Source: Rugalucina vietnamica (lineage: Eukaryota > Mollusca > Bivalvia > Lucinida > Lucinidae). Taken from it: DNA of 64,000 bases. Every line of letters starts with the position of its first letter. Position 1 is the stretch's first letter. The notes under the pieces are model-generated. The model did not search any database. It was not told the DNA's origin and saw only the letters and a program-made list of their open reading frames with translations. A program made the translations under genes and the position numbers. Positions 1-64,000 of the stretch are shown here, piece by piece. Location: assembly GCA_964017185.1 (NCBI GenBank), contig OZ024880.1, positions 41,258,329 to 41,322,328 of the forward strand. Direction: 5' to 3'.

Positions 1-118
1 CGTTAAGTCGGTTAAAAAGCTCATCAGAGCTTATGTTGTACTGTTGTGATACTTGCCGACTCAAAATAAATCTTATCTTATCTTATCTTATCTTATCTTA
101 TCTTATCTTAAGCTCAAC
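1..118 (+). repeat. Probable retrotransposon 3' tail ending in a (TCTTA)n microsatellite
   Basis: AATAAA is followed directly by about eight copies of TCTTA. This looks like the 3' end of a truncated LINE or SINE whose body lies left of the window. The family is not recognised. Confidence 0.5.
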
Positions 119-496
119 ATTGAAAAAAAAAAATCATGAGAGACTCATTTTATTGATACAAAGTAGATAGATATGAGCTGTGTCAAGTGAAATATCATCA
201 TCAGGATTTCAATAAAAGTTGAAAATTTTACAACAATGTGTCAGATACGAATACTAGTCACTTTAACTTCTGTATGAAAGGTTTCACAGCTGTTGAGTGT
301 TATTATTTATGATGCAGCTCATATGAAAGAAGTCGGTTTATATGTTAAGTTTTCAACAATTAATATGCATTATGAAATGTTTCTTATTATGCAATCATTA
401 ACTGTAGTCTAGTGTACCTTAACTGCCTTTGAAACTGTGTAAATTCTATTAGTGAATATCATGGAAGACTAATTTCTCTGAAAATTGAAGAAGCAG
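119..496. other. Non-coding stretch with one solitary element end
   Basis: No gene is visible. Near 312-326 there is an inverted copy of the TATGAGCTGCAT terminus that bounds the element starting at 497. It may be the end of a second, mostly lost copy. Confidence 0.4.
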
Positions 497-1270
497 TATG
501 AGCTGCATGATGAAATGATAGAACCAACACAAAAATACAAATATCAAATTGGGAAAAGTCACACAGAATGCTAAAACCTTGTTGTTTGCATTTAAGAACA
601 GAAATGACATCACATGCACATATACTGATAAAAAAAACTATCCTGCAAATTTTCTTTTCATATATGTATACAAAAATGCTACTGTCTAAAAACTTGCCTC
701 TGATAATGGTTTTTCGCAGAAAAACTTTGTATAGGGGACGACAGAAAAAATATTTTCATGTCAAAATCTTGATCTTAGTTTGTCCTAATAGGACCTACAA
801 AAATTTTGAAAATCGGTGATCAAATAAAGATTTTATGACCAAAATGAATTCTGCATAGGGATTTTGCATTGGCAAGGGAGATAATCGATGATCGTGGAAA
901 TGCATAGTTTTCAAGAATTTTTACCCGGTCATGAAGATTTTGTCTCAGGTATGTCATTTGTGTCATTTTATAATAATTTTGAGCAATCATGATTGAATAG
1001 TTAGAATTTAACATTTTTGCGGGAAAATATTTACCTCCCTTCCATGAGATTTTTGTACAGGAAATCCCTATTCAAAAATGTTTTTGACCGTAACTTTTTT
1101 ATTTGTCAACCGATTTTCAAAATTTTTGCTGCACATATTGCGACAAACTATATGTTTAATTGTGCCAAGAAAATATTTCTTCTACATTTGAACAGTTGTG
1201 AAATATCTGCGAAAAACCATTATCACATACTACGAAACAGACTTTAACATTCTCATCATGCAGCACATAT
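497..1270. mobile_element. 774 bp non-autonomous element with 17 bp terminal inverted repeats
   Basis: The left end TATGAGCTGCATGATGA (497-513) matches the reverse complement of 1254-1270 with one mismatch. No transposase frame is present; the short frames inside are AT-rich noise. Interior sequence around 760-860, containing AAGATCTTGATCTTAG-like text, recurs in reverse near 8580-8700, so this is a repeat family. I did not find a clear target duplication, so the superfamily is open. Confidence 0.6.
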
Positions 1271-1649
1271 GAAATAATAATAACTCTTAACCTCAAAACT
1301 GTTCTTCAAGGATTCTAACCAGCCTGTGATGACACAAAAGATGGTCAGGTTTGAAAAATGAAAATTTAGAATTTAAAAAACATATTTACAAAACTGCAAA
1401 TCATTGTGTTGCTCAAAATACTCTCAGGGGTAATTTCTGGACCATTGGTCCTCTGATTGACATGAGTACTTGTCAATTTCAGTTAAATAGATAAGCAGTG
1501 ACTCTTCGAACTATCATGTGCTCATAACATTAAATTAGAACAAAATACACAATATAGTTTTCATTTATACCATCCTAACCCCACCGCCTATTTTTATACA
1601 TGTGTAAACATGTTAAAGCTTTTCTTGTTAATAATTTTATCTTATTTTT
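1271..1649. other. Non-coding stretch, nothing recognised
   Basis: No supported frame, RNA gene or repeat was found here. Confidence 0.4.
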
Positions 1650-2082
1650 TTAAGCTTGGCGCTAGGCTTGATTCTAAAACATTTGCACGGACTCTTTTCA
1701 AAAGCCACACTGGCTTTTGCAGTTCCGGCAGTGATGTCATCATCCGAATGTGCACTGCTCTGGGGAAAAGTGCTTCCCAGGTAGGTAAATTCATAAACAA
1801 TTTTTCGTTTTTTTTTTTTTTGTTTTTTTTTTTGTCCATTTACAGTAATGGTTGGTTCATTGAAAGGCTTTGTGTAAACCCTCTTGTCTTTATTGTATAG
1901 ATTATGAGATCATAGTTACAACATGGTTGTGAAATTTGGTCCATTGCTTCTTTCATTTTGCCTCTGAACTTTCTTACCCATGTCATCTGTATCTTTGTTT
2001 TTGATTGCAACCTTCTCGGGTTGGATAAATTTCCATCAAACCGGTACCTGATTGCAAAACCAGTATCAAATTCCAAGTGCAT
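1650..2082 (-). pseudogene. LINE-A reverse transcriptase fragment, degenerate
   Basis: Read on the minus strand, 1840-2082 gives a peptide with DTGFAIRYRFDGN and NPRRLQSKTK, closely matching DTDFPIKYRFDGN and NPRRLQAKTK of the plus-strand LINE-A copy at about 5520-5600. Around 1650-1800 the minus strand gives FTYLGSTF followed by AKASVAF, which matches LINE-A near 5830-5900. The catalytic YADD segment between them is missing and the frame is broken, so this is a deleted, dead copy of the same non-LTR family. A poly-T tract lies at about 1808-1833. Confidence 0.75.
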
Positions 2083-2085
2083 AAA

Positions 2086-2935
2086 TTACACGCCTGGGAA
2101 ACGGTCAATTTGTACACCGCCGGTGCTCCATTGTAAGTGAAGTTGACGGTTTCCGGTGCCGGAGTTGACCAACGTAAATAGAGAGAATTTTACTGGGTCA
2201 ACCAGTTCAAGGTAAAATATTTTCCTTGTTCTAAATCCATTCAAAAATCGGAGAATGTCAGATGATGCGCCTATGATTGGGGATTTTACAAGAACTCAAA
2301 TTACATGAAAAGTTTATAAAAGTATGTAGCAATCAGTTTTCGCGTTTGAAATACTGGGTTATTTGGTGAATGTACATGTCTAAAAATGCCTGAATTACGT
2401 CATGTACACATTCCATATGCGGTGTTAAAAATAAAATACCAAGTTTAGAGTACACATTACTGGTTGAAGGTATTGTGTGTAAAAGATAATATTTGGTTAC
2501 AAGAAATTGGAATCAAAATTTTACAAGCGTACCAATTGACGACTGGAGTGCAATTTAACTAATACATTTGCAATGCTATCGTGATAAATTAAAATAAGAA
2601 CCGTGATATCACTACGTTGATGCATGTTGTTTTCCTTGAGGACAAAATCCCTTTCGGAAATAATGTTGCTTGTCATTTTGTTCCATTTTCATGCCTGCTC
2701 ATGCTACACTGTCGCAAAGATATAGAAATTGCCGAAAGTCATCGCCATATGAACCGTTAAGCAAACAGTCTGACCTTCATCTTGCCATTACAAGTTACAC
2801 CACATATCTTAAGCTGTCTTATAAGTATTTCACTTGTAGAAACTTAAATGAGTACAATCTTAACGCTTAATTTCTGTGGGTGTGCTAATTGACGTTAGGG
2901 CGTGCAATTTGACTAATACTAACCCAGTGTAGTAA
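2086..2935. mobile_element. Probable motif-array element, copy 1 (word AATTGAC)
   Basis: The left edge has an ACGCCTGGGAAACGGTCAAT end that recurs in reverse at about 7055-7100. Inside, AATTGAC or CAATTTGACTAAT words occur near 2105, 2150, 2535, 2890 and 2915. No transposase is visible and the boundaries are approximate. The short open frame at 2670-2870 has no recognisable content. Confidence 0.45.
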
Positions 2936-3275
2936 CTTGCTACTTAACTTCAGTATAGACATCTAGTCTCTTTAGTGTTTGTTCCTATATTTATGGCTAA
3001 TGTGAACACGAGATTTTAGGTACCAGAAACAGCTTAAACTATTCAAGATTGAAGGTTTAGTTAAAGAATTATATTGTTGATATTTAATCTTGCAAGTTGA
3101 CATCTCGTGATACAATTAAGTCCATATGCTAAAGGAAAAACTACCGGTAACAGAACTGCTTTATCCATCCTGCTTGGATTTCGGGATTGCGTGTAACCAT
3201 TCTAATGATAATCACTATGATTGCCTATCTGAACACCGGTTCAAGGGGTTTTCCAGAACAAAAAGACAAGCAACA
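2936..3275. other. Non-coding stretch before the LINE-B fragment
   Basis: An open frame begins at 3126 and runs into the LINE-B fragment. Its first 50 codons show no similarity I recognise and are probably flanking sequence fused by chance. Confidence 0.4.
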
Positions 3276-3832
3276 TTTGGACCTTTTCCAGTTCTTCCTG
3301 GAGGCCATGAGTGTGAGGGTCCCAAATATGGAAGCTCAGTTTGGGACCCTCACACTCATGGCCTCCAGGTAGAACTGGAAAAGGTCCAAAATCGAGCGGC
3401 AAGGTTTGTGACGGGAAATTATGTTTTTGAAACTGGGAGCATGACTGGCATTTTAGGTCAACTGAAATGGGAATCCCTTAACAAAAGGAGGAAGGATAGT
3501 AGACTTATATTGCTATACAAAGGTCTAAAGGGTAAAGCCAGAATACCCACAGATGACCTTATCCCAAATAATAGGCGTTGTAGAAATCAACACGCTTTGG
3601 CTTTTCAGATACCTTCAGCTAGCAAAGAAGCGTACAAAAGTAGTTTCTTTCCACAGACTATCAGCGACTGGAATGACCTCCCTGATTCACTTATCTCCTC
3701 TGCTGAAATGTCTGATGACTGTGTCCAAGTTCGCTTCACTCGTGCGTTCAAGGAACTAATTTCTCCCCCATCCGAACCCCCTGGTGAAATAATGTCATTT
3801 GGCGTGTCACCAGTAAACTATTCAGATTCCAT
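3276..3832 (+). pseudogene. LINE-B: 3' end of a non-LTR retrotransposon ORF2, 5'-truncated and folded back
   Basis: The plus-strand frame reads YGSSVWDPHT, then LEKVQNRAARFVTGNY, WESLNKRRKDSRL and ISDWNDLPDSL. These are the usual words of the region after the reverse transcriptase domain in CR1/L2/jockey-type LINEs. No RT catalytic core is present; only about the last 170 codons survive. The element ends near CAGTAAACTATTCAGATT, where a second copy (9654-9978) carries an ATTCAG repeat tail. The 5' edge is an inverted duplication: 3276-3326 is the reverse complement of 3340-3390 with one mismatch and a 13 nt spacer. The chance ORF spanning 3126-3887 should not be read as a host gene. Confidence 0.85.
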
Positions 3833-4099
3833 ATCAGTCTCACAACAGATCCTTGCAGCACAAGTTTTGTTGGCAGGGACAAATTGATTGAAACATGTGA
3901 CGCCTTTGTTGACTGAAATCTAATAATGTATACTAGTATTTGGCAGCCCGAATAGAAGATTATCGATTATTCAAATGCTCTATTCTTTCAGCCCACATCT
4001 TTTTGTGATACATGCATACAGCGTTAAATGTAACTACATGTATTCCTGGTCATTCAGAAATTCACGTATACACACAAATGTGTAGAACTCGTTTTGCTG

Positions 4100-4560
4100 A
4101 CTATAATTTGTTTATGTCTCCAGATGGGCTTTAAGGAAAAACCACCAAAGGAAGATTCTTTTGATTGTTTGTGCCTCTAGGCAAAAATTATTTTGACTGA
4201 CCGACCATATGATTACTCGGTAACCGCTTAAAAGGCCTGAGCCTGTCCTTGAAAAGTGGTTGAGTCAAACCATCCATACATAAAACGAAATGTTTTCATG
4301 GTATAGGTACCTGATTGTTAGTTTGGTTTTTTTCCCACCTCGGGTTTTTGGAGTGGGAATCTTTTGCTGATTGCGACTTTTCCTGATCTTTGCCTACTTG
4401 TACCTTTTTTTTGTTTGTTACTTGGGTTCCAAATTTCAAACTTTATTTCGCATGTGATGATATCCCAATGTTGGATAGAAGTCAACATAAAATGGAGACC
4501 ACTGACACGCTGACGTCCCGACATAACCGAATGTGTTGACTGGGACGTATTTAGCAACAA
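4100..4560 (+). repeat. Dispersed repeat family R4, copy 1
   Basis: This shares long blocks with 9575-10198, and in reverse with 20005-20235 and 24490-24600. The blocks include a 'gtaaccgctt...gcctgagcctgtcc' segment, a 'gtcaaaccatccatacat' segment, and a 'cgtcccgacat...gttgactgggac' segment. No coding capacity was seen. The copy is interrupted at 4311-4412 by a fragment of family RA. The class is unknown. Confidence 0.6.
4311..4412 (+). repeat. RA repeat fragment (terminal ~100 bp)
   Basis: It matches the terminal portion of the RA family, from the TTAGTTTGG block to the CTTGTACC block. Full copies are at 12257-13306, 55513-56072 and 56488-57056. Only this end is present. Confidence 0.75.
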
Positions 4561-4689
4561 ACGAACAAATCGTTCTCGTGCTTTAATTTGTAGTGATATA
4601 ACTTGTATAATAACTTGTTGGAAAAACTTTTGTCAGCCTGAGATTTATTTTAAAATATATGCATGTTCCATTGTTGATACATATATCAT

Positions 4690-6545
4690 TTAGTGGGCTG
4701 AATCAACCATCAAGCACCAATGAGGCTTCCACAGATAGAGTGCAATGTTCTGTTAGATGAATTTCCAATCGTCATGGAAACAAGAAAAGCAGTTCAACAA
4801 CTGTCATCTTGCAAAGCTCCAGGTGTAGATGCAATTAATGCAGAGGTTTATGCGTTTGGTGTGGGGGTGGGGGGGGGGGGTTGGGGTGGGGTGTTACCCA
4901 TGTCAGAGAAAATCACGGAGTTGTTTCACTGTATGTGGAGGAAGGAGGCTATCCCGCAAGAATATAAGGATGCACCCATAATCCAACTATACAAGCGGAA
5001 AGGAAATCCTCAAGTCTGTGAAAACCAGAGAGGCATCTCCCTCCTATCCATTGCTGGGAAGATACTGGCAAAAATTCTGTTGTTTCGCCTGAATGTTCCT
5101 TTTGATCAGAAGGGACTTAACCCAGAAAGTCAATGTGGATTCAGAAAAGACAGAGGGACAATAGACATGATCGCCACAACAAGAAAGCTTCAGGAGAAAA
5201 GCCAAGAACAGAATGTAGATCTATACACGACGTTTGTCGACCTCACCAAAGCTTTTTTTTATAATAGTTTGATCCTTTGGAAGCAATGAAAACGTTCAAA
5301 AGGAGGAAGTATGTGTCAGAAATCTGGAAAATCATTGCTAAGTTTGGCTTCATAGCAATGGTTCGGCAATTTCATGATGGCATGCAGGCACGTGTACAAA
5401 ATGATGGAGATTTCTCTGAACCCTTTGAGGTAACAAATGGGGCTCAAACAGGTCTGTGTTATGGTACCAACACTGTTCAGCATGATGTTTTCTGCCATGC
5501 TCATGGATACTTTTCAGGACAGTGACACTGATTTTCCAATCAAGTACCGTTTTGATGGCAATATATTGAACCCTAGAAGGTTGCAAGCCAAAACTAAGGT
5601 GCAGAATGATGTCCTGGATGAGCTCCATTATGCTGATGATATAGTAAGAATTCCAACTCAGAGGCAAAATGCAAAGAGTCATGGATCAAGTCTCACAGTC
5701 ATGTGATATTATGAACTCACAATCAGCACAAAAAGACAGAGGTTGTACACCAACCAGCACCAGGAAAACCGTACAATGAACCAACTATCACTGTGAATGG
5801 ACAAAAACTGAAAGTTGTTGATAATTATAAATTCTGCAGAGAAGTGCACGTTAATGATGACGTCACTGCCACAATTGCAAAAGCAAGTGTGGCATTCGGA
5901 AGACTCTGTGCAAATATCTGGGAGCGAAATGAAATTAAGCTTGACACCAGGCTGAAAGTCTACAAGGCTCTGGTACTGCCAACCCTCTTGTATGTGAGAC
6001 TTGGACAGTATACCAGCGTCATGCAAAGAGACTTAACCATTTCCACTTAAGCTGTTTGCGAAAGCTTTAAAAAATCAAGTGGCAAGACAAGATTCCAGAC
6101 ACGGAGGTCCTGAAGAAAGCAGGGATGCAAAACATGCATACTGTCTTAAAGCTAGCACAGCTTCTGTGGACTGGTCATGTTATAAGAATGCCTGATAAGC
6201 AACTTCCAAAGAAAGTCTTCCATGGAGAATTAAAGGAGGGAAGGTGGCCAGAAGACACGCTACAAAGACACCCTCAAAGACTCTCTGAAGGATTTCGACA
6301 TACCAATGGGGCCTTGGGAACCGGCTGCACAGGAGCGATCAAAGTGGCGAGGTCTCATCAACAAAAGAGCAGTTCTCTATGAAAAAAAAGAGAATCTGTG
6401 AAGCTGAAAGAAAACGCAGAGATAGCAATGCCAATACCAATGAGCCACCAGCTGATTCCATGATATTGACTTGCTCTACTTGCAACCGACAGTTCAGAGC
6501 TAGAATTGGCCTAGTCAGTCATCAAAAAACTCACCAACACATATG
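4690..6545 (+). pseudogene. LINE-A: degenerate non-LTR retrotransposon ORF2 (RT plus C-terminal C2H2 finger)
   Basis: Reading frames join in order across several frameshifts. First come the RT start (AVQQLSSCKAPGVDAINAEV), RGISLLSIAGKILAKIL, CGFRKDRGT and FVDLTKAF. Next are FHDGMQARV, the ELHYADDI box (YADD motif near 5630-5645) and ITVNGQKLKVVDNYKF. Then LWTGHVIRMPDKQLPKK appears near 6165. The 3' end (about 6474-6548) encodes C-x2-C-x12-H-x3-H followed by TGA, a classic C2H2 finger typical of this LINE group. A G-rich expansion (4858-4897) interrupts the finger/palm region. The N-terminal endonuclease is absent. The clade is not resolved. The copy cannot make a functional enzyme. Confidence 0.88.
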
Positions 6546-6579
6546 AAACTATTCAAGAAATAATGATGGCCTTTCTCAT

Positions 6580-7110
6580 TAGAGAGAGACGAACGACCAT
6601 CATGACAAAAACATTTTCCCATTAGTCAAATTTCACACCGACCGTCAATTGGTACACTTTTGAAAAAATTACCCATGGTTCACATATTTTAATTTTTTCT
6701 TTTTAATACTCCATGTAAATTACATGCTATTGACTTCTGCTGTAATTCTATGCTATCAAATCAAACTTGAGTTAGCTATATCGGAAAACTGAATCACTTT
6801 TTATCCCACAACACAATTTTTGACCAGGGTTTCCTAAACCCGAAAAACGATATGTGGATAATTGGTAAGTTTTTGTGCATGCTTTTTTGTATGCATGGTC
6901 TTTATTCATTAGCCCATCATCTGACATTCTCGGATTTTTAGGTACAGGGGGGAAAGAAACAAAAAACTTACCTCGAACACACTCGGGAACAACACAAACC
7001 TTTATTTTGACCCAACAACTCCTACACCGGAAACCGTCAATTTCTCTTTCCTTGAAGCAGCGGTGGTGTACAAATTGACCGTTTCCCGGGTGTGAATTAG
7101 CACGTCAGTA
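6580..7110 (-). mobile_element. Probable motif-array element, copy 2 (word AATTGAC), reverse of 2086-2935
   Basis: The right edge near 7055-7100, read on the minus strand, begins with CCCGGGAAACGGTCAATTTG, matching the left edge of copy 1. The left edge near 6620-6660 has a GTACCAATTGACGGTC block also seen at about 2530 in copy 1. No coding capacity was seen. Edges are approximate. Confidence 0.45.
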
Positions 7111-7113
7111 AAC

Positions 7114-7355
7114 CATAACGAAAACTTGCCCGTGCAATTACAGAGATTTTTAAAAGTGTAAAAAAATGAAAATTTTCAGTAGAAAAAATTTGATATTTTT
7201 GATATTTTTGCTCAAAACATAGATTGTGGCGGTTCTAACGAGTACCCACAATCTATGTTTGAAGCAAAAATAGGTATATCCCTGTAAACCCCAGTTTTAT
7301 TATATAAAAGTGGGGTATGAGGGGGTATTTATTTCATGGACATGTTTTCCTGATG
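7114..7355 (+). mobile_element. Fold-back MITE family FB, copy 1
   Basis: The ends are imperfect inverted repeats: GAAAACTTGCCCGTGCAAT on the left, and a right end ending GACATGTTTTCCTGATG. The interior has the family signature ACATAGATTGTGG / CCACAATCTATGT hairpin (about 7218-7260), then a CCCCAGTTTTA...AAAGTGGGGTAT second hairpin. It sits against a LINE-A fragment. Other copies lie near 21690, 21990, 32488, 35621 and 63390. Confidence 0.75.
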
Positions 7356-7565
7356 ACATCATCATGCTGAACACTGTTGGTGCTATCGCACAGCCCTGTT
7401 TGACCCCTATTGTCACTTGAAATGGTTCAGAGTACTCGCCATCATGGAATAGCAGCACCCTTGCTTTGAATCTAGATGGACAGCCATACTTCGCCAGGAT
7501 TTTCCTCTCCGAGAAAACTAAGTTGGTGAGCATAAATGAAACGTTTTTATCTTGCATCGGGCAAA
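7356..7565 (-). pseudogene. LINE-A reverse transcriptase fragment
   Basis: The minus strand encodes KILAKYGCPSRFKARVLLFH, then DGEYSEPFQVTIGVKQGC and APTVFSMM. This is the RT palm segment around the GVKQG box that precedes YADD in LINE-A. The 3' side is cut by the adjoining fold-back MITE, and nothing else of the element remains. Confidence 0.85.
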
Positions 7566-7849
7566 TTAGAAATTAAATAAAATATACCGATGAAATAAAT
7601 GACAAAACACAACCGGCTGAGAAAGCAACCCCATGATAGCTCCATATTAATAACATCATCTAATTGAAGTCTAAAGCATAGTAAAGTGTATTTACTTGTG
7701 CCTTATAATGATTTTTCGCAGATTCTTTGCAACTATTTAAATGAAGATGAAATCTTTCCCTGACACAATAGAGCATTTAGATTATCGCAAATGTGCGGCA
7801 GCAAAAACTGGTTGACTGGTTGACAAATAAAAACAAAAGGAATCTGATC

Positions 7850-8305
7850 AAAAGATACACGTAGGCAACGACCAGGAAAAGGCGCAATCAGAAAAAGATT
7901 CCCACTCCAAAAACCGAGGTGGAAAAAAACTAAACTAACAATCAGGTACTATTACTAGTACTATGAAAACATACCGTAAGCTGAATGAGCAACTATTTTC
8001 CCAATAGGTGGCCACTCAGTTACATTAACTTAACTAAAAATACGAAAACATACATAAGGCGCCAACAGCACAAAAAATTTAAACACCAAGACAAAACAAT
8101 AAGAACCACCACAGACGCACCGCCCTGAATAAATCAAAAACGAGGACTCACAGATTGAGTAACCTGCCCGACGATGGAGATCCCTGGGCGCCAAATAGCT
8201 TACTTACTCCGGAGCAAAAAAAAACAAAAAAAAAAAAAAACAGTTGAAACCCGGTTGGCCAAGCAACAGTCAAGAAGCTCCGGCCCCTACCAACTAAAAT
8301 GAATA
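7850..8305 (-). repeat. RA repeat, internally deleted copy
   Basis: It begins with GTAGGCAACGACCAGGAAAA near 7861, the reverse of the RA terminal block. It continues through the CCACTCCAAAAACCGAGGTG block, jumps over about 200 bp, and resumes with the GACGATGGAGATCCCTGGGC block at about 8170. It then reaches AGAAGCTCCGGCCC, a block also seen at 12700 in the composite copy. Confidence 0.8.
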
Positions 8306-8329
8306 GCTGTAACGTTTAATGATTTTTTT

Positions 8330-8387
8330 TCTGAATTGAAAAGAAAAACCATTCCTTCCTATAAGTTTCTTAAAAAATCTTTTTTGA

Positions 8388-8440
<53 letters not shown>

Positions 8441-8729
8441 TTAAAAAATCTCATGGGAGGTGGGTAAATATTTCCGGCATTTTATTAATTCTTAGCATTT
8501 TTTTTTTGTTATTGCTAAAATCATTAAAAACGACACAAACCTGAGACTTAAATCATCGATTACCTCCCTTGATATTCAAAATTCATTTTGGCCATAAAAA
8601 CTTTATATGCCGACCGTTTTTCAAATTTTTTTTTTCAGGTACTATTAGGAAAAACTAAGATCAAGATTTTGACATGAAAATGATTTTCCTATCGCCCTCC
8701 TCATAATAAATCTGAGAAAAATCATCATA

Positions 8730-8785
<56 letters not shown>

Positions 8786-8960
8786 ACTTTATATGTCGAC
8801 CTTTTTTTCAAAATTTTTGCGTGTATTATTAGGATAAACTAAGATCAAGATTTTGACATAAAAATAATTTTCCTATCGCCCTCCTCACAAAAAAAATCAT
8901 TATCAGAGGCATGGATTTTTAAAACTTCCATGGGTATTGTCCCTAGCGATAGTTTTAACA
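8330..8960. repeat. Degenerate repeat related to 497-1270, with poly-T and (ATT)n tracts
   Basis: Blocks such as AACTAAGATCAAGATTTTGA occur twice here (about 8652 and 8836), inverted relative to 760-790. A poly-T run covers about 8388-8439, and a trinucleotide (ATT)n microsatellite covers about 8726-8784. No gene is visible. Confidence 0.55.
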
Positions 8961-9028
8961 GACATCGCGAAGAAAATATATAAATATTCGCCACACAGTC
9001 ACAGCGAAAAACAATGGCAGAAGCGATA

Positions 9029-9265
9029 TGAGCCGCATCGTGAGAAAACCGGATTTTTGCCTATGCGAAAACAAAGGCGCAGATCAGCTTCGCAGTAACT
9101 GCGAAGCTGATCAGCGCCTTTGTTTTCGCTACTCGGATAGTACAATTCCTCTTCTACTTAAATCCAAAATTTCAAGCTTCTAGCTCTTTTCTGAGCTTGT
9201 ACAGGCCGGTTTGTGTCAGACCTGGTCGGAAACCCCGAAGACCGGTTTTCTCACGTCGCGGCTCA
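9029..9265. mobile_element. GAGCCGC-family palindromic MITE, copy 1
   Basis: Terminal inverted repeats are TGAGCCGCATCGTGAGAAAA at the left and its near reverse complement at the right (ending TTTTCTCACGTCGCGGCTCA). A near-perfect 63 bp palindrome (9066-9128) lies inside: CGAAAACAAAGGCGC, then GATCAGCTTCGCAGT and the mirror half. No coding capacity. Copies 2 and 3 are at 14728-14964 and 19546-20909, and a related end lies at 63968-64000. Confidence 0.82.
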
Positions 9266-9574
9266 TTCATCTCCTGTCACGGGTCAAGGAAAGGAATTGT
9301 TTTCATTGATTATAGGGCAGTATGATAGATGTAAAATAGCAGATCGTTGAAAGGCGTAGTGCTTGCTGATGATTACTCGAATTGGGCTGAAATCCGAAGA
9401 AGCTAATAAGAAAGCTTTTACTTACTCCTGTGCCACATGTATGTGTATACTTTCATGGTGATATTTTTTGTAATGTATAGCCACCCTACCCAACTTTTGT
9501 ATTGTAAAACCAGGATGTGCGTGGCTAAGCATTGGTTTCTAACGTGTACCCTCCCCACCCATTGGGGCCTAGGA
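9266..9574. other. Non-coding stretch, possible repeat 3' region
   Basis: No gene is visible. I see nothing I can assign beyond a possible untranslated tail of a retroelement upstream of the R4 copy. Confidence 0.3.
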
Positions 9575-10198
9575 GAATAGATGGGCTGCTTGTGTCTCCA
9601 GGTAAAGCTTCTAATCTACTCAACGACCATCTGATTACTGGATAACCGCTCATCTGAATCTGAATCTGAATGGTTTACTGGTGATACGCCAAATTGACAA
9701 TATTTCACCAGGGGATGCGCCAGGAGGGAAATCAGTCCCTGGCTCTCACAAGAGATGCGAACTTGGACACACAGTCATCAGACATTTCAGCAGAGGAGAT
9801 CAAAGAATCAGAGAGGTCATTCCAGAGTGTTGATTTATACAACGCCTATTCTTCGGGATAAGGTCATCTGTGGGTATTGTGGCTTTACCCTTTAGACCTT
9901 TGTATAGCAATATACATGTAAGCCTACTATCCTTCCTCCTTTTGTTAAGATATTACCATTTCAGTTGACCTAAAATGCCTCATGTCTGAGCCTTCCCAGG
10001 AAAAGTGGTTTAGTCAAACTATCCATACATATAAGCCTTATTGGCTTAGTTGGGTGGTTATATTTATGAGGCATGACATCTTAATGTTGGTAAAAGTCCC
10101 ATAAAATGGAGGCAACATCCCGACATGACCATTGCTGTTGACTGGGACTTAAAGCATCAATTCAAACAAAATCAATCTATATTTTGCCCAAAATTAAG
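9575..10198 (+). repeat. R4 repeat, copy 2, split by a LINE-B insertion
   Basis: The R4 text (GGCTGCTTGTGTCTCCAGG, GGATAACCGCTCAT) stops at 9653. It resumes at 9979 with CTCATGTCTGAGCC and the GGAAAAGTGGTTTAGTCAAA block. It continues through CATCCCGACATGACCAT to GTTGACTGGGACTT. Confidence 0.7.
9654..9978 (-). mobile_element. LINE-B, 325 bp 5'-truncated insertion with 5 bp target duplication
   Basis: It is homologous, in reverse, to 3480-3832. The 3' end carries the hexamer tail ATTCAG repeated (seen as CTGAAT on the plus strand at 9654-9672). The insertion is flanked by CTCAT at 9649-9653 and 9979-9983. Removing insert and duplication restores a continuous R4 sequence. These are the standard marks of target-primed reverse transcription. 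Confidence 0.82.
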
Positions 10199-10206
10199 GT
10201 ATATAT

Positions 10207-11473
10207 CAGGCATGGGCAATGCATTAAACTAATGCAAATGTATTAGCAATGCATTAGCTATTTTACAAATAATGCTAATACCAATGCTTATATTAATTTT
10301 GGCATTAGAACAATGCTAATTCTAATGCATTACTTTTTGCAAATTTTGCTAATGCATTAGCATTGGATCGGGCATTAGTTACAAAAAGCTTTTTCTATGA
10401 TTAATATACTTTGTCTAATTTTATTAATTAGGATCCTGTTTACAAACTTTTTCCAAAGGTGTGATAAATTGCCACTTTAATATGTATTGTTACTTGATAA
10501 TAAAAATTAAAAACTGAGATCCTTTAAGAGCAGTGAACACATTAATGAGAAAGAGGATGGGCCATAACGTGGTTTCGACTATTAAAGTCTCGTCAGTGAC
10601 CCTTTAGATTTGGCAACATGGAGCCAAGGAGAATTACTGAAATTTTGCAACTTTCAACATGGTAGTCGATACAAAGACTAGTATTATCTAAATGGGACAA
10701 AATGTATCACACATAGGTAAGAAAATGACTCTTAACCGATAATAAATTTCTGCTTTCTCAGAATATCCTCCCTGATCTCAAAGGACCAAAAAGAAAATAT
10801 AAACTGCACTTTGGATGATGTACGGGGAGACTTTGTAGGGCCGCCACACGACACAACACCAGCTGCAGCAATAGCAAATAAAAATTAAAACTGAGATCCT
10901 TTGAGAAGTTTTTGGGTTTGCCCTTGGTTATTACCTAGCAGTATTGTGTGTGTTACAAACAATGCCACCTAATAATCTGCAGTGTTCTTTTATGAAAATT
11001 GTAATTCAGGTGAATACATCCATTAAGGCATGCCATTGAACAGCACCATTTCAGAATAATAGAATTTTAGATTGTAACTGTACAACCATAAGATTTATCA
11101 GTATGGAAACTAGGTTTGAAGTTGAACAGTGATGGAATCATAATTTGATACATCAGTTCTTGATGTCTATTGAGATGATAATATTTTTCATGAATGTGTT
11201 AAAATAACTTTGAAATACCAAAATCGGCAATGTATGATGGTTGATTAAAATGTTCAATGAAGATACATGTACAACCCATCATTGCACTGGTTAAATTCCC
11301 CGATCGCAAAATAACCTGGAAACGAATGACAATGCATTACTTTGTCAAATAATGTCAATGCCAATGCATTGTTTTTATAAACTAGCTAATGCGATTGCTT
11401 ATGCCAATGCTCCAAATCAGTTTTAATGCTAATGATAATGCATTACTTTGCTAACCAATACTACCCAAGCCTG
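10207..11473. mobile_element. Non-autonomous hAT-like transposon with TAATGC subterminal arrays
   Basis: The ends are CAGGCATGGGC and, reverse-complemented, CAGGCTTGGGT. The hAT superfamily typically has CAG-N-G-N-TGGG-type ends. An 8 bp target duplication is present with one mismatch: GTATATAT at 10199-10206 and GTATACAT at 11474-11481. Both subterminal regions (about 10217-10380 and 11325-11455) are dense in TAATGC, AATGCATTA and ATTAGC words in both orientations. No transposase frame is present. The middle holds a nested fragment shared with the element at 46067. Confidence 0.8.
10510..10880 (+). repeat. Nested fragment homologous to the interior of the 46067-48352 element
   Basis: Blocks such as CATTAATGAGAAAGAGGATG, TTTAGATTTGGCAACATGG and TGATCTCAAAGGACCAAAA match about 46310-46410 and 47300-47340. 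A roughly 25 bp direct repeat (AATAAAAATTAAAA, then CTGAGATCCTTT) flanks it near 10499-10525 and 10878-10903. This is consistent with insertion or duplication. Confidence 0.65.
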
Positions 11474-11481
11474 GTATACAT

Positions 11482-12256
11482 GTATATGAATAATCAGCTG
11501 AAATATTTGAATTTTTAGAACTGTAAAATGGGAACAATTGCATGAGCTTGATCAAAGCTTGAAGCGTCTGAATAACTCGTATGGTACAGACTGGGTCAAG
11601 GTCGCTTGTATGTTTTCGTAAACCAGAGCACCAATTGTTTTGTATACGCTCACCAGAGATCTGGATTATATGCCAATCAATCTCAAACACATTATACCAT
11701 GGACAGGGGCTGGTACAAATTTTCAGACAAAATAGTTTACCCCTCATTAACAATTTAACAGCTTCCCCCAGCGGCCTACTTGACCTTGCCTTGAAGTAGA
11801 CCAAGGTCATCACAGGACCATCGTTGTAGAACACTAGTTTCCAATGTAACATACTTAGTTTAATTGAAAGGCCCACTGGTTCTGGAAAAGAAGAGTATGG
11901 AGGGACCGTAACGTGTGAGTGAATGGCTGCCATCTTGATCTTGTAGCCTAAAATAAATTTGAGCGGGGATCTGACAAAAAAGGGGTCTTCGGGCAATCAA
12001 CTACATTTTGTGCCATTAAAATTTAAAACCATCTAAATTTAGGTTGACCTTATCATAAAATAGGTCAGGATCATCACAGGGTTATATGTGTAATATGTAT
12101 ATATACATTGTAGTACTCTATCCCCTGATGCTAAATGCTAAGTTCAACATACATGAGCATGGTGGCCATCTTGGTCATGTGACTCAATTTATTTATGATA
12201 TACTTTCTTTTCCCCTTCCAATAGACGCTCGAAATAAATGTTTAACGGCAAAACTT
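11482..12256 (+). repeat. Degenerate copy of the GCTCACCTGAG family
   Basis: Family phrases are recognisable: AAGGTCATCACAGG near 11804, 'gcccactggttctg' near 11870, 'aggtcaggatcatcacaggg' near 12062, and 'ggtggccatcttggtcatgtgac' near 12160. Intact ends are missing. The 181-codon minus frame crossing this region also runs into the hAT element and has no recognisable content. Confidence 0.5.
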
Positions 12257-13306
12257 CTCGGTTTTGGAGTGGGAATCTTTTTCTGATTGCGCCTTTTCCT
12301 GATCTTTGCCTACTTGTACCTTTTCCAACAGGGCTATCGGTATCATAAACTTCGAAAATCCTTTTCTAAATTTTATCGTAGACACTATGAATTGATTTCC
12401 AAATATAATGTTGGGTTAAAGACGCTTTTAAGTGTGGGCCTTTCGGAACCTGAATTTTATGGTGACTTGGTTTACAAATTTAAGAAACTTAAAGGAATTA
12501 ATGATTTTTCTTTTCAGTTCAGAAAAATCATAACACGTTACAGACGTATAGGTTATAACTTGAATGTTATGCGACAGTCTGCATGCTTAGTTTTTAACCC
12601 AATCATGGTTGATAACTATGCTGCCTTCTTTAATTGCACGCCGGTGGGTCGGGCGTCAGACTCTATGATGGCCCCGACATAAAGCTATTCATTTTAGTTG
12701 GTTTGGGCCGGAGCTTCTTGTCTGTTGCTTGGCCCACCGGGGTCCAACTGGTGTTTTTCTTTTGCTCCGGAGTTAGTAGGTTATTCGGCGCCCAGGGATC
12801 TCCATCGTCGGGCAGCTTACTCAATCTGTGAGTCCTGGTTTTTGATTCACCAAGATGTTTATCGTGATTTATTTGTTTGTTCTTGATGATTCATTGACTA
12901 GTTAGAGATTCACCACGAGGACCGAATAACTAACTAAATGTTATGAACCACTGCAGAAGCTGAGGGTGAGGTTAGGTACATGTAAAACCGGTTTAAGCCC
13001 GCCAGTAACTTTGTGTTACTGATCGTTCCAAGTCGATACCTCTGTGGTGGTTCTTTTTGTTTTATGTCTTGGTGTTTTTTGTTTTTTTTTGTGCTATTGG
13101 CGCCTTATGTATGTTTTCATATTTTTAGTTAAGTTAAGGTAACTGAGTGGCCACCTATTGGGAAAATAGCTGCTAATTCGGCTTACGATATGTTTCATGG
13201 TATAAGTACCTGATTGTTAGTTTGGTTTTTTCCCACCTCGGTTTTTGGAGTGGGAATCTTTTTCTGATTGCGCCTTTTCCTGATCTTTGCCTACTTGTAC
13301 CTTTTC
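12257..13306 (+). mobile_element. RA composite element flanked by 66-70 bp direct repeats
   Basis: A block running from CTCGGTTTT to TTGTACCTTTTC occurs at 12257-12325 and again at 13237-13306, nearly identical. Between them lie a 120-codon coding relic (12326-12682), a unique linker, and the full RA sequence. RA here runs from ACCGGGGTCCAACTGGTG near 12737 through GGCGCCCAGGGATCTCCATC, CTGCAGAAGCTGAGGGTGAG and GGTGGTTCTTTTTG. The arrangement could be a tandem partial duplication or an element with short direct terminal repeats. Nine other full or partial RA copies in the window lack the coding part. No RT motif was found, so the class is not assigned. Confidence 0.7.
12326..12682 (+). pseudogene. 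Conserved 'GYRYHKLRK...FYGDLVYK' domain, retroelement-associated, fragment
   Basis: The frame reads GYRYHKLRKSFSKFYRRHYE, later LSEPEFYGDLVYKFKKLKG and GYNLNVMRQSACLVFNPIMV, and ends at TAA after ASDSMMAPT. I recall similar segments in many predicted bivalve proteins near mobile elements, but I cannot name a family or a reaction. The domain is basic, helical in character, and has no signal peptide. The codons before it (from ATG at 12287) come from the RA terminal block, so that start is artificial. A plausible 3' splice site, TTTTCCAACAG, lies directly before the GGCTATCGG that opens the domain. A badly decayed relative lies at 20980-21075. Confidence 0.6.
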
Positions 13307-14219
13307 TTACAAAATAAGGCTTTGATTGGTCAAGCGATTTAAGACTTTAATATCTTTGAAAATGGTGGACGACGGACTCTGTCTATCACCCTATACGCTC
13401 ACCTACGAGCTGCTGTGATTTCATAAACAACAATGACATTGCATGACATGACTGCAATAGAATGATTCTGTTGGTGAAGATACAAGTCCATGATCTAGGC
13501 TGCAATACTACGGATACTCAGCTTGACCAGGATTGCTTCACATGATAAATGTTAAACAATTCCCACGTGTAGACGCTAACTCAGCAGCCTGTATTTGACA
13601 ATTCTCAAAACGACATTTCATTTCACAATTCATGCGTATGAAGTAAATGTATTTAGACTTGTCTTATATGACAGAACCAAACAAAATGGCGCAGATCTAT
13701 TTGTGTTGTCGCAAAGACTGATGTGCACAATCGTTGGGTACTGTATGGTTTATTGCAATGAATAACATAGTTCTACGAATTTCGTATTCAGAGGACCGTG
13801 TTGTATCTTTAAAGATTCAACCAATATCTCGAAGAAATGTTTTCTCGTGAAAAGGAGAGAATTCAGGTAGCCGAAAATGTCAAAAAGGAGCCAGCGGTGT
13901 CTCCAAAATTTGTTTCAAATTTATCGTTAACCCTTTTTAGTTTGTGATTTATTTGTCTTTAAGATGCAAAAACCGATTTAGCCAAAACTTCTATCTACAA
14001 AATCACGATACCCTCGCCCCTGATGTCAAAAGGTGTCAAAGGCTAGAATTTTATGACAATGTAACAAATTGTACGCTGTGAATTGATGTAACAAACATGT
14101 TATAGTGATGTCTTATAAATTGTTTTTCTTTTGTAAATAAATACCTATTAGAGAGGAGTAACAGTGAAGCTTAGAGGGTTGAAAACGAATACTGATCTTT
14201 AATATATAGTTTACTAACT
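13307..14219. other. Non-coding stretch, no repeat recognised
   Basis: I see no supported gene or element in this apparently unique AT-rich segment. Confidence 0.4.
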
Positions 14220-14540
14220 CAACTAACAAAACGTAATGTTTTGAACCACTGCAGAAGCTGAAGGTGAGGTTAGGGCCCTGTAAAACGGATTTTAAAAAGC
14301 CCCCATTCAATTTTGTATTACTGACAGTTCCAATACGATACTTTTGTAGTGGTTCTATGATTGTTTTATGTTTTTTGTTGTTGTTGTTTTTTTCTGTTCA
14401 GTTGCATCTTTTGTGTACATTTTCTTATATTTAGTTTAGTCCTGGTAGTTCAGTGGCCACCTTTTGGGAGTGGCCAGCTATTGGGAAATAGCTGCTCACT
14501 CCGCTTACGATTTGTTTTTGTATTATTAGCACCTGATATC
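14220..14540 (+). repeat. RA repeat, partial copy
   Basis: It contains GAACCACTGCAGAAGCTGAA, GGTTCTATGATTG and GAGTGGCCAGCTATTGGGAA in RA order, but lacks both termini. An extra TTGTTGTTGTT run and a small duplication of the 'gtggcca' block are present. Confidence 0.75.
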
Positions 14541-14727
14541 GGGGACATGGGTGAAACGTTTATAGTGTAACATTTCTTGCAACCGATTATTTCGAGGACT
14601 TAACACCACAGTCTGTCGGGAATGCAACATCTTGGCATCGAAATTCCCGACTGGTCTGACCCCCGGCCAGACCAGGCTTTGTTAACACAATTATGCCAAT
14701 GTAATAAATGATCAACGTCAGAATCGC

Positions 14728-14964
14728 ACGAGCTGTGTCATGAGGAAAACGCTTTTTTGCCTATGCGAAAACAAAGGCGCAGATCAGCTGTGCAGTAACT
14801 GCACAGCTGATCAGCGCCATTGTTTTCGCTACACGGATAGTACAATTCCTCCCCTACTTCTGTCTAAAATTTCAAGATTCTAATATATTCTGTGAGTGAA
14901 TAGACCAGTTTGAGTCGGACGTGGTCGAGAATCCCGAAGACCGGTTGTATCGCGTTCGGCTCAT
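14728..14964. mobile_element. GAGCCGC-family palindromic MITE, copy 2
   Basis: The terminal repeats are more diverged (GAGCTGTGTCATGAGGAAAA on the left, TATCGCGTTCGGCTCAT on the right). The central palindrome at 14766-14828 is retained, but its stem sequence differs from copy 1 at paired positions (TGTGC/GCACA instead of TTCGC/GCGAA), so base pairing is kept. Confidence 0.8.
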
Positions 14965-15336
14965 ACAAGAATCCAATATTGTGGACACCGGCTTCACTGC
15001 TCAATTTTATGGTATCCAAATCCGAAATACATTTATTATCAATTTGCAGTATTAATTTGTCAGGGATGCTTCCAAGCTTGCCTTGTTTTCTATCGGCTAT
15101 CGTCTAAACGCGCTCGCAGAAAAGACATTAGTTCACTTTGGCATCTAGAGGTTTGCCAGATAAAGGATGGGTCAGTGAGTCGATCAGCCAAATGAAATTA
15201 GCTCAAAGAAGATCGCGGAACACAGGTGAAGTTTGTCTGATTTTTATCTAATTTGGGGGTTCTGTGTTCTGATCACCAGTTTATCCTGTTTCAGGGTAAA
15301 ATAAGCTTCTATTTCTTTCCTTCTTCTATTTATCTA

Positions 15337-15340
<4 letters not shown>
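14965..15340. other. Non-coding stretch
   Basis: Nothing is recognised between the MITE and the microsatellite cluster. Confidence 0.35.

Positions 15341-15388
<48 letters not shown>
15341..15388 (+). repeat. (CTTT)n microsatellite
   Basis: Twelve uninterrupted TTTC/CTTT units. Confidence 0.95.
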
Positions 15389-15507
15389 GTACATGATTCA
15401 GAGACTTCAAATAACACAGCACAGTCTGTTCAATATCCCAGAGTCCGAAAAGGAAAACATCATTTGAAACCACTGATGATAACAAACACACAAATATATG
15501 TCGCGAG

Positions 15508-15509
<2 letters not shown>

Positions 15510-15565
<56 letters not shown>

Positions 15566-15736
15566 CCGCTAAACATTTACGCCTCTCTCTCACTCTCGCT
15601 CTCTCTCTCTCTCTCTGTAATGCCGACAAACATTTACGCCTCTCCCTCACTCTCTCTCTCTCTCTCTGTAATGCCGCTAAACATTTACGCCTCTCCCTCA
15701 CTCTCTCTCTCTCTCTGTAATGCCGCTAACTATTTA

Positions 15737-15774
<38 letters not shown>

Positions 15775-15801
15775 ATGCCGCTAAACATTCACGCCTCTCC
15801 C

Positions 15802-15848
<47 letters not shown>

Positions 15849-15871
15849 GTGTAATATCGCGAAAAATATAC

Positions 15872-15935
<64 letters not shown>
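15510..15935 (+). repeat. Compound (CT)n minisatellite with a repeated 23-30 bp spacer
   Basis: Six blocks of (CT)n are separated by a conserved spacer, TAATGCCGCTAAACATTTAC followed by GCCTCT. Copies lie near 15561, 15619, 15667, 15717 and 15773, with a diverged one (TAATATCGCGAAAAATATAC) near 15851. The final pure CT run covers about 15873-15935. The open frames on both strands here are artefacts of the repeat. Confidence 0.95.
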
Positions 15936-15938
<3 letters not shown>

Positions 15939-16512
15939 ATTTCGCATAGTTATTGAATATCGAACATGATGCGATAAAAAGACTATTAGGATGTGCCAAT
16001 GTCAAGTTCACGTGCGTCAACCAATTTCAGGTGGCACATTTGAATCCCATGAATATACAAGAACCCTCTTATTTGCGTGTAGATAGTCTCGATATCTTAT
16101 CTTAATACAATGTCTCATTCGTGAATTGAAAACAAAGTGGCACCGATGCCTTCGTTGTTTTACGGAAGCTCCAGAACCCATATATCTAATAAATGGAAAG
16201 TCAATTAAGGATTGTGTCACATGTTACATTCAGATCAAATTCAGATTAGATTAGCCCGGTTCTCAAAAAGCACTCAGGCAAATTCAGCCCGTCTCATACA
16301 AATTCATAAGCATTAAATATTTCGTGTTACAGCTAATAGCTAAAGCTATTACGGAAGCAGTCACGCCGGCCATAGGCTCGGGTCTTCTCTCGTTTATTTT
16401 TGTTGCGTTGACAAATCACATGATCATTTCGATTTGGGTGTATGTAAGTATATACGAAGGAAAACTTATCTTTTTATATGTAGCAAATATTATTTGGTAG
16501 TTGCAGTTGTAC
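15936..16512. other. Non-coding stretch
   Basis: No supported feature. It leads into the TCGCG-rich array. Confidence 0.35.
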
Positions 16513-17010
16513 AGTGTTCCCTTTCGCGCGAGTGTCGTGCGACGTTCTTGCGAGTGTCGCGAACCTGTCGCCGCGAAATTTGGGCGAATTTACAATGCGA
16601 AATTTTCGCGACATACGTAAGAAAGTCGTGCGAGTGTCGTGCGACGGTCATGCGACAGTCTTGAGAAAACATGCGAACACCTTGCGACTATCTGGCGAGA
16701 AAATAAAACTAAGCTACATTCGTACGAATGTCGTGCGACACTCTCACGAATGTCGCGCGACTGTCATACGAATGAAAATGAAAATAAGCTACATTCGTGG
16801 GAAAGTCGTGATACACTCTCACGAATGTCGCGCGACTGTCGCGCGACAGTCGCGAGATAAATTTTCAAAATTAGACCTATATTCGCGATTTTTTTTTTGT
16901 CGCATAAATGTCTGTTCAATGAGACTGCAACGTGAAAGTTGTGTTTATTTTGTTTATCTTTGTCGCGAAATAGTCGCGAACTACTCGCGAACTAGTCTCC
17001 AATTGTCGCA
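16513..17010. mobile_element. TCGCG/GTCGTGCGAC motif-array element
   Basis: About 500 bp are packed with variants of TCGCGCGAC, GTCGTGCGAC and TTCGCGA in both orientations, densest at 16515-16680, 16720-16860 and 16960-17000. Paired words such as TCGCGCGACTGTCGCGCGAC make local hairpins. The left edge CAGTGTTCCC resembles hAT-type ends. The right edge (GCATTCCAGTATAGGGG) does not mirror it well, and no target duplication was found. Overlapping open frames on both strands are repeat artefacts. Confidence 0.5.
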
Positions 17011-19545
17011 TTCCAGTATAGGGGCTTAAGGTTTGGTGGACATCCCATTTAGCTATTTCTAAGGTTTGGTGGAAGATTTTCCTTTTGGTGTGATCTTATT
17101 TGTCAAATTTAGCTCGATGTCGTTTAATGTTTAACAGCTTTAAGTCTCCGAAAATTAGATGTCTTGGAAGAGTTTGAGATAAAAAATACATGTACATGTA
17201 ACCTTTCGTCAAATATATATAGCCGGACGGTCAAGCATCACCCTTATTTTTAAAGGTGCTTTTTAAATAATGTTTTTGCAAAAAAAACGTTTTGTGTGTG
17301 AGTGTCTTTAACTCGCGTCTAGGCCTATCAGTATGGCAATGTCGCTCAAGTTCTATGGTGTCCTGAATACGCCTACCCCTGTTTTGGCCATTAAAAGTGG
17401 TTTAACCGATCCAAATATGTTCGCCACTGAGTTGATACAGGCATGGAAAGAAACTAGTGTTATATCGTAAAAATGTGTCAGAAAAGTTTTCTTCTACTCT
17501 ATGTCTTAATGGCAGCTAGAGGCAGATACAGGAAAAGTTATTTGTTTGTTTATTAAAATTTACAAGTAGGCAAAGATCAGGAAAAGACATTTTTACTATG
17601 TAACATGCCATTCTTTAAACTTCCATAACTTTTCATGTGTTCGAGATACGTGTCTGATTTTTTCAGATTGATTTTGGTGTTGGAATTGTTACAACATGAA
17701 ATTATCATTTAACACTGTTTGGAGATTTGAAAATTTCACAGATTTACGGTGGCCATCTTGGATTTATGCAAATTGCACGAGTTGCCAAAAGTTGTAGTTG
17801 CATTCAAACCAGATTAGTTCTATAACTTCTGTAAAAGACAAAGAAACAAAAACGTTCATTGTACAAAACATTTCTATGTTAAAGTTTAGGGCAAGAAGCA
17901 GCGTGAAATAAATAATAAAACAGTGAATTCGGACTATGTAGGGATATGCCTGCATAAAGAAAGCCTCGTTGGTTACCTTCAGGGTTTGCTTTAAATTGTC
18001 TCGAATATATCAAATATCAAAAATATCAAAGAAAATAGTCCTGTACAAAAAGGTGTAATGTTTATTCCCGGAAAATATTCAAGCGACGCTTAACTTATGT
18101 CTGACTGTATACTGTGAAGATTAATGTACTTAGCTTTAAATGCATGCATACATGTAACTGTGTATCAGTGATGAAGGCTTCTGTAAGTCTTTCTAGAAAA
18201 TAAAAAAAAACAGGAACAAAAATGGATGTATCATCCATTCTTCCAAGACAACGGGTCAATAAATCCTTATTTAATCAAGTCTATAACAAAAACGTATTCA
18301 TCAAACCCCGGGCCTGAAAATCTTTCAAATAAAATTTCAATAAAGCCGTACATTACTTTGCGGTCTAAACACAAATCCCTTTTCCCATCAACATTATGTC
18401 TTGGAGAGAAATAAAGAACGGTTCGACAAATTACTTTCTAAACATTCCCAAACAGAATGATAGATACATTTCCAGCTAAGTTCCAAGATTAATGGTTTGA
18501 CGACAGGACTAAATGGAATTATGAATAGAAAGTTGAAGAATTAAGATAGGCGAAATCCATTTGCAGCGGGTTTTAGGATTCGCTCTTGGATTCCGACTGA
18601 TGGTTGGCGTTATACGACGTTTAGCTGGTCATTGAGTCAATGGCATATGGTTTCATAATTACCTCAAGCAATTCTTAACATTTTTTTTTATATTCACCGT
18701 TTCATAAGTAATGTGGTATGTTGACAAATTTGGAAAGAGGTAAAAAAAAAAATGGCAATGATCAGAAAAATGGCGCAATCCCAACCACCAGCCATAAAGA
18801 CTAGGTCTCTGTCTCTTTCATCAATCACCAACGAACTGGGCTACCAAAGGATAACATACGATCATCCTAGTTATCAGCTCTTACCCAAACGGTGACCATT
18901 AGATCTACCTAAACTAAATACAATATTGAGAAGAATCAATCCTGATGAAAGTCAACTCACCCAATTAATAAAGATGAGCAAGCAGTCCATTCTTCATAGG
19001 GCCAGATTTGTTTTTATTTTCTGGTTCTCGGGAGAGCCTACCCAACATTTTAGGCCCTCACAGAAAATAAAATTGGCTTTTTTAATTATTTTTTCCCGAC
19101 ATGCCTATTTATTTAAGCAAATTATGCATATTTTACATGTATTACGAATTAAAAAGTATTTTATTTCGATCGACTCAGCCTTTTCCTCTCATTTATTTTG
19201 ATTTTTATTTTCTCTTCGTACCATGTACTGTACGGCCTGAAATTTCCCGAGAATCAAGTAATATAAAAACTGTGGCCTAGATGGGATAACGTTGTAGCAA
19301 GTAACTATGGCAGGAATGACTTTATTCACGAATGGAAACGGAAGGTATGGAGCTCTTATGTGTTTGTTTACTGCAGGAATGGATCACAAGACACTTAAGG
19401 TCCTAGTTACGTCTATTGTTTTGAGTTTCCAATTACTTTGGTCAACTAATGTCGAAGTACAGTAATTTCCATATACATTGATAATCTACAGTAGCATGAA
19501 CTGACCATTATGACAACTACTGTGGCCAGCCAGTGGTACAGTATT
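17011..19545. other. Mostly unique non-coding DNA with small relics
   Basis: A 25 bp RA terminal scrap (CAAGTAGGCAAAGATCAGG) lies at about 17565-17588. A GCTCACCTGAG-family phrase (GGTGGCCATCTTGG) lies at about 17749. A possible RA relic (ATGATCAGAAAAATGGCGCA) lies near 18757. No gene is supported; the frames of 60-90 codons have no recognisable content. Confidence 0.45.
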
Positions 19546-19634
19546 TGAGCCGCGACGCGAGAAAACCGGTCTTCGGTGTTTCCGACCTGGTCTGACACAA
19601 TTCGGACTGTACAGCTACAGAAGATGGCTAGATG

Positions 19635-20753
19635 GTACGTGGACAATTCGGACCTTGGCTAATTCGGACCTGATTCGGACCTCAGCTGTGGACAATTCGG
19701 ACCTTGGCTAATTCGGACCTCGACCACTGGTCAATTCGGACCCCGTAAAATCGAGGTCCGAATTAGCCAATGGTTTTTTTGGAAATAGGGTCCGAATTAG
19801 CCAAGGTCAGAATCTGTTTATGGTCCGAATTGACCACTCGTGAAACAGCAATAAGGTCCGAATAAGCCAGTACATGTACTTGAATCGATTTAAGATGGAA
19901 TGATTGTCCGTGCCTTCAACTCTTTGAATTATTTCATGCAGTATTCACGAGTCAGAAGTACTAAATGTGTTTCGTTGATTGATCGACTGATTGATTGATT
20001 TGTAGCTTAGCATCCAAGTCGACAGCTATGGCCATGTCGGGACGTTAGCTCCATTTTCGTAGGACTTTTACCCAACATTGCAAGTAAACACTAGGACTTA
20101 CGTATCTATATGGATAGTTTGACTTCTACCACATTTCCTGGACACGCTCAAACCTTCTGAGCGGTTAACAAGTGATCAGATGGTCAGTCAGTAGTAAATA
20201 AGCTTTGCCTGTAGGCTCAAGCAGCCCATCTGTTTCTTACGGGTTCTTTGTGTTTTGTAGAACTTTCACAATCCTCTGGCAGTGCAAACAAATGCGAGAC
20301 CGTCATACAGCACGACAAGAAATCAGTAAAACCTGCTTACAACAACAGCAAAAGCAATAAGTAGACTATTAAAACGACACAGCAGATTGTACAGCCTGTA
20401 TATGGATTGAAGTCTCATGACGGCTCGTTTTTCATCTGAACGCAGTTTTCCTTTTGGAAAATACATAATGCAAATGTCCGAACTGACCAATAAAAAAGGT
20501 CCGAATTGACCAAAGGAAAGGGTCAGAATTGACCAACGGAAAAGGTCCGAATTGACCTGGAGAAAAGGTCCGAATTGACCAAAGAATTTTTATTTTTGAG
20601 GTCCGAATTGACCAATAAAAAAGGGTCCGAATTGACCAGTAGTCGGGGTCCGAATTGACCAGTGGTCGAGGTCCGAATTAACTAGGGCCGAATTTTTTAG
20701 GGTCCGAATTGACTAGGGCCGAATTAGCCAAGGTCCGAATTGTCCATAATTCT
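19635..20753. mobile_element. 1,119 bp transposon with more than 20 AATTCGGACC words and 8 bp target duplication
   Basis: GCTAGATG flanks the insert at 19627-19634 and 20754-20761. Both ends carry GGACAATTCGGACCTTGGCT in inverted orientation, forming terminal repeats of about 30 bp. Some 11 variants of AATTCGGACC/GGTCCGAATT cluster at 19640-19865, and about 14 at 20475-20750, often followed by TGACC or TAGCC. The 8 bp duplication suggests a hAT-type transposase supplied from elsewhere. No transposase is encoded. The middle carries a reversed R4 copy. Confidence 0.82.
20005..20235 (-). repeat. R4 repeat, copy 3, inside the AATTCGGACC transposon
   Basis: It contains GGCCATGTCGGGACGTTAGC, 'ccattttcgtaggacttttac', GGATAGTTTGAC, 'gagcggttaac' and 'aagcagcccatctg' in reverse R4 order. 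It could be captured cargo or a later insertion. Confidence 0.6.
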
Positions 20754-20909
20754 GCTAGATGCTCGAAATTTCTAATTTAGGAACAGGAGGAATTGTTCTA
20801 TCCGTGTACGGAAAAGAAAGGTGATGATCAGCTTCGCAGTTACAGCGAAGCTGATCTGCGCTTTTGTTTTCGAATAGGCAGAAATCCGGTTTTCTCATGA
20901 TGCGGCTCA

Positions 20910-21685
20910 TTTAGGTGTTCAAAGCATTTTCATTACCTCAAGGAGCAGCAACCGACGGATCTATTTCATCACCAACAAGGTTACATGTTGCGAAAGTTCG
21001 CATGCTTATTGTTCATCCAATTTTAAAACTTCTCTAATTGCCATCCAGCGGGTCGGGCGTCAAACTTATTAATGACGCCCATGTATAAGGACAAAGAAGG
21101 GCTGTGATGGACCATAGAAGAAAGTTTTCAGTATCATCCTCTGTTTAGAATGGTCATTTCCATTTGCCTGCTTTTCCCCCCATTTACAGATGCCAGGTGT
21201 AGCGACAGGCAGTGTACGGTCATTATTCGGTTTGTCACATATGTCTCCTTTGGATTTGATAACTGGGTACAAGATCTAAAAACGCAATAATTTAATTTCA
21301 AATCTAATATCTTTTAAAATGAATTTCCTCCATTTTGTCTGTTAGAATGAGTCACCAAATGTTAACATGTTCTTTCTTTTGGTACCATAAATAATATTCC
21401 GACGGTAATAGATCATATATATTTACATTAGAGACTCTAAAATATAATTTATGACTGATTTTATGTGTTGGTATCTTATTTCGTTTTTCTTCGCATCTTT
21501 GATTTAAGTATGTTTGAAAATTTAAAGTTATGGATGAAACACTTTTGCCCATAACTCATCTTAACAAGCTATTAGAGGCTACTGTGGTTTAATTGGATGT
21601 TCTGTGGATCTCCCATTTAATCTAAGATAGTCACATGCACGCGACAGAGGCTAGAAAGCTAAGTTAGCCATCACGAAGAGGGTCC
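20910..21685. other. Non-coding stretch with a decayed copy of the 12326 domain
   Basis: 20980-21075 aligns with the 3' part of the domain at 12560-12660 (TGCGAAAGTTCGCATGCTTA, then CAGCGGGTCGGGCGTCAAAC), with about 40 bp deleted. The rest shows nothing recognisable. Confidence 0.5.
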
Positions 21686-21689
21686 ATTT

Positions 21690-21922
21690 AATATACAGAG
21701 ATTTAAATAGTTGTAAAAAATGAGACAAGTCAGTAGAAAAATGTTGATATTTTTCTTATTTTTGCTCAAAACATAGATTGTGGGTACACGTTAGAACCGC
21801 CTCGCCGATCTATGTTTTGGAGCAAAAATAAGAAAATTAGGTATACCCCTGCATACCCCAGTTTTGCTATATAAAAGTGGGGTATAAGGGGGTATATATT
21901 ACACGGACATGTTTTCATGATG
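21690..21922 (+). mobile_element. Fold-back MITE family FB, copy 2
   Basis: Signature hairpin ACATAGATTGTGGGTACACG, then AGAACCGCC and TCTATGTTTTGGAGC. The second hairpin is ACCCCAGTTTT...AAAGTGGGGTAT. The right end is ACGGACATGTTTTCATGATG. Confidence 0.75.
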
Positions 21923-21984
21923 GACAATTTATGGGGACAACTCTCGTATATGCAGAGGTACCATAGGCTCATCGATAGAACATA

Positions 21985-22165
21985 CATGCAATAAACAGAG
22001 AATTTTCGGCTGTAAAAATTGAAAATTTCATCAGATTTTTATTTACATATTTTTAAAATTTTTGCTCGTTGAGGTGGTTCTATCGAGTACCCACATTTTA
22101 TGTTTTGGATCAAAAATAGTATATCCCTGTATAGCCCAGTTTTTCTATACCTGTTTTTTTTTTTT
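21985..22165 (+). mobile_element. Fold-back MITE family FB, copy 3, truncated
   Basis: It starts with CAATAAACAGAGAATTTTC and retains GAGTACCCAC and TATATCCCTGTATAGCCCAG. It breaks off at a poly-T run of about 30 before the usual right end. Confidence 0.65.
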
Positions 22166-22179
22166 TTTTTTTTTTTTTT

Positions 22180-23028
22180 CCAAGAACCAATGGTTCTGTG
22201 AACGCTCACCTGAGATCTGCTATATTTACTAATAAACATGTTTAAATATTATGGTATACTAGTAAAGCCCCAGTGCAGTGGCAGATGAAAACCTGTTTTT
22301 TAGCTCACCTGAGCCGAAGGCTCATAGGTGAGCTTATAGTATACCCATGCTCCGGCGTCCGTCCGTCGTCCGTCGTCGTCAACAATTTCAAAGATCTTCT
22401 TCTCTGAAACCGCTGGGCCGATTGTTCTCATATTATACATACACTATCTACAGGTAGGGGGAAAGAATAATTGTGTTTTTTGTTTTGATCGGATAAGAAC
22501 TCTGGTTGCTATGGCAACTTATGCTTCCCATAGACTTATAATGGAAAAAAAGTGAAAATTGCCAATTTTTGCTGTCTTGTTGGAGATATTTGAATTTTGT
22601 TTTTGCAGAAATGTTTATTGAGTAGTCCTCTACGTTTCATGTGACTCTTGTCCTAATCCTTTATTTTGATTGGTTGCAACGGCCCCATATAGGGCAAAAT
22701 TTCGAAAAAACATTCAAAAATCTTCTTCTCAGAAACTGTCAAGGGGATTAAGCCTGTACTTTGTATACATGTTCCTGACAGTGGCCTCTACATAATTTGT
22801 GTTTTTTATTCCAGTCGGATAAGAACTCTGGTTGCTATGGCAACTTAAAGTTTCCATAGACTTATAATAGGAAAAGTGGAAATCGGCTATTTTTCCGCTA
22901 AAATTGCAGACATTTGAATTTTGGTTTTGCAGAAATGTTTATTGAGTAGTGTTTGACGTTTCTTGTGAGTTTTGTCCTAATCCTTTATTTTGATTGGTTG
23001 CTGGGGCCCCATAAAGGACAAAATTTTG

Positions 23029-23071
<43 letters not shown>

Positions 23072-23817
23072 ACATTCAAAAATCTTCTCCTCAGAAACTG
23101 TCAAGTGGATGAATCCTGTACTTTGTATACATGTTCCTGACAGTAGCCTCTACATAATTTGTGTTTTTATTCCAGTCGGATAAGAACTCTGGTAGCTATG
23201 GTGTCCATAGACTTATAATCGGAAAAGTGGAAATTAGCTATTTTTTCTGGACCAATTGTAGGTATTTGAATTTTGTCTTTCCAGAAATATTTATTGAGTA
23301 TATCTCTATGTTTCATGTGACTTTTTTCCTAATCCTTTACTTTGATTGGTTGCTGGGGCCACATAAAGGGTAAAATTTCGAAAAACATTTTGAAATCTTC
23401 TCCTCAGAAATTGTCTACGGCATGAAGCCTGTACTTTGTATACATGTTCCTGACAGTAGTCTCTACATAATTTGTGTTTTTGTCTTTTTTTTTTTATTTC
23501 AATCGGACAAGAAATCTGGTTGCAATGGCAGCTTAAAGTTTCGATTGACTTAAAACGGGAAAAGTGGAAATTGGCTATTTTTTCTGGTCCAATCGCAGAT
23601 ATTTGAATTCTATTTTTGCAGAAATGTTTATAGAGTAGTCCTCTACAGTTTGGTTGACTTTTGTCCTAATCCTTTATTTTGATTGGTTGGTGGGGCCCCA
23701 TAAAGGGCAAATTTTTAAAATAAATATTTGGTTAATATAGCAGATCTCAGGTGAGCGTTTATACAGGACCGTTGGTCCTCTGGTTTATTATTATTATTTT
23801 ATTTTATCTTATTGTAT

Positions 23818-23864
<47 letters not shown>

Positions 23865-24315
23865 TTTGCAAAATAATCAATATTCTGTCCATTTGCCAAT
23901 TTCTTGCAGGTCTTTCCCTTCAAATGACATTTTAACAGTTTTCCCCATTCAAATGCATAGGCAACCCATGTCCTTGTGAGCCTTCGGTGGGGTAAAAGTG
24001 GTATACAAAATACACATTGAAGTACTTTCGTCACTGATGCAACATGCCATGGAGACCAGGAGAAGATTTTGAAGGTTTTTACCGTATATGGACGTTGCGG
24101 CCATCTTGGTCATGTGACCTGGATTACCTATAAATACTTTCTTTCCCCCTTCCTATAGAGGCTTCCTATAAAATTTGATTTTGATTGGCCAAGCAGTTTC
24201 AGAGAAGAAGATTTTTGAAATTGTGGACGACGATGGACGACGACGAACGGACGCCGGATCATGGCCATCATATAAGCTCACCTTGTAAGCCTTACAGCTC
24301 AGGTGAGCTAATAAA
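22180..24315 (+). mobile_element. GCTCACCTGAG-family element, outer copy, split by a nested copy
   Basis: The left end is GAACCAATGGTTCTGTGAAC followed by GCTCACCTGAG. The right end (24270-24313) is CTTACAGCTCAGGTGAGCTA. The interior right part has family phrases GGCCATCTTGGTCATGTGAC and GATTGGCCAAGCAGTTTCAG. An inverted copy occupies 22303-23785. No protein is encoded; function and class are unknown. Confidence 0.72.
22303..23785 (-). mobile_element. GCTCACCTGAG-family element, nested inverted copy with four ~340 bp internal units
   Basis: It opens with TAGCTCACCTGAGCCGAAGG and closes with ATCTCAGGTGAGCG, then ACCGTTGGTCCTCTGG. Inside, a unit marked by AAGAACTCTGGTTGCTATGG and by CCTAATCCTTTATTTTGATT repeats four times (markers near 22495, 22821, 23181 and 23508). 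A poly-A run covers about 23028-23070. Two units hold the palindrome GTTGCTATGGCAAC (22505-22518, 22831-22844). A (TTTA)n tract follows at about 23815-23868. Confidence 0.7.
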
Positions 24316-24624
24316 AGTGGGGTTGCCCATTAATTGAACCATAATTTTACATGATAGACTGGAGGTAACAGGATTAAACATTTTCTTATTTTTGTTCCAA
24401 AACATAATTAAACAGCAAAGAATGCAAACACAGGCGATTTTGATGGTAGCTAAAATTTGTTTGTTTGTTTGCTTGATTGTTTGTTTGTTTCGTGGTTAAG
24501 CGACCCAGTCAACAACAATGATCATAACAGGACGTTGTCTCCCCATTTTATGAGACTTCTACGTAATCATTAGGATGCCGTGACACCCAAAATGTGTTTG
24601 AGAATATAAACACCTAAGTAAACA

Positions 24625-24658
<34 letters not shown>

Positions 24659-25239
24659 TAAAAATAAGAAAGCCTTCTTTTTTGTCAACTGAAAGTTTTA
24701 AGTTTATGCAACTTTTCTAAAACCCTCTATATAGCAGGAATTAAAATTGCAGTAACCATGTCCGAGAGTTCCCCGATGTTTTTCTACAGTCAGGATGATA
24801 CTCGGTTTGGATAGTTATCGCCATACATACATGAGTGTTAGCTTAGTGGAGCATAGACCTCATTTGTGACTAAGCTATTTGTATGCCAATGTTGTCGCTT
24901 ACGTTTTAACTTTCCATTGATAGGATACAACGTTCTGCTTGATGAATGTCCAACTGCAAACCAGCTCAAAAAATGACGTAAGAACAGATGCGATTTCAGT
25001 CGAGGTCTCAAACAAGAGCAGAGGAACTGACACAGTTGGTCCACCGTATATGCAAAAAAAAGACAAATATTCCACAATGGTTTAGGGATGTGTCCATGGT
25101 CCAGGGGCTGCCACGCGACATAACACCAGCTGGAAACTCTACATGGTGGTGTACAAGAATGCTTGATTATCGCGGCGCGAATTACAAAAAGGTTTCTTCC
25201 GAGGAGATGTCGTCGACGACGCTGAACACCGGAGTATGA
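24316..25239. other. Non-coding stretch: R4 relic, poly-T and one uncertain frame
   Basis: 24490-24600 is a reversed R4 fragment (GACCCAGTCAACAACAATGA, then ACAGGACGTTGTCTCC). A poly-T run lies at about 24629-24657. An 83-codon plus-strand frame at 24988-25239 (IPQWFRDVSMVQGL, LDYRGANYKKVSSEEM) is moderately protein-like. It has an in-frame stop directly upstream and no family I recognise, so I do not call it a gene. Confidence 0.4.
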
Positions 25240-25762
25240 GCATATTGAGGTTTATTTGTTTATTTGAGTGTCACATATCAAATATATATACAATATACAG
25301 TTTCACAAGCTACAACATATTTGATATCCAGTCTGGATAGACTTATGAGACACTATAGTTTGCAAATTGCTTAAAAACAGAATATACATATCACAAATTA
25401 GCAAAATATACAACAATATAAAACATGGAATAAAGCTAATTAAGAAAGGAAGAACAAAAAGGACTTATTAAGTTCAGACGACTGACGAGGGTAAGCCGCG
25501 GGTACAGTGTGGCGGAAACCTATGTCCAGACATCACTACACCCGCCGCCTACCGTCGTCCCCTTAAATGACATGATTATTGTTTATTTGAGCCCAGTGTT
25601 GAATAACAGTATAACATACATAATATATAACATAATGTGAAATATACCACCTATTCTTTTTAGAATAACAATAGACTGTTGTTTGTAAACATATCTACAT
25701 CAAATCAAATCATGTTTTCTCTTGCTTACGGTTTTTTTCCGGATGGGATGATCGGATGCCAA

Positions 25763-26045
25763 GAATCGTGCCCCAATATGCGCCGAGAAACTGCCTTATA
25801 GGGAGTGGTCCTACAAAGGCCGCTCCCGACGCACACCGAGGTCCGTATTTAAAGAAATGGCATACAAATATTTAATACAGTTAAAAACTCATAATATTAT
25901 ACAGGAATCGTGCCCCAATATGCGTCGAGAACCTGCCTTATAGGGGATGGTCCTACAAAGGCCGCTCGCGACACACATCGAGGTCCGCATTTAAAGAAAT
26001 GACTTTCACATATTATTACTGTTAAAACACATATAGTTTGTCGAA
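25763..26045 (-). repeat. Tandem duplication in the LINE-C 3' UTR, period 142 bp
   Basis: Blocks starting GAATCGTGCCCCAATATGCG at 25763 and the same text with one change at 25905 run in parallel through GGTCCTACAAAGGCCGCTC and TTTAAAGAAATG. Divergence is roughly 8-10 percent by eye. Confidence 0.9.
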
Positions 26046-26149
26046 GTTGAGGGCCAGTTATATCTGCACTCGGTATACAAAAGGCAACAAACATAGATGA
26101 TTATTATAGTCTTAAACTTAATTATATACAGGTATAATTTACAATAATT

Positions 26150-29100
26150 CTATTTACAATTTAATGTTTGTCGTCTTTGCAGTATTTTTGAACAGGTTTT
26201 GGCACACAAACGGACTAGATCTGGGCTAGAAAATAAAAATACAAACTTATTTTCTAAAGACAGTGAATCAAAGTTTGGATCGAAGTTGATAGCTTGGGCT
26301 AAAAGAGCATACCTCAAATCATCGTATACTTTACAATTCAAAATTACATGTATTTCATTTTCGAGAACATTACAAAACGGACATAAGCGTGATTCTTCGG
26401 GTAAACCCTCATAACGACCTGTTTCAATCCTTATCGGTGCAACACCACAACGGAATTTGCTAAAAGCAGATCTGTGACTAACTGGAAGTATAAGTTTGCA
26501 GTAGTTTTCGGCGACATAATTTTGCTTAAAAGTCTTGTATAATCGAAGTTTGTTTCTCCCCCTACCAGATGGACCCACGTTACTATTAATCCTAGCTAAC
26601 CAACCGTTTACAAAATTTTCATAAATGTTGTTTTCAAAGTCAGTTACAAATCGCCGAGATGATGGTATTGCTTCAGTAATACGCGAAAACTGTCCGAAAT
26701 TATTAGCTGCAAGAAACTGTGAGACAGAGTACATCCAATTTTTACATGATCTACCAGCTTTTTCAAATGCCCATAGAGAAATGCGCTTATTTAGACGGTT
26801 ATTATTCATTGCGGCTAATTTCGACCAGTAAAGACTAACACTTTTCCACTGACGCACAACGGTGGGCTTCCAAGCCATTTCTCCTGCGACGGCATCGTTA
26901 GGTGTGTATTTGCCTACCCCTAAGTAAAATCGCATGGCCCTATTATGTACTGCATCTATACAAGAATACGACTTAATACCCCAAATTGGTGAACTATAAC
27001 TAATGACTGGCCAAACAACAGAATCATACAGCTTGGTAAATACACTATATGGAACGCCACCGATAATTTTACATTTAGCGATGAGCAATCCAAGGGCTCT
27101 ACTGGCACTCTGAGCAACGTGTTTGACCATTATATTATAGTCTAAATGCTCACTTAATATAACACCTAAATATGTATATCTGTCGGTTATACTTATTACC
27201 CCATCACCATAAGAAAACGTAGCATCAGTTTTTGGAACAGAGTTTTGTCGAAAATGGACAACGTTACTTTTGTCCCTGTTAACAGTCATACCATTTCTAC
27301 CACACCAATCGCTCAGTGCATCTAAAAGCAACTGTAAATCCGTTTCGGTTTCTGCTAGCAATACTATATCATCTGCATATAACATTATGCAAACCTTTTC
27401 ATTGTTAACCTTAACACCTAAGTCTAGAGATTTGAGAAAGACAGCAAGATCATTTATAAATAGATTAAATAGCAGTGGCGATAAAACACACCCCTGACGG
27501 AGCCCACAATTCACATCAAACCAGTCAGTTCTGTACGAATTTAGTCTAACACATGACTTAACGGTAGTATAAAGGGATTTGACTGCTTGAAACATCCTAC
27601 CAGAAATTCCAATATCCGATAATCTTTTCCATAATAAAGATCTGTTAATAGTGTCATAGGCTTTTTTAAAATCAATAAAAGCACAAAAAGTGGATTTCTT
27701 CAACTTTTTTCTAGTGTCAACCAGATTTACTAAAGACGAAATATGATCAGTGGTGCTTCTTTTCTTTCTGAAACCGTTCTGTTCATCTACTATTTTATTA
27801 TTTTCGTCTGACCAAGAAGATAACCGATTATTTAAAATTGAACAGTATAATTTGTACATAATAGGTGCAAGGCTAATGCCCCTGTACGAAAGTGGGTCAC
27901 GTTTGTCTGTGGTTGACGATTTTGGGATCGGATTGATTATACATTTACCCCACTCGGACGGTACTATACCATTATCAAAGCAAATATTAAATAAAACATG
28001 CAGAAAGGAAACAGCCGTATCATTTTTGCTTGGCGCGACAGCGTCAAGCAATTGAAACGGAATGAGGATTTCTTCTCAATCTGTTGGGGTTTTCCTTTAA
28101 TCTGTGGGGTTTCCCTTTGACATCCAGGGGCCTGGTTCCAGTCGCAATGTTTTTATACACTTCTTGCATAATAAATCAATTGAAGACGGAAACCAGACTT
28201 GCTCTCCGCCGTTTTTATAATGACTTGTGGGAAGAATGACGTACTTGGATCTAACGTTAAACATTTAGTTGGCGTTCTGGACGGATAATGCTAAAACCCG
28301 GAACTTTGTCCTAGGAACGACCAAGTACGAAAGCTTGAAATCCACCGTAGCGAGGAAGTGTTCACGACCGACGCGACCCATCGAGTTACCGAAAAACTCC
28401 ACAAACCTACGAACACAACACACGGACAAATATTGTTACATACAGACTAGCCAAGCGTTCCTTTTAACAAGGAAAATTTATTAAGTACTTCAGCGGGAAT
28501 ATTATCTATACCGGTAGCTTTACCACGTTTTACAGAGTCGATGGCCTTTTTGACCTCAAAGATAGAAATATGTTCATTGTAATCTGTTGAAAATGCTGAC
28601 TGGGTGCATCGTTAGTCATGTTACTACTTGCGTTGTCAGTGCTATTATCCGAATCGATATCAGTATCAGTAACCCGAGTAGTACCATTGAATAAAGAACA
28701 GAAGTCATTGCGCCATTTACGTAATACATCATTAATATCAAATGATACGGAACCATCGTCTAATGCTACTTCCATGGGTATAGCGTTTTTGTTTGCGTGA
28801 GAGATACCAATTTTACCTATAGATTTCCAAAATTTCGATTGATCAACATTACACTCATTTAAAATGCCTTCTTGCAAAGAATACCAATGAGACCGTTTTG
28901 CTCTTTGGACTTCCCTGTCAAATTCCTTGCGCACTCTTACGAACGTAGACTTGTTTCTTAATGCATCGCTTCGAGACTGGCTTCGTAGCCATAGTTTTTC
29001 GGCATCGCAAACAGATGACCATAGATCGGACAGTTTATCAGACCACCAAGGCTTGTTTGGCCGATGCTTTTTATTCTTCGTTGAGTTACTTGAAGTATTT

Positions 29101-30179
29101 TTACGTTTGATCATAGGCAACTGTTTAAGCATTTCGTCCTTAAGAATTTTACACCAATCCGAATAAACGCCATCAATATCCGACTGTGAACGTAAGCTAC
29201 TTTCAAGCTTTGAGATTGTGTCATTTACTCGAAACAAAAGTTCGTCATCATCTAAGAAATTTTCAGAAACATTGGATACATCAAACCTGTAAAAGTCGCC
29301 ATTAGTACAGGAGTGTTCAGAAGATGCATTCGCTGATTTACATGTATCCCCTCCTGAATCGAATTCAACATTCCATTTCAGTAAAGAATGATCCGGTAGA
29401 CCTACTGGTCCCGCACAGTTAAGGCTGCCCGACTGATTAATTAACTCACAATTCCTTGTAACAGAAAAATTAGAGAAACTGCCTAGACTTGAGTGAGAAA
29501 CAAAACAGTAATCAACGACTGCCCTGCCATTTGTGGAAACTGATGTAAAATCATTGTTCTTTCCTCTACCATTCAAAAAACACATGTTTGTGTTAATCAA
29601 AAAGTCAATTAAAAGTTCCCCATATTTGTTTAAATGAAAATCTATAATTTCGCGGTCAGGTATGCAATCTACACCTCTAATAAAATCGTCTAAATCTCCA
29701 CATCGGCCATTGAAATCCCCACAAACATACATGATACCCTCGTTTTGATACTTATATACATCTGATAGTAGATTATCAAAAAATGTGTTGACATCAAAAT
29801 ACCTTGAAGAGTTTTCTGGTGGTAGGTAGCAGACGGACGGGACTATGCACAAACTGGTCGATTTATGACTTAATTTCAACCATAAAATACCCTCATTACT
29901 GTCATCTAATATTGAAATATCAAATTCTAAAAATAAGTCAGTACGAATAAAGAAGCCAACTCCTCCAGAGCCACGCCTGGCATTTCTATGTTGATGTTTT
30001 CTATTATTACCGAACCATTTAAAACCATTTACTTCCAGATTATTAGTGTTTGTTAAATGCGACTCTGCTACTCCCAGGATGTCAACGTCTGACGATAAAA
30101 GACACTCGGACCTAAGGATGTAATTATCACTGTCGACATTAGTATTCCAGCCCCGGACATTCCAAAACCCTGCTACTAT
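26150..30179 (-). pseudogene. LINE-C ORF2: AP endonuclease plus reverse transcriptase, interrupted
   Basis: The product would nick DNA and copy its RNA at the nick. The endonuclease half begins FWNVRGWNTNV, then GVAESHL (catalytic Glu), CGDFNGRCGD, VDYCFVS and LPDHSLLKW. The RT half (26150-28053) has PLSYRGISL, GFRKKRSTTDH, FIDFKKAYDTIN, LRQGCVLSPLLFN and the catalytic YADD at about 27368-27379. Near the C-terminus, CPFCNVLENEIHVILNC gives C-x2-C-x7-H-x4-C. The frame follows the ORF1 TAG codon directly with no ATG. Two lesions stop expression: a one-base frameshift near 28575-28582 (the frame of MNIFLSL versus NEHISIFEV), and the 421 bp insertion at 28054-28474. Confidence 0.92.
28054..28474. 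mobile_element. 421 bp insertion inside LINE-C ORF2 with 4 bp AATT target duplication
   Basis: AATT occurs at 28050-28053 and 28475-28478. Removing the insert and one AATT joins the codons for IPAEVLN and LLDAVAPSK in frame. The insert starts GAAACGGAATGAGG and ends CCTTTTAACAAGGAA. It has no inverted ends I can recognise and no significant frame. The family is unknown. Confidence 0.72.
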
Positions 30180-31571
30180 CTAATCTCGCCAGCGACGCCC
30201 ATCCCGAGGTCGTTCCTGTCTGTAATCGCGACCTGACTGATAACTGTCATTACGATAGTTACTATTATAGTCTCTTCCGTTGCCATAATATTGACGATTC
30301 CCGTCATGTCTATTCGAATCCGGGTCCCTACTCCTTCCACTTTGTCGGTCGGGCTGACGGTCGTTCTGTTGTTGATTATACCTTGAGCTACTGTGATCAT
30401 CGCGGGACTCTCTGGTATTATTGGACGACAAATTGTCTCTATCATATAGTATTCTTGAGCCCCGCATTGATAGATTGCTGGCATTCGATTTCATAGCATG
30501 AACAATTCTTCGAAAATTGCTACTGACAGACCGCTGTGATGGGTGCATGTCGTGGTGAATAAACACCTTAGCAAATTGTCTTGAGTCTTTGAGACGACGT
30601 TTCTCTTTCATTACGCGCGTTTTATCCTGCTTACTCTTCATTCTGGCTATAACAACTCCTGGTATCGTGTCTGTATGTGATTGTTTCCTTTCAGCTTCAT
30701 CGACGGAGACATCAGAGAGTCTGAGTCCGTCCCGCAACAGTGAATTTACTTTATTCTTTATGTTTTCGTTGTGACTTTCTGGCAAGTTCCTGATAACAAT
30801 ATTAAGTGAAATGTCCCTTTCACTGTGACTATTTTGTGAACCTGAATCACGTGACTTCACTTCTGTGCGTATATCGTCAAGGTCTGCCGCCACTTCAGCT
30901 CTCAAAGATTCCTTGAAATCTTCCAATCTAGAATCAAAATCAGCTCTAATTTTGTTCATCTCCGAATTCACACGTTTATCCAGAATTTGTGACACTTTTG
31001 TAGCAATGCGTTTCTCGAGCCCTGAGTCTATCTTGTCTAGCCTTTCATTCACTGACATAAACATCATATTCATATCAGCCGACAACTTAGCAAACAGCTG
31101 TTGCACCGACGGCGTCGCACTAACATGAACGTCTGCCTCCGTAACTATAAGACTCTGTGGCACTTTACCCGCCCCTTTATTGTTCAGATTTCTCCGTGCT
31201 TTGCGGGATGAACGTTTTTCATTTTCATTTTCAATGTCCTCCGACTCATTCTCAACGTCTCCAACACCGCGCGCTTTTTTGGTAGAAGCGTCTGACGTTT
31301 CTGGTAGCGACAGATTACGCTTACGGCGATTGGCATGGGGCGTATCTACTTTGGAAATCCTCTGGCTAGACATTATGGAGTCCACATATTCAGAAGCCTC
31401 AGCCAAAGTGTCCTTGACAGTTGCTTGATCACGTCCGGGTGAGCTACTTTTGTCGAGCGATGTGTCCTCCCTAGTGATCTTGTCCTCAGATGAATTCGTC
31501 ATGGTCACAACACAACACAATGAATTGACTGTAGAAACGTGAAAAGACCTATCTAGCCTCCGGCTTTTCAC
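30180..31571 (-). CDS. LINE-C ORF1: L1-like RNA-binding protein, 463 codons
   Basis: ORF1 proteins of L1-type LINEs coat the element RNA as trimers and act as nucleic-acid chaperones. Residues 1-160 are charged and Ser-rich, with an RKR-type basic patch near 82-86. Residues 165-240 look like a coiled coil (MSVNERLDKIDSGLEKRIAT and the following heptads). Residues 255-345 resemble an RRM plus C-terminal domain (LNIVIRNLPESHNENIKNKV, KVFIHHDMHP). Residues 378-463 are a low-complexity R/D/N/S/Q/Y tail. The frame opens at Met 1 (31571), but Met 24 (31502, MTNSSEDKITRED) is the likelier start because upstream codons look like leader sequence. It ends at TAG directly before in-frame ORF2. The frame is intact. 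Confidence 0.87.
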   Translation of the reverse strand: MKSRRLDRSFHVSTVNSLCCVVTMTNSSEDKITREDTSLDKSSSPGRDQATVKDTLAEASEYVDSIMSSQRISKVDTPHANRRKRNLSLPETSDASTKKARGVGDVENESEDIENENEKRSSRKARRNLNNKGAGKVPQSLIVTEADVHVSATPSVQQLFAKLSADMNMMFMSVNERLDKIDSGLEKRIATKVSQILDKRVNSEMNKIRADFDSRLEDFKESLRAEVAADLDDIRTEVKSRDSGSQNSHSERDISLNIVIRNLPESHNENIKNKVNSLLRDGLRLSDVSVDEAERKQSHTDTIPGVVIARMKSKQDKTRVMKEKRRLKDSRQFAKVFIHHDMHPSQRSVSSNFRRIVHAMKSNASNLSMRGSRILYDRDNLSSNNTRESRDDHSSSRYNQQQNDRQPDRQSGRSRDPDSNRHDGNRQYYGNGRDYNSNYRNDSYQSGRDYRQERPRDGRRWRD

Positions 31572-31600
31572 AATGGTTTTTCACAATAGTAAATACCTAT

Positions 31601-32487
31601 GTATTGTTCCCGATTATCGATATTATGTCCGCACGTTTGGTTTCCGCTTCTCAGTATAATAAGACAAAGGAAAATTCCAAAATTGCTCTGATTTCAACAC
31701 TAATTAGATTAACTTTATATTTTTTTATCCAAATATTTATTCCTGATAATATTCCGAATACACCAGTACTAAATTTGTCTTTATCACTATCCTAGGAAAC
31801 AAGAAAAATCACGAAACTCTGCTGTGCGAAAAAGCGAACCTCTTCACTCAGCAGTGTAACGGTATTAAGGTGAGACAATTAAAATCTGTTTAGAATTTTG
31901 GTTTGAATTGGCACGATTTACTTTGATAAAGACCTCCGTGATCTTTCAGCGTATAAACATTTCTCTTTCAAAAGCCATACAATTTGTAATAATTAGGTCA
32001 AAAGTATATGTTGAGGCTTTTTAAGAACTAATTAAGTGTGAACTCGAAACCATTTCAGTTCAACTATCATGACAGTTGCTTTCAAAACATGAAAAAGTAG
32101 CTTTACAAATGACCACAAAAACAATGCACCTACACCATTTATCAGTTCGGAGGGCCAAGCTATCGTGAGTATCATATGTGATATAAATGACTTTCGGTGG
32201 AAGTGCGGTTACTTCAAAGTTGTCATTGGGTCTTTGAAGATATCTATCATATTCACGGTAGTAGACATATTTTTATTTTGAAAACAAAACATAATCATTA
32301 TACAAACGTGCTTTTCGCGTAAGTTTAAAATGCTGTACTCTCTTATTTAGAAATCAAGCATTCTACATAAGTTTGCTTGTTATGATCCACACTGGTCTAC
32401 CTTTTATACCATTTGAGTCGGTTTGCGGGCCCTACGGCAAACATACATGTAAATGATTCCATCTTAGAAAACAAATTACACTTAGTG
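31601..32487. other. Non-coding stretch upstream of LINE-C
   Basis: It may include LINE-C 5' UTR near 31600. Otherwise nothing is recognised. Confidence 0.35.
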
Positions 32488-32758
32488 ACCATGCATTATA
32501 CAGAGATATTTTCAAGAAGCAAAATTGACCATTTTATTGGATAGAATTGATTTTTTTTCTCATATTTTCGCTCAAAACATACATTGTGGGTACACGTTAG
32601 AACCGCCTCCACGAGGCGGTTCTAACGAGTACCCACAAAATAGGTTTTGAATCAAAAATAAAAATAAAAAAGATATGTATACCCCTGCAAACCCCAGTTT
32701 TTCTATATAAAAGTGGGGTTTAAGGTGGTATATATTACACGGACAGGTTTTCCCGATG
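32488..32758 (+). mobile_element. Fold-back MITE family FB, copy 4, with the most complete hairpin
   Basis: GGGTACACGTTAGAACCGCC, then TC and an inverted copy GGCGGTTCTAACGAGTACCC (about 32587-32635), give a 20 bp stem. The CCCCAGTTTTTC...AAAGTGGGGTTT second hairpin follows. The right end is ACGGACAGGTTTTCCCGATG. Confidence 0.8.
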
Positions 32759-32985
32759 GCAACACCTTCTACTAACGCCACCTCTCTACAGGTCGCCAGA
32801 GAATCTGAAGTTGATTGATGACCAGATCAACAATTGCTAAAATGTGCATTTTTATGATCAGATATGCTGTTTTCGTTATAGAATATTTTCAAAACAGAAT
32901 GATTTCCCTTGCTGCCATTCATTTCCAACTGAAACATTTTAGAAATATCCAAAAGTGATGGACACACTCTGACAAAACCTGGATG

Positions 32986-33137
32986 CAGTTTGTGTGATCA
33001 GTGTCAACTTGAAGCATTCCGGATATCGATACAACATGATTGTGAACGGTGTGTACTACCCCAACGGGCAGCCTTTACCATGCGAATTCTGCTTAGACTT
33101 GGCGAATGGGAGTTACCCCTTTAGAATGTCGTGCTAA
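32986..33137 (+). pseudogene. Array exon-like frame, unit 1
   Basis: It reads ISVNLKHSGYRYNMIV, then NGVYYPNGQPLPCEFCLDLA and NGSYPFRMSC with a TAA stop. It is full length at the 3' end but diverged from the others (L to M, T to N, TPCEI to LPCEF). 12 bp are missing from the upstream GATGGACCAGCATGTGGAAC segment. Confidence 0.5.
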
Positions 33138-33405
33138 TCCTACCAGTTGCTGTAAGTAGCTGTAAAATGCCCCATCTGTCCAAAGTAACGGCCATCGACG
33201 TTTTCTATATATTTTTTTTTTTTTTCAAATAATAATCTGCAAAACATTTGATATATATATCACGAAACCATGTGAGCTTATAATCCGATAAATTCGGGTG
33301 CATCAATAAGGGAAATGTCCATGTAATCTAAGCTAAAATTCATAAATATCACGTGGAAGAAGCAAACAATGATGACAACTGACAGTGGTGCTGTAATACA
33401 TAATC

Positions 33406-33845
33406 GATAGAGGGAATCTTATACCAAAGCGAACGATAGTCCCGGACTTTGGAGTCACTTCGAACGCAAGGAACCGAACAGGATCATTTTTTCGTTCCGT
33501 CTGTTTTTTTTCTTGTGAAAAGTCGCTATGTTATTTTCAGTTTTTCAACTTCAAGTAGTCCAGTAATGTTACGTTTCAAAATTTTTATGTTCGTAAGTTT
33601 GAAAATCACTTTTGCACGGCTTTCAAGAATTTTCTCGTCAAAAACGTCTGTATAATGACGTCAGGGTGCATTTTTGAAAATGGTGCACCCACGCAAGTTT
33701 TGAGAAAACTGCGCATCTTAACCAAAGTCGGTTTATGCTATACCATGAGAGGGAACGTAAAAATAAGGAAAATGCAAATTTCGTTTATATTGTTTATCTA
33801 ATGACCAAGTTATGCAACATTTTCGATGAAGCGTTTTTTATTGAC
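33406..33845. other. 440 bp non-array insertion between partial units
   Basis: The array text breaks after CTGTAATACATA and resumes with ATATATCGATAAAACCAGGT. The inserted piece has no counterpart in other units and no recognised element ends. The flanking unit portion is duplicated on both sides. Confidence 0.5.
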
Positions 33846-34167
33846 GTCAGTATATATCGATAAAACCAGGTGAGCTAATAATCTGATAAATTTGGGTGCA
33901 TCAATAAGGGAAAAGTCCATGTAATCTAAGCTAAAATTCATAAATATCACGTGGAAGAAGCAAACAATGATGACAACTGACAGTGGTGCTGTAATACATA
34001 TTAAAAGCATATACTAAACTGGTGATCTGCCTATGCAAAAATATACAATGCACTTATACACATAGTTCGGAATGAATGTTGTTTTTATGATCAGATATGC
34101 TATTTTTGTTATAGAAAGTCTTCAATACAGTATGATTTCCCTTGCTGCCATTTATGTCCAACTGAAA

Positions 34168-34585
34168 AAAAGTACAAGTAGGCAAAGATCAGGAAAAGGC
34201 GCAATCAGAAGAAGATTCCCACTCCAAAACCGAGGTGGGAAAAAACCAAACTAACAATCACGTACTTATACCATGAAACATATCGTAAGCCGAATTAGCA
34301 GCTGTATTTTCCCAATAGGTGGCCACTCAGTTACCTAAACTTAACTAAATATATGAAAACATACATAAGGCGCCAACAGCACAAAAATTTTAAACACCAT
34401 GACATAAAACAAAAAAAAAACACCACAGAAGTATCGCCTTGGAACGATCAGTAACACAAAGTTACTGGCGGGTTTAAACCGGTTTTACATGGCCATAACC
34501 GCACCCTCAGCTTCTGCAGTGGTTCATAACATTTAGTTAGTTCTTCGGTCCTCGTGGTAAATCACTAAATAGTCAAACTAACTAA
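34168..34585 (-). mobile_element. RA repeat inserted in the array
   Basis: It starts GTACAAGTAGGCAAAGATCA and ends near CACTAAATAGTCAAACTAAC. It splits a unit after GTCCAACTGAAA. About 165 bp of unit sequence (GCATATACTAAACTGGTGAT onward) is present on both sides. Confidence 0.85.
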
Positions 34586-35397
34586 AAGCATATACTAAAC
34601 TGGTGATCTGCCTATGCAAAAATACAATGCACTAAATACATATATTTCGGAATGAATGTTATTTTTATGATCAGATATGCTATTTTTGTTATAGAATATT
34701 TTCAATACAGAATGATTTCCCTTGCTGCCATTTATGTCCAACGGAAACATTTCAGAAATATCCGAAGTTGATGGACCAGCATGTGGAACACACTCTGGCA
34801 AAACCTGGATCATGCAGTTTGTGTGACCAGTGTTAACATGGAGAATCCCGGATATCGATACAACCTGATTGTGTGTACTACCCCAACGGGCAGCCTACAC
34901 CATGCTCTGCTTCGTCTTGGCGAATGGGAGTTACCTCTTTAGAATGTCATGCTAATCCTACCATGCAGTTCCTGCATGTAGCTGTATGTTGTTCCATCTG
35001 CCCAAAGGTAACACCCATTGAAGGTTTTGCTAATAATAATCTGCAAAGCATTTGATATATACATGTATATCGCTAAACCAGGTGAGTTTATAATCTGATA
35101 AATTTGGGTGCATCAATAAGGCAATAGTCTGTACTAAAATTCATAAATGTCACGTGGAAAATGCAAACAATGATGGCAACTGACAATGGTGCTGTAATAC
35201 ATATAAAAAGCATGTACTAAACTGGTGATCTGCCTATGCAAAGAATATACAATGCATATATATACATGTATATATTTCGGAGTGAATAATGTTTTTATGA
35301 TCAGATATGTTTTGTTCGTTTTTGAATATTTTCAAAGCAGAATGATTTCCTTGGCTGCCATTTATTTTCAACTGAAACATCTCAGAACTATTCAAAA

Positions 35398-35590
35398 TTG
35401 ATGGACCAGCATGTGGAACACACTCGGGCAAAACCTGGATGCAGTTTGTGTGACCAGTGTTTCTTTGGAGAATCCCGGATATCGATACAACCTGATTGTG
35501 ACCGGTGTGTACTACCCCAACGGGCAGCCTACACCATGCGAAATCTGCTTAGACTTGGCGAATGGGAGTTACCCCTTTTGATTGTGATGT
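35398..35590 (+). pseudogene. Array exon-like frame, unit at 35.4 kb
   Basis: The VTSVSLENPGYRYNLIV frame runs to SYPF and then stops early at TGA, because the AGAATG of other units is TGATTG here. An alternative frame of the same stretch (KPGCSLCDQCFFGESRIS) is open for 84 codons but has no support from other units. Confidence 0.45.
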
Positions 35591-35620
35591 TACTCCTACT
35601 AGTTGCTGTACGTAGCTGTA

Positions 35621-35886
35621 CATTACGAAAACATACCAATGCAATGTTATAGAGATTTTTTAAGTTGTAAAAATTTAAAATTTTCAGCAGAATTTTTTTT
35701 TATATTTTTCTTATTTTTGCTCAAAACATAGATTGTGGGTACACGTTAGAACCGCCTAACGAGTACCCACAATCTATGTTTTGGAGCAAAAATAAGAAAA
35801 ATAGGTATACCCCTGCATACCCCAGTTTTACTATATTAAAGTGGGGTATCAGGGGGTATACATTGCACGGACATGTTTTCCTGATG
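35621..35886 (+). mobile_element. Fold-back MITE family FB, copy 5, flanked by 24 bp direct repeats
   Basis: TACTAGTTGCTGTACGTAGC followed by TGTA lies at 35597-35620 and 35887-35910, around a 266 bp insert. The ends, GAAAACATACCAATGCAAT and its near mirror, are about 25 bp imperfect inverted repeats. The interior hairpin is GATTGTGGGTACACGTTAGA and its inverted half. Confidence 0.82.
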
Positions 35887-36136
35887 TACTAGTTGCTGTA
35901 CGTAGCTGTAAATTGTTCCATCTGTCTAAAGGTAACACCCATTGAAGGTTTTGCTAATAATAATCAGCAAAACATTTGATATCACGAAACCAGGTGAGCT
36001 TATAATCTAATAAATTCGGGTGCATCAATAAGGGAAAAGTCCATGTAATCTAAGCTAAAATTCATAATTATCACGTGGAAGAAGCAAACAATGATGACAA
36101 CTGACAGTGGTGCTGTAATATATATTAAAAGCATGT

Positions 36137-36568
36137 GCTAATGACAACAAAGCAAGCCGTATGTTTGAATCACTGCTAAGCAAAGACAAAACAGAAAGAA
36201 AGAAAAACGAAACAATATAAAACTGCAAAATGAAAAAAAAAAACCGTGAGAGAAATAGAAAAATAAATAACGAATGATAATTAACGAAAAAGAATATTTC
36301 TTCGAAATCCGACGAGATTCTCAGCCATTTTTGTTGATGTTATCAAGTTTGGTTTCAATATAATAATTTCGTGCGTCAAGTCGCAGAACTTTACAATTCA
36401 TACAACGGTAGAGAAGGGCTTTCATATAATTTATGGAATTCGTATACTTTTAAAATAGATAAAATGGGACTTTACAATAGTAAACTCCTAGTATAGTAGC
36501 GTATACATGCAAAACACCCAACTCTGCTTTCAACAAATGTTGTATATGTTGGAATGAACTTATCGATT
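36137..36568 (+). repeat. Segment duplicated from 44385-44870, lodged in the array
   Basis: About 430 bp match 44385-44870 throughout, for example TTTGAATCACTGCTAAGCAA, AATAACGAATGATAATTAAC, 'acaacggtagagaagggctttcat' and GAATGAACTTATCGATT. It replaces about 150 bp of the host unit rather than simply splitting it. The poly-A stretch is long at the 44.4 kb copy and short here. Confidence 0.85.
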
Positions 36569-36599
36569 GAACAACTGAAACATTTCAGAACTATTCAAA

Positions 36600-36755
36600 A
36601 TTGATGGACCAGCATGTGGAACACACTCTGGAGAATCCCGGATATCGATACAGCCTGATTGTGACCGGTGTGTACTACCCCAACGGGCAGCATACACCAT
36701 GCGAAATCTGCTTAGACTTGGCGAATGGGAGTTACCCCTTTAGAATGTCATGCTA
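36600..36755 (+). pseudogene. Array exon-like frame, unit at 36.6 kb
   Basis: NPGYRYSLIVTGVYYPNGQH runs through TPCEICLDLANGSYPFRMSC to TAA. A 40 bp deletion joins CACTCTGG to GAATCCCGG upstream, at a TGG microhomology. Confidence 0.5.
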
Positions 36756-37321
36756 ATCCTACTAGTTCCTGTATGTAGCTGTATGTTGTTCCATCTGCCC
36801 AAAGGTAACTTCCATTGAACGTTTTGCTAATAATAATCTGCAAAGCATTTGATATATATATCGCTAAACCAGGTGAGCTTATAATCTGATAAATTCGGGT
36901 GCATCAATAAGGCAATAGTCCATGTAATCTGTACTAAAATTCATAAATGTCACGTGGAAGATGCAAACAATGATGACAACTGCAATGGTGTTGTAATACA
37001 TATTAAAACCATGTACTAAACTGGTCCATGTACAGTAATCTGTACTAAAATTCATAAATGTCACGTGGAAGATGCAAACAATGATGTCAACTGACAATGG
37101 TGTTGTAATACATATTAAAAGCATGTACTAAACTGGTGATCTGCCTATGCAAAGAATATACAATGCACATATATACATGTATATATTTCGGAATGAATGT
37201 TGTTTTTATGATCAGATATGTTTTGTTCGTTTTTGAATATTTTCAAAGCAGAATGATTTCCCTGGCTGCCATTTATTTTCAACTAAAACATTTCAGAAAT
37301 ATCCAAACTTGATGGACCAGC

Positions 37322-37507
37322 ATGTGGAACACACTCTGGCAAAACCTGGATGCAGTTTGTGTGACCAGTGTTTCTTTGAAGAATCCCGGATATCGATACA
37401 GCCTGATTGTGAGCGGTGTGTACTACCCCAACGGGCAGCCTACACCATGCGAAATCTGCTTAGACTTGGCGAATGATGGGAGTTACCCCTTTAGAATGTC
37501 ATGCTAA
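37322..37507 (+). pseudogene. Array exon-like frame, best preserved unit (61 codons)
   Basis: ATG TGG opens a frame that runs through LDAVCVTSVSLKNPGYRYSL and YYPNGQPTPCEICLDLANDG to SYPFRMSC and TAA. A three-base insertion (GAT) keeps the frame. A stop lies just upstream of this ATG in the same frame, so the segment could only be expressed as an internal exon or from this ATG. Four cysteines lie in the segment. No domain is recognised. Confidence 0.45.
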
Positions 37508-38573
37508 TCCTACTAGTTCCTCTATGTAGCTGTAAAGTGTTTCATCTGCCCAAAGGTAACACCCATTGAAGGTTTTGCTAATAATAATCAGGAAAACATT
37601 TGATATCACGAAACCAGGTGAGCTTATAATCCAATAAATTCGGGTGCATCAATAAGGGAAAAGTCCATGTAATCTAAGCTAAAATTCATAAATATTACGT
37701 GGAAGAAGCAAACAATGATGACAACTGACAGTGGTGTTGTAATACATATTAAAAGCATGTTCTAAATTGGTGATCTGCATATATGCAAAAATATACAATG
37801 TACTATATATATTTCGGAATGAATGTTGTTTTTATGATCAGATATGCTATTTTTGTTATAGAATATTTTCAATGCAGAATGATTTCCCTTGCTGCCATTC
37901 ATATCCAACTGAAACATTTCAGAAATATCCAAAATTGATGGACCAGCATGTGGAACATACGCTGGCAAAACCTGGATGCAGTTTGTGTGACCAGTGTTAA
38001 CTTGGAGAATCCCGGATATCGATACAATCTGACTATGTGTACTACCCCAACGGGCAGCCTACACCATGCGAAATCTGCTTAGACTTGGCGAATGGGAGTT
38101 ACCCCTTTAGAATGTCATGCTAATCCTACTAGTTCCTGTATGTAGCTGTAAGTTGTTCCATCTGCCCAAAGGTAACTTCCATAGAAGGTTTTGCTAATAA
38201 TAATCTGCAAAGCATTGATATATATATCGCTAAACCAGGTGAGCTTATAATCTGATAAATTCGGGTGCATCAATAAGGCAATGGTCCATGTAATCTGTAC
38301 TAAAATTCATAAATGTCACGTGGAAGATGCAAACAATGATGACAACTGCAATGGTGTTGTAATACATATTAAAACCATGTACTAAACTGGTGATCTGCCT
38401 ATGCAAAGAATATACAATGCACATATATACGAACATGTACATGTATATATTTCGGAATGAATGTTGTTTTTTATGATCGGATAAGTTTTGTTCGTTTTTG
38501 AATATTTTGAAAGCAGAATGATTTCCCTGGCTGCCATTTATTTTCAACTGAAACATTTCAGAACTATTCAAAA

Positions 38574-38765
38574 TTGACGGACCAGAATGTGGAACACACT
38601 CTGGCAAAACCTGGATGCAGTTTGTGTGACCAGTGTTTCTTTGGAGAATCCCGGATATCGATACAACCTGATTGTGACCGGTGTGTACTACCCCAACGGG
38701 CAGCCTACACCATGCGAAATCTGCTTAGACTTGGCGAATGGGAGTTACCCCTTTTGAATGTCATG
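38574..38765 (+). pseudogene. Array exon-like frame, unit at 38.6 kb
   Basis: It reads VTSVSLENPGYRYNLIV to NGSYPF and then TGA, the same premature end as the unit at 35.4 kb. This suggests the two share a recent common source. Confidence 0.45.
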
Positions 38766-40330
38766 CTACTCCTACTATAGTTGCTGTACGTAGCTGTAAA
38801 TTGTTCCATCTTTTTAAAGGTAACACCCATTGAAGGTTTTGCTAATGATAATCAGCAAAACACTTGATATCACGAAACCAGGTGAGCTTATAATCCGATA
38901 AATTCGGGTGCATCAATAAGGGAAAAGTCCATGTAATCTAAGCTAAAATTCATAAATGTCACGTGGAAGAAGCAAACAATGATGACAACTGACTGTGGTG
39001 CTGTAATACATATTAAAAGCATATACTAAACTGGTGATCTGCCTATGCAAAACTATACAATGCACTAAATACATATATTTCGGAATGAATGTTGTTTTTA
39101 TGATCAGATATGCTATTTTTGTTATAGAATATTTTCAATACAGAATGATTCCCTTGCTGCCATTTATGTCCAACTGAAACATTTCTGAAATATCCAAACT
39201 TGATGGACCTGCATGTGGAACACACTCTGGTAAAACCTGGATGCAGTTTGTGTGATCAGTGTTAACTTGAAGCATCCCGGATATCGATACAACCTGATTG
39301 TGTGTACTACCCCAACGGGCAGCCTACACCATACTCTGCTTTGACTTGGCGAATGGGAGTTACCCCTTTAGAATGTCATGCTAATCCTACTAGTTCCTGT
39401 ATGTAGCTGTAAGTTGTTCCATCTGCTCAAAGGTAACACCCATTGAAGGTTTTGCTTATAATAATCAACAAAACATTGGATATCACGAAACCAGGTGAGC
39501 TTATAATCTAATAAATTTGGGTGCATCAATAAGGGAAAAGTCCATGTAATATAAGCTAAAATTCATAAATATCACGTGGAAGAAGCAAACAATAAACAAC
39601 AACTGACAGTGGTGATGTAATACATATTAAAAACATATACTTAACTGGTGATCTGCCTATGCAAAAATATACAATGCACTAAATACACATATTTCGGAAT
39701 GAATTTTGTTTTAATGATCAGATATGCTATTTTTGTTATAGAATATTTTCAATACAGAATGATTTCCCTTGCTGCCATTTATGTCCAGCTGAAACATTTC
39801 TGAGATATCCAAACTTGATGATATAATAATCTGCAAAGCATTTGATATATATACAGTATATATCGCTATTAAACCAGGTGAGCTTATAATCTGATAAATT
39901 CTGGTGCATCAATAAGGGAAAAGTCCATGTAATCTGAGCAAAAATTTATAAATATCACGTGGAAGATGTAAACAATGATGACAACTGATACATATTAAAA
40001 ACATGTACTTAACTGGTGATCTGCCTGTGCAAAAACTATACAATGCGCCTATACATTTACATATACTTCGGGAATGAATGTAGCTGTTTTTTTATGATCA
40101 GATATGCTATTTTCGTTATAGAATATTTTCAAAGCAGAATGATTTCCCTTGTTGCCATTTATTTCCAACTGAAACATTTTAGAAATATCCAAAATTGATG
40201 GACCAGCATGTAGAACACACTTTGGAAAAACCTGGATGCAGTTCGTGTAACCAGTGTTAACTTGGAGCAGCCCGTATATTCATAGAACCTGATATTGACC
40301 AGTGTGAATGAAACACACAGAAAGAGAAGC

Positions 40331-41446
40331 TTCAGTTTAAACTGGGAAAATACATTGTATGACCAGAATCTTAGACAGGCATTTATGCGATGTGCTCGTT
40401 ATACCACGGCCAGGCTCATTTGTTTCAGAGACAATTTCTTGACATAAATTCTAAAGCAAACACATTTTGTAAAATCATTTTCACCTCAGCGTGCCGTTTT
40501 CCACACATGGATAAATATCAACCCTCAGCATCCAGACGAACAGAATTCACATTTATTTTCTTTGACAAAAATGGGCTATAAAATTTGTTTAGCTTTACGC
40601 TTGAAGTATGGAAACAAAGCGGGTTTTGTCCCTGTATACAGAGTGCGAGAAATTATTGCACCCTGGTTCCGCAAACGGCCATAAATTTAAAACTAAATAG
40701 AATGTGAGTGTGTGTCACACTAGTCTGCGTGTAGATTGTATCTTCGGTCAATACGTTTGCACGATGAATCTTGATTTATTTTCAAAATCTAATTTATTGC
40801 AAACTCCTACATGTTATAGTTTTGCAAATATAATTCGTTGCATTTATTATAAATGGCTTTGGTTGTAAAAGCACGCCCGCATCAAGATTAAAACGTTTTA
40901 TAGATTAGGCCTTTAAAATGTTAATTTGAATAAATAAATAAATAGGCCTGCAAAATCTCGCCTATTTGCTTTTTTAAAAAGAAGGTGACCGTCAAAAAAT
41001 GATGAAAACACAACGGTTTTTATGTATTTATTTATTTATTTATTTATTTTCATAAGTTTTACAAGGAAAGCGTACAATTTTCTGTCGAAAATTATTTGTT
41101 ATTGCTTGCTTAAATATATAGACTGTCTAACTTAAGCCCGTTCCTACAACTAAAGCTATTTTAGCCAAACGTTTGCAAATTTTTTTCCATCACTAATTTT
41201 ATTAGCAAAATGAACGCGAAATGACGGTGTGGTATCGTTGTTGGTTTTCGATTCTTTCATCAATTACAGATTTTCTTTCTTAGATTTTATCCCCATCATT
41301 ATTTATTCATTTTTCTGTACCTTCAATAATTCGAGCTGCATTGTGCGACCACAGCAAATTCATCTCCTTCATTTAGCGAATAGTTCTTTTAGAAAACACA
41401 TCCGTTATTCTATTTTTTCTGCACTAAACCAAATTGATTTACGTAA
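40331..41446. other. Apparently unique non-coding DNA
   Basis: It contains (TTTA)n near 41025-41050 and short AT-rich runs. No gene is supported. Confidence 0.4.
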
Positions 41447-41714
41447 TCGTTGGCGAACGAAGAACGGAATAAAGCGAAAAGCTCGAAAAGGCTGCGGAAA
41501 ATTAATGACAAAACATATGAGCTGAATCCCCGAATCACACAGAGAGCTGAAAAATGAATTATCTGTCTTACAGGGTGTACAGAAAGCGATTGGTCTTCCC
41601 TCTCTTGGGACGGGGGCTAAAGTGATTCGCATTATACATGCTAAAATAAACGCTCTCAAGGGCCAGTGGATCGACAACTTCAATTTTCAGAAATCACCCA
41701 GGATAAGCGAGTAA
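41447..41714 (+). pseudogene. Coding-like relic without a start codon
   Basis: One frame reads KRLRKINDKTYELNPRITQR then AEK and a stop. The adjacent frame continues ELSVLQGVQKAIGLPSLGTG, AKVIRIIHAKINALKGQW and IDNFNFQKSPRISE to TAA. One base near 41550-41556 separates them. Composition is protein-like (charged, helical), unlike the AT-rich noise around it. I do not recognise the family. It may be a decayed exon of a host gene or of a transposon. Confidence 0.35.
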
Positions 41715-42840
41715 AATAGATGGAAAATTCCTCCCCGATAAGAAATAGACAAAATACTTACGTGGAGAGATAAGAGAGGGTCAGCTGTGTTGTTTATGTC
41801 AGACTCTGGTCATTAGGAAAATTAAGAAGATATCGTTCCGGTCTTGCACTATGGTGATTGCCAGGGAAAGAAACTCACACATTCCATTTGCTGATCATTT
41901 ATAAAACAAAATACAAAAGACGAAATCGACGAAGATGTAAATAAGTAAATAAATACATTTTTAAATTTCTCTTCGAAATAGATGTTATAAATACCGAATT
42001 TTCGCAAGTATTTTTGCCGCTTTCAATTTTCCTGTTTGTCTATCAACTCATTTATCAGTTATTATTCTGTGCATAATTTATTTACTCATTTAGCAACATA
42101 GAATACAATAACATGGTGCTTTGCACTCATAAGGTGCTTTAGATTGAATTATGTGCTATGGTATGATAATATGCAATGCTGCCCTTTTCCGACATTTTTG
42201 GCTTTGTTCTTGGAATGGGTTTTAAATTCGAACGTAAAAGACGTGAAAATTTCTATGTCTTTTTGATGCAAAAATGATTATTCCCGTTATTCGCTCGTTA
42301 GTGTAACATTTCTGACATTTGTAGGGGAAAAGCATTTTGACGAAGCATTGTAACAATAATTTTCTCAAAGGTTGTGAAAAAGGTGTTTTTTTTTTTTGTT
42401 TTTTTTTCTTCTTCTTCTTCTTCTTTTATTCAACAATGCATTTGGTTTTGAACGGCATTTATTGAACAGCAAATTGGAATGCATATAGACTTCAAGCTCA
42501 TTAAGCAAATACATGTATTCTAACTGTTAAAAACATCTACAAAAATATAAATAATTCATTAATTTTCGTCCCTCTGGTTCAAAGAAAATCGAAAATATCG
42601 AAAAATATATTGACTGGCTTGAAGTTTCAAATAGTCAAGTATTTTTTCCCTAATGTTCAAAGATTTATTATTCCAATATATTTTAATAATCAAATAAAAC
42701 ATCAAAGACTAAAATATCAGTGATATTACCTATCTTTGTTAGTGCGAGAAACAGTTTTGCGGGCGTATCTTTTTAGATAAACAGCGTATGTAAAATCGCC
42801 TTCCTATCGTGAAGTAATCTCGCGGTTGTCTAGTCTGATT
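41715..42840. other. Apparently unique non-coding DNA
   Basis: It holds a (TTC)n tract near 42408-42426 and poly-T. No gene is supported. Confidence 0.4.
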
Positions 42841-42993
42841 TATGATTGGCTAAGCAAATAAACCGATAAGCGAGCTGATTGGCTCGCGAAGAAGAGTAAA
42901 TCCATAAAGGAAACTGAATGCTGTTTTACGCGTTTTCTATTTTATATGTCTCGACTTTATGTATGGTTTCGAAGATTTACGGCAAAAAGTGGT
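42841..42993 (+). promoter_or_regulatory. Possible promoter with two inverted CCAAT boxes, first codons and a splice donor
   Basis: GATTGGCTAAGCAAAT (about 42845) and TGATTGGCTCGCG (about 42879) each carry an ATTGGC inverted CCAAT box. Downstream, ATG at 42946 starts MSRLYVWFRRFTAKS, and at 42992 a strong donor GTAAGT follows. There is no transcript evidence and no second exon was identified. Confidence 0.22.
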
Positions 42994-43379
42994 AAGTTAA
43001 TAGTTTTCTAACGCTTTCTCAAAATTCCTCTTTTCTGATAATAACCCAACTCTCATAAAACATGAATTTCGACATAAATTCTGTTGCTATATTAGATTTA
43101 TGTGCGGTTTAACTACTCGATGCTGCAAAGTCAAGTTTGATTTTGTTTTAATCGAACTGTTAAAGTAATATCAATGAAAATGTGATAGAAATGCTAAATT
43201 TTGTTAAGTTCTTATGCAAATGAGAGATATTATAAATCATGGGGAATAATATAGCAAACGGAAAAGGGTGGTTAGGCTGGAGATTTATGGAGGATTTTCG
43301 TCTCTCTCTCGCATTCCACGGTATCAATGGTCGGAAAAATTAGGAAGATATTTTGTTACCTAGAAAAGGTAGTATTTTA

Positions 43380-43640
43380 ACCCATTAGTGACGAATAGTC
43401 TTTCCCATTGTTATTATTTGGACGAGTCAACTTTCATTTTCAGGGGCATCAGGAGTGATAAAAACGTTTGATGAAAATCTGTTTAGCAAAAAGAACAGCT
43501 CACATCTGGGGCTATACTGTTTGTTTATGTCCCATAAAAAGACGCAAGGCAGGGTATTCTAAAAAAGAACATGAACGTAAAGTTTCGGGTGAAATCATTT
43601 TGAAACTCATGCATATATGCCATTTGTTATTGAAAAAGAA
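43380..43640 (-). repeat. Repeat shared in inverted orientation with 57600-57820
   Basis: TCTGGGGCTATACTGTTTGT, then 'atgtcccataaaaagacgc', and TTTAACCCATTAGTGACGAA match the reverse of the 57.6 kb copy. The central hairpin present there is missing here, so this is a deleted copy. Confidence 0.6.
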
Positions 43641-44384
43641 TATAACATAGCCATTCCATTTTGCAAAAGACAAATTATAAAAATAGACTGATACTAATTT
43701 TTAATAAAAATGTATTTGCCAAATGTAATGGCTATGGAAGATCATAGGTTTACAATACAGACTGCGTGGACAAAATGAATTCTTGATCAATTGAAAATTA
43801 CAAAGTACGATTTTCGAAAATGCAATGTACAAAATTTTAACGTGACGAGTGCGTACATTGTATTTTCGAGTGTGAAATGTGTTGATTGTATTTTCGATTA
43901 TGAAGTAGACGCTATCACGAAAATTAAATGTCATCCTGTACGTAAAATACAGTCTGTGTAGTATGACATTTTTGTATATAGAAACAGCAAGGCAGGCAAC
44001 GCCCTGTCTCTATAAATCTGTTACGGGCAAGCGTAACACTTACAAGTACATTTTGACATACAATGACATATATATAATGTCATATAATGTTTTGGCATCA
44101 TGTACAAAATAAATGTTCCACTGAGAAACACAACATGGCTTTATGACGGAATATTGAAAGGACTCTTTTATAATTTGATGTAAACCGCGGACTTCATATT
44201 TTAAAATTTTGCACGAAAACAATAACCATATCAGGCCAGAATTAGGGAGAATTTCGGGAAAAGACGCAGTTTTCTTATATATAAAAATAAATATTTGGAT
44301 AGACACAAATGCGTCTGTATGCAACAGTGTATCGTTCGCTGTTTGAAAATTGTAACCTTTTTAAAACATACATAAATGTACAAT
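43641..44384. other. Non-coding DNA
   Basis: No gene or family is recognised. Confidence 0.35.
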
Positions 44385-44478
44385 TTACAACAAAGCAAAC
44401 CGTATGTTGTTTGAATCACTGCTAAGCAAAGACAAAATGGTAAGAAAGAAATGCGAAACAATGTAAAACTGCAAAATG

Positions 44479-44518
<40 letters not shown>

Positions 44519-44870
44519 GTGAGACAGATAGAAAAATAAATAACGAATGATAATTAACAAAAAAAGAATATTTCCTCGAAATCCGAGATTCTCAACCATT
44601 TTTAGTTGATGTTATTTTGTTTTCAATGCAATATTTTCGTGCATCAACTCGCAGTACTTAACAATTCATACAACGGTAGAGAAGGGCTTTCATATATGCA
44701 ATTCGATTACTTTTTAAATAGATAAATTGGAACTTTACAATAAACTCCTAGTTTTGTAACCACTATTTTAGTACGTCGACATTCAGAACATTCAACTCTA
44801 TATAATATATAGCTACTTTCAACAATGTTGTATATGTTGCACAATCTCTATGAAATGAACTTATCGATTC
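44385..44870 (+). repeat. Longer partner of the duplication at 36137-36568
   Basis: It is the fuller copy (about 485 bp), with a poly-A run at about 44478-44516 and extra sequence between GTAACC and CAACTCTATA. It is the likelier source. Confidence 0.8.
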
Positions 44871-46063
44871 CTTGTTTCATTTGAAAAGTGTCATTTAAGC
44901 TCTTGGATTGGAATACGGTAGCAAATACTTTTTGGTCATTTGCTACCTTCGTACCAACCCTGTTTTATTATATCCGATGATATTTTAGGCATGCATGTTT
45001 GGAAAATATTTCTCTTGTTGTGTGTTTGTACGTACATATATCATATGAATTTGAAATAAAATCGGTACAGATAATTCAAAGATGCATAATGATAAGGTTG
45101 TGCCATTTTTCGCAGGGATAGGTAAATAACGGTAAATAATGAAATCGACGCACTTTATCACTTGGAATAGGGTCGTGGTCCATCGAAATAAGCAAAACTA
45201 TTTAAACTTTGCACTAGATAGGTCACACCAGTAAACCCTAAAACGCAGATGAGTCGATTTTCTCTGTTAGTAACGGTTTTCATAAAACTTTTCAGGATCT
45301 ATGCAGTTGGCATTGTAAATGGAAATCTTGAATAATCATGCCGATAAAACAACCCATCATTGTCTGACGCGTTGGCAATCTTACATAAGTCAAATTAGGT
45401 CAAACTTTCAGGAAGAAAAACATAAAAGCCCAGTGTACTGAATAGCATAAATCGTCTTAAATTTTCATGCTAAAAGCCATTTAAATTTTCCGGTCATTTC
45501 AACAGAATAAGTGTCAGTTTGTCGGAGTTGTGCCTTCAGCTCAAATTAACTTTGAGCGAAGTGTAAAAACGGCAATTTCTGTAACAGTATACCCATTGAT
45601 AAATCGGCTGTGCATCGTTGGGAAAACTTGTTTTTGCATGTAGATTCTAAGTGATCTACTTTTGTGTCTAGCTGTTTTAGTATGAGCATGTTTTCGCAAT
45701 GCAAAAGACGACTTTCTATGAATGATTCACTTCATAATAAAGAGCAAAAAGATATTTTTGATGTATATCTTCCAACAGCATTTACTCAGACCATCTTCAC
45801 ATTGGTTAGCCTTACTGATGGTCAAAGACGGCTCCCTGATCCAGTTATGTATGTCTTTTCAGTTCATCTAGCGTATTGAATCAATATTTCACTTGCTCAT
45901 CAATTATCTTCAAACTCATTGTACATACCCGACAGATTTTTAGCCGGCGTCCTTGTGTGATTCAAAAAGTGTATCTTTCTCTTCAATGTGCACTGCCATT
46001 CTACCCCGGGAGCTAATTTGACCTACCTTGCACCCCAGGACAATTAAAAAATGGTTCAAAGAT
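44871..46063. other. Apparently unique non-coding DNA
   Basis: A 71-codon frame at 45664-45879 has no recognisable content, and no other feature is supported. Confidence 0.4.
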
Positions 46064-46066
46064 AAT

Positions 46067-48352
46067 GCCTAGGTTACATTTTCCGCTATCGCCGTACGAT
46101 TTTTAGGTCTGCGATTTTCCCTAAGATTTTTGGACATCGTAGCTGACCATGGACTACGACGCATGTGTTTACAATTCATACGGACATCGTGCGATTTTTG
46201 CTTTGGCTTTCGTTGACGTTCTGAGACAAAGCCTTACGGAGATCATACGGAGATCGCAGACTCTCCGCTGTGTTTAAGTGGATAAAAATAAAACTGACGT
46301 CTTTTAAGAGCAACGAACATATTAATGGGACAGGGGATGGGCCATACCGCGGTTTCGGCTACTTAAGACTCCTCAGTGACTCTATAGATTTGGCAACATG
46401 GGAGCCAATGAGAATTAATGTCAACAGGGTAGTGGGTACAAAGACTAGCAAAATCAAATTGGGGCAAAATATACTAAACGTTGGTTAGAAAATAAATTCG
46501 ACTAGCTACTAGTCTGTAAAACATATTAATGTCATATGATTATTGTCTTCACTTTTATTATTTATTTTTATATTGAAATTCCTCGTGTCTCTAAGCTAGT
46601 CTATCAATGAATTTTTCTTCAATCGTCTAGGCTGAGTTTTACAGAAATCGAGCCCCATCTATAGACTAGACTAGCCGCAGAGATTAAAAAAAAACACGAA
46701 AATTACGAAAAGGTACAAGTAGGCAAAGATCAGGAAAAGGCGCAATCAGAAAGAGATTCCCACTCCAAAAACCGAGGTGGGAAAAAACCAAACTAACAAT
46801 CAGGCACTTATACCATGAAACATATCGTAAGCCGAATAAGCAGCTATTTACCCAATAGGTGGCGACTCAGTTACCTTAACTTAATTAAAAATATGAAAAC
46901 ATACATAAGGCGCCAACAGCACAAAAAAAATTAAACACCAAGACATAAAACAAAAAGAACCACCACAGAAGTATCGCCTTGGAACGATCAGTAACACAAA
47001 GTTACTGGCGGGCTTAAACCGGTTTTACAGGATCCTAACCTCACCCTCAGCTTCTGCAGTGGTTCATAACATTTAGTAAGTTCTTCGGTCCTCGTGGTGA
47101 ATCTCTAACTAGTCAATGAATCATCAAGAACAAACAAATAAATCATGATAAACATCCTGATGAATCAAAAACAAGGACTCACAGATTGAGTAAGCTGCCC
47201 GACGATGGAGATCCCTGGGCGCCGAAAGGCGTTTTTCTTTATTTCTAAGCCTTGGGCAAGGCTAAGAATAAATCTAAACCGATAATAAATTTTCTGATTT
47301 CTCAGAATACCCTTGCTGATCTCAAAGGACCAAAACGAAAACATAATCTGCACTATGTATGATCACCTTACGATTACCTTACGATTTTTGTCCCCAAATT
47401 ATCATTAAAAAAATCGTGCGGTGGCCGCACGGTCATCGACAGGGTCTCTGTACGGCGCCCGTACGATGCCACTACGACGTGTCTACGGCCTTTGGTATTA
47501 CGATTTTTAAAACATTTTAAAAGGTGCAAACTATCACAAAATTGTAGAGGCTACGGTGATTGTAGGAAATCTAAAGGGTCACTGACGAGACTTTAATAGT
47601 CGAAAGCGCGGTATGGCCCACCCCATTTCTCATTAATGTGTTCACTGCTCTTAAAGGATCTCAGATTTAAATTTTATTCGTAGGGTCTTCGTAGGGTCGC
47701 CCTGTCGAAACCACACTAAAATGCAAAAATTGGCACCGTACGGTCATCGTAGGTTAAGCTTAGGCCAAATATAATGCAGTTACATTTGCCCGATCATGGT
47801 AAGATTTTCGGTCTGCAATTTTCCCTATGAGTTTTATGGCATCGAAGGTGATCGTGGGCTGCGACGTATGTGTTCATTTCATTCAATTTCATGCGTACAA
47901 TTCATTCGATCATCGTACGATTTCTTGCTCTGGCTTTCGTCGACGTTCTGAGTCAGAACCAAACGGAGATCGAAGGGAAATCGTAAGGAAATCGTAAGGA
48001 GCCCGTACGATGTCCATGAGGAGTCCCTATGATTTCTGAGCCCTTGCGGTCTCCATACGATCGCCGTATGATTTTTTTTGTCCCCAAATTATCATTAAGA
48101 TCGTGCAGTGACTGCACGGTCATTGCAGGGTCTTCGTACGGCGCCCGCACGACATGTCTACGGTCTAAGATCTTAGGATTTTTAAAAAATTGTAACAGTG
48201 CAGACTATTACAAAGTCGTACAGGCTACGGAGCTCGTTGGAAGCTGTAAAATCTTAGGAACATCGTTGGGCCACCATGCGGAGACCGTACAAAAATGCAA
48301 AAGTGGCAACCGATCATTGCAAGCTAATCGTAGGCCGAATGTAACCTAGGCA
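46067..48352. mobile_element. 2.29 kb Harbinger-like non-autonomous element with CGTACGAT arrays
   Basis: The ends are TGCCTAGGTTACATT and its reverse complement (ending AATGTAACCTAGGCA). They are flanked by TAA at 46064-46066 and 48353-48355. A 3 bp TWA duplication is the mark of PIF/Harbinger transposition. ATCGTACG, CGTACGATTT, TACGGAGAT and GTCATCG words fill 46085-46265 and 47365-48330. The block CCCCAAATTATCATTA, then GTGACTGCACGGTCAT-like text, occurs twice (about 47392 and 48082), so the right part is internally duplicated. An RA copy is nested at 46708-47226. No transposase is present. Confidence 0.8.
46708..47226 (-). mobile_element. RA repeat nested in the 46067 element
   Basis: It runs from GGTACAAGTAGGCAAAGATC to GATCCCTGGGCGCCG, almost complete but lacking the ACCGGGGTCC end. 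After it the host element resumes at about 47265 with AAACCGATAATAAATTTTC. Confidence 0.85.
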
Positions 48353-48374
48353 TAACCTAATTACACTATGAACA

Positions 48375-49880
48375 AGAGGACCATTGGTCCTATAAACGCT
48401 CACCTGAGACCTGAGATATATACGAATAAACTTGTTTGACTACAATGGTAATATGCATGTATATAACCCCAGGGCAGGGTCAGAATAACCCCTGGAGTCA
48501 ATGTCTTTTCAAATCATGAAAATTTAGTCAGTTTGCCAATTTACTGCAAGTTTTGTCCTTCAAATTACTTTTTAACAATTTTCCCCATTCAAATACATGG
48601 CCAAGCTAAGTTGGCCTTGCTGTAAAATAGGTCAAGGTCATCCCAGGGTCATGATTTAAATAAATTTTGTAGATCTCCATTCCTATATGCTTCATGCCAA
48701 GTTTCAAAATCATAGGCCTCCTGGTTCTGAAGAAGAAGATTTTTTTAAAGATTTTTGTTGTTTATAGCCATGGTGGCCAAATTGGTCATGTGACCATGAC
48801 TATTTATGCAAACTTTCATTCACTCTTCCTGAGGATGCTCCAAATAAAGTTTGGTTTTGATTTTCCCTGCGGTTTTAGAGAAGAAGATGCTTGAACATTT
48901 TGGTCATATGCATGTATATAGCCCCGGGGCAGGGGCAGACAACACCCTGGGCCAAAATTATTATCATAAGCATAGATCTACTGTCCATTTGCTCATTCCT
49001 AGCAAGTTTTCTGACATTAAATGACATTTTCCTATTTTCCCCATTTAAATGCATGGGCGGCCTAAGTTGACCTTGCCGTTAAATAGGTCAAGGTCATCCC
49101 AGGGTCATGATTTGTATATACTTTGTAGCGCTCCATTCCCATATGCTTCATACTAAGTTTCAAAATCATAGGCCTTCTAGTTCTGAAGAAGAAGATTTTT
49201 TAAAGGTTTTTGCTATTTATAGCCATGGCGGCCGTCTTGGTCATGTGACCTTGACCATTTATACAAACTTTCATTCCCTTTTCCCAATAAAGCTCCACAT
49301 AAAGTTTAGCTTTGATTGGCCAAGCAGTTTCAGAGAAGAAGTTTGAATATTTTGGTCATATACATGTATATAGCCCCGGGGCAGGGGCAGACAACCTCCT
49401 GGACCCATTATATTTTTATAAACATAAATCTTTTGTCCATTTGCTCATTCCTAGCAAGTTTCTGCCATTAAATGACATTTTCCTATATTTTCCCATTCAA
49501 ATGCGTAGGCGACCCAAGTTGACCTTGCCGTAAAATAGGTCAAGGTCATCCCAGGGTCATGATTTATACAAACTTTGTAGAGCTACATTGCCTGATGCTT
49601 CATGCCAAGTTTCAAACTCATAGACCTTCTGGAGAAGAAGATTTTAAAGGTTTTTGCTATTTATAGCCCTGGCAGCCATCTTGGTCATGTGACCTGGACC
49701 ATTTATACAAACTTTAGTTCCCCCTTCCTAAGTATGCTCCACATGAAATTTGAATTTGATTGGCCAAGCGGTTTCAGAGAAGAAGATGATTGAAAAGTGT
49801 GAACGACAACGACAACGACGACGGAGCATGGGTATACTATAAGCTCACCTTGTGAGCCTAACGGCTCAGGTGAGCTAAAA
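48375..49880 (+). mobile_element. GCTCACCTGAG-family element with three ~450 bp internal tandem units
   Basis: The left end is GGACCATTGGTCCTATAAAC followed by GCTCACCTGAG. The right end is TAACGGCTCAGGTGAGCTA. The marker TGTATATAGCCCCGGGGCAG occurs at about 48913 and 49366, with a variant at 48469. Every unit repeats TAAAATAGGTCAAGGTCATC, GGTCATGTGACC and TTTGATTGGCCAAGCAG-like text. No protein is encoded. Confidence 0.82.
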
Positions 49881-50100
49881 TGCATGCTTTCTATTAACGT
49901 GATTCTTAGGCATGAGGGTGTACATACAAAAGTTGACCATTTCTTCATTGTTAATTATCCTACACCACTGAAACTGAACTCTCTCTCTCTTTGCATATTC
50001 ATTAATTTTAATGAAAACATTAAAATGCAGAAAATCCGTTAAAATCTATAAAGAAACTAATTTCAGGCCCAAACTATCATTGTGACACTTTGTTATGGAA
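49881..50100. other. Non-coding DNA adjoining an RA insertion
   Basis: It contains TTTGCATATTCATTAAT, resembling the arm of the inverted-repeat element at 50596, so it may be a further arm fragment. Confidence 0.35.
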
Positions 50101-50303
50101 AGGTACAAGTAGGGAATGATCAGGAAATGGCGCAATCAGAATGAAAGTTCCACCCCAAAAACCGAGGTGGGAAAAACTAAATTGACAGTTAGGTACTTAT
50201 ACTAAGAAAACATATTGTAAGCCGAGTGAGCAGCTATTTCCCAGTATTTGGCCACTCAATTGTCCAAAACCTAACTAAAATATGAAAACGCACATAAGGT
50301 GCA

Positions 50304-50354
<51 letters not shown>

Positions 50355-50548
50355 CAACACCAACACATAAAACAATAAGAACTACAACAGAAGTTTCGCA
50401 TTGGAACGATCAGTAATATAACATTACTGGCGGGCTTAAACTTGTTTTTCGTGGCTATAAGCTCACCCTCAGCGTCTGCAGTGGTCCACAACATTTAGTT
50501 AGTTGTTCGGTCCTCGTGGTGAATCTCTAACTAGTCAATATCTAACCA
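50101..50548 (-). mobile_element. RA repeat
   Basis: It starts AGGTACAAGTAGGGAATGAT, has a poly-A run of about 43 bases at 50310-50352, and ends near GGTGAATCTCTAACTAGTCA. Confidence 0.85.
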
Positions 50549-50595
50549 GATATCTCTAACCAGTAATACCATATAACAATTTTATCAACGTCATG

Positions 50596-51225
50596 GTCCT
50601 GTATGAAAATTATCTCATTTGCATATTCATGAATATGAATAAAAATGTTGAAAATCGAGAAAAGACGAGGAAAACACTATAGCCATTGCAAGGTTTTGGA
50701 TTGCATAAGATCTACCTTACATCCCTGGGACAAATTTTCATGGCTACAAGTGTAGTCAGAGGGACCACCTTAATGTCATAAAATATTGTCCTCAACAGTG
50801 AACGCATTTACATGGTGTGATATTACATAGTTTCCATACCCACCCCTTCAAAGCGTTTGAATATTAGGCATCATGTTAAAATTGTTAGGTTAATACATGA
50901 CTATCAGAACAATTATATTCTAGAGCAATATTTTGGTTGGATATCAGTATTTTTTCTAAGTAACACATTATTCGTTGGAACCACAATAGAGGTGTAATTT
51001 TACATCATTATTATGCGTTCACTGCTAAGGACAATATTGTTTGACCACATTGGCAGCTATGAGATTTGGCCCAGGGATGTACGATAGATCTTATAACCTG
51101 TCCAAAACCTTGCAATGGCTATAGTTTTTCTATCATTGTTCCTCAGTTTTCTACTTTTTTTATTAATGTTCATCTATATGCAAATGAGATAATTTTCATA
51201 CAGGCCCATTTTCGTTAAATTAAAT
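50596..51225. mobile_element. Long inverted-repeat (fold-back) element, arms ~210 bp
   Basis: The left arm GGTCCTGTATGAAAATTATC ... AGCCATTGCAAGGTTTTGGA ... ACATCCCTGGGACAAATTTT mirrors the right arm ... TCCAAAACCTTGCAATGGCT ... GATAATTTTCATACAGGCCC. The spacer is about 200 bp. No coding capacity was seen. Confidence 0.75.
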
Positions 51226-53137
51226 AAATATGCAAATTTGTTTTACGTACTGTAGGATAGAAGGGTTATGTCTGAGCTTAAAAATGAGACCAGGTTCAGT
51301 GGTCTAGTAGGTATGACCGATTTTGTATGTGCAACCCCCATCCTCAAGAATTGCATTAAAAGTTGTCATGGAAACCATGTATTTTTATAGTGCAATAAAA
51401 CATAAACAACCATAAAATATTGGACCAGTTAAGACTTCAGCAAGGTCGCCGCTGCTCACTGGTTAGTTAGCTGTCATTGAGTGTTTGACAAATCAATTTG
51501 GCAACCATAATGCCTTTATTTTTGATCGGCTCTTCATTCTTCTCGGAAGTAAAAAGGTTAACCATAATATCTGGGATAACTTCGAATTTCGGCCAGATTT
51601 GTCATGACAGTGTTGTTAGTTGCCCTTGAGCGTCTGAAATTTTCAATACGATTATAAGGACCATTGACCCTTTCCTGTAAAATATGCCCTGTTTTCGAAA
51701 GCCCAAAACTCCGTTTTAAAGCGATTTCTACTACAACTTTGCAATGAGAAAAGTAGTATGATGTCTTAAGAACGGATAAATGCTATAATGTATGAAGCAT
51801 TCCTCCACATACTGTTGAAATGGCTAGCGAAACGGAAGTAGGGGTAAAAAAAATTGAAAAAATAAATTGGAATAAAAATCATTTTTTGTTGCATATCTGT
51901 ATTCACTTCCTCCATTGTTGTGATTTTTAATCATGTAGGTCAGTGTCAAGGATCTTAGACACCCTAAAATTCATCTCAAAAGTTTGATGCTTAATAAGCG
52001 ACATTATTTTCATAAATTATTTTTGGAGTTACCTGTATATCATTACTAACAAAGACAAGTATTGAGCAAAGTCATGAGAAAAATCTGTCATTAGTTTCCA
52101 AACAGGTAGAACATAAACCCAAGTTATGTAGCCAAAGAACATGACAAAATACTTTACAAATCGGGGTTTAAAAACACAGAGGAAGCAAACTGTCCATGCC
52201 ATTGGCGACTACCACACAGCTGATCTGTACTTTAAGCTTGGTACATGTATCTGCAAAACACATTTTCTCATGGATGCCTCGATTACTGTATGATTTTCCT
52301 AAACATAAAATGACACAGTCAGAAGAATTTATTTGCAAGTCTGGAATGAATGAATGCATGCATGCCACCATTCAAATTAGATACACATATGAAATCTAAA
52401 TGCTTTCTGTTGTTAAAATGTTCCTACAGTGATCACATACATGTATTTTATGGCATATACACCTGGTATACATGCAGCTGTTTAGCTATAACACGCCCTG
52501 CTATCTCCTTCGTAATACACATCAATGAAATGTATAAAGAAGTACTTCAGTAAAATATTGTTGGTCTAAATGAGTCAAGACATCCTGTCAAGAGTAAACC
52601 AAGATGATGCAACTTAAGTATTTGACTAGATGCACATACCTTAATTCCCTGTACATCATGGATTAAGAAGTTTAATAAAGCAAATGCCTGAAGTAGTCAA
52701 AATCTACATGTCATGATGCTGACACCAAAATAGATGTACTTAGAGATCATCCATTACACAATTTTAATACTGACAACTCTAAGTGCATTGAGGGACAAAT
52801 GCCCCTTATATGTGTCCTTTATACTCCACATGTTGAATTCAGTCATGTGCTTTGAAAGATTAGGGGACGTGTATGTTTTACTTGTATTGTAGTATAGACT
52901 GGTGCAAAAGTTTGTTCCATGAAATGTTATTAGTCTAATTTTTGAATGAATCAAAAATGAAACATGGCTAAAATCAATTATTTTCCCATATCGGATGACA
53001 AAACTAGTACATGTATGTCTCACTTAATTGCACTTGATATGAAAGAACATAATTTCTACCATTCTCACTGTATTAAGTTCTTAGTACTTATAACTATTTT
53101 ATATACATGTACATAGTTTTTGGGTTACAATTTAACT
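51226..53137. other. Apparently unique non-coding DNA
   Basis: No gene or repeat is recognised in about 1.9 kb. The frames of 60-89 codons have no recognisable content. Confidence 0.4.
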
Positions 53138-53272
53138 GGGCAACATTATTCCCCCCCCCCCGAGTACCAACATGCCATTCAAATATAATATGTATTTTAT
53201 GATCATCTATCAACATGCAAAATGATTTGTTGGTAATCGGGGGGGGGGGGGGGGGACAATGTTCAAAAAATA
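53138..53272. repeat. Short inverted repeat with a C-run on one arm and a G-run on the other
   Basis: CAACATTATT, then about 12 C and GAGTACC, faces GGTAATC, about 17 G and ACAATGTTC. The two runs would pair in a hairpin roughly 135 bp long. Confidence 0.7.
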
Positions 53273-53724
53273 GTTTTCTCTTTTACTTTATGTTCAATAC
53301 AAAAAGTAGCTGTTTTAGCCCAAAAACAAAGCTATGCATGTATCGAAATGGGGACCAAAGTCCAATACACTAAAATATGGACTGATAGTGAATTAACATT
53401 TGCTGGTTGAAGCTTTTTACCAACTTTTATATTTTTCGAAATACAGGGCAGCTATACATTGTTACTCCCATTACCACTGTCAAATATCCTATGAAAATGT
53501 TTTGACCACTCTAGTTCAACTTATTGGTTCTCATGTGAGCGATCGTTGCCATTTGGGCTTCTTGAACCTTGGTATCTTCGTCAATATTATTTTTATTTGC
53601 TCAGTAGACTTGTCTTGATAAAGAAGGTCATTATTTGAAATCCAAATATGCCATTGTGTAAATGATGCTGAGGGTTTAGGCAGGGATATTGGATGATCAA
53701 CGAATATTCCAGTTTTATGCTAAC
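53273..53724. other. Non-coding DNA
   Basis: Nothing is recognised. Confidence 0.35.
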
Positions 53725-54160
53725 TTGAGCCGAAACTCACATGTGAGCTTATAGGATAGGAAGGCACCCGGCGCCAGTCCGTCCGTCTTTTGTCCGTCGT
53801 CGTCAACCATTTTCAAAGACCTTCTTCTCTGAAACCACTTGGCAAATCAAAGCCAAATTAAATGTGGGGCCTCCTTGGGAAGGGGGCATAAACGTTGGTA
53901 TAAAAAGGCAAGTCACATGATCAAATATGGTAAACGCCTTTCAAAATATTTTCCAGAACCGGTGGACTTATTTCAACGACATTTGGTATGTAGCCCAATT
54001 TCTTTATATAAATCATGACCTATGCTTTACCATGACCTATTTTACTCAAGGCAAAAGTTGTCACTTAGGTTTTACAGTGGTAAAAAGTGTAAACAAAGGA
54101 TTTTTCAAAACGTCCTGCAGCCCGTGTCCTTACAATTAAGGACTTATGTGTGGTCACTGT
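53725..54160 (-). repeat. GCTCACCTGAG-family fragment
   Basis: It has a diverged end (AACTTGAGCCGAAACTCACA, GTGAGCTTATAGG) and family phrases TCTTCTCTGAAACCACTTGG and TTACAGTGGTAAAAAGTG. The other end is not found nearby, though an isolated AACAACGCTCACCTAG lies at about 55154. Confidence 0.6.
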
Positions 54161-55238
54161 ATATACATGTTTGAAGATTTACCTGTATAAAAAGCATTGT
54201 TTATTTTTGTCAACAATGTTACATTCTTAAGCATGCTTTATCATGTGGCTGTTGAATATGTTGCAAATACATGGATTTGTGTATACATGATTGTTAAATG
54301 AGTGGTCAGCTCAGAGCAAGTGAGTCATTTTTCAGTTACTTCCGGGTTGAAATCGTTGGACCCATTTTTCTTAGCTTTTTGAAAACAATAAGCCAAATTT
54401 GTCGATGAAGTCATTGACTTCAATCATATAAGAACCTGAAACAAAAGGCATGCCATCTTTCAGCAAACGATAAGCGCACACGAGCCGCCCGAAGTTACCC
54501 ACTTTCAGAATTTTCCAGAAAAACATGTTTACACTAACTTTTCCCAGAGAAATACATTTCCATGACCCCAAAATAATTTTTAATTTGTCAGATTATGTAT
54601 CCTAGACATTTAGGCTTTGTGTAGTTTGTATACGAATGCAATCTATTTTCCAGGAAATGGGTCCCACGAAAACCAGTTACATTTCCAATTTTACACCAAG
54701 CTATTTAAAATTTTAAAATAATAACTATATTGAGTCATTCCTAGTATCTAAGACGTCTATTAGCAATAAATGCACATCATCATTTGATTGACAGATTCAA
54801 GCAAACAGTAGATTTCTGTTTTACATACCCCACCCACTCTTGTCAATATTTTTAAATTCTTAATAGTGGCATAAAGTTTATTACATGTAAGTTAAATGAA
54901 ATTATGTGACTGTATTCAATGCCAATGTTCGTTTTGTGAAGGTCATTATAGACTTCAACAGACCAAAGGGTAATTTTTCCAATATCAAATCTTATTCTCA
55001 GTAACAATGGCTCTGGTTTTGGCAGGCTTAATTTAAACGCATTGGATATTATATGGGAAATAATATAGTGAAGGTGTTCTTGGACAATATTCTGAAATGT
55101 GTTGATATAAAGATTGAGTAAATGAAGGTGACATTTGGCAAACATCATTCAACAACGCTCACCTAGTAACTGCATCTTAAATATGTTGCTAGATGTAGTT
55201 GTCTAGATGTCGGAACCTGGCCATGATAGCGTTTTAAC
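54161..55238. other. Non-coding DNA
   Basis: A 66-codon minus frame at 54371-54571 (FGRLVCAYRLLKDGMPFV) is mildly protein-like but isolated. No gene is called. Confidence 0.35.
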
Positions 55239-55512
55239 CCACCTGAGTCGTAAAGCTCACAAGGTGAGCTTATAGTATACCCATGCTCCAACGACCGTCG
55301 TCGTTGACGTTGTCATCGTAGCCGTCCATTATGTTCAAACATCTCCTCTGAAACAGCTGGGCCAATCAAAACCAAAACTCAAAAAGCATTCTTGGGAAGG
55401 GAAATCAAAGTTTGTATTAAATGGTCCAGGTTTTGACCTTGGCCAAAGCTCATTTGCTAAAAATGCAAAATTTAATTTTCTCAGAAACTGCGTGACTAAT
55501 CAAATCCAAACT

Positions 55513-56072
55513 TCTCACCGGGGTCCAACTGATGTTTTTCTTTTGCTCCGGAGTTAGTAAGTTGTTCGGCGCCCAGGGATCTCCATCGTCGGGCATCTTA
55601 CTGAATCTGTGAGTCCTGGTTTTTGATTCATCAGGATGTTTATCATGACTTGGTGGTTCGTTGGCTGGTTGGGGGTTCGCCACGAGGACCGAAGAACTGG
55701 CTGGGTGTTATGGGCCACTGCAGAAGCTGAGGGTGAGGTTATGGCCATGTAAAATCGATTTAAGCCCGCCAGTAACTTAGTGTTGCTGATCGTTCCAGGT
55801 CGATGCTTCTGTTGTGGTTCTTTTTGTTTTGTGTCTTGGTGATTTTGTGCTGTTGGCGCCTTATGTGTGTTTTCGTGTTTTTGGTTAAGTTAAGGTGACT
55901 GAGTGGCCACCTATTGGGAAAATAGATGCTCATTCGGCTTACGAAATGTTTTCATGGTATAAGTGCCTGATTGTTAGTTTGGTTTTTTCCCACCTCGGTT
56001 TTTGGAGTGGGAATCTTTTTCTGATTGTGCTTTTTTCTGATCTTTGCCTACTTGTACCTTTTTTCGCATGGA
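55513..56072 (+). mobile_element. RA repeat, complete copy
   Basis: It spans from ACCGGGGTCCAACTGATG to CTTGTACCTTTTTT, about 555 bp. One strand can be read as a peptide with SKMPDDGDPWAPNNLLTPEQ, the other has the 'tggttctttttg' block. It is inserted in a GCTCACCTGAG element. No target duplication is evident. Confidence 0.88.
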
Positions 56073-56487
56073 GCATTTTAAGGAAGGGGGGACCAAAGTT
56101 TATATAAATAGTCCAGGTCAAATGACCAAGATGGTCGCCATATTCATATAAGGTAAAAACCTTCAAACATTTTCTCCTCTGAAACTGGTGGATTGATTTC
56201 ATTGAACCTTGGTATGCAACATCGAGGATTCTGGCCCATACCATGATCTTGGGTTGCCTTTGACTTATTTAATGGCAAGGTCAATTTTGGTCACATAGGC
56301 TTTTCAATGGAAAAAGTAAAATCAATTAATTTTAGGACGTTTGTAGCACATAAAGCTAATGAAACTGTGTGAGTATTCAAGGTAAAGGTCATTTCTTGAC
56401 CTTGGCCGAAGATCATTTATATACTAAATGTAAAAAATATTTTTTCAGAAACACCTCGACCAATCAAAGCCAAATTTTATATGTAGT

Positions 56488-57056
56488 ATCAACCGGGGTT
56501 CAACTGGTGTTTTTCTTTTGCTCTGGATTTCAGTAAGTTATCTGGCGCCCAGGGATGTCCATCGTCCGGCAGCTTCCTGAGTCTGTGAGTCCTCGTTTTT
56601 GATTCATCATGGTGATTATCATGATTTATTTAGTTGTCCATGTTGATTCATTTACTAGTTAGAGATTCACCACGAGGACCGAACAAATAACTAAATGTTA
56701 TGAACCACCGCAGAAGATGAGGGTGAGGTTATTGCCCTGTAAAACTGGTTTAAGCACCCCCCCAGTAATTTTATATTATTGATCGTTCCAAGGCGATACT
56801 CCTGTGTGGTTCTATTTATTTTATGCTTTGGAGTAGAATGTTTGTGCTGTTTGAACCTTATGTACGTTTTCAAAGTTTTAGTTAAGTTCGGGTAACTGGG
56901 TGGCCGCCTATTGGAAAATAGCTGCTCACTCGGCTTAAGATATGTTCTATAAGTATAAGTACCTAATTGTCAATTTAGTTTTTTCCCACCTCGGTTTTTA
57001 GAGTGGGAATTTCTTTCTGATTGCGCCTTTTCCTGAGCATTGCCTACTTGTATCTC
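56488..57056 (+). mobile_element. RA repeat, complete copy
   Basis: It spans from AACCGGGGTTCAACTGGTG to GCCTACTTGTATCTCC, with the same boundaries as the copy at 55513. The shared ends define RA as a discrete mobile unit of about 560 bp. It is more diverged than the other copies. Confidence 0.87.
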
Positions 57057-57485
57057 CTTAATAATGGGGAATGAAAGTTTATATAAATTTCTAGGTCACA
57101 TGGCCCAGATGGCCGCCATGCCCTTATATGGTAAAATGCTTAAAAATCTTCTCTTGAACCGGAGGACCGATTTCAATGACACCTTGTATGTGGCGTGGGC
57201 GACTCTGGGCCATCATATTTTGTAAAAATCATGGCCTTGGGTTGACCTTGACCTACTAAACGGCAAGGTCAAATACTGTTAAATATGCTTTTCAATGGAA
57301 AAGGTGGAAACATTGGATTTTTAAGAAAGTTTTGTAGCCTGTGACAAGAGAATTGGTAGATGCAGATAGTTTACAGTGTTAATAATTATGTAAGTTTTAC
57401 CTTGACCAACATAACCTTAACCAAAGGCCATTTATTAAAGACCAAATCTCAGGTGAGCGATATCAGACCACTGGTCCTCTAGTTA

Positions 57486-57599
57486 GTTTTGGCACGACAA
57501 ATCGACAAATCTCAATGCAGTTTGTCAGTTGCACCATTTGTACAACCAGAAACCTAAAGCTTACAGGTAAATCCGGCGAGTTCCCCTTTCACAGGCTCC
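57486..57599. other. Non-coding DNA
   Basis: Nothing is recognised. Confidence 0.3.
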
Positions 57600-57820
57600 C
57601 ATTGATTTGTAGCAAGGGTACATTCTTTAATTCATATAAGCCTGGCGTCTTTTTTATGGGACATAGGCAAACAAATAGCCCCAGATGTGACGCCGCAGAT
57701 TGTGGTGTCCCATCTGGGGCTATTCTGTTTGCATAGAGAAATTTCATTGAAAAATGAAAGTGGACTCACCCAGATGATAATGATTGGAGAATGCATTCGT
57801 CAAAAATGGGTTAAACATGA
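57600..57820 (+). repeat. Hairpin repeat, fuller copy of 43380-43640
   Basis: AAACAAATAGCCCCAGATG and CATCTGGGGCTATTCTGTTT (about 57670-57732) form a 19 bp stem with a 25-30 nt loop. The flanks match the 43.4 kb copy in reverse. Confidence 0.65.
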
Positions 57821-58096
57821 GAAACATATCAATTATTAGCAGTTGTTATGAGGTATGATACAACTGACAAACAGGGTATGATATATACTGGTGTCACCTA
57901 CTATATCACACAGCCATGACACGTCTATCCTGATTGCTTCTCATCACGAACTTATAAATAAGCTCTGAATTGTTCTTAGGTATTTTGGAAGCCAGGTATA
58001 CACCGAAAACAGCTGAATCCAGTAGGATGAATAAGAAATGAAGTACGACAAACAACAGCACAAAAACGCCGGTAGTTTTCTATATTCAGGAGTCCA
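57821..58096. other. Non-coding DNA
   Basis: Nothing is recognised. Confidence 0.3.
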
Positions 58097-58098
58097 TA

Positions 58099-59042
58099 TA
58101 CGAGGATGATCCAATAATGATTGAGACTTTTCTCTTGTTTCATAAATCTTATTTACTGGCTCAAGTTAACTACTTTCGTTCACTAGATACACATCTGATC
58201 TCTCTATGGAGCTTATTTTATCAAATTTGCTCATCAACTTTGGTTGCTATGGTTATTTAAGAACCACTCGCGCAGTGCCTATGGCCACCATTTGCACTTT
58301 CCAACAAATATAGTCTTTATAAATCTAGCTATGTCGCAAATTTTAAAAACGGTATCTTATAATAATTGAGTATTGCCTGTGTTAACAGCCATCTCTGAAA
58401 TAGTTTGCTTCGGTCAATTCGAGTCTTGCTCTAGTGAACGAGATGTGGTTGCCTAGCAACCATTTTCCTCTGTGAATTCTGGCTTATATCATTTTCCAAA
58501 TTCTTTCGTTGCTAGGCAACATAAAACGAAAGGGCCAGATGTCCCTTTTGAAATTAAATTGCAATATCTATCCAATAATTGATCAGTTCAAGGTTAAAAA
58601 CAATTTATTGTGTCATGTACACTCAGGTTATAGGATATTTCTCACCCCTACCCCAAAATCATTTATTTTTTTCGCAACTAAAACCCGACTTTTCTCGGAA
58701 AAATGTTCAGCCTACTCGAATAATCAGCTGTATGTAAATGTTATTTGCAGAGCATAAAGCTAGTTATAAAAGCAATAAATAACAATGTGCCATGATTGGA
58801 ATTTTTATCACTAGTTGCCATGGCAACCCATTTTATGAGCATAAGTACCACGTGGCCAAGGACATTTGACTTACATTCTCTCGTTGCTAGGCAACAGAAA
58901 GTAGTTGTCTACATGAGAATTTTAACCAGTGTATCGAGTGCACGTTACATTGAGCAATGTTAAGAATATATTCACAATAGGCCAAGATTATTTAATTAGA
59001 AATAGTTCAAAAAGTCTCAATCATTATTGGATCATCCACGTA
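58099..59042. mobile_element. 944 bp mariner/Tc1-type MITE carrying four RFX X-box palindromes
   Basis: The ends are TACGAGGATGATCCAATAAT and a near-exact mirror (ATTATTGGATCATCCACGTA). Similarity continues to about 36 bp, with TA on each side (58097-58098, 59043-59044). The terminal sequence resembles the 'ACGAGGGTNGTTC' type of mariner ends. There is no transposase; the 82-codon frame at 58509-58757 has no recognisable content. Inside are GTTGCCTAGCAAC (58448), GTTGCTAGGCAAC (58508), GTTGCCATGGCAAC (58814) and GTTGCTAGGCAAC (58883). Confidence 0.82.
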
Positions 59043-59107
59043 TACCCGAAATGTTACAATGACGTCACACTATCGCACTAGCCTGTTGACTATGCACATA
59101 CCTGTAC

Positions 59108-59240
59108 AATTCACCATTTTTGCATTATCGGCTGGTTTCCTGCTGACAAAAAATCAATATTGAAAAAACAGGTAACCAGAACCCCCCCCCCCCCTGACCA
59201 GAACCCCCCACCAACCGATAATGCAAAAATGGTGAATGCA
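59108..59240. repeat. Inverted repeat with 28 bp arms around a poly-C core
   Basis: ATTCACCATTTTTGCATTAT and CGGCTGGT face ACCAACCG and ATAATGCAAAAATGGTGAAT with one mismatch. The spacer holds CCAGAA followed by about 14 C, and a second CCAGAACCCCCC. Confidence 0.8.
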
Positions 59241-59769
59241 TATTTTTGGACACACAGGGAGTAAGCCGCTGTAATACTTACAACTAAAATCTTAACAGAA
59301 TTTCAATCAAATGTTCTTGAAAATGATACATACAATTCAAGAATGGTTTTCAAAATTTCGTGTATACTATGAGACACCCTTTTAAGGATAAAACGGACTG
59401 GTTAATCCTTCGGAGATCACCGTACATACACCACTTTGATTTACTGTATGACACATGTCTGTATCATGCAAGTGTCAGTTTTGTTGTTGTCGAAACCATT
59501 ATACTCATCTTACGCGCTCAATTTTCGAAGGTGGTATTACTACCACCTTTTCGGAGTCGTAAAAAATCTTCGCACGTGATCACGTCATCGTATACTTGTA
59601 GTTGGATCCTTCATAACTTGGCTCTTCTTTCAGTGTCACTGGGGACATTATCAAAAAATTGAAAATATTGTAGTTCGTGACGGTCTCCGCTATTGGTTTC
59701 CAAAAATATTGCACCATTCTTGGCTACAAAAGTTGATCTTTTGCGAAAAAAAATCTACATATACAAAAC

Positions 59770-59803
<34 letters not shown>

Positions 59804-59984
59804 TAAAAGGTCAAGAACCTCGACCTTACTCTGTCTTGATTCAATAAAAACAACAAAATATCACCCAGGTTTGATTCAAAGCCCTAAATGTGACAATACA
59901 CATGAAGGGCAAGATGACTAGCTCTTTCCCATGAAGGTAGCCATCCGGCCTGCTTCAACCAAACCAAGAATAAGCGTATACAAA
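59241..59984. other. Non-coding DNA with an (ATT)n tract
   Basis: A microsatellite lies at about 59772-59803. The 100-codon frame at 59360-59662 has no recognisable content. Confidence 0.4.
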
Positions 59985-60090
59985 AGAAGCTGATAGACCA
60001 AACATTAAACGTAAAAAAAATCACAGCAGAACCGCCTTGGAACGGTCAGTAAAGTATATACTGGAGGGCTTAACACGTTTTTTACTGGTA
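59985..60090 (-). repeat. RA relic
   Basis: CACAGCAGAACCGCCTTGGA, then ACGGTCAGTAAAGTATATAC and 'tggagggcttaacacgtttt' match RA in a decayed form. Confidence 0.65.
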
Positions 60091-60320
60091 GACACTAGAC
60101 CCACTTTGTCATAAATTTTGTTGTTACATTTTGGGTCGACGTGTAACAAATTTCTCAAAATGTACCTTTTGCTACATTGTTACATTTTGGGTTGATAGGC
60201 ACCCTTTCGACACAAAAAGTAACAAAAATTTTGGTTACATTTTGGGTCGACGTTGCCAGCCCAAAATGTAACAAACTGCCTAAAATGTAATGCTTGTTAC
60301 ATTTTGGGTTGTAACAGTGC
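60091..60320. mobile_element. GTTACATTTTGGGT motif-array repeat
   Basis: At least six copies of GTTACATTTTGGGT or its reverse, some degraded, occur in 230 bp (near 60125, 60180, 60230, 60262, 60283 and 60296). They are often followed by CGACG. CACTAGACCCA on the left and, in reverse, CACTGTTACAACCCA on the right could be inverted ends. No target duplication was found. Confidence 0.5.
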
Positions 60321-60573
60321 GTTTAAGTCTCAGAGCACCAAGCGATTAATGAGAGTTGGCTTGATCTTCGCACCTTTCTTTCAAAGTATTCAAGTTTCAA
60401 GTTCATTCGAGTTCCAAGGTTATACATTTCATATAAGAACATAAGATGCGATGCAGCTAATATCCCAATTCCACTGGACGCCGTTTCCACTACGCTTCCA
60501 AATATGCGCATAAAATGTAGTGTAACGTAGAGAGAGTGCCTGCGGCGTGGTCGAATCGCTTTGAATGTAGTAA

Positions 60574-61626
60574 TACTGCGTTTACACTATGTTCCCGGCG
60601 GCCCCGGCAGCCCCGTTTGCTAGAAACGTAGCGTGCCGTGGAGTTTTGGTTATACATTTCTCTGATTTTCAAGATCTATTACGTTTTGTTACATTTTCTT
60701 ACGTTGTATTACGATATCCGTAACACGCCGTGGTAGTGATAAGCCGGTGTGTCACGCAGGCGCCAAGGTACGTTACGGTTATCCACGATCTATCACGTTT
60801 ATTAGCACGTTCTATTACGGCATGTTACGTTCTGTTGCGGTCAGTTGCGGTTTGACCAAGGCGTAACACGTTTTTTCGGTCTGTCAAGGTCAGCTACGGA
60901 CGAAACGTAGACACCATACAATATAAAGCACATTTTTTTCTTTTTGTATACGAATAAGTCCTTTGAAATAATAACATTCGCGCTCCTCAACAAACGACTG
61001 CAGAGTTGATTAAGGAAGTTCGGGATTGTAACTCTTCTTCAATTGCATAGTGCAGCGTATGGTCTGTATTGTTCACTATACTGACTGCTCCAATATGAAG
61101 GAACTTGTCCCCATGATATGCCATTTTATATCTATAAACTTCACGCGCCGTGATAACCGTAACAGAACGTGACATACGTAGTAGAACGGGGTGAACACCG
61201 TCAAAGACCGTAACGCACCGTAACTTAACGCAACAAAACGTGTTGAGTATTCCGTAGGAAACGGGACGAGACGTGAGACGACCGTGATCAAACGCAACAG
61301 AACGTGGAAGATCCGTAGCTTGCCGGGCTGTTCACTAGCTTCCCGTTGCACTACGGACCGCCTCCACGTTTCGCTACGTACTGCTACGTTCTGTCACGGT
61401 GTGTTACGTTCAGCCCGTTTTATCACGGCCCATTACGTTTCTCATTTCCGCCGTGACTGCCGTGGCAGATTTTTAAACGGTCAAAAAATTTGTCACGGTG
61501 TCCACGGTTATCCCGGCGTGCTACGTTTGGCTATCCCTCACGGTTGCCTCACGGTTATCCCGTTTTGCTCACGGTTGTCTGAAACGTGGCTGCCGTGACC
61601 GCCAGGAACATAGTGTAAACGCAGTA
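60574..61626. mobile_element. 1,053 bp Harbinger-like non-autonomous element with GTTACGG-type arrays
   Basis: The inverted ends are TACTGCGTTTACACTATGTT, continuing CCCGGCGG, and the mirror. TAA flanks it at 60571-60573 and 61627-61629, the PIF/Harbinger signature. The interior is packed with TACGTTNTGTTACG, CCGTAACGCACCGTAAC and CACGGTTATCC words in both orientations. The frames in it are repeat artefacts; no transposase is present. Confidence 0.83.
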
Positions 61627-61629
61627 TAA

Positions 61630-62450
61630 CAGCGTAGTAGAACCGTATTGGAAGCGCCATGAAGGACATCCCAATATTATAGTTTTGACCCAGCTCCGGA
61701 TTTACATAGAGAGAACGCTGTTGATTCGAAGCGTAGTGGAAGCATATTAAAAGAGCAGTAAGGTTTCCGTGAACGTAGCAGTATCTTAGCCGCAGCGTGT
61801 GTAACGCAGAGAAAGCTTAGCAACATCACAGTAAAAACGTCGCTATAAAAAGGGGCGTGTTATGCAAAAATTTGGAATCGCAATGGTATCGCCATGTGGA
61901 ATGGGGTATACGTTTCCTCATTGTTTGCCTGTAGTCAACAGACTGAAATCTAAGATCTTTCGACAATCACGGACGCACCCTAATCCTTTAGGCCAGTCTT
62001 CTCCTCAAGCCATTGTGCCTGATGTCAAGCTGCAACACAACTGCGTGCAAAATCCAATTGATCTTATACATTTGCTATACTCCAAACGGATTTATAACGC
62101 CAACGAAAATTAGGCTTTTTCTTGTCTTATCTACATGCTATTGCATTCATATTTGTTTTAGATATGGAGAAAAAGTTCTTCTAATTTCTGCACAATTTTC
62201 TGAAATTATTCACTGATTCAGTTTTTCTGAAATCTCTTGGAACTTACATTTTTCCAACACGGGAAATTCCGTGTCACTGAAAACTGAATTTTGCCGATTG
62301 GTCCAAAAGATTCTAAAATATCATGTCAATCTTTGAAAATTGAGGACCATATGTTAGACTAGCATTCGTTTTGTTTCATACGCTGATATGATGTGACAGT
62401 AGATATTAGCACTAAATACAGAGATAAACAGTTTTCCGCCATGGTAAATG
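61630..62450. other. Non-coding DNA
   Basis: The frame at 61862-62113 has no recognisable content and no repeat is recognised. Confidence 0.35.
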
Positions 62451-62545
62451 GAATAAATAAATAAATAAATAAATAAATAAATAGCTAGCCAGCCAGCCAG
62501 CTAGCTAAATAAATAAACAAATAAATAAATAAATAAATAAAAATT
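62451..62545 (+). repeat. (AAAT)n microsatellite with an AGCC insert
   Basis: Two AATA/AAAT runs flank TAGCTAGCCAGCCAGCCAGC. Confidence 0.95.
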
Positions 62546-62639
62546 AAAAGTACATCATTGAATATGCGGATGGGGTTCAAACTCTAAAAACAATATAGGC
62601 ATAAGTAAATATTTAAAAAAAGACATAAAAAAGAAACTA

Positions 62640-62735
62640 AGGCAATAAAGAAAAACTATACTGGCGGGATTCGAACTCGGGTCGCGTGTACAGAAGTTCA
62701 ACGCGATACCCAACAGACTACAGAGATTTATGTAT
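62640..62735 (-). repeat. tRNA-derived sequence (degenerate; SINE head or tRNA pseudogene)
   Basis: On the minus strand there is an A-box-like TAGTCTGTTGGGTA and, 31 nt later, a B-box-like GAGTTCGAATCCCGCC. The T-stem does not pair well (CCGAG against CCCGC) and no acceptor stem could be closed, so a functional tRNA is unlikely. An oligo-T run follows, as in Pol III units. Confidence 0.45.
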
Positions 62736-63389
62736 GCACACGTCGTCAATGAGAATATATAGTGTCAATGTGATTTTGCCTTTTCCATAAATAGATACTA
62801 AGCCGGCGGATCTAGAAAACCGTTCCTAGAAAGCCACAATTTAACCAAAAATACTATACTTTTTGGCTAAAATCGTAGATCTGCCATTGGATTCGATGGA
62901 TTAGTTTGGATTGGATTGGATTTTTTTAGATTCGCGTTCACCGTACATCCCTATTATTCATTTTGAAGTAAGCAAGAGATAAGATCTGAAGGGATACCTT
63001 CCGAAGCCGAACTTTTACCATGCAATTTTGCGTTCACTTTCCCCTTAATGGGCGAAAAAATATGCTGAATGAGATATGCTTTATTTCATCCTGGCATACA
63101 CTTTGACCCTGGTGGCTGCTGGCCGGACGCCAATGTGTTTAGTTAGAATGACTGCCTTGTTTTTGATAATTTATGGCCAGGCCTGGTCCGTAACTTTTAA
63201 TGTCCATCTGACAAGGGTGGCTGATTTATGGGCACATACGGACATATTTCAACGAAAATGTATTTTTCAACGTCAGATTCGTACAACCGTTACTAATCCC
63301 AACCGTCAGGTTTACTCGAGAATTCTGGCTGTAAATGCTAAAACAGCTTTCTACAGCATGTCTCCGACGTGTGGCCGTTCTACTTAGGA
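62736..63389. other. Non-coding DNA
   Basis: It contains a short GGATT-rich tract near 62895-62930. The 103-codon frame at 63076-63387 begins with a hydrophobic stretch but has no recognisable domain and is not called. Confidence 0.35.
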
Positions 63390-63795
63390 TAACGTGTCCG
63401 TGTAGTATATACCGCCTTACACCACATGCTTAAAGTAAAACTGAGGTTTGAATGTTATACCTTTTTTTATAGTTTTGATACAAAACATAGATTGTGGGTA
63501 CAATTAGTGTTTTGAGCACAAAAGAAAGAAAAACAAAAAAATATCTTTAAAAAGGTAAACTAAAATGTTTCATTTTCAAAGCCGAAACGTCTCTGTATAA
63601 TGCATGGGCGAATGCAAGGATAACACATTTTTTCTTAGTTTTGATACGAAACATAAATTGTTGGTACAATTAACTATAGTACAATCAAGTTTTGAGCACA
63701 AAAAAGGAAAATATTAAAATTTCAACTAAAATGTTTCATTTTAAAGTTCAAACAATCTCTGTATAATGCACGGGCGAGTGCAAGGGTTTACGTGA
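63390..63795 (+). mobile_element. Fold-back MITE family FB, copy 6, internally duplicated and decayed
   Basis: The opening GGATAACGTGTCCGTGTAG resembles the family end. ACATAGATTGTGGGTACAAT (63485) and ACATAAATTGTTGGTACAAT (63651) are repeated signatures. TCTCTGTATAATGCA occurs at about 63590 and 63760, showing a duplication with a period of about 165 bp. Confidence 0.6.
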
Positions 63796-63965
63796 AGCAC
63801 TGGTGTTTATGGCAGAATCGCAGGGACAATATAAAACTAGAAACGTTTGAAAATTAATTGTCACTCTTAAGCGTCATTGACATGGGGCTTTCCGTTTCTT
63901 TCAACCGCAACACATTTTCGTCATGTATCTATTATAGGGCTTGTTCTCTGCAAGTGTCTTATTAG

Positions 63966-64000
63966 CAGAGCCGCCTCGTGGGAAAACCAACAATGTGGTT
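63966..64000 (+). mobile_element. End of a GAGCCGC-type element cut by the window edge
   Basis: GAGCCGCCTCGTGGGAAAAC followed by CAACAATGTGG is the terminal repeat type I recall from bivalve repeats. The rest lies outside the window. Confidence 0.6.

Follow-up and report, generated by a model that had tools for sequence, protein, structure and literature searches.

The window, as we call the whole 64-kb stretch of DNA analysed here, carries at positions 19634-20752 an element of 1119 bp that the comparison of ends among copies identifies as one member of a repeat family. This element (GGTACGTGGACAATTCGG...CCGAATTGTCCATAATTC) is annotated as a non-autonomous transposon copy on the basis of boundaries common to other copies and of the duplications that abut them. 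Copy comparison places the left copy of the target-site duplication, GGCTAGAT, at 19626-19633 and the right copy, TGCTAGAT, at 20753-20760, the two matching at seven of eight positions. Since the other copies set the element at 19634-20752, the duplication reads (G/T)GCTAGAT. The initial annotation had correctly reported a duplication of 8 bp, but the span that it gave, 19635-20753, lies one base off with respect to the other copies, and its letters for the duplication, GCTAGATG, wrongly included the first G of the element. The inverted ends, the two arrays and the nested position that it described are all real in the analysis of the window.

With up to one mismatch, the word AATTCGGACC is matched 26 times in the window, against a mean of 3.32 and a largest value of 9 in 100 shuffles, and 22 of these matches fall within the element. 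Word matches and copy alignment delimit a left forward block of six words pointing inward (19645-19742, plus strand), a left inverted block of four words (19755-19864, minus strand) and a right block of twelve words, all of them pointing inward (20498-20741, minus strand). Between the arrays lies a core (19865-20497) that is wordless at up to one mismatch and that other copies have in variable form or exchanged for different sequence. The forward and inverted blocks together render the left end self-complementary, and strongly so, the single-strand DNA fold of 19634-19880 in the window copy having a z of -10.86. Comparison of copies also shows that the element termini start with GG and GA. The two ends of the window copy match each other in inverted orientation over about 103 bp at 82%; this match is made of words and has a near-perfect part of 32 bp.

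The element lies within another repeat. The left part of this host GAGCCGC repeat, which measures about 240 bp when whole, was located at 19546-19633 and its right part at 20761-20910 by alignment to other host-repeat copies. When the flanks are joined with one copy of the duplication, they align unbroken to the minus strand of window positions 9028-9265 (identical at 207 of 239 positions), as well as to host-repeat copies in other loci, for instance L020. Therefore, the element inserted into a repeat with GAGCCGC ends, about 240 bp in length, and the split GAGCCGC element with rejoining halves that had been proposed earlier is borne out. The host-repeat copies without the insertion are the empty site for the element; the site of the duplication reads GGCTAGA in L020 and AGCTAGA at 9028-9265. 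At 0.3 kb from this latter copy, a segment of 77 bp (9576-9652, minus strand) matches positions 525-601 of the element, within the core, at 81%.

Copies of the family across the genome

The genome comprises 1.09 Gb in 47 contigs. In the whole genome there are 172 exact matches to the 21-base left end and 207 to the right end, and the reversed control patterns of both ends give none. On contigs C1-C7, 40 of the 77 exact left ends have a correctly oriented exact right end within 12 kb. The length of these exact-ended pairs is 350-1551 bp in thirty cases and 1860-4770 bp in ten. Sixty left-end places were read to some depth, together with eight further loci. Of the ten pairs on C1-C7 that exceed 1.6 kb, L010, L011 and L024 were read over their full length, L035, L046, L047, L057 and L058 in part, and those at C7:11946477 and C7:18819647 were left out. 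The copies that were compared have their boundaries in common, and the observations named in the initial annotation as refuting it were for the most part not made.

The duplication was assessed in 27 end pairs. A match at seven or eight of eight positions is found just outside the ends in 18 of them, and a further pair, L028, matches at six of eight. None of 702 mismatched pairings, in which right flanks were dealt to other copies, reaches seven of eight. A duplication of 9 bp, matching at eight of nine positions, is a better fit in L022 and L045, the latter being alternatively readable as 8 bp plus one extra base, and a convincing duplication is absent from the remaining six (L003, L036, two readings of L014 and two pairings in L010). 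Across the 19 pairs in which six or more of the eight positions match, the duplication halves differ at 8 of 152 positions, which corresponds to about 2.6% per copy since insertion; as the pairs were picked by similarity, this value, derived from few changes, errs on the low side.

The target sites are also biased. T2 and A7 occur jointly in 11 of 40 left flanks, compared to 328 of 3293 other offsets of the same flanks (p 0.0014). They are likewise present in 11 of 34 right flanks, which are largely the same duplications as those of the left flanks.

A single layout, consisting of left inward block, left reversed block, wordless core and right inward block, is found in the 19 aligned copies, L022 having lost most of the left forward block. 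The number of words per copy ranges from 16 to 28 with a mean of 24.05, in good accordance with the some 25 variants initially counted. As a rule, the first word begins at base 12 from either end, and the spacing between words is mostly 15-16 bp near the ends and 23-33 bp deeper in.

Some places depart from simple copies. In L010 (G000:C1:13590644-13600543), positions 151-3461 hold family copies that are nested or joined, with a right-type end inside a left array. This locus contains a second family copy and forms a left-left composite, with left ends at both outer sides and no outer duplication. An extra 3.8 kb in L028 matches a repeat beside L016, additional unassigned sequence stands between family segments in L009 and L011, and just 27-38 bp of the left end are kept in L025, L027 and L060. 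L016 and L021 are two closely similar copies with common flanking frames, retrotransposon-like by eye; given these common frames, the copy may have moved passively with its surroundings instead of jumping twice. The core of L043 (G000:C4:38258665-38260166) and that of L074 contain, by eye, another word-array insertion composed of ACTCGTAG/CTACGAGTT words, so that a second kind of word-built repeat exists in the genome.

Divergence of words, spacers and core

In the 19 aligned copies, divergence from the consensus amounts to 2.85% in the words, 5.2% in the spacers and 11.5% in the core. The value for the core is 8.6% (831/9629, summed by hand) once L018, whose core does not align, is dropped. 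When the terminal 40 columns are excluded, the words diverge by 2.3% in the left array and 3.5% in the right one, and the spacers by 5.1% and 5.3%, respectively. In three of the 19 copies (L012, L013 and L023) the words are no less diverged than the spacers.

The divergence of the words is close to the estimate of about 2.6% per copy since insertion; thus, the words carry little divergence from before insertion, which the spacers and the core do carry. Judging from these alignments, the words look almost unchanged among source copies, and the spacers and core unconstrained. Part of this conservation of the words could arise because repeated units are misaligned, because copies homogenise one another or because the copies were selected by their ends.

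Short copies, with hardly any core left, and copies with another core bear on the role of the core. Both arrays are kept in L044 (403 bp) and L039 (714 bp), whose duplications match at seven and eight of eight positions, respectively, and the usual core is replaced by other sequence in L018, L042 and L045. From these copies it is concluded that the core is dispensable and replaceable. The family copies serve as a natural experiment to tell which portions of a transposon end are important: there is little older change in the words while it is present in spacers and core, and constraint on the putative binding sites becomes measurable without an experiment. Beyond this measurement, the results are the ordinary annotation of a repeat family.

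Class of the element and search for its transposase

The common termini, the duplications, the many copies and the fact that no transposase gene was seen indicate a non-autonomous terminal-inverted-repeat transposon. The copies, the duplications and the empty site thus uphold the initial reading of a non-autonomous cut-and-paste transposon inserted in another repeat with 8-bp duplications. It is very probably a gene-less cut-and-paste passenger moved in trans, with ends that serve as putative transposase sites; this degree of confidence concerns what kind of element it is and what its ends do, and does not extend to the superfamily. A transposase encoded elsewhere would move the element in trans. 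The ten-base word, placed mostly 15-33 bp apart and inward at both ends, would be the site for the DNA-binding domain of that transposase, and the many sites may aid the capture and pairing of the two ends. These would be cut at the terminal G/C and then inserted across an 8-bp stagger, in the manner of Ds in maize or the Muta1 derivatives of Aedes. The proposal that the words are transposase-binding sites, already put forward for this locus, gains indirect support from their position, layout and lower divergence.

Among the copies read, several long ones in part, and in the domain comparison on C1-C9, no transposase gene with the ends of the family was found. Inspection by eye of the frames of 110 aa or more in L009-L028 revealed none like a transposase, the right array was not seen in the 6-7 kb inward of the left ends of L040 and L042, and a frame of 91 aa in L042 has no Pfam match. 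The long frames of L024 and L057, met in looking for a partner transposase, resemble by eye non-LTR reverse transcriptase.

The genome contains at least 116 matches to the hAT-dimerisation (Dimer_Tnp_hAT) domain, 150 of 199 candidates having been scored, and 59 matches to the MULE transposase domain, for which all 123 candidates were scored. The exact left ends listed for the comparison of distances were those of C1-C9 (98 of the 172 places) and two places on C10. By eye, none of the 56 hAT-domain matches and none of the 40 MULE-domain matches on C1-C9 is as close as 10 kb to any of these listed ends, a comparison that a partner on C10-C17, or one whose left end differs by one base, would escape. 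The nearest hAT domain lies about 53 kb away on C1, and the nearest MULE domain about 12 kb away on C6, past a complete copy of 1141 bp. The hAT transposase gene with the same ends that had been suggested as a check was therefore not found in this comparison.

Searches of other kinds gave the following results. Rfam had no match in the window. Judged by their titles, none of the literature matches listed for the letters AATTCGGACC deals with transposons, and none of those listed in a search for such a family in molluscs reports one.

Superfamily of the mobilising enzyme

Terminal inverted repeats of hAT elements usually start with CA or TA, a feature that is usual rather than defining, and the GG and GA termini described above lack this start. 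On the side of hAT are the 8-bp duplications and the nTnnnnAn target bias; this bias occurs in P elements too, so it is not decisive. We tentatively regard hAT as the leading guess for the superfamily, narrowly so. The assignment to hAT made in the initial annotation is plausible rather than demonstrated. The searches described above gave no transposase gene flanked by these ends, and similarly built ends are present in Mutator-like elements of Aedes (excerpt of PMC5225508).

Two hAT systems offer points of comparison. Ac/Ds of maize resembles the family in having gene-less derivatives with common termini, subterminal repeats (AAACGG in Ac/Ds), 8-bp duplications and variable filler cores (excerpt of PMC3260210). 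However, the ten-base word is unlike AAACGG, the termini of the family start with G, its left array has an inverted inner block, and the autonomous partner was not found among the copies read. Hermes and hobo share with the family the 8-bp duplications and the nTnnnnAn bias (excerpts of PMC10368747 and PMC3276498), and also the short subterminal repeats, which in Hermes/hobo are bound by BED domains. The difference lies in the transposase, none of the hAT type having been linked to the ends of the family within 10 kb on C1-C9.

The initial annotation leaves out a serious rival, namely a Mutator-like (MULE) transposase, which is possible, if somewhat less probable than hAT; the family would then resemble the non-autonomous derivatives of the Aedes aegypti elements Muta1 and Muta5. 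The excerpt of PMC5225508 describes for Muta1/Muta5 duplications of 8 or 9 bp, a short terminal motif followed by nine tandem subterminal repeats, each 12 or 15 bp long, many derivatives with different cores and foldback-like ends; it also gives a typical length of more than 100 bp for MULE terminal inverted repeats. This description fits the family in the words 15-16 bp apart near the ends, the foldback-like ends and the different cores of L018, L042 and L045, and perhaps in the word-built inverted match of about 103 bp between the ends of the window copy. Termini that start with G likewise suit a Mutator-like element. MULE transposase domains are, moreover, present in the genome. Mutator-like elements make duplications of 8-10 bp, and those of the family are mostly of 8 bp; 9 bp fits better in one or two of the 27 pairs, depending on the ambiguous L045, whereas 18 match at seven or eight of eight positions. 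Against a Mutator-like enzyme stand also the T2/A7 bias, Muta1 being reported in the excerpt with little or no target bias, and the distance of the MULE domains from the listed left ends on C1-C9. As nine repeats within each inverted repeat of Muta1 imply about 18 in both ends, the count of about 24 in the family is not far above that number and does not deserve to be called extreme, as it was initially.

The remaining probability falls to other superfamilies (P, KDZ and Merlin). Mobilisation by a P-type (THAP) or KDZ (Zisupton) transposase is unlikely. In its favour, the P-element target GTCCGGAC also has T2 and A7 with duplications of 8 bp (excerpt of PMC3276498), and Zisupton makes 8-bp duplications as well (excerpt of PMC12730594). 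In addition, a THAP-domain reading frame is present 2.1 kb inside the left end of L060/L076 (G000:C5:75476720-75482253). However, L060 keeps only about 27 bp of the family and shows no right array over the 5.5 kb that were read; the THAP frame is thus not necessarily part of the family.

Tandem Repeats Finder reports tandem repetition with units of 15-31 bp over parts of the right array, which might suggest that the arrays are an ordinary minisatellite beside a chance duplication. This view is ruled out by the duplications and by the empty site that the host repeat provides, to which the hundreds of exact ends and the one layout can be added.

The family is real, well defined and nested, and it is an ordinary known kind of small passenger element. 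It is improbable that it reveals a transposase lineage newly tied to such ends, namely G-terminal and 8-bp-duplicating ends with a dyad-like ten-base word present about two dozen times and a self-complementary left end whose inverted block would have a role of its own, such as left-right polarity or the regulation of transposition.

Elsewhere in the window, positions 26150-31580 of the minus strand resemble a non-LTR retrotransposon, with endonuclease and reverse-transcriptase domains and a long upstream frame that has no Pfam match. Tandem repeats are present at 48578-49787, with a period of 452 bp, and at 15528-15826, with a period of about 55 bp.
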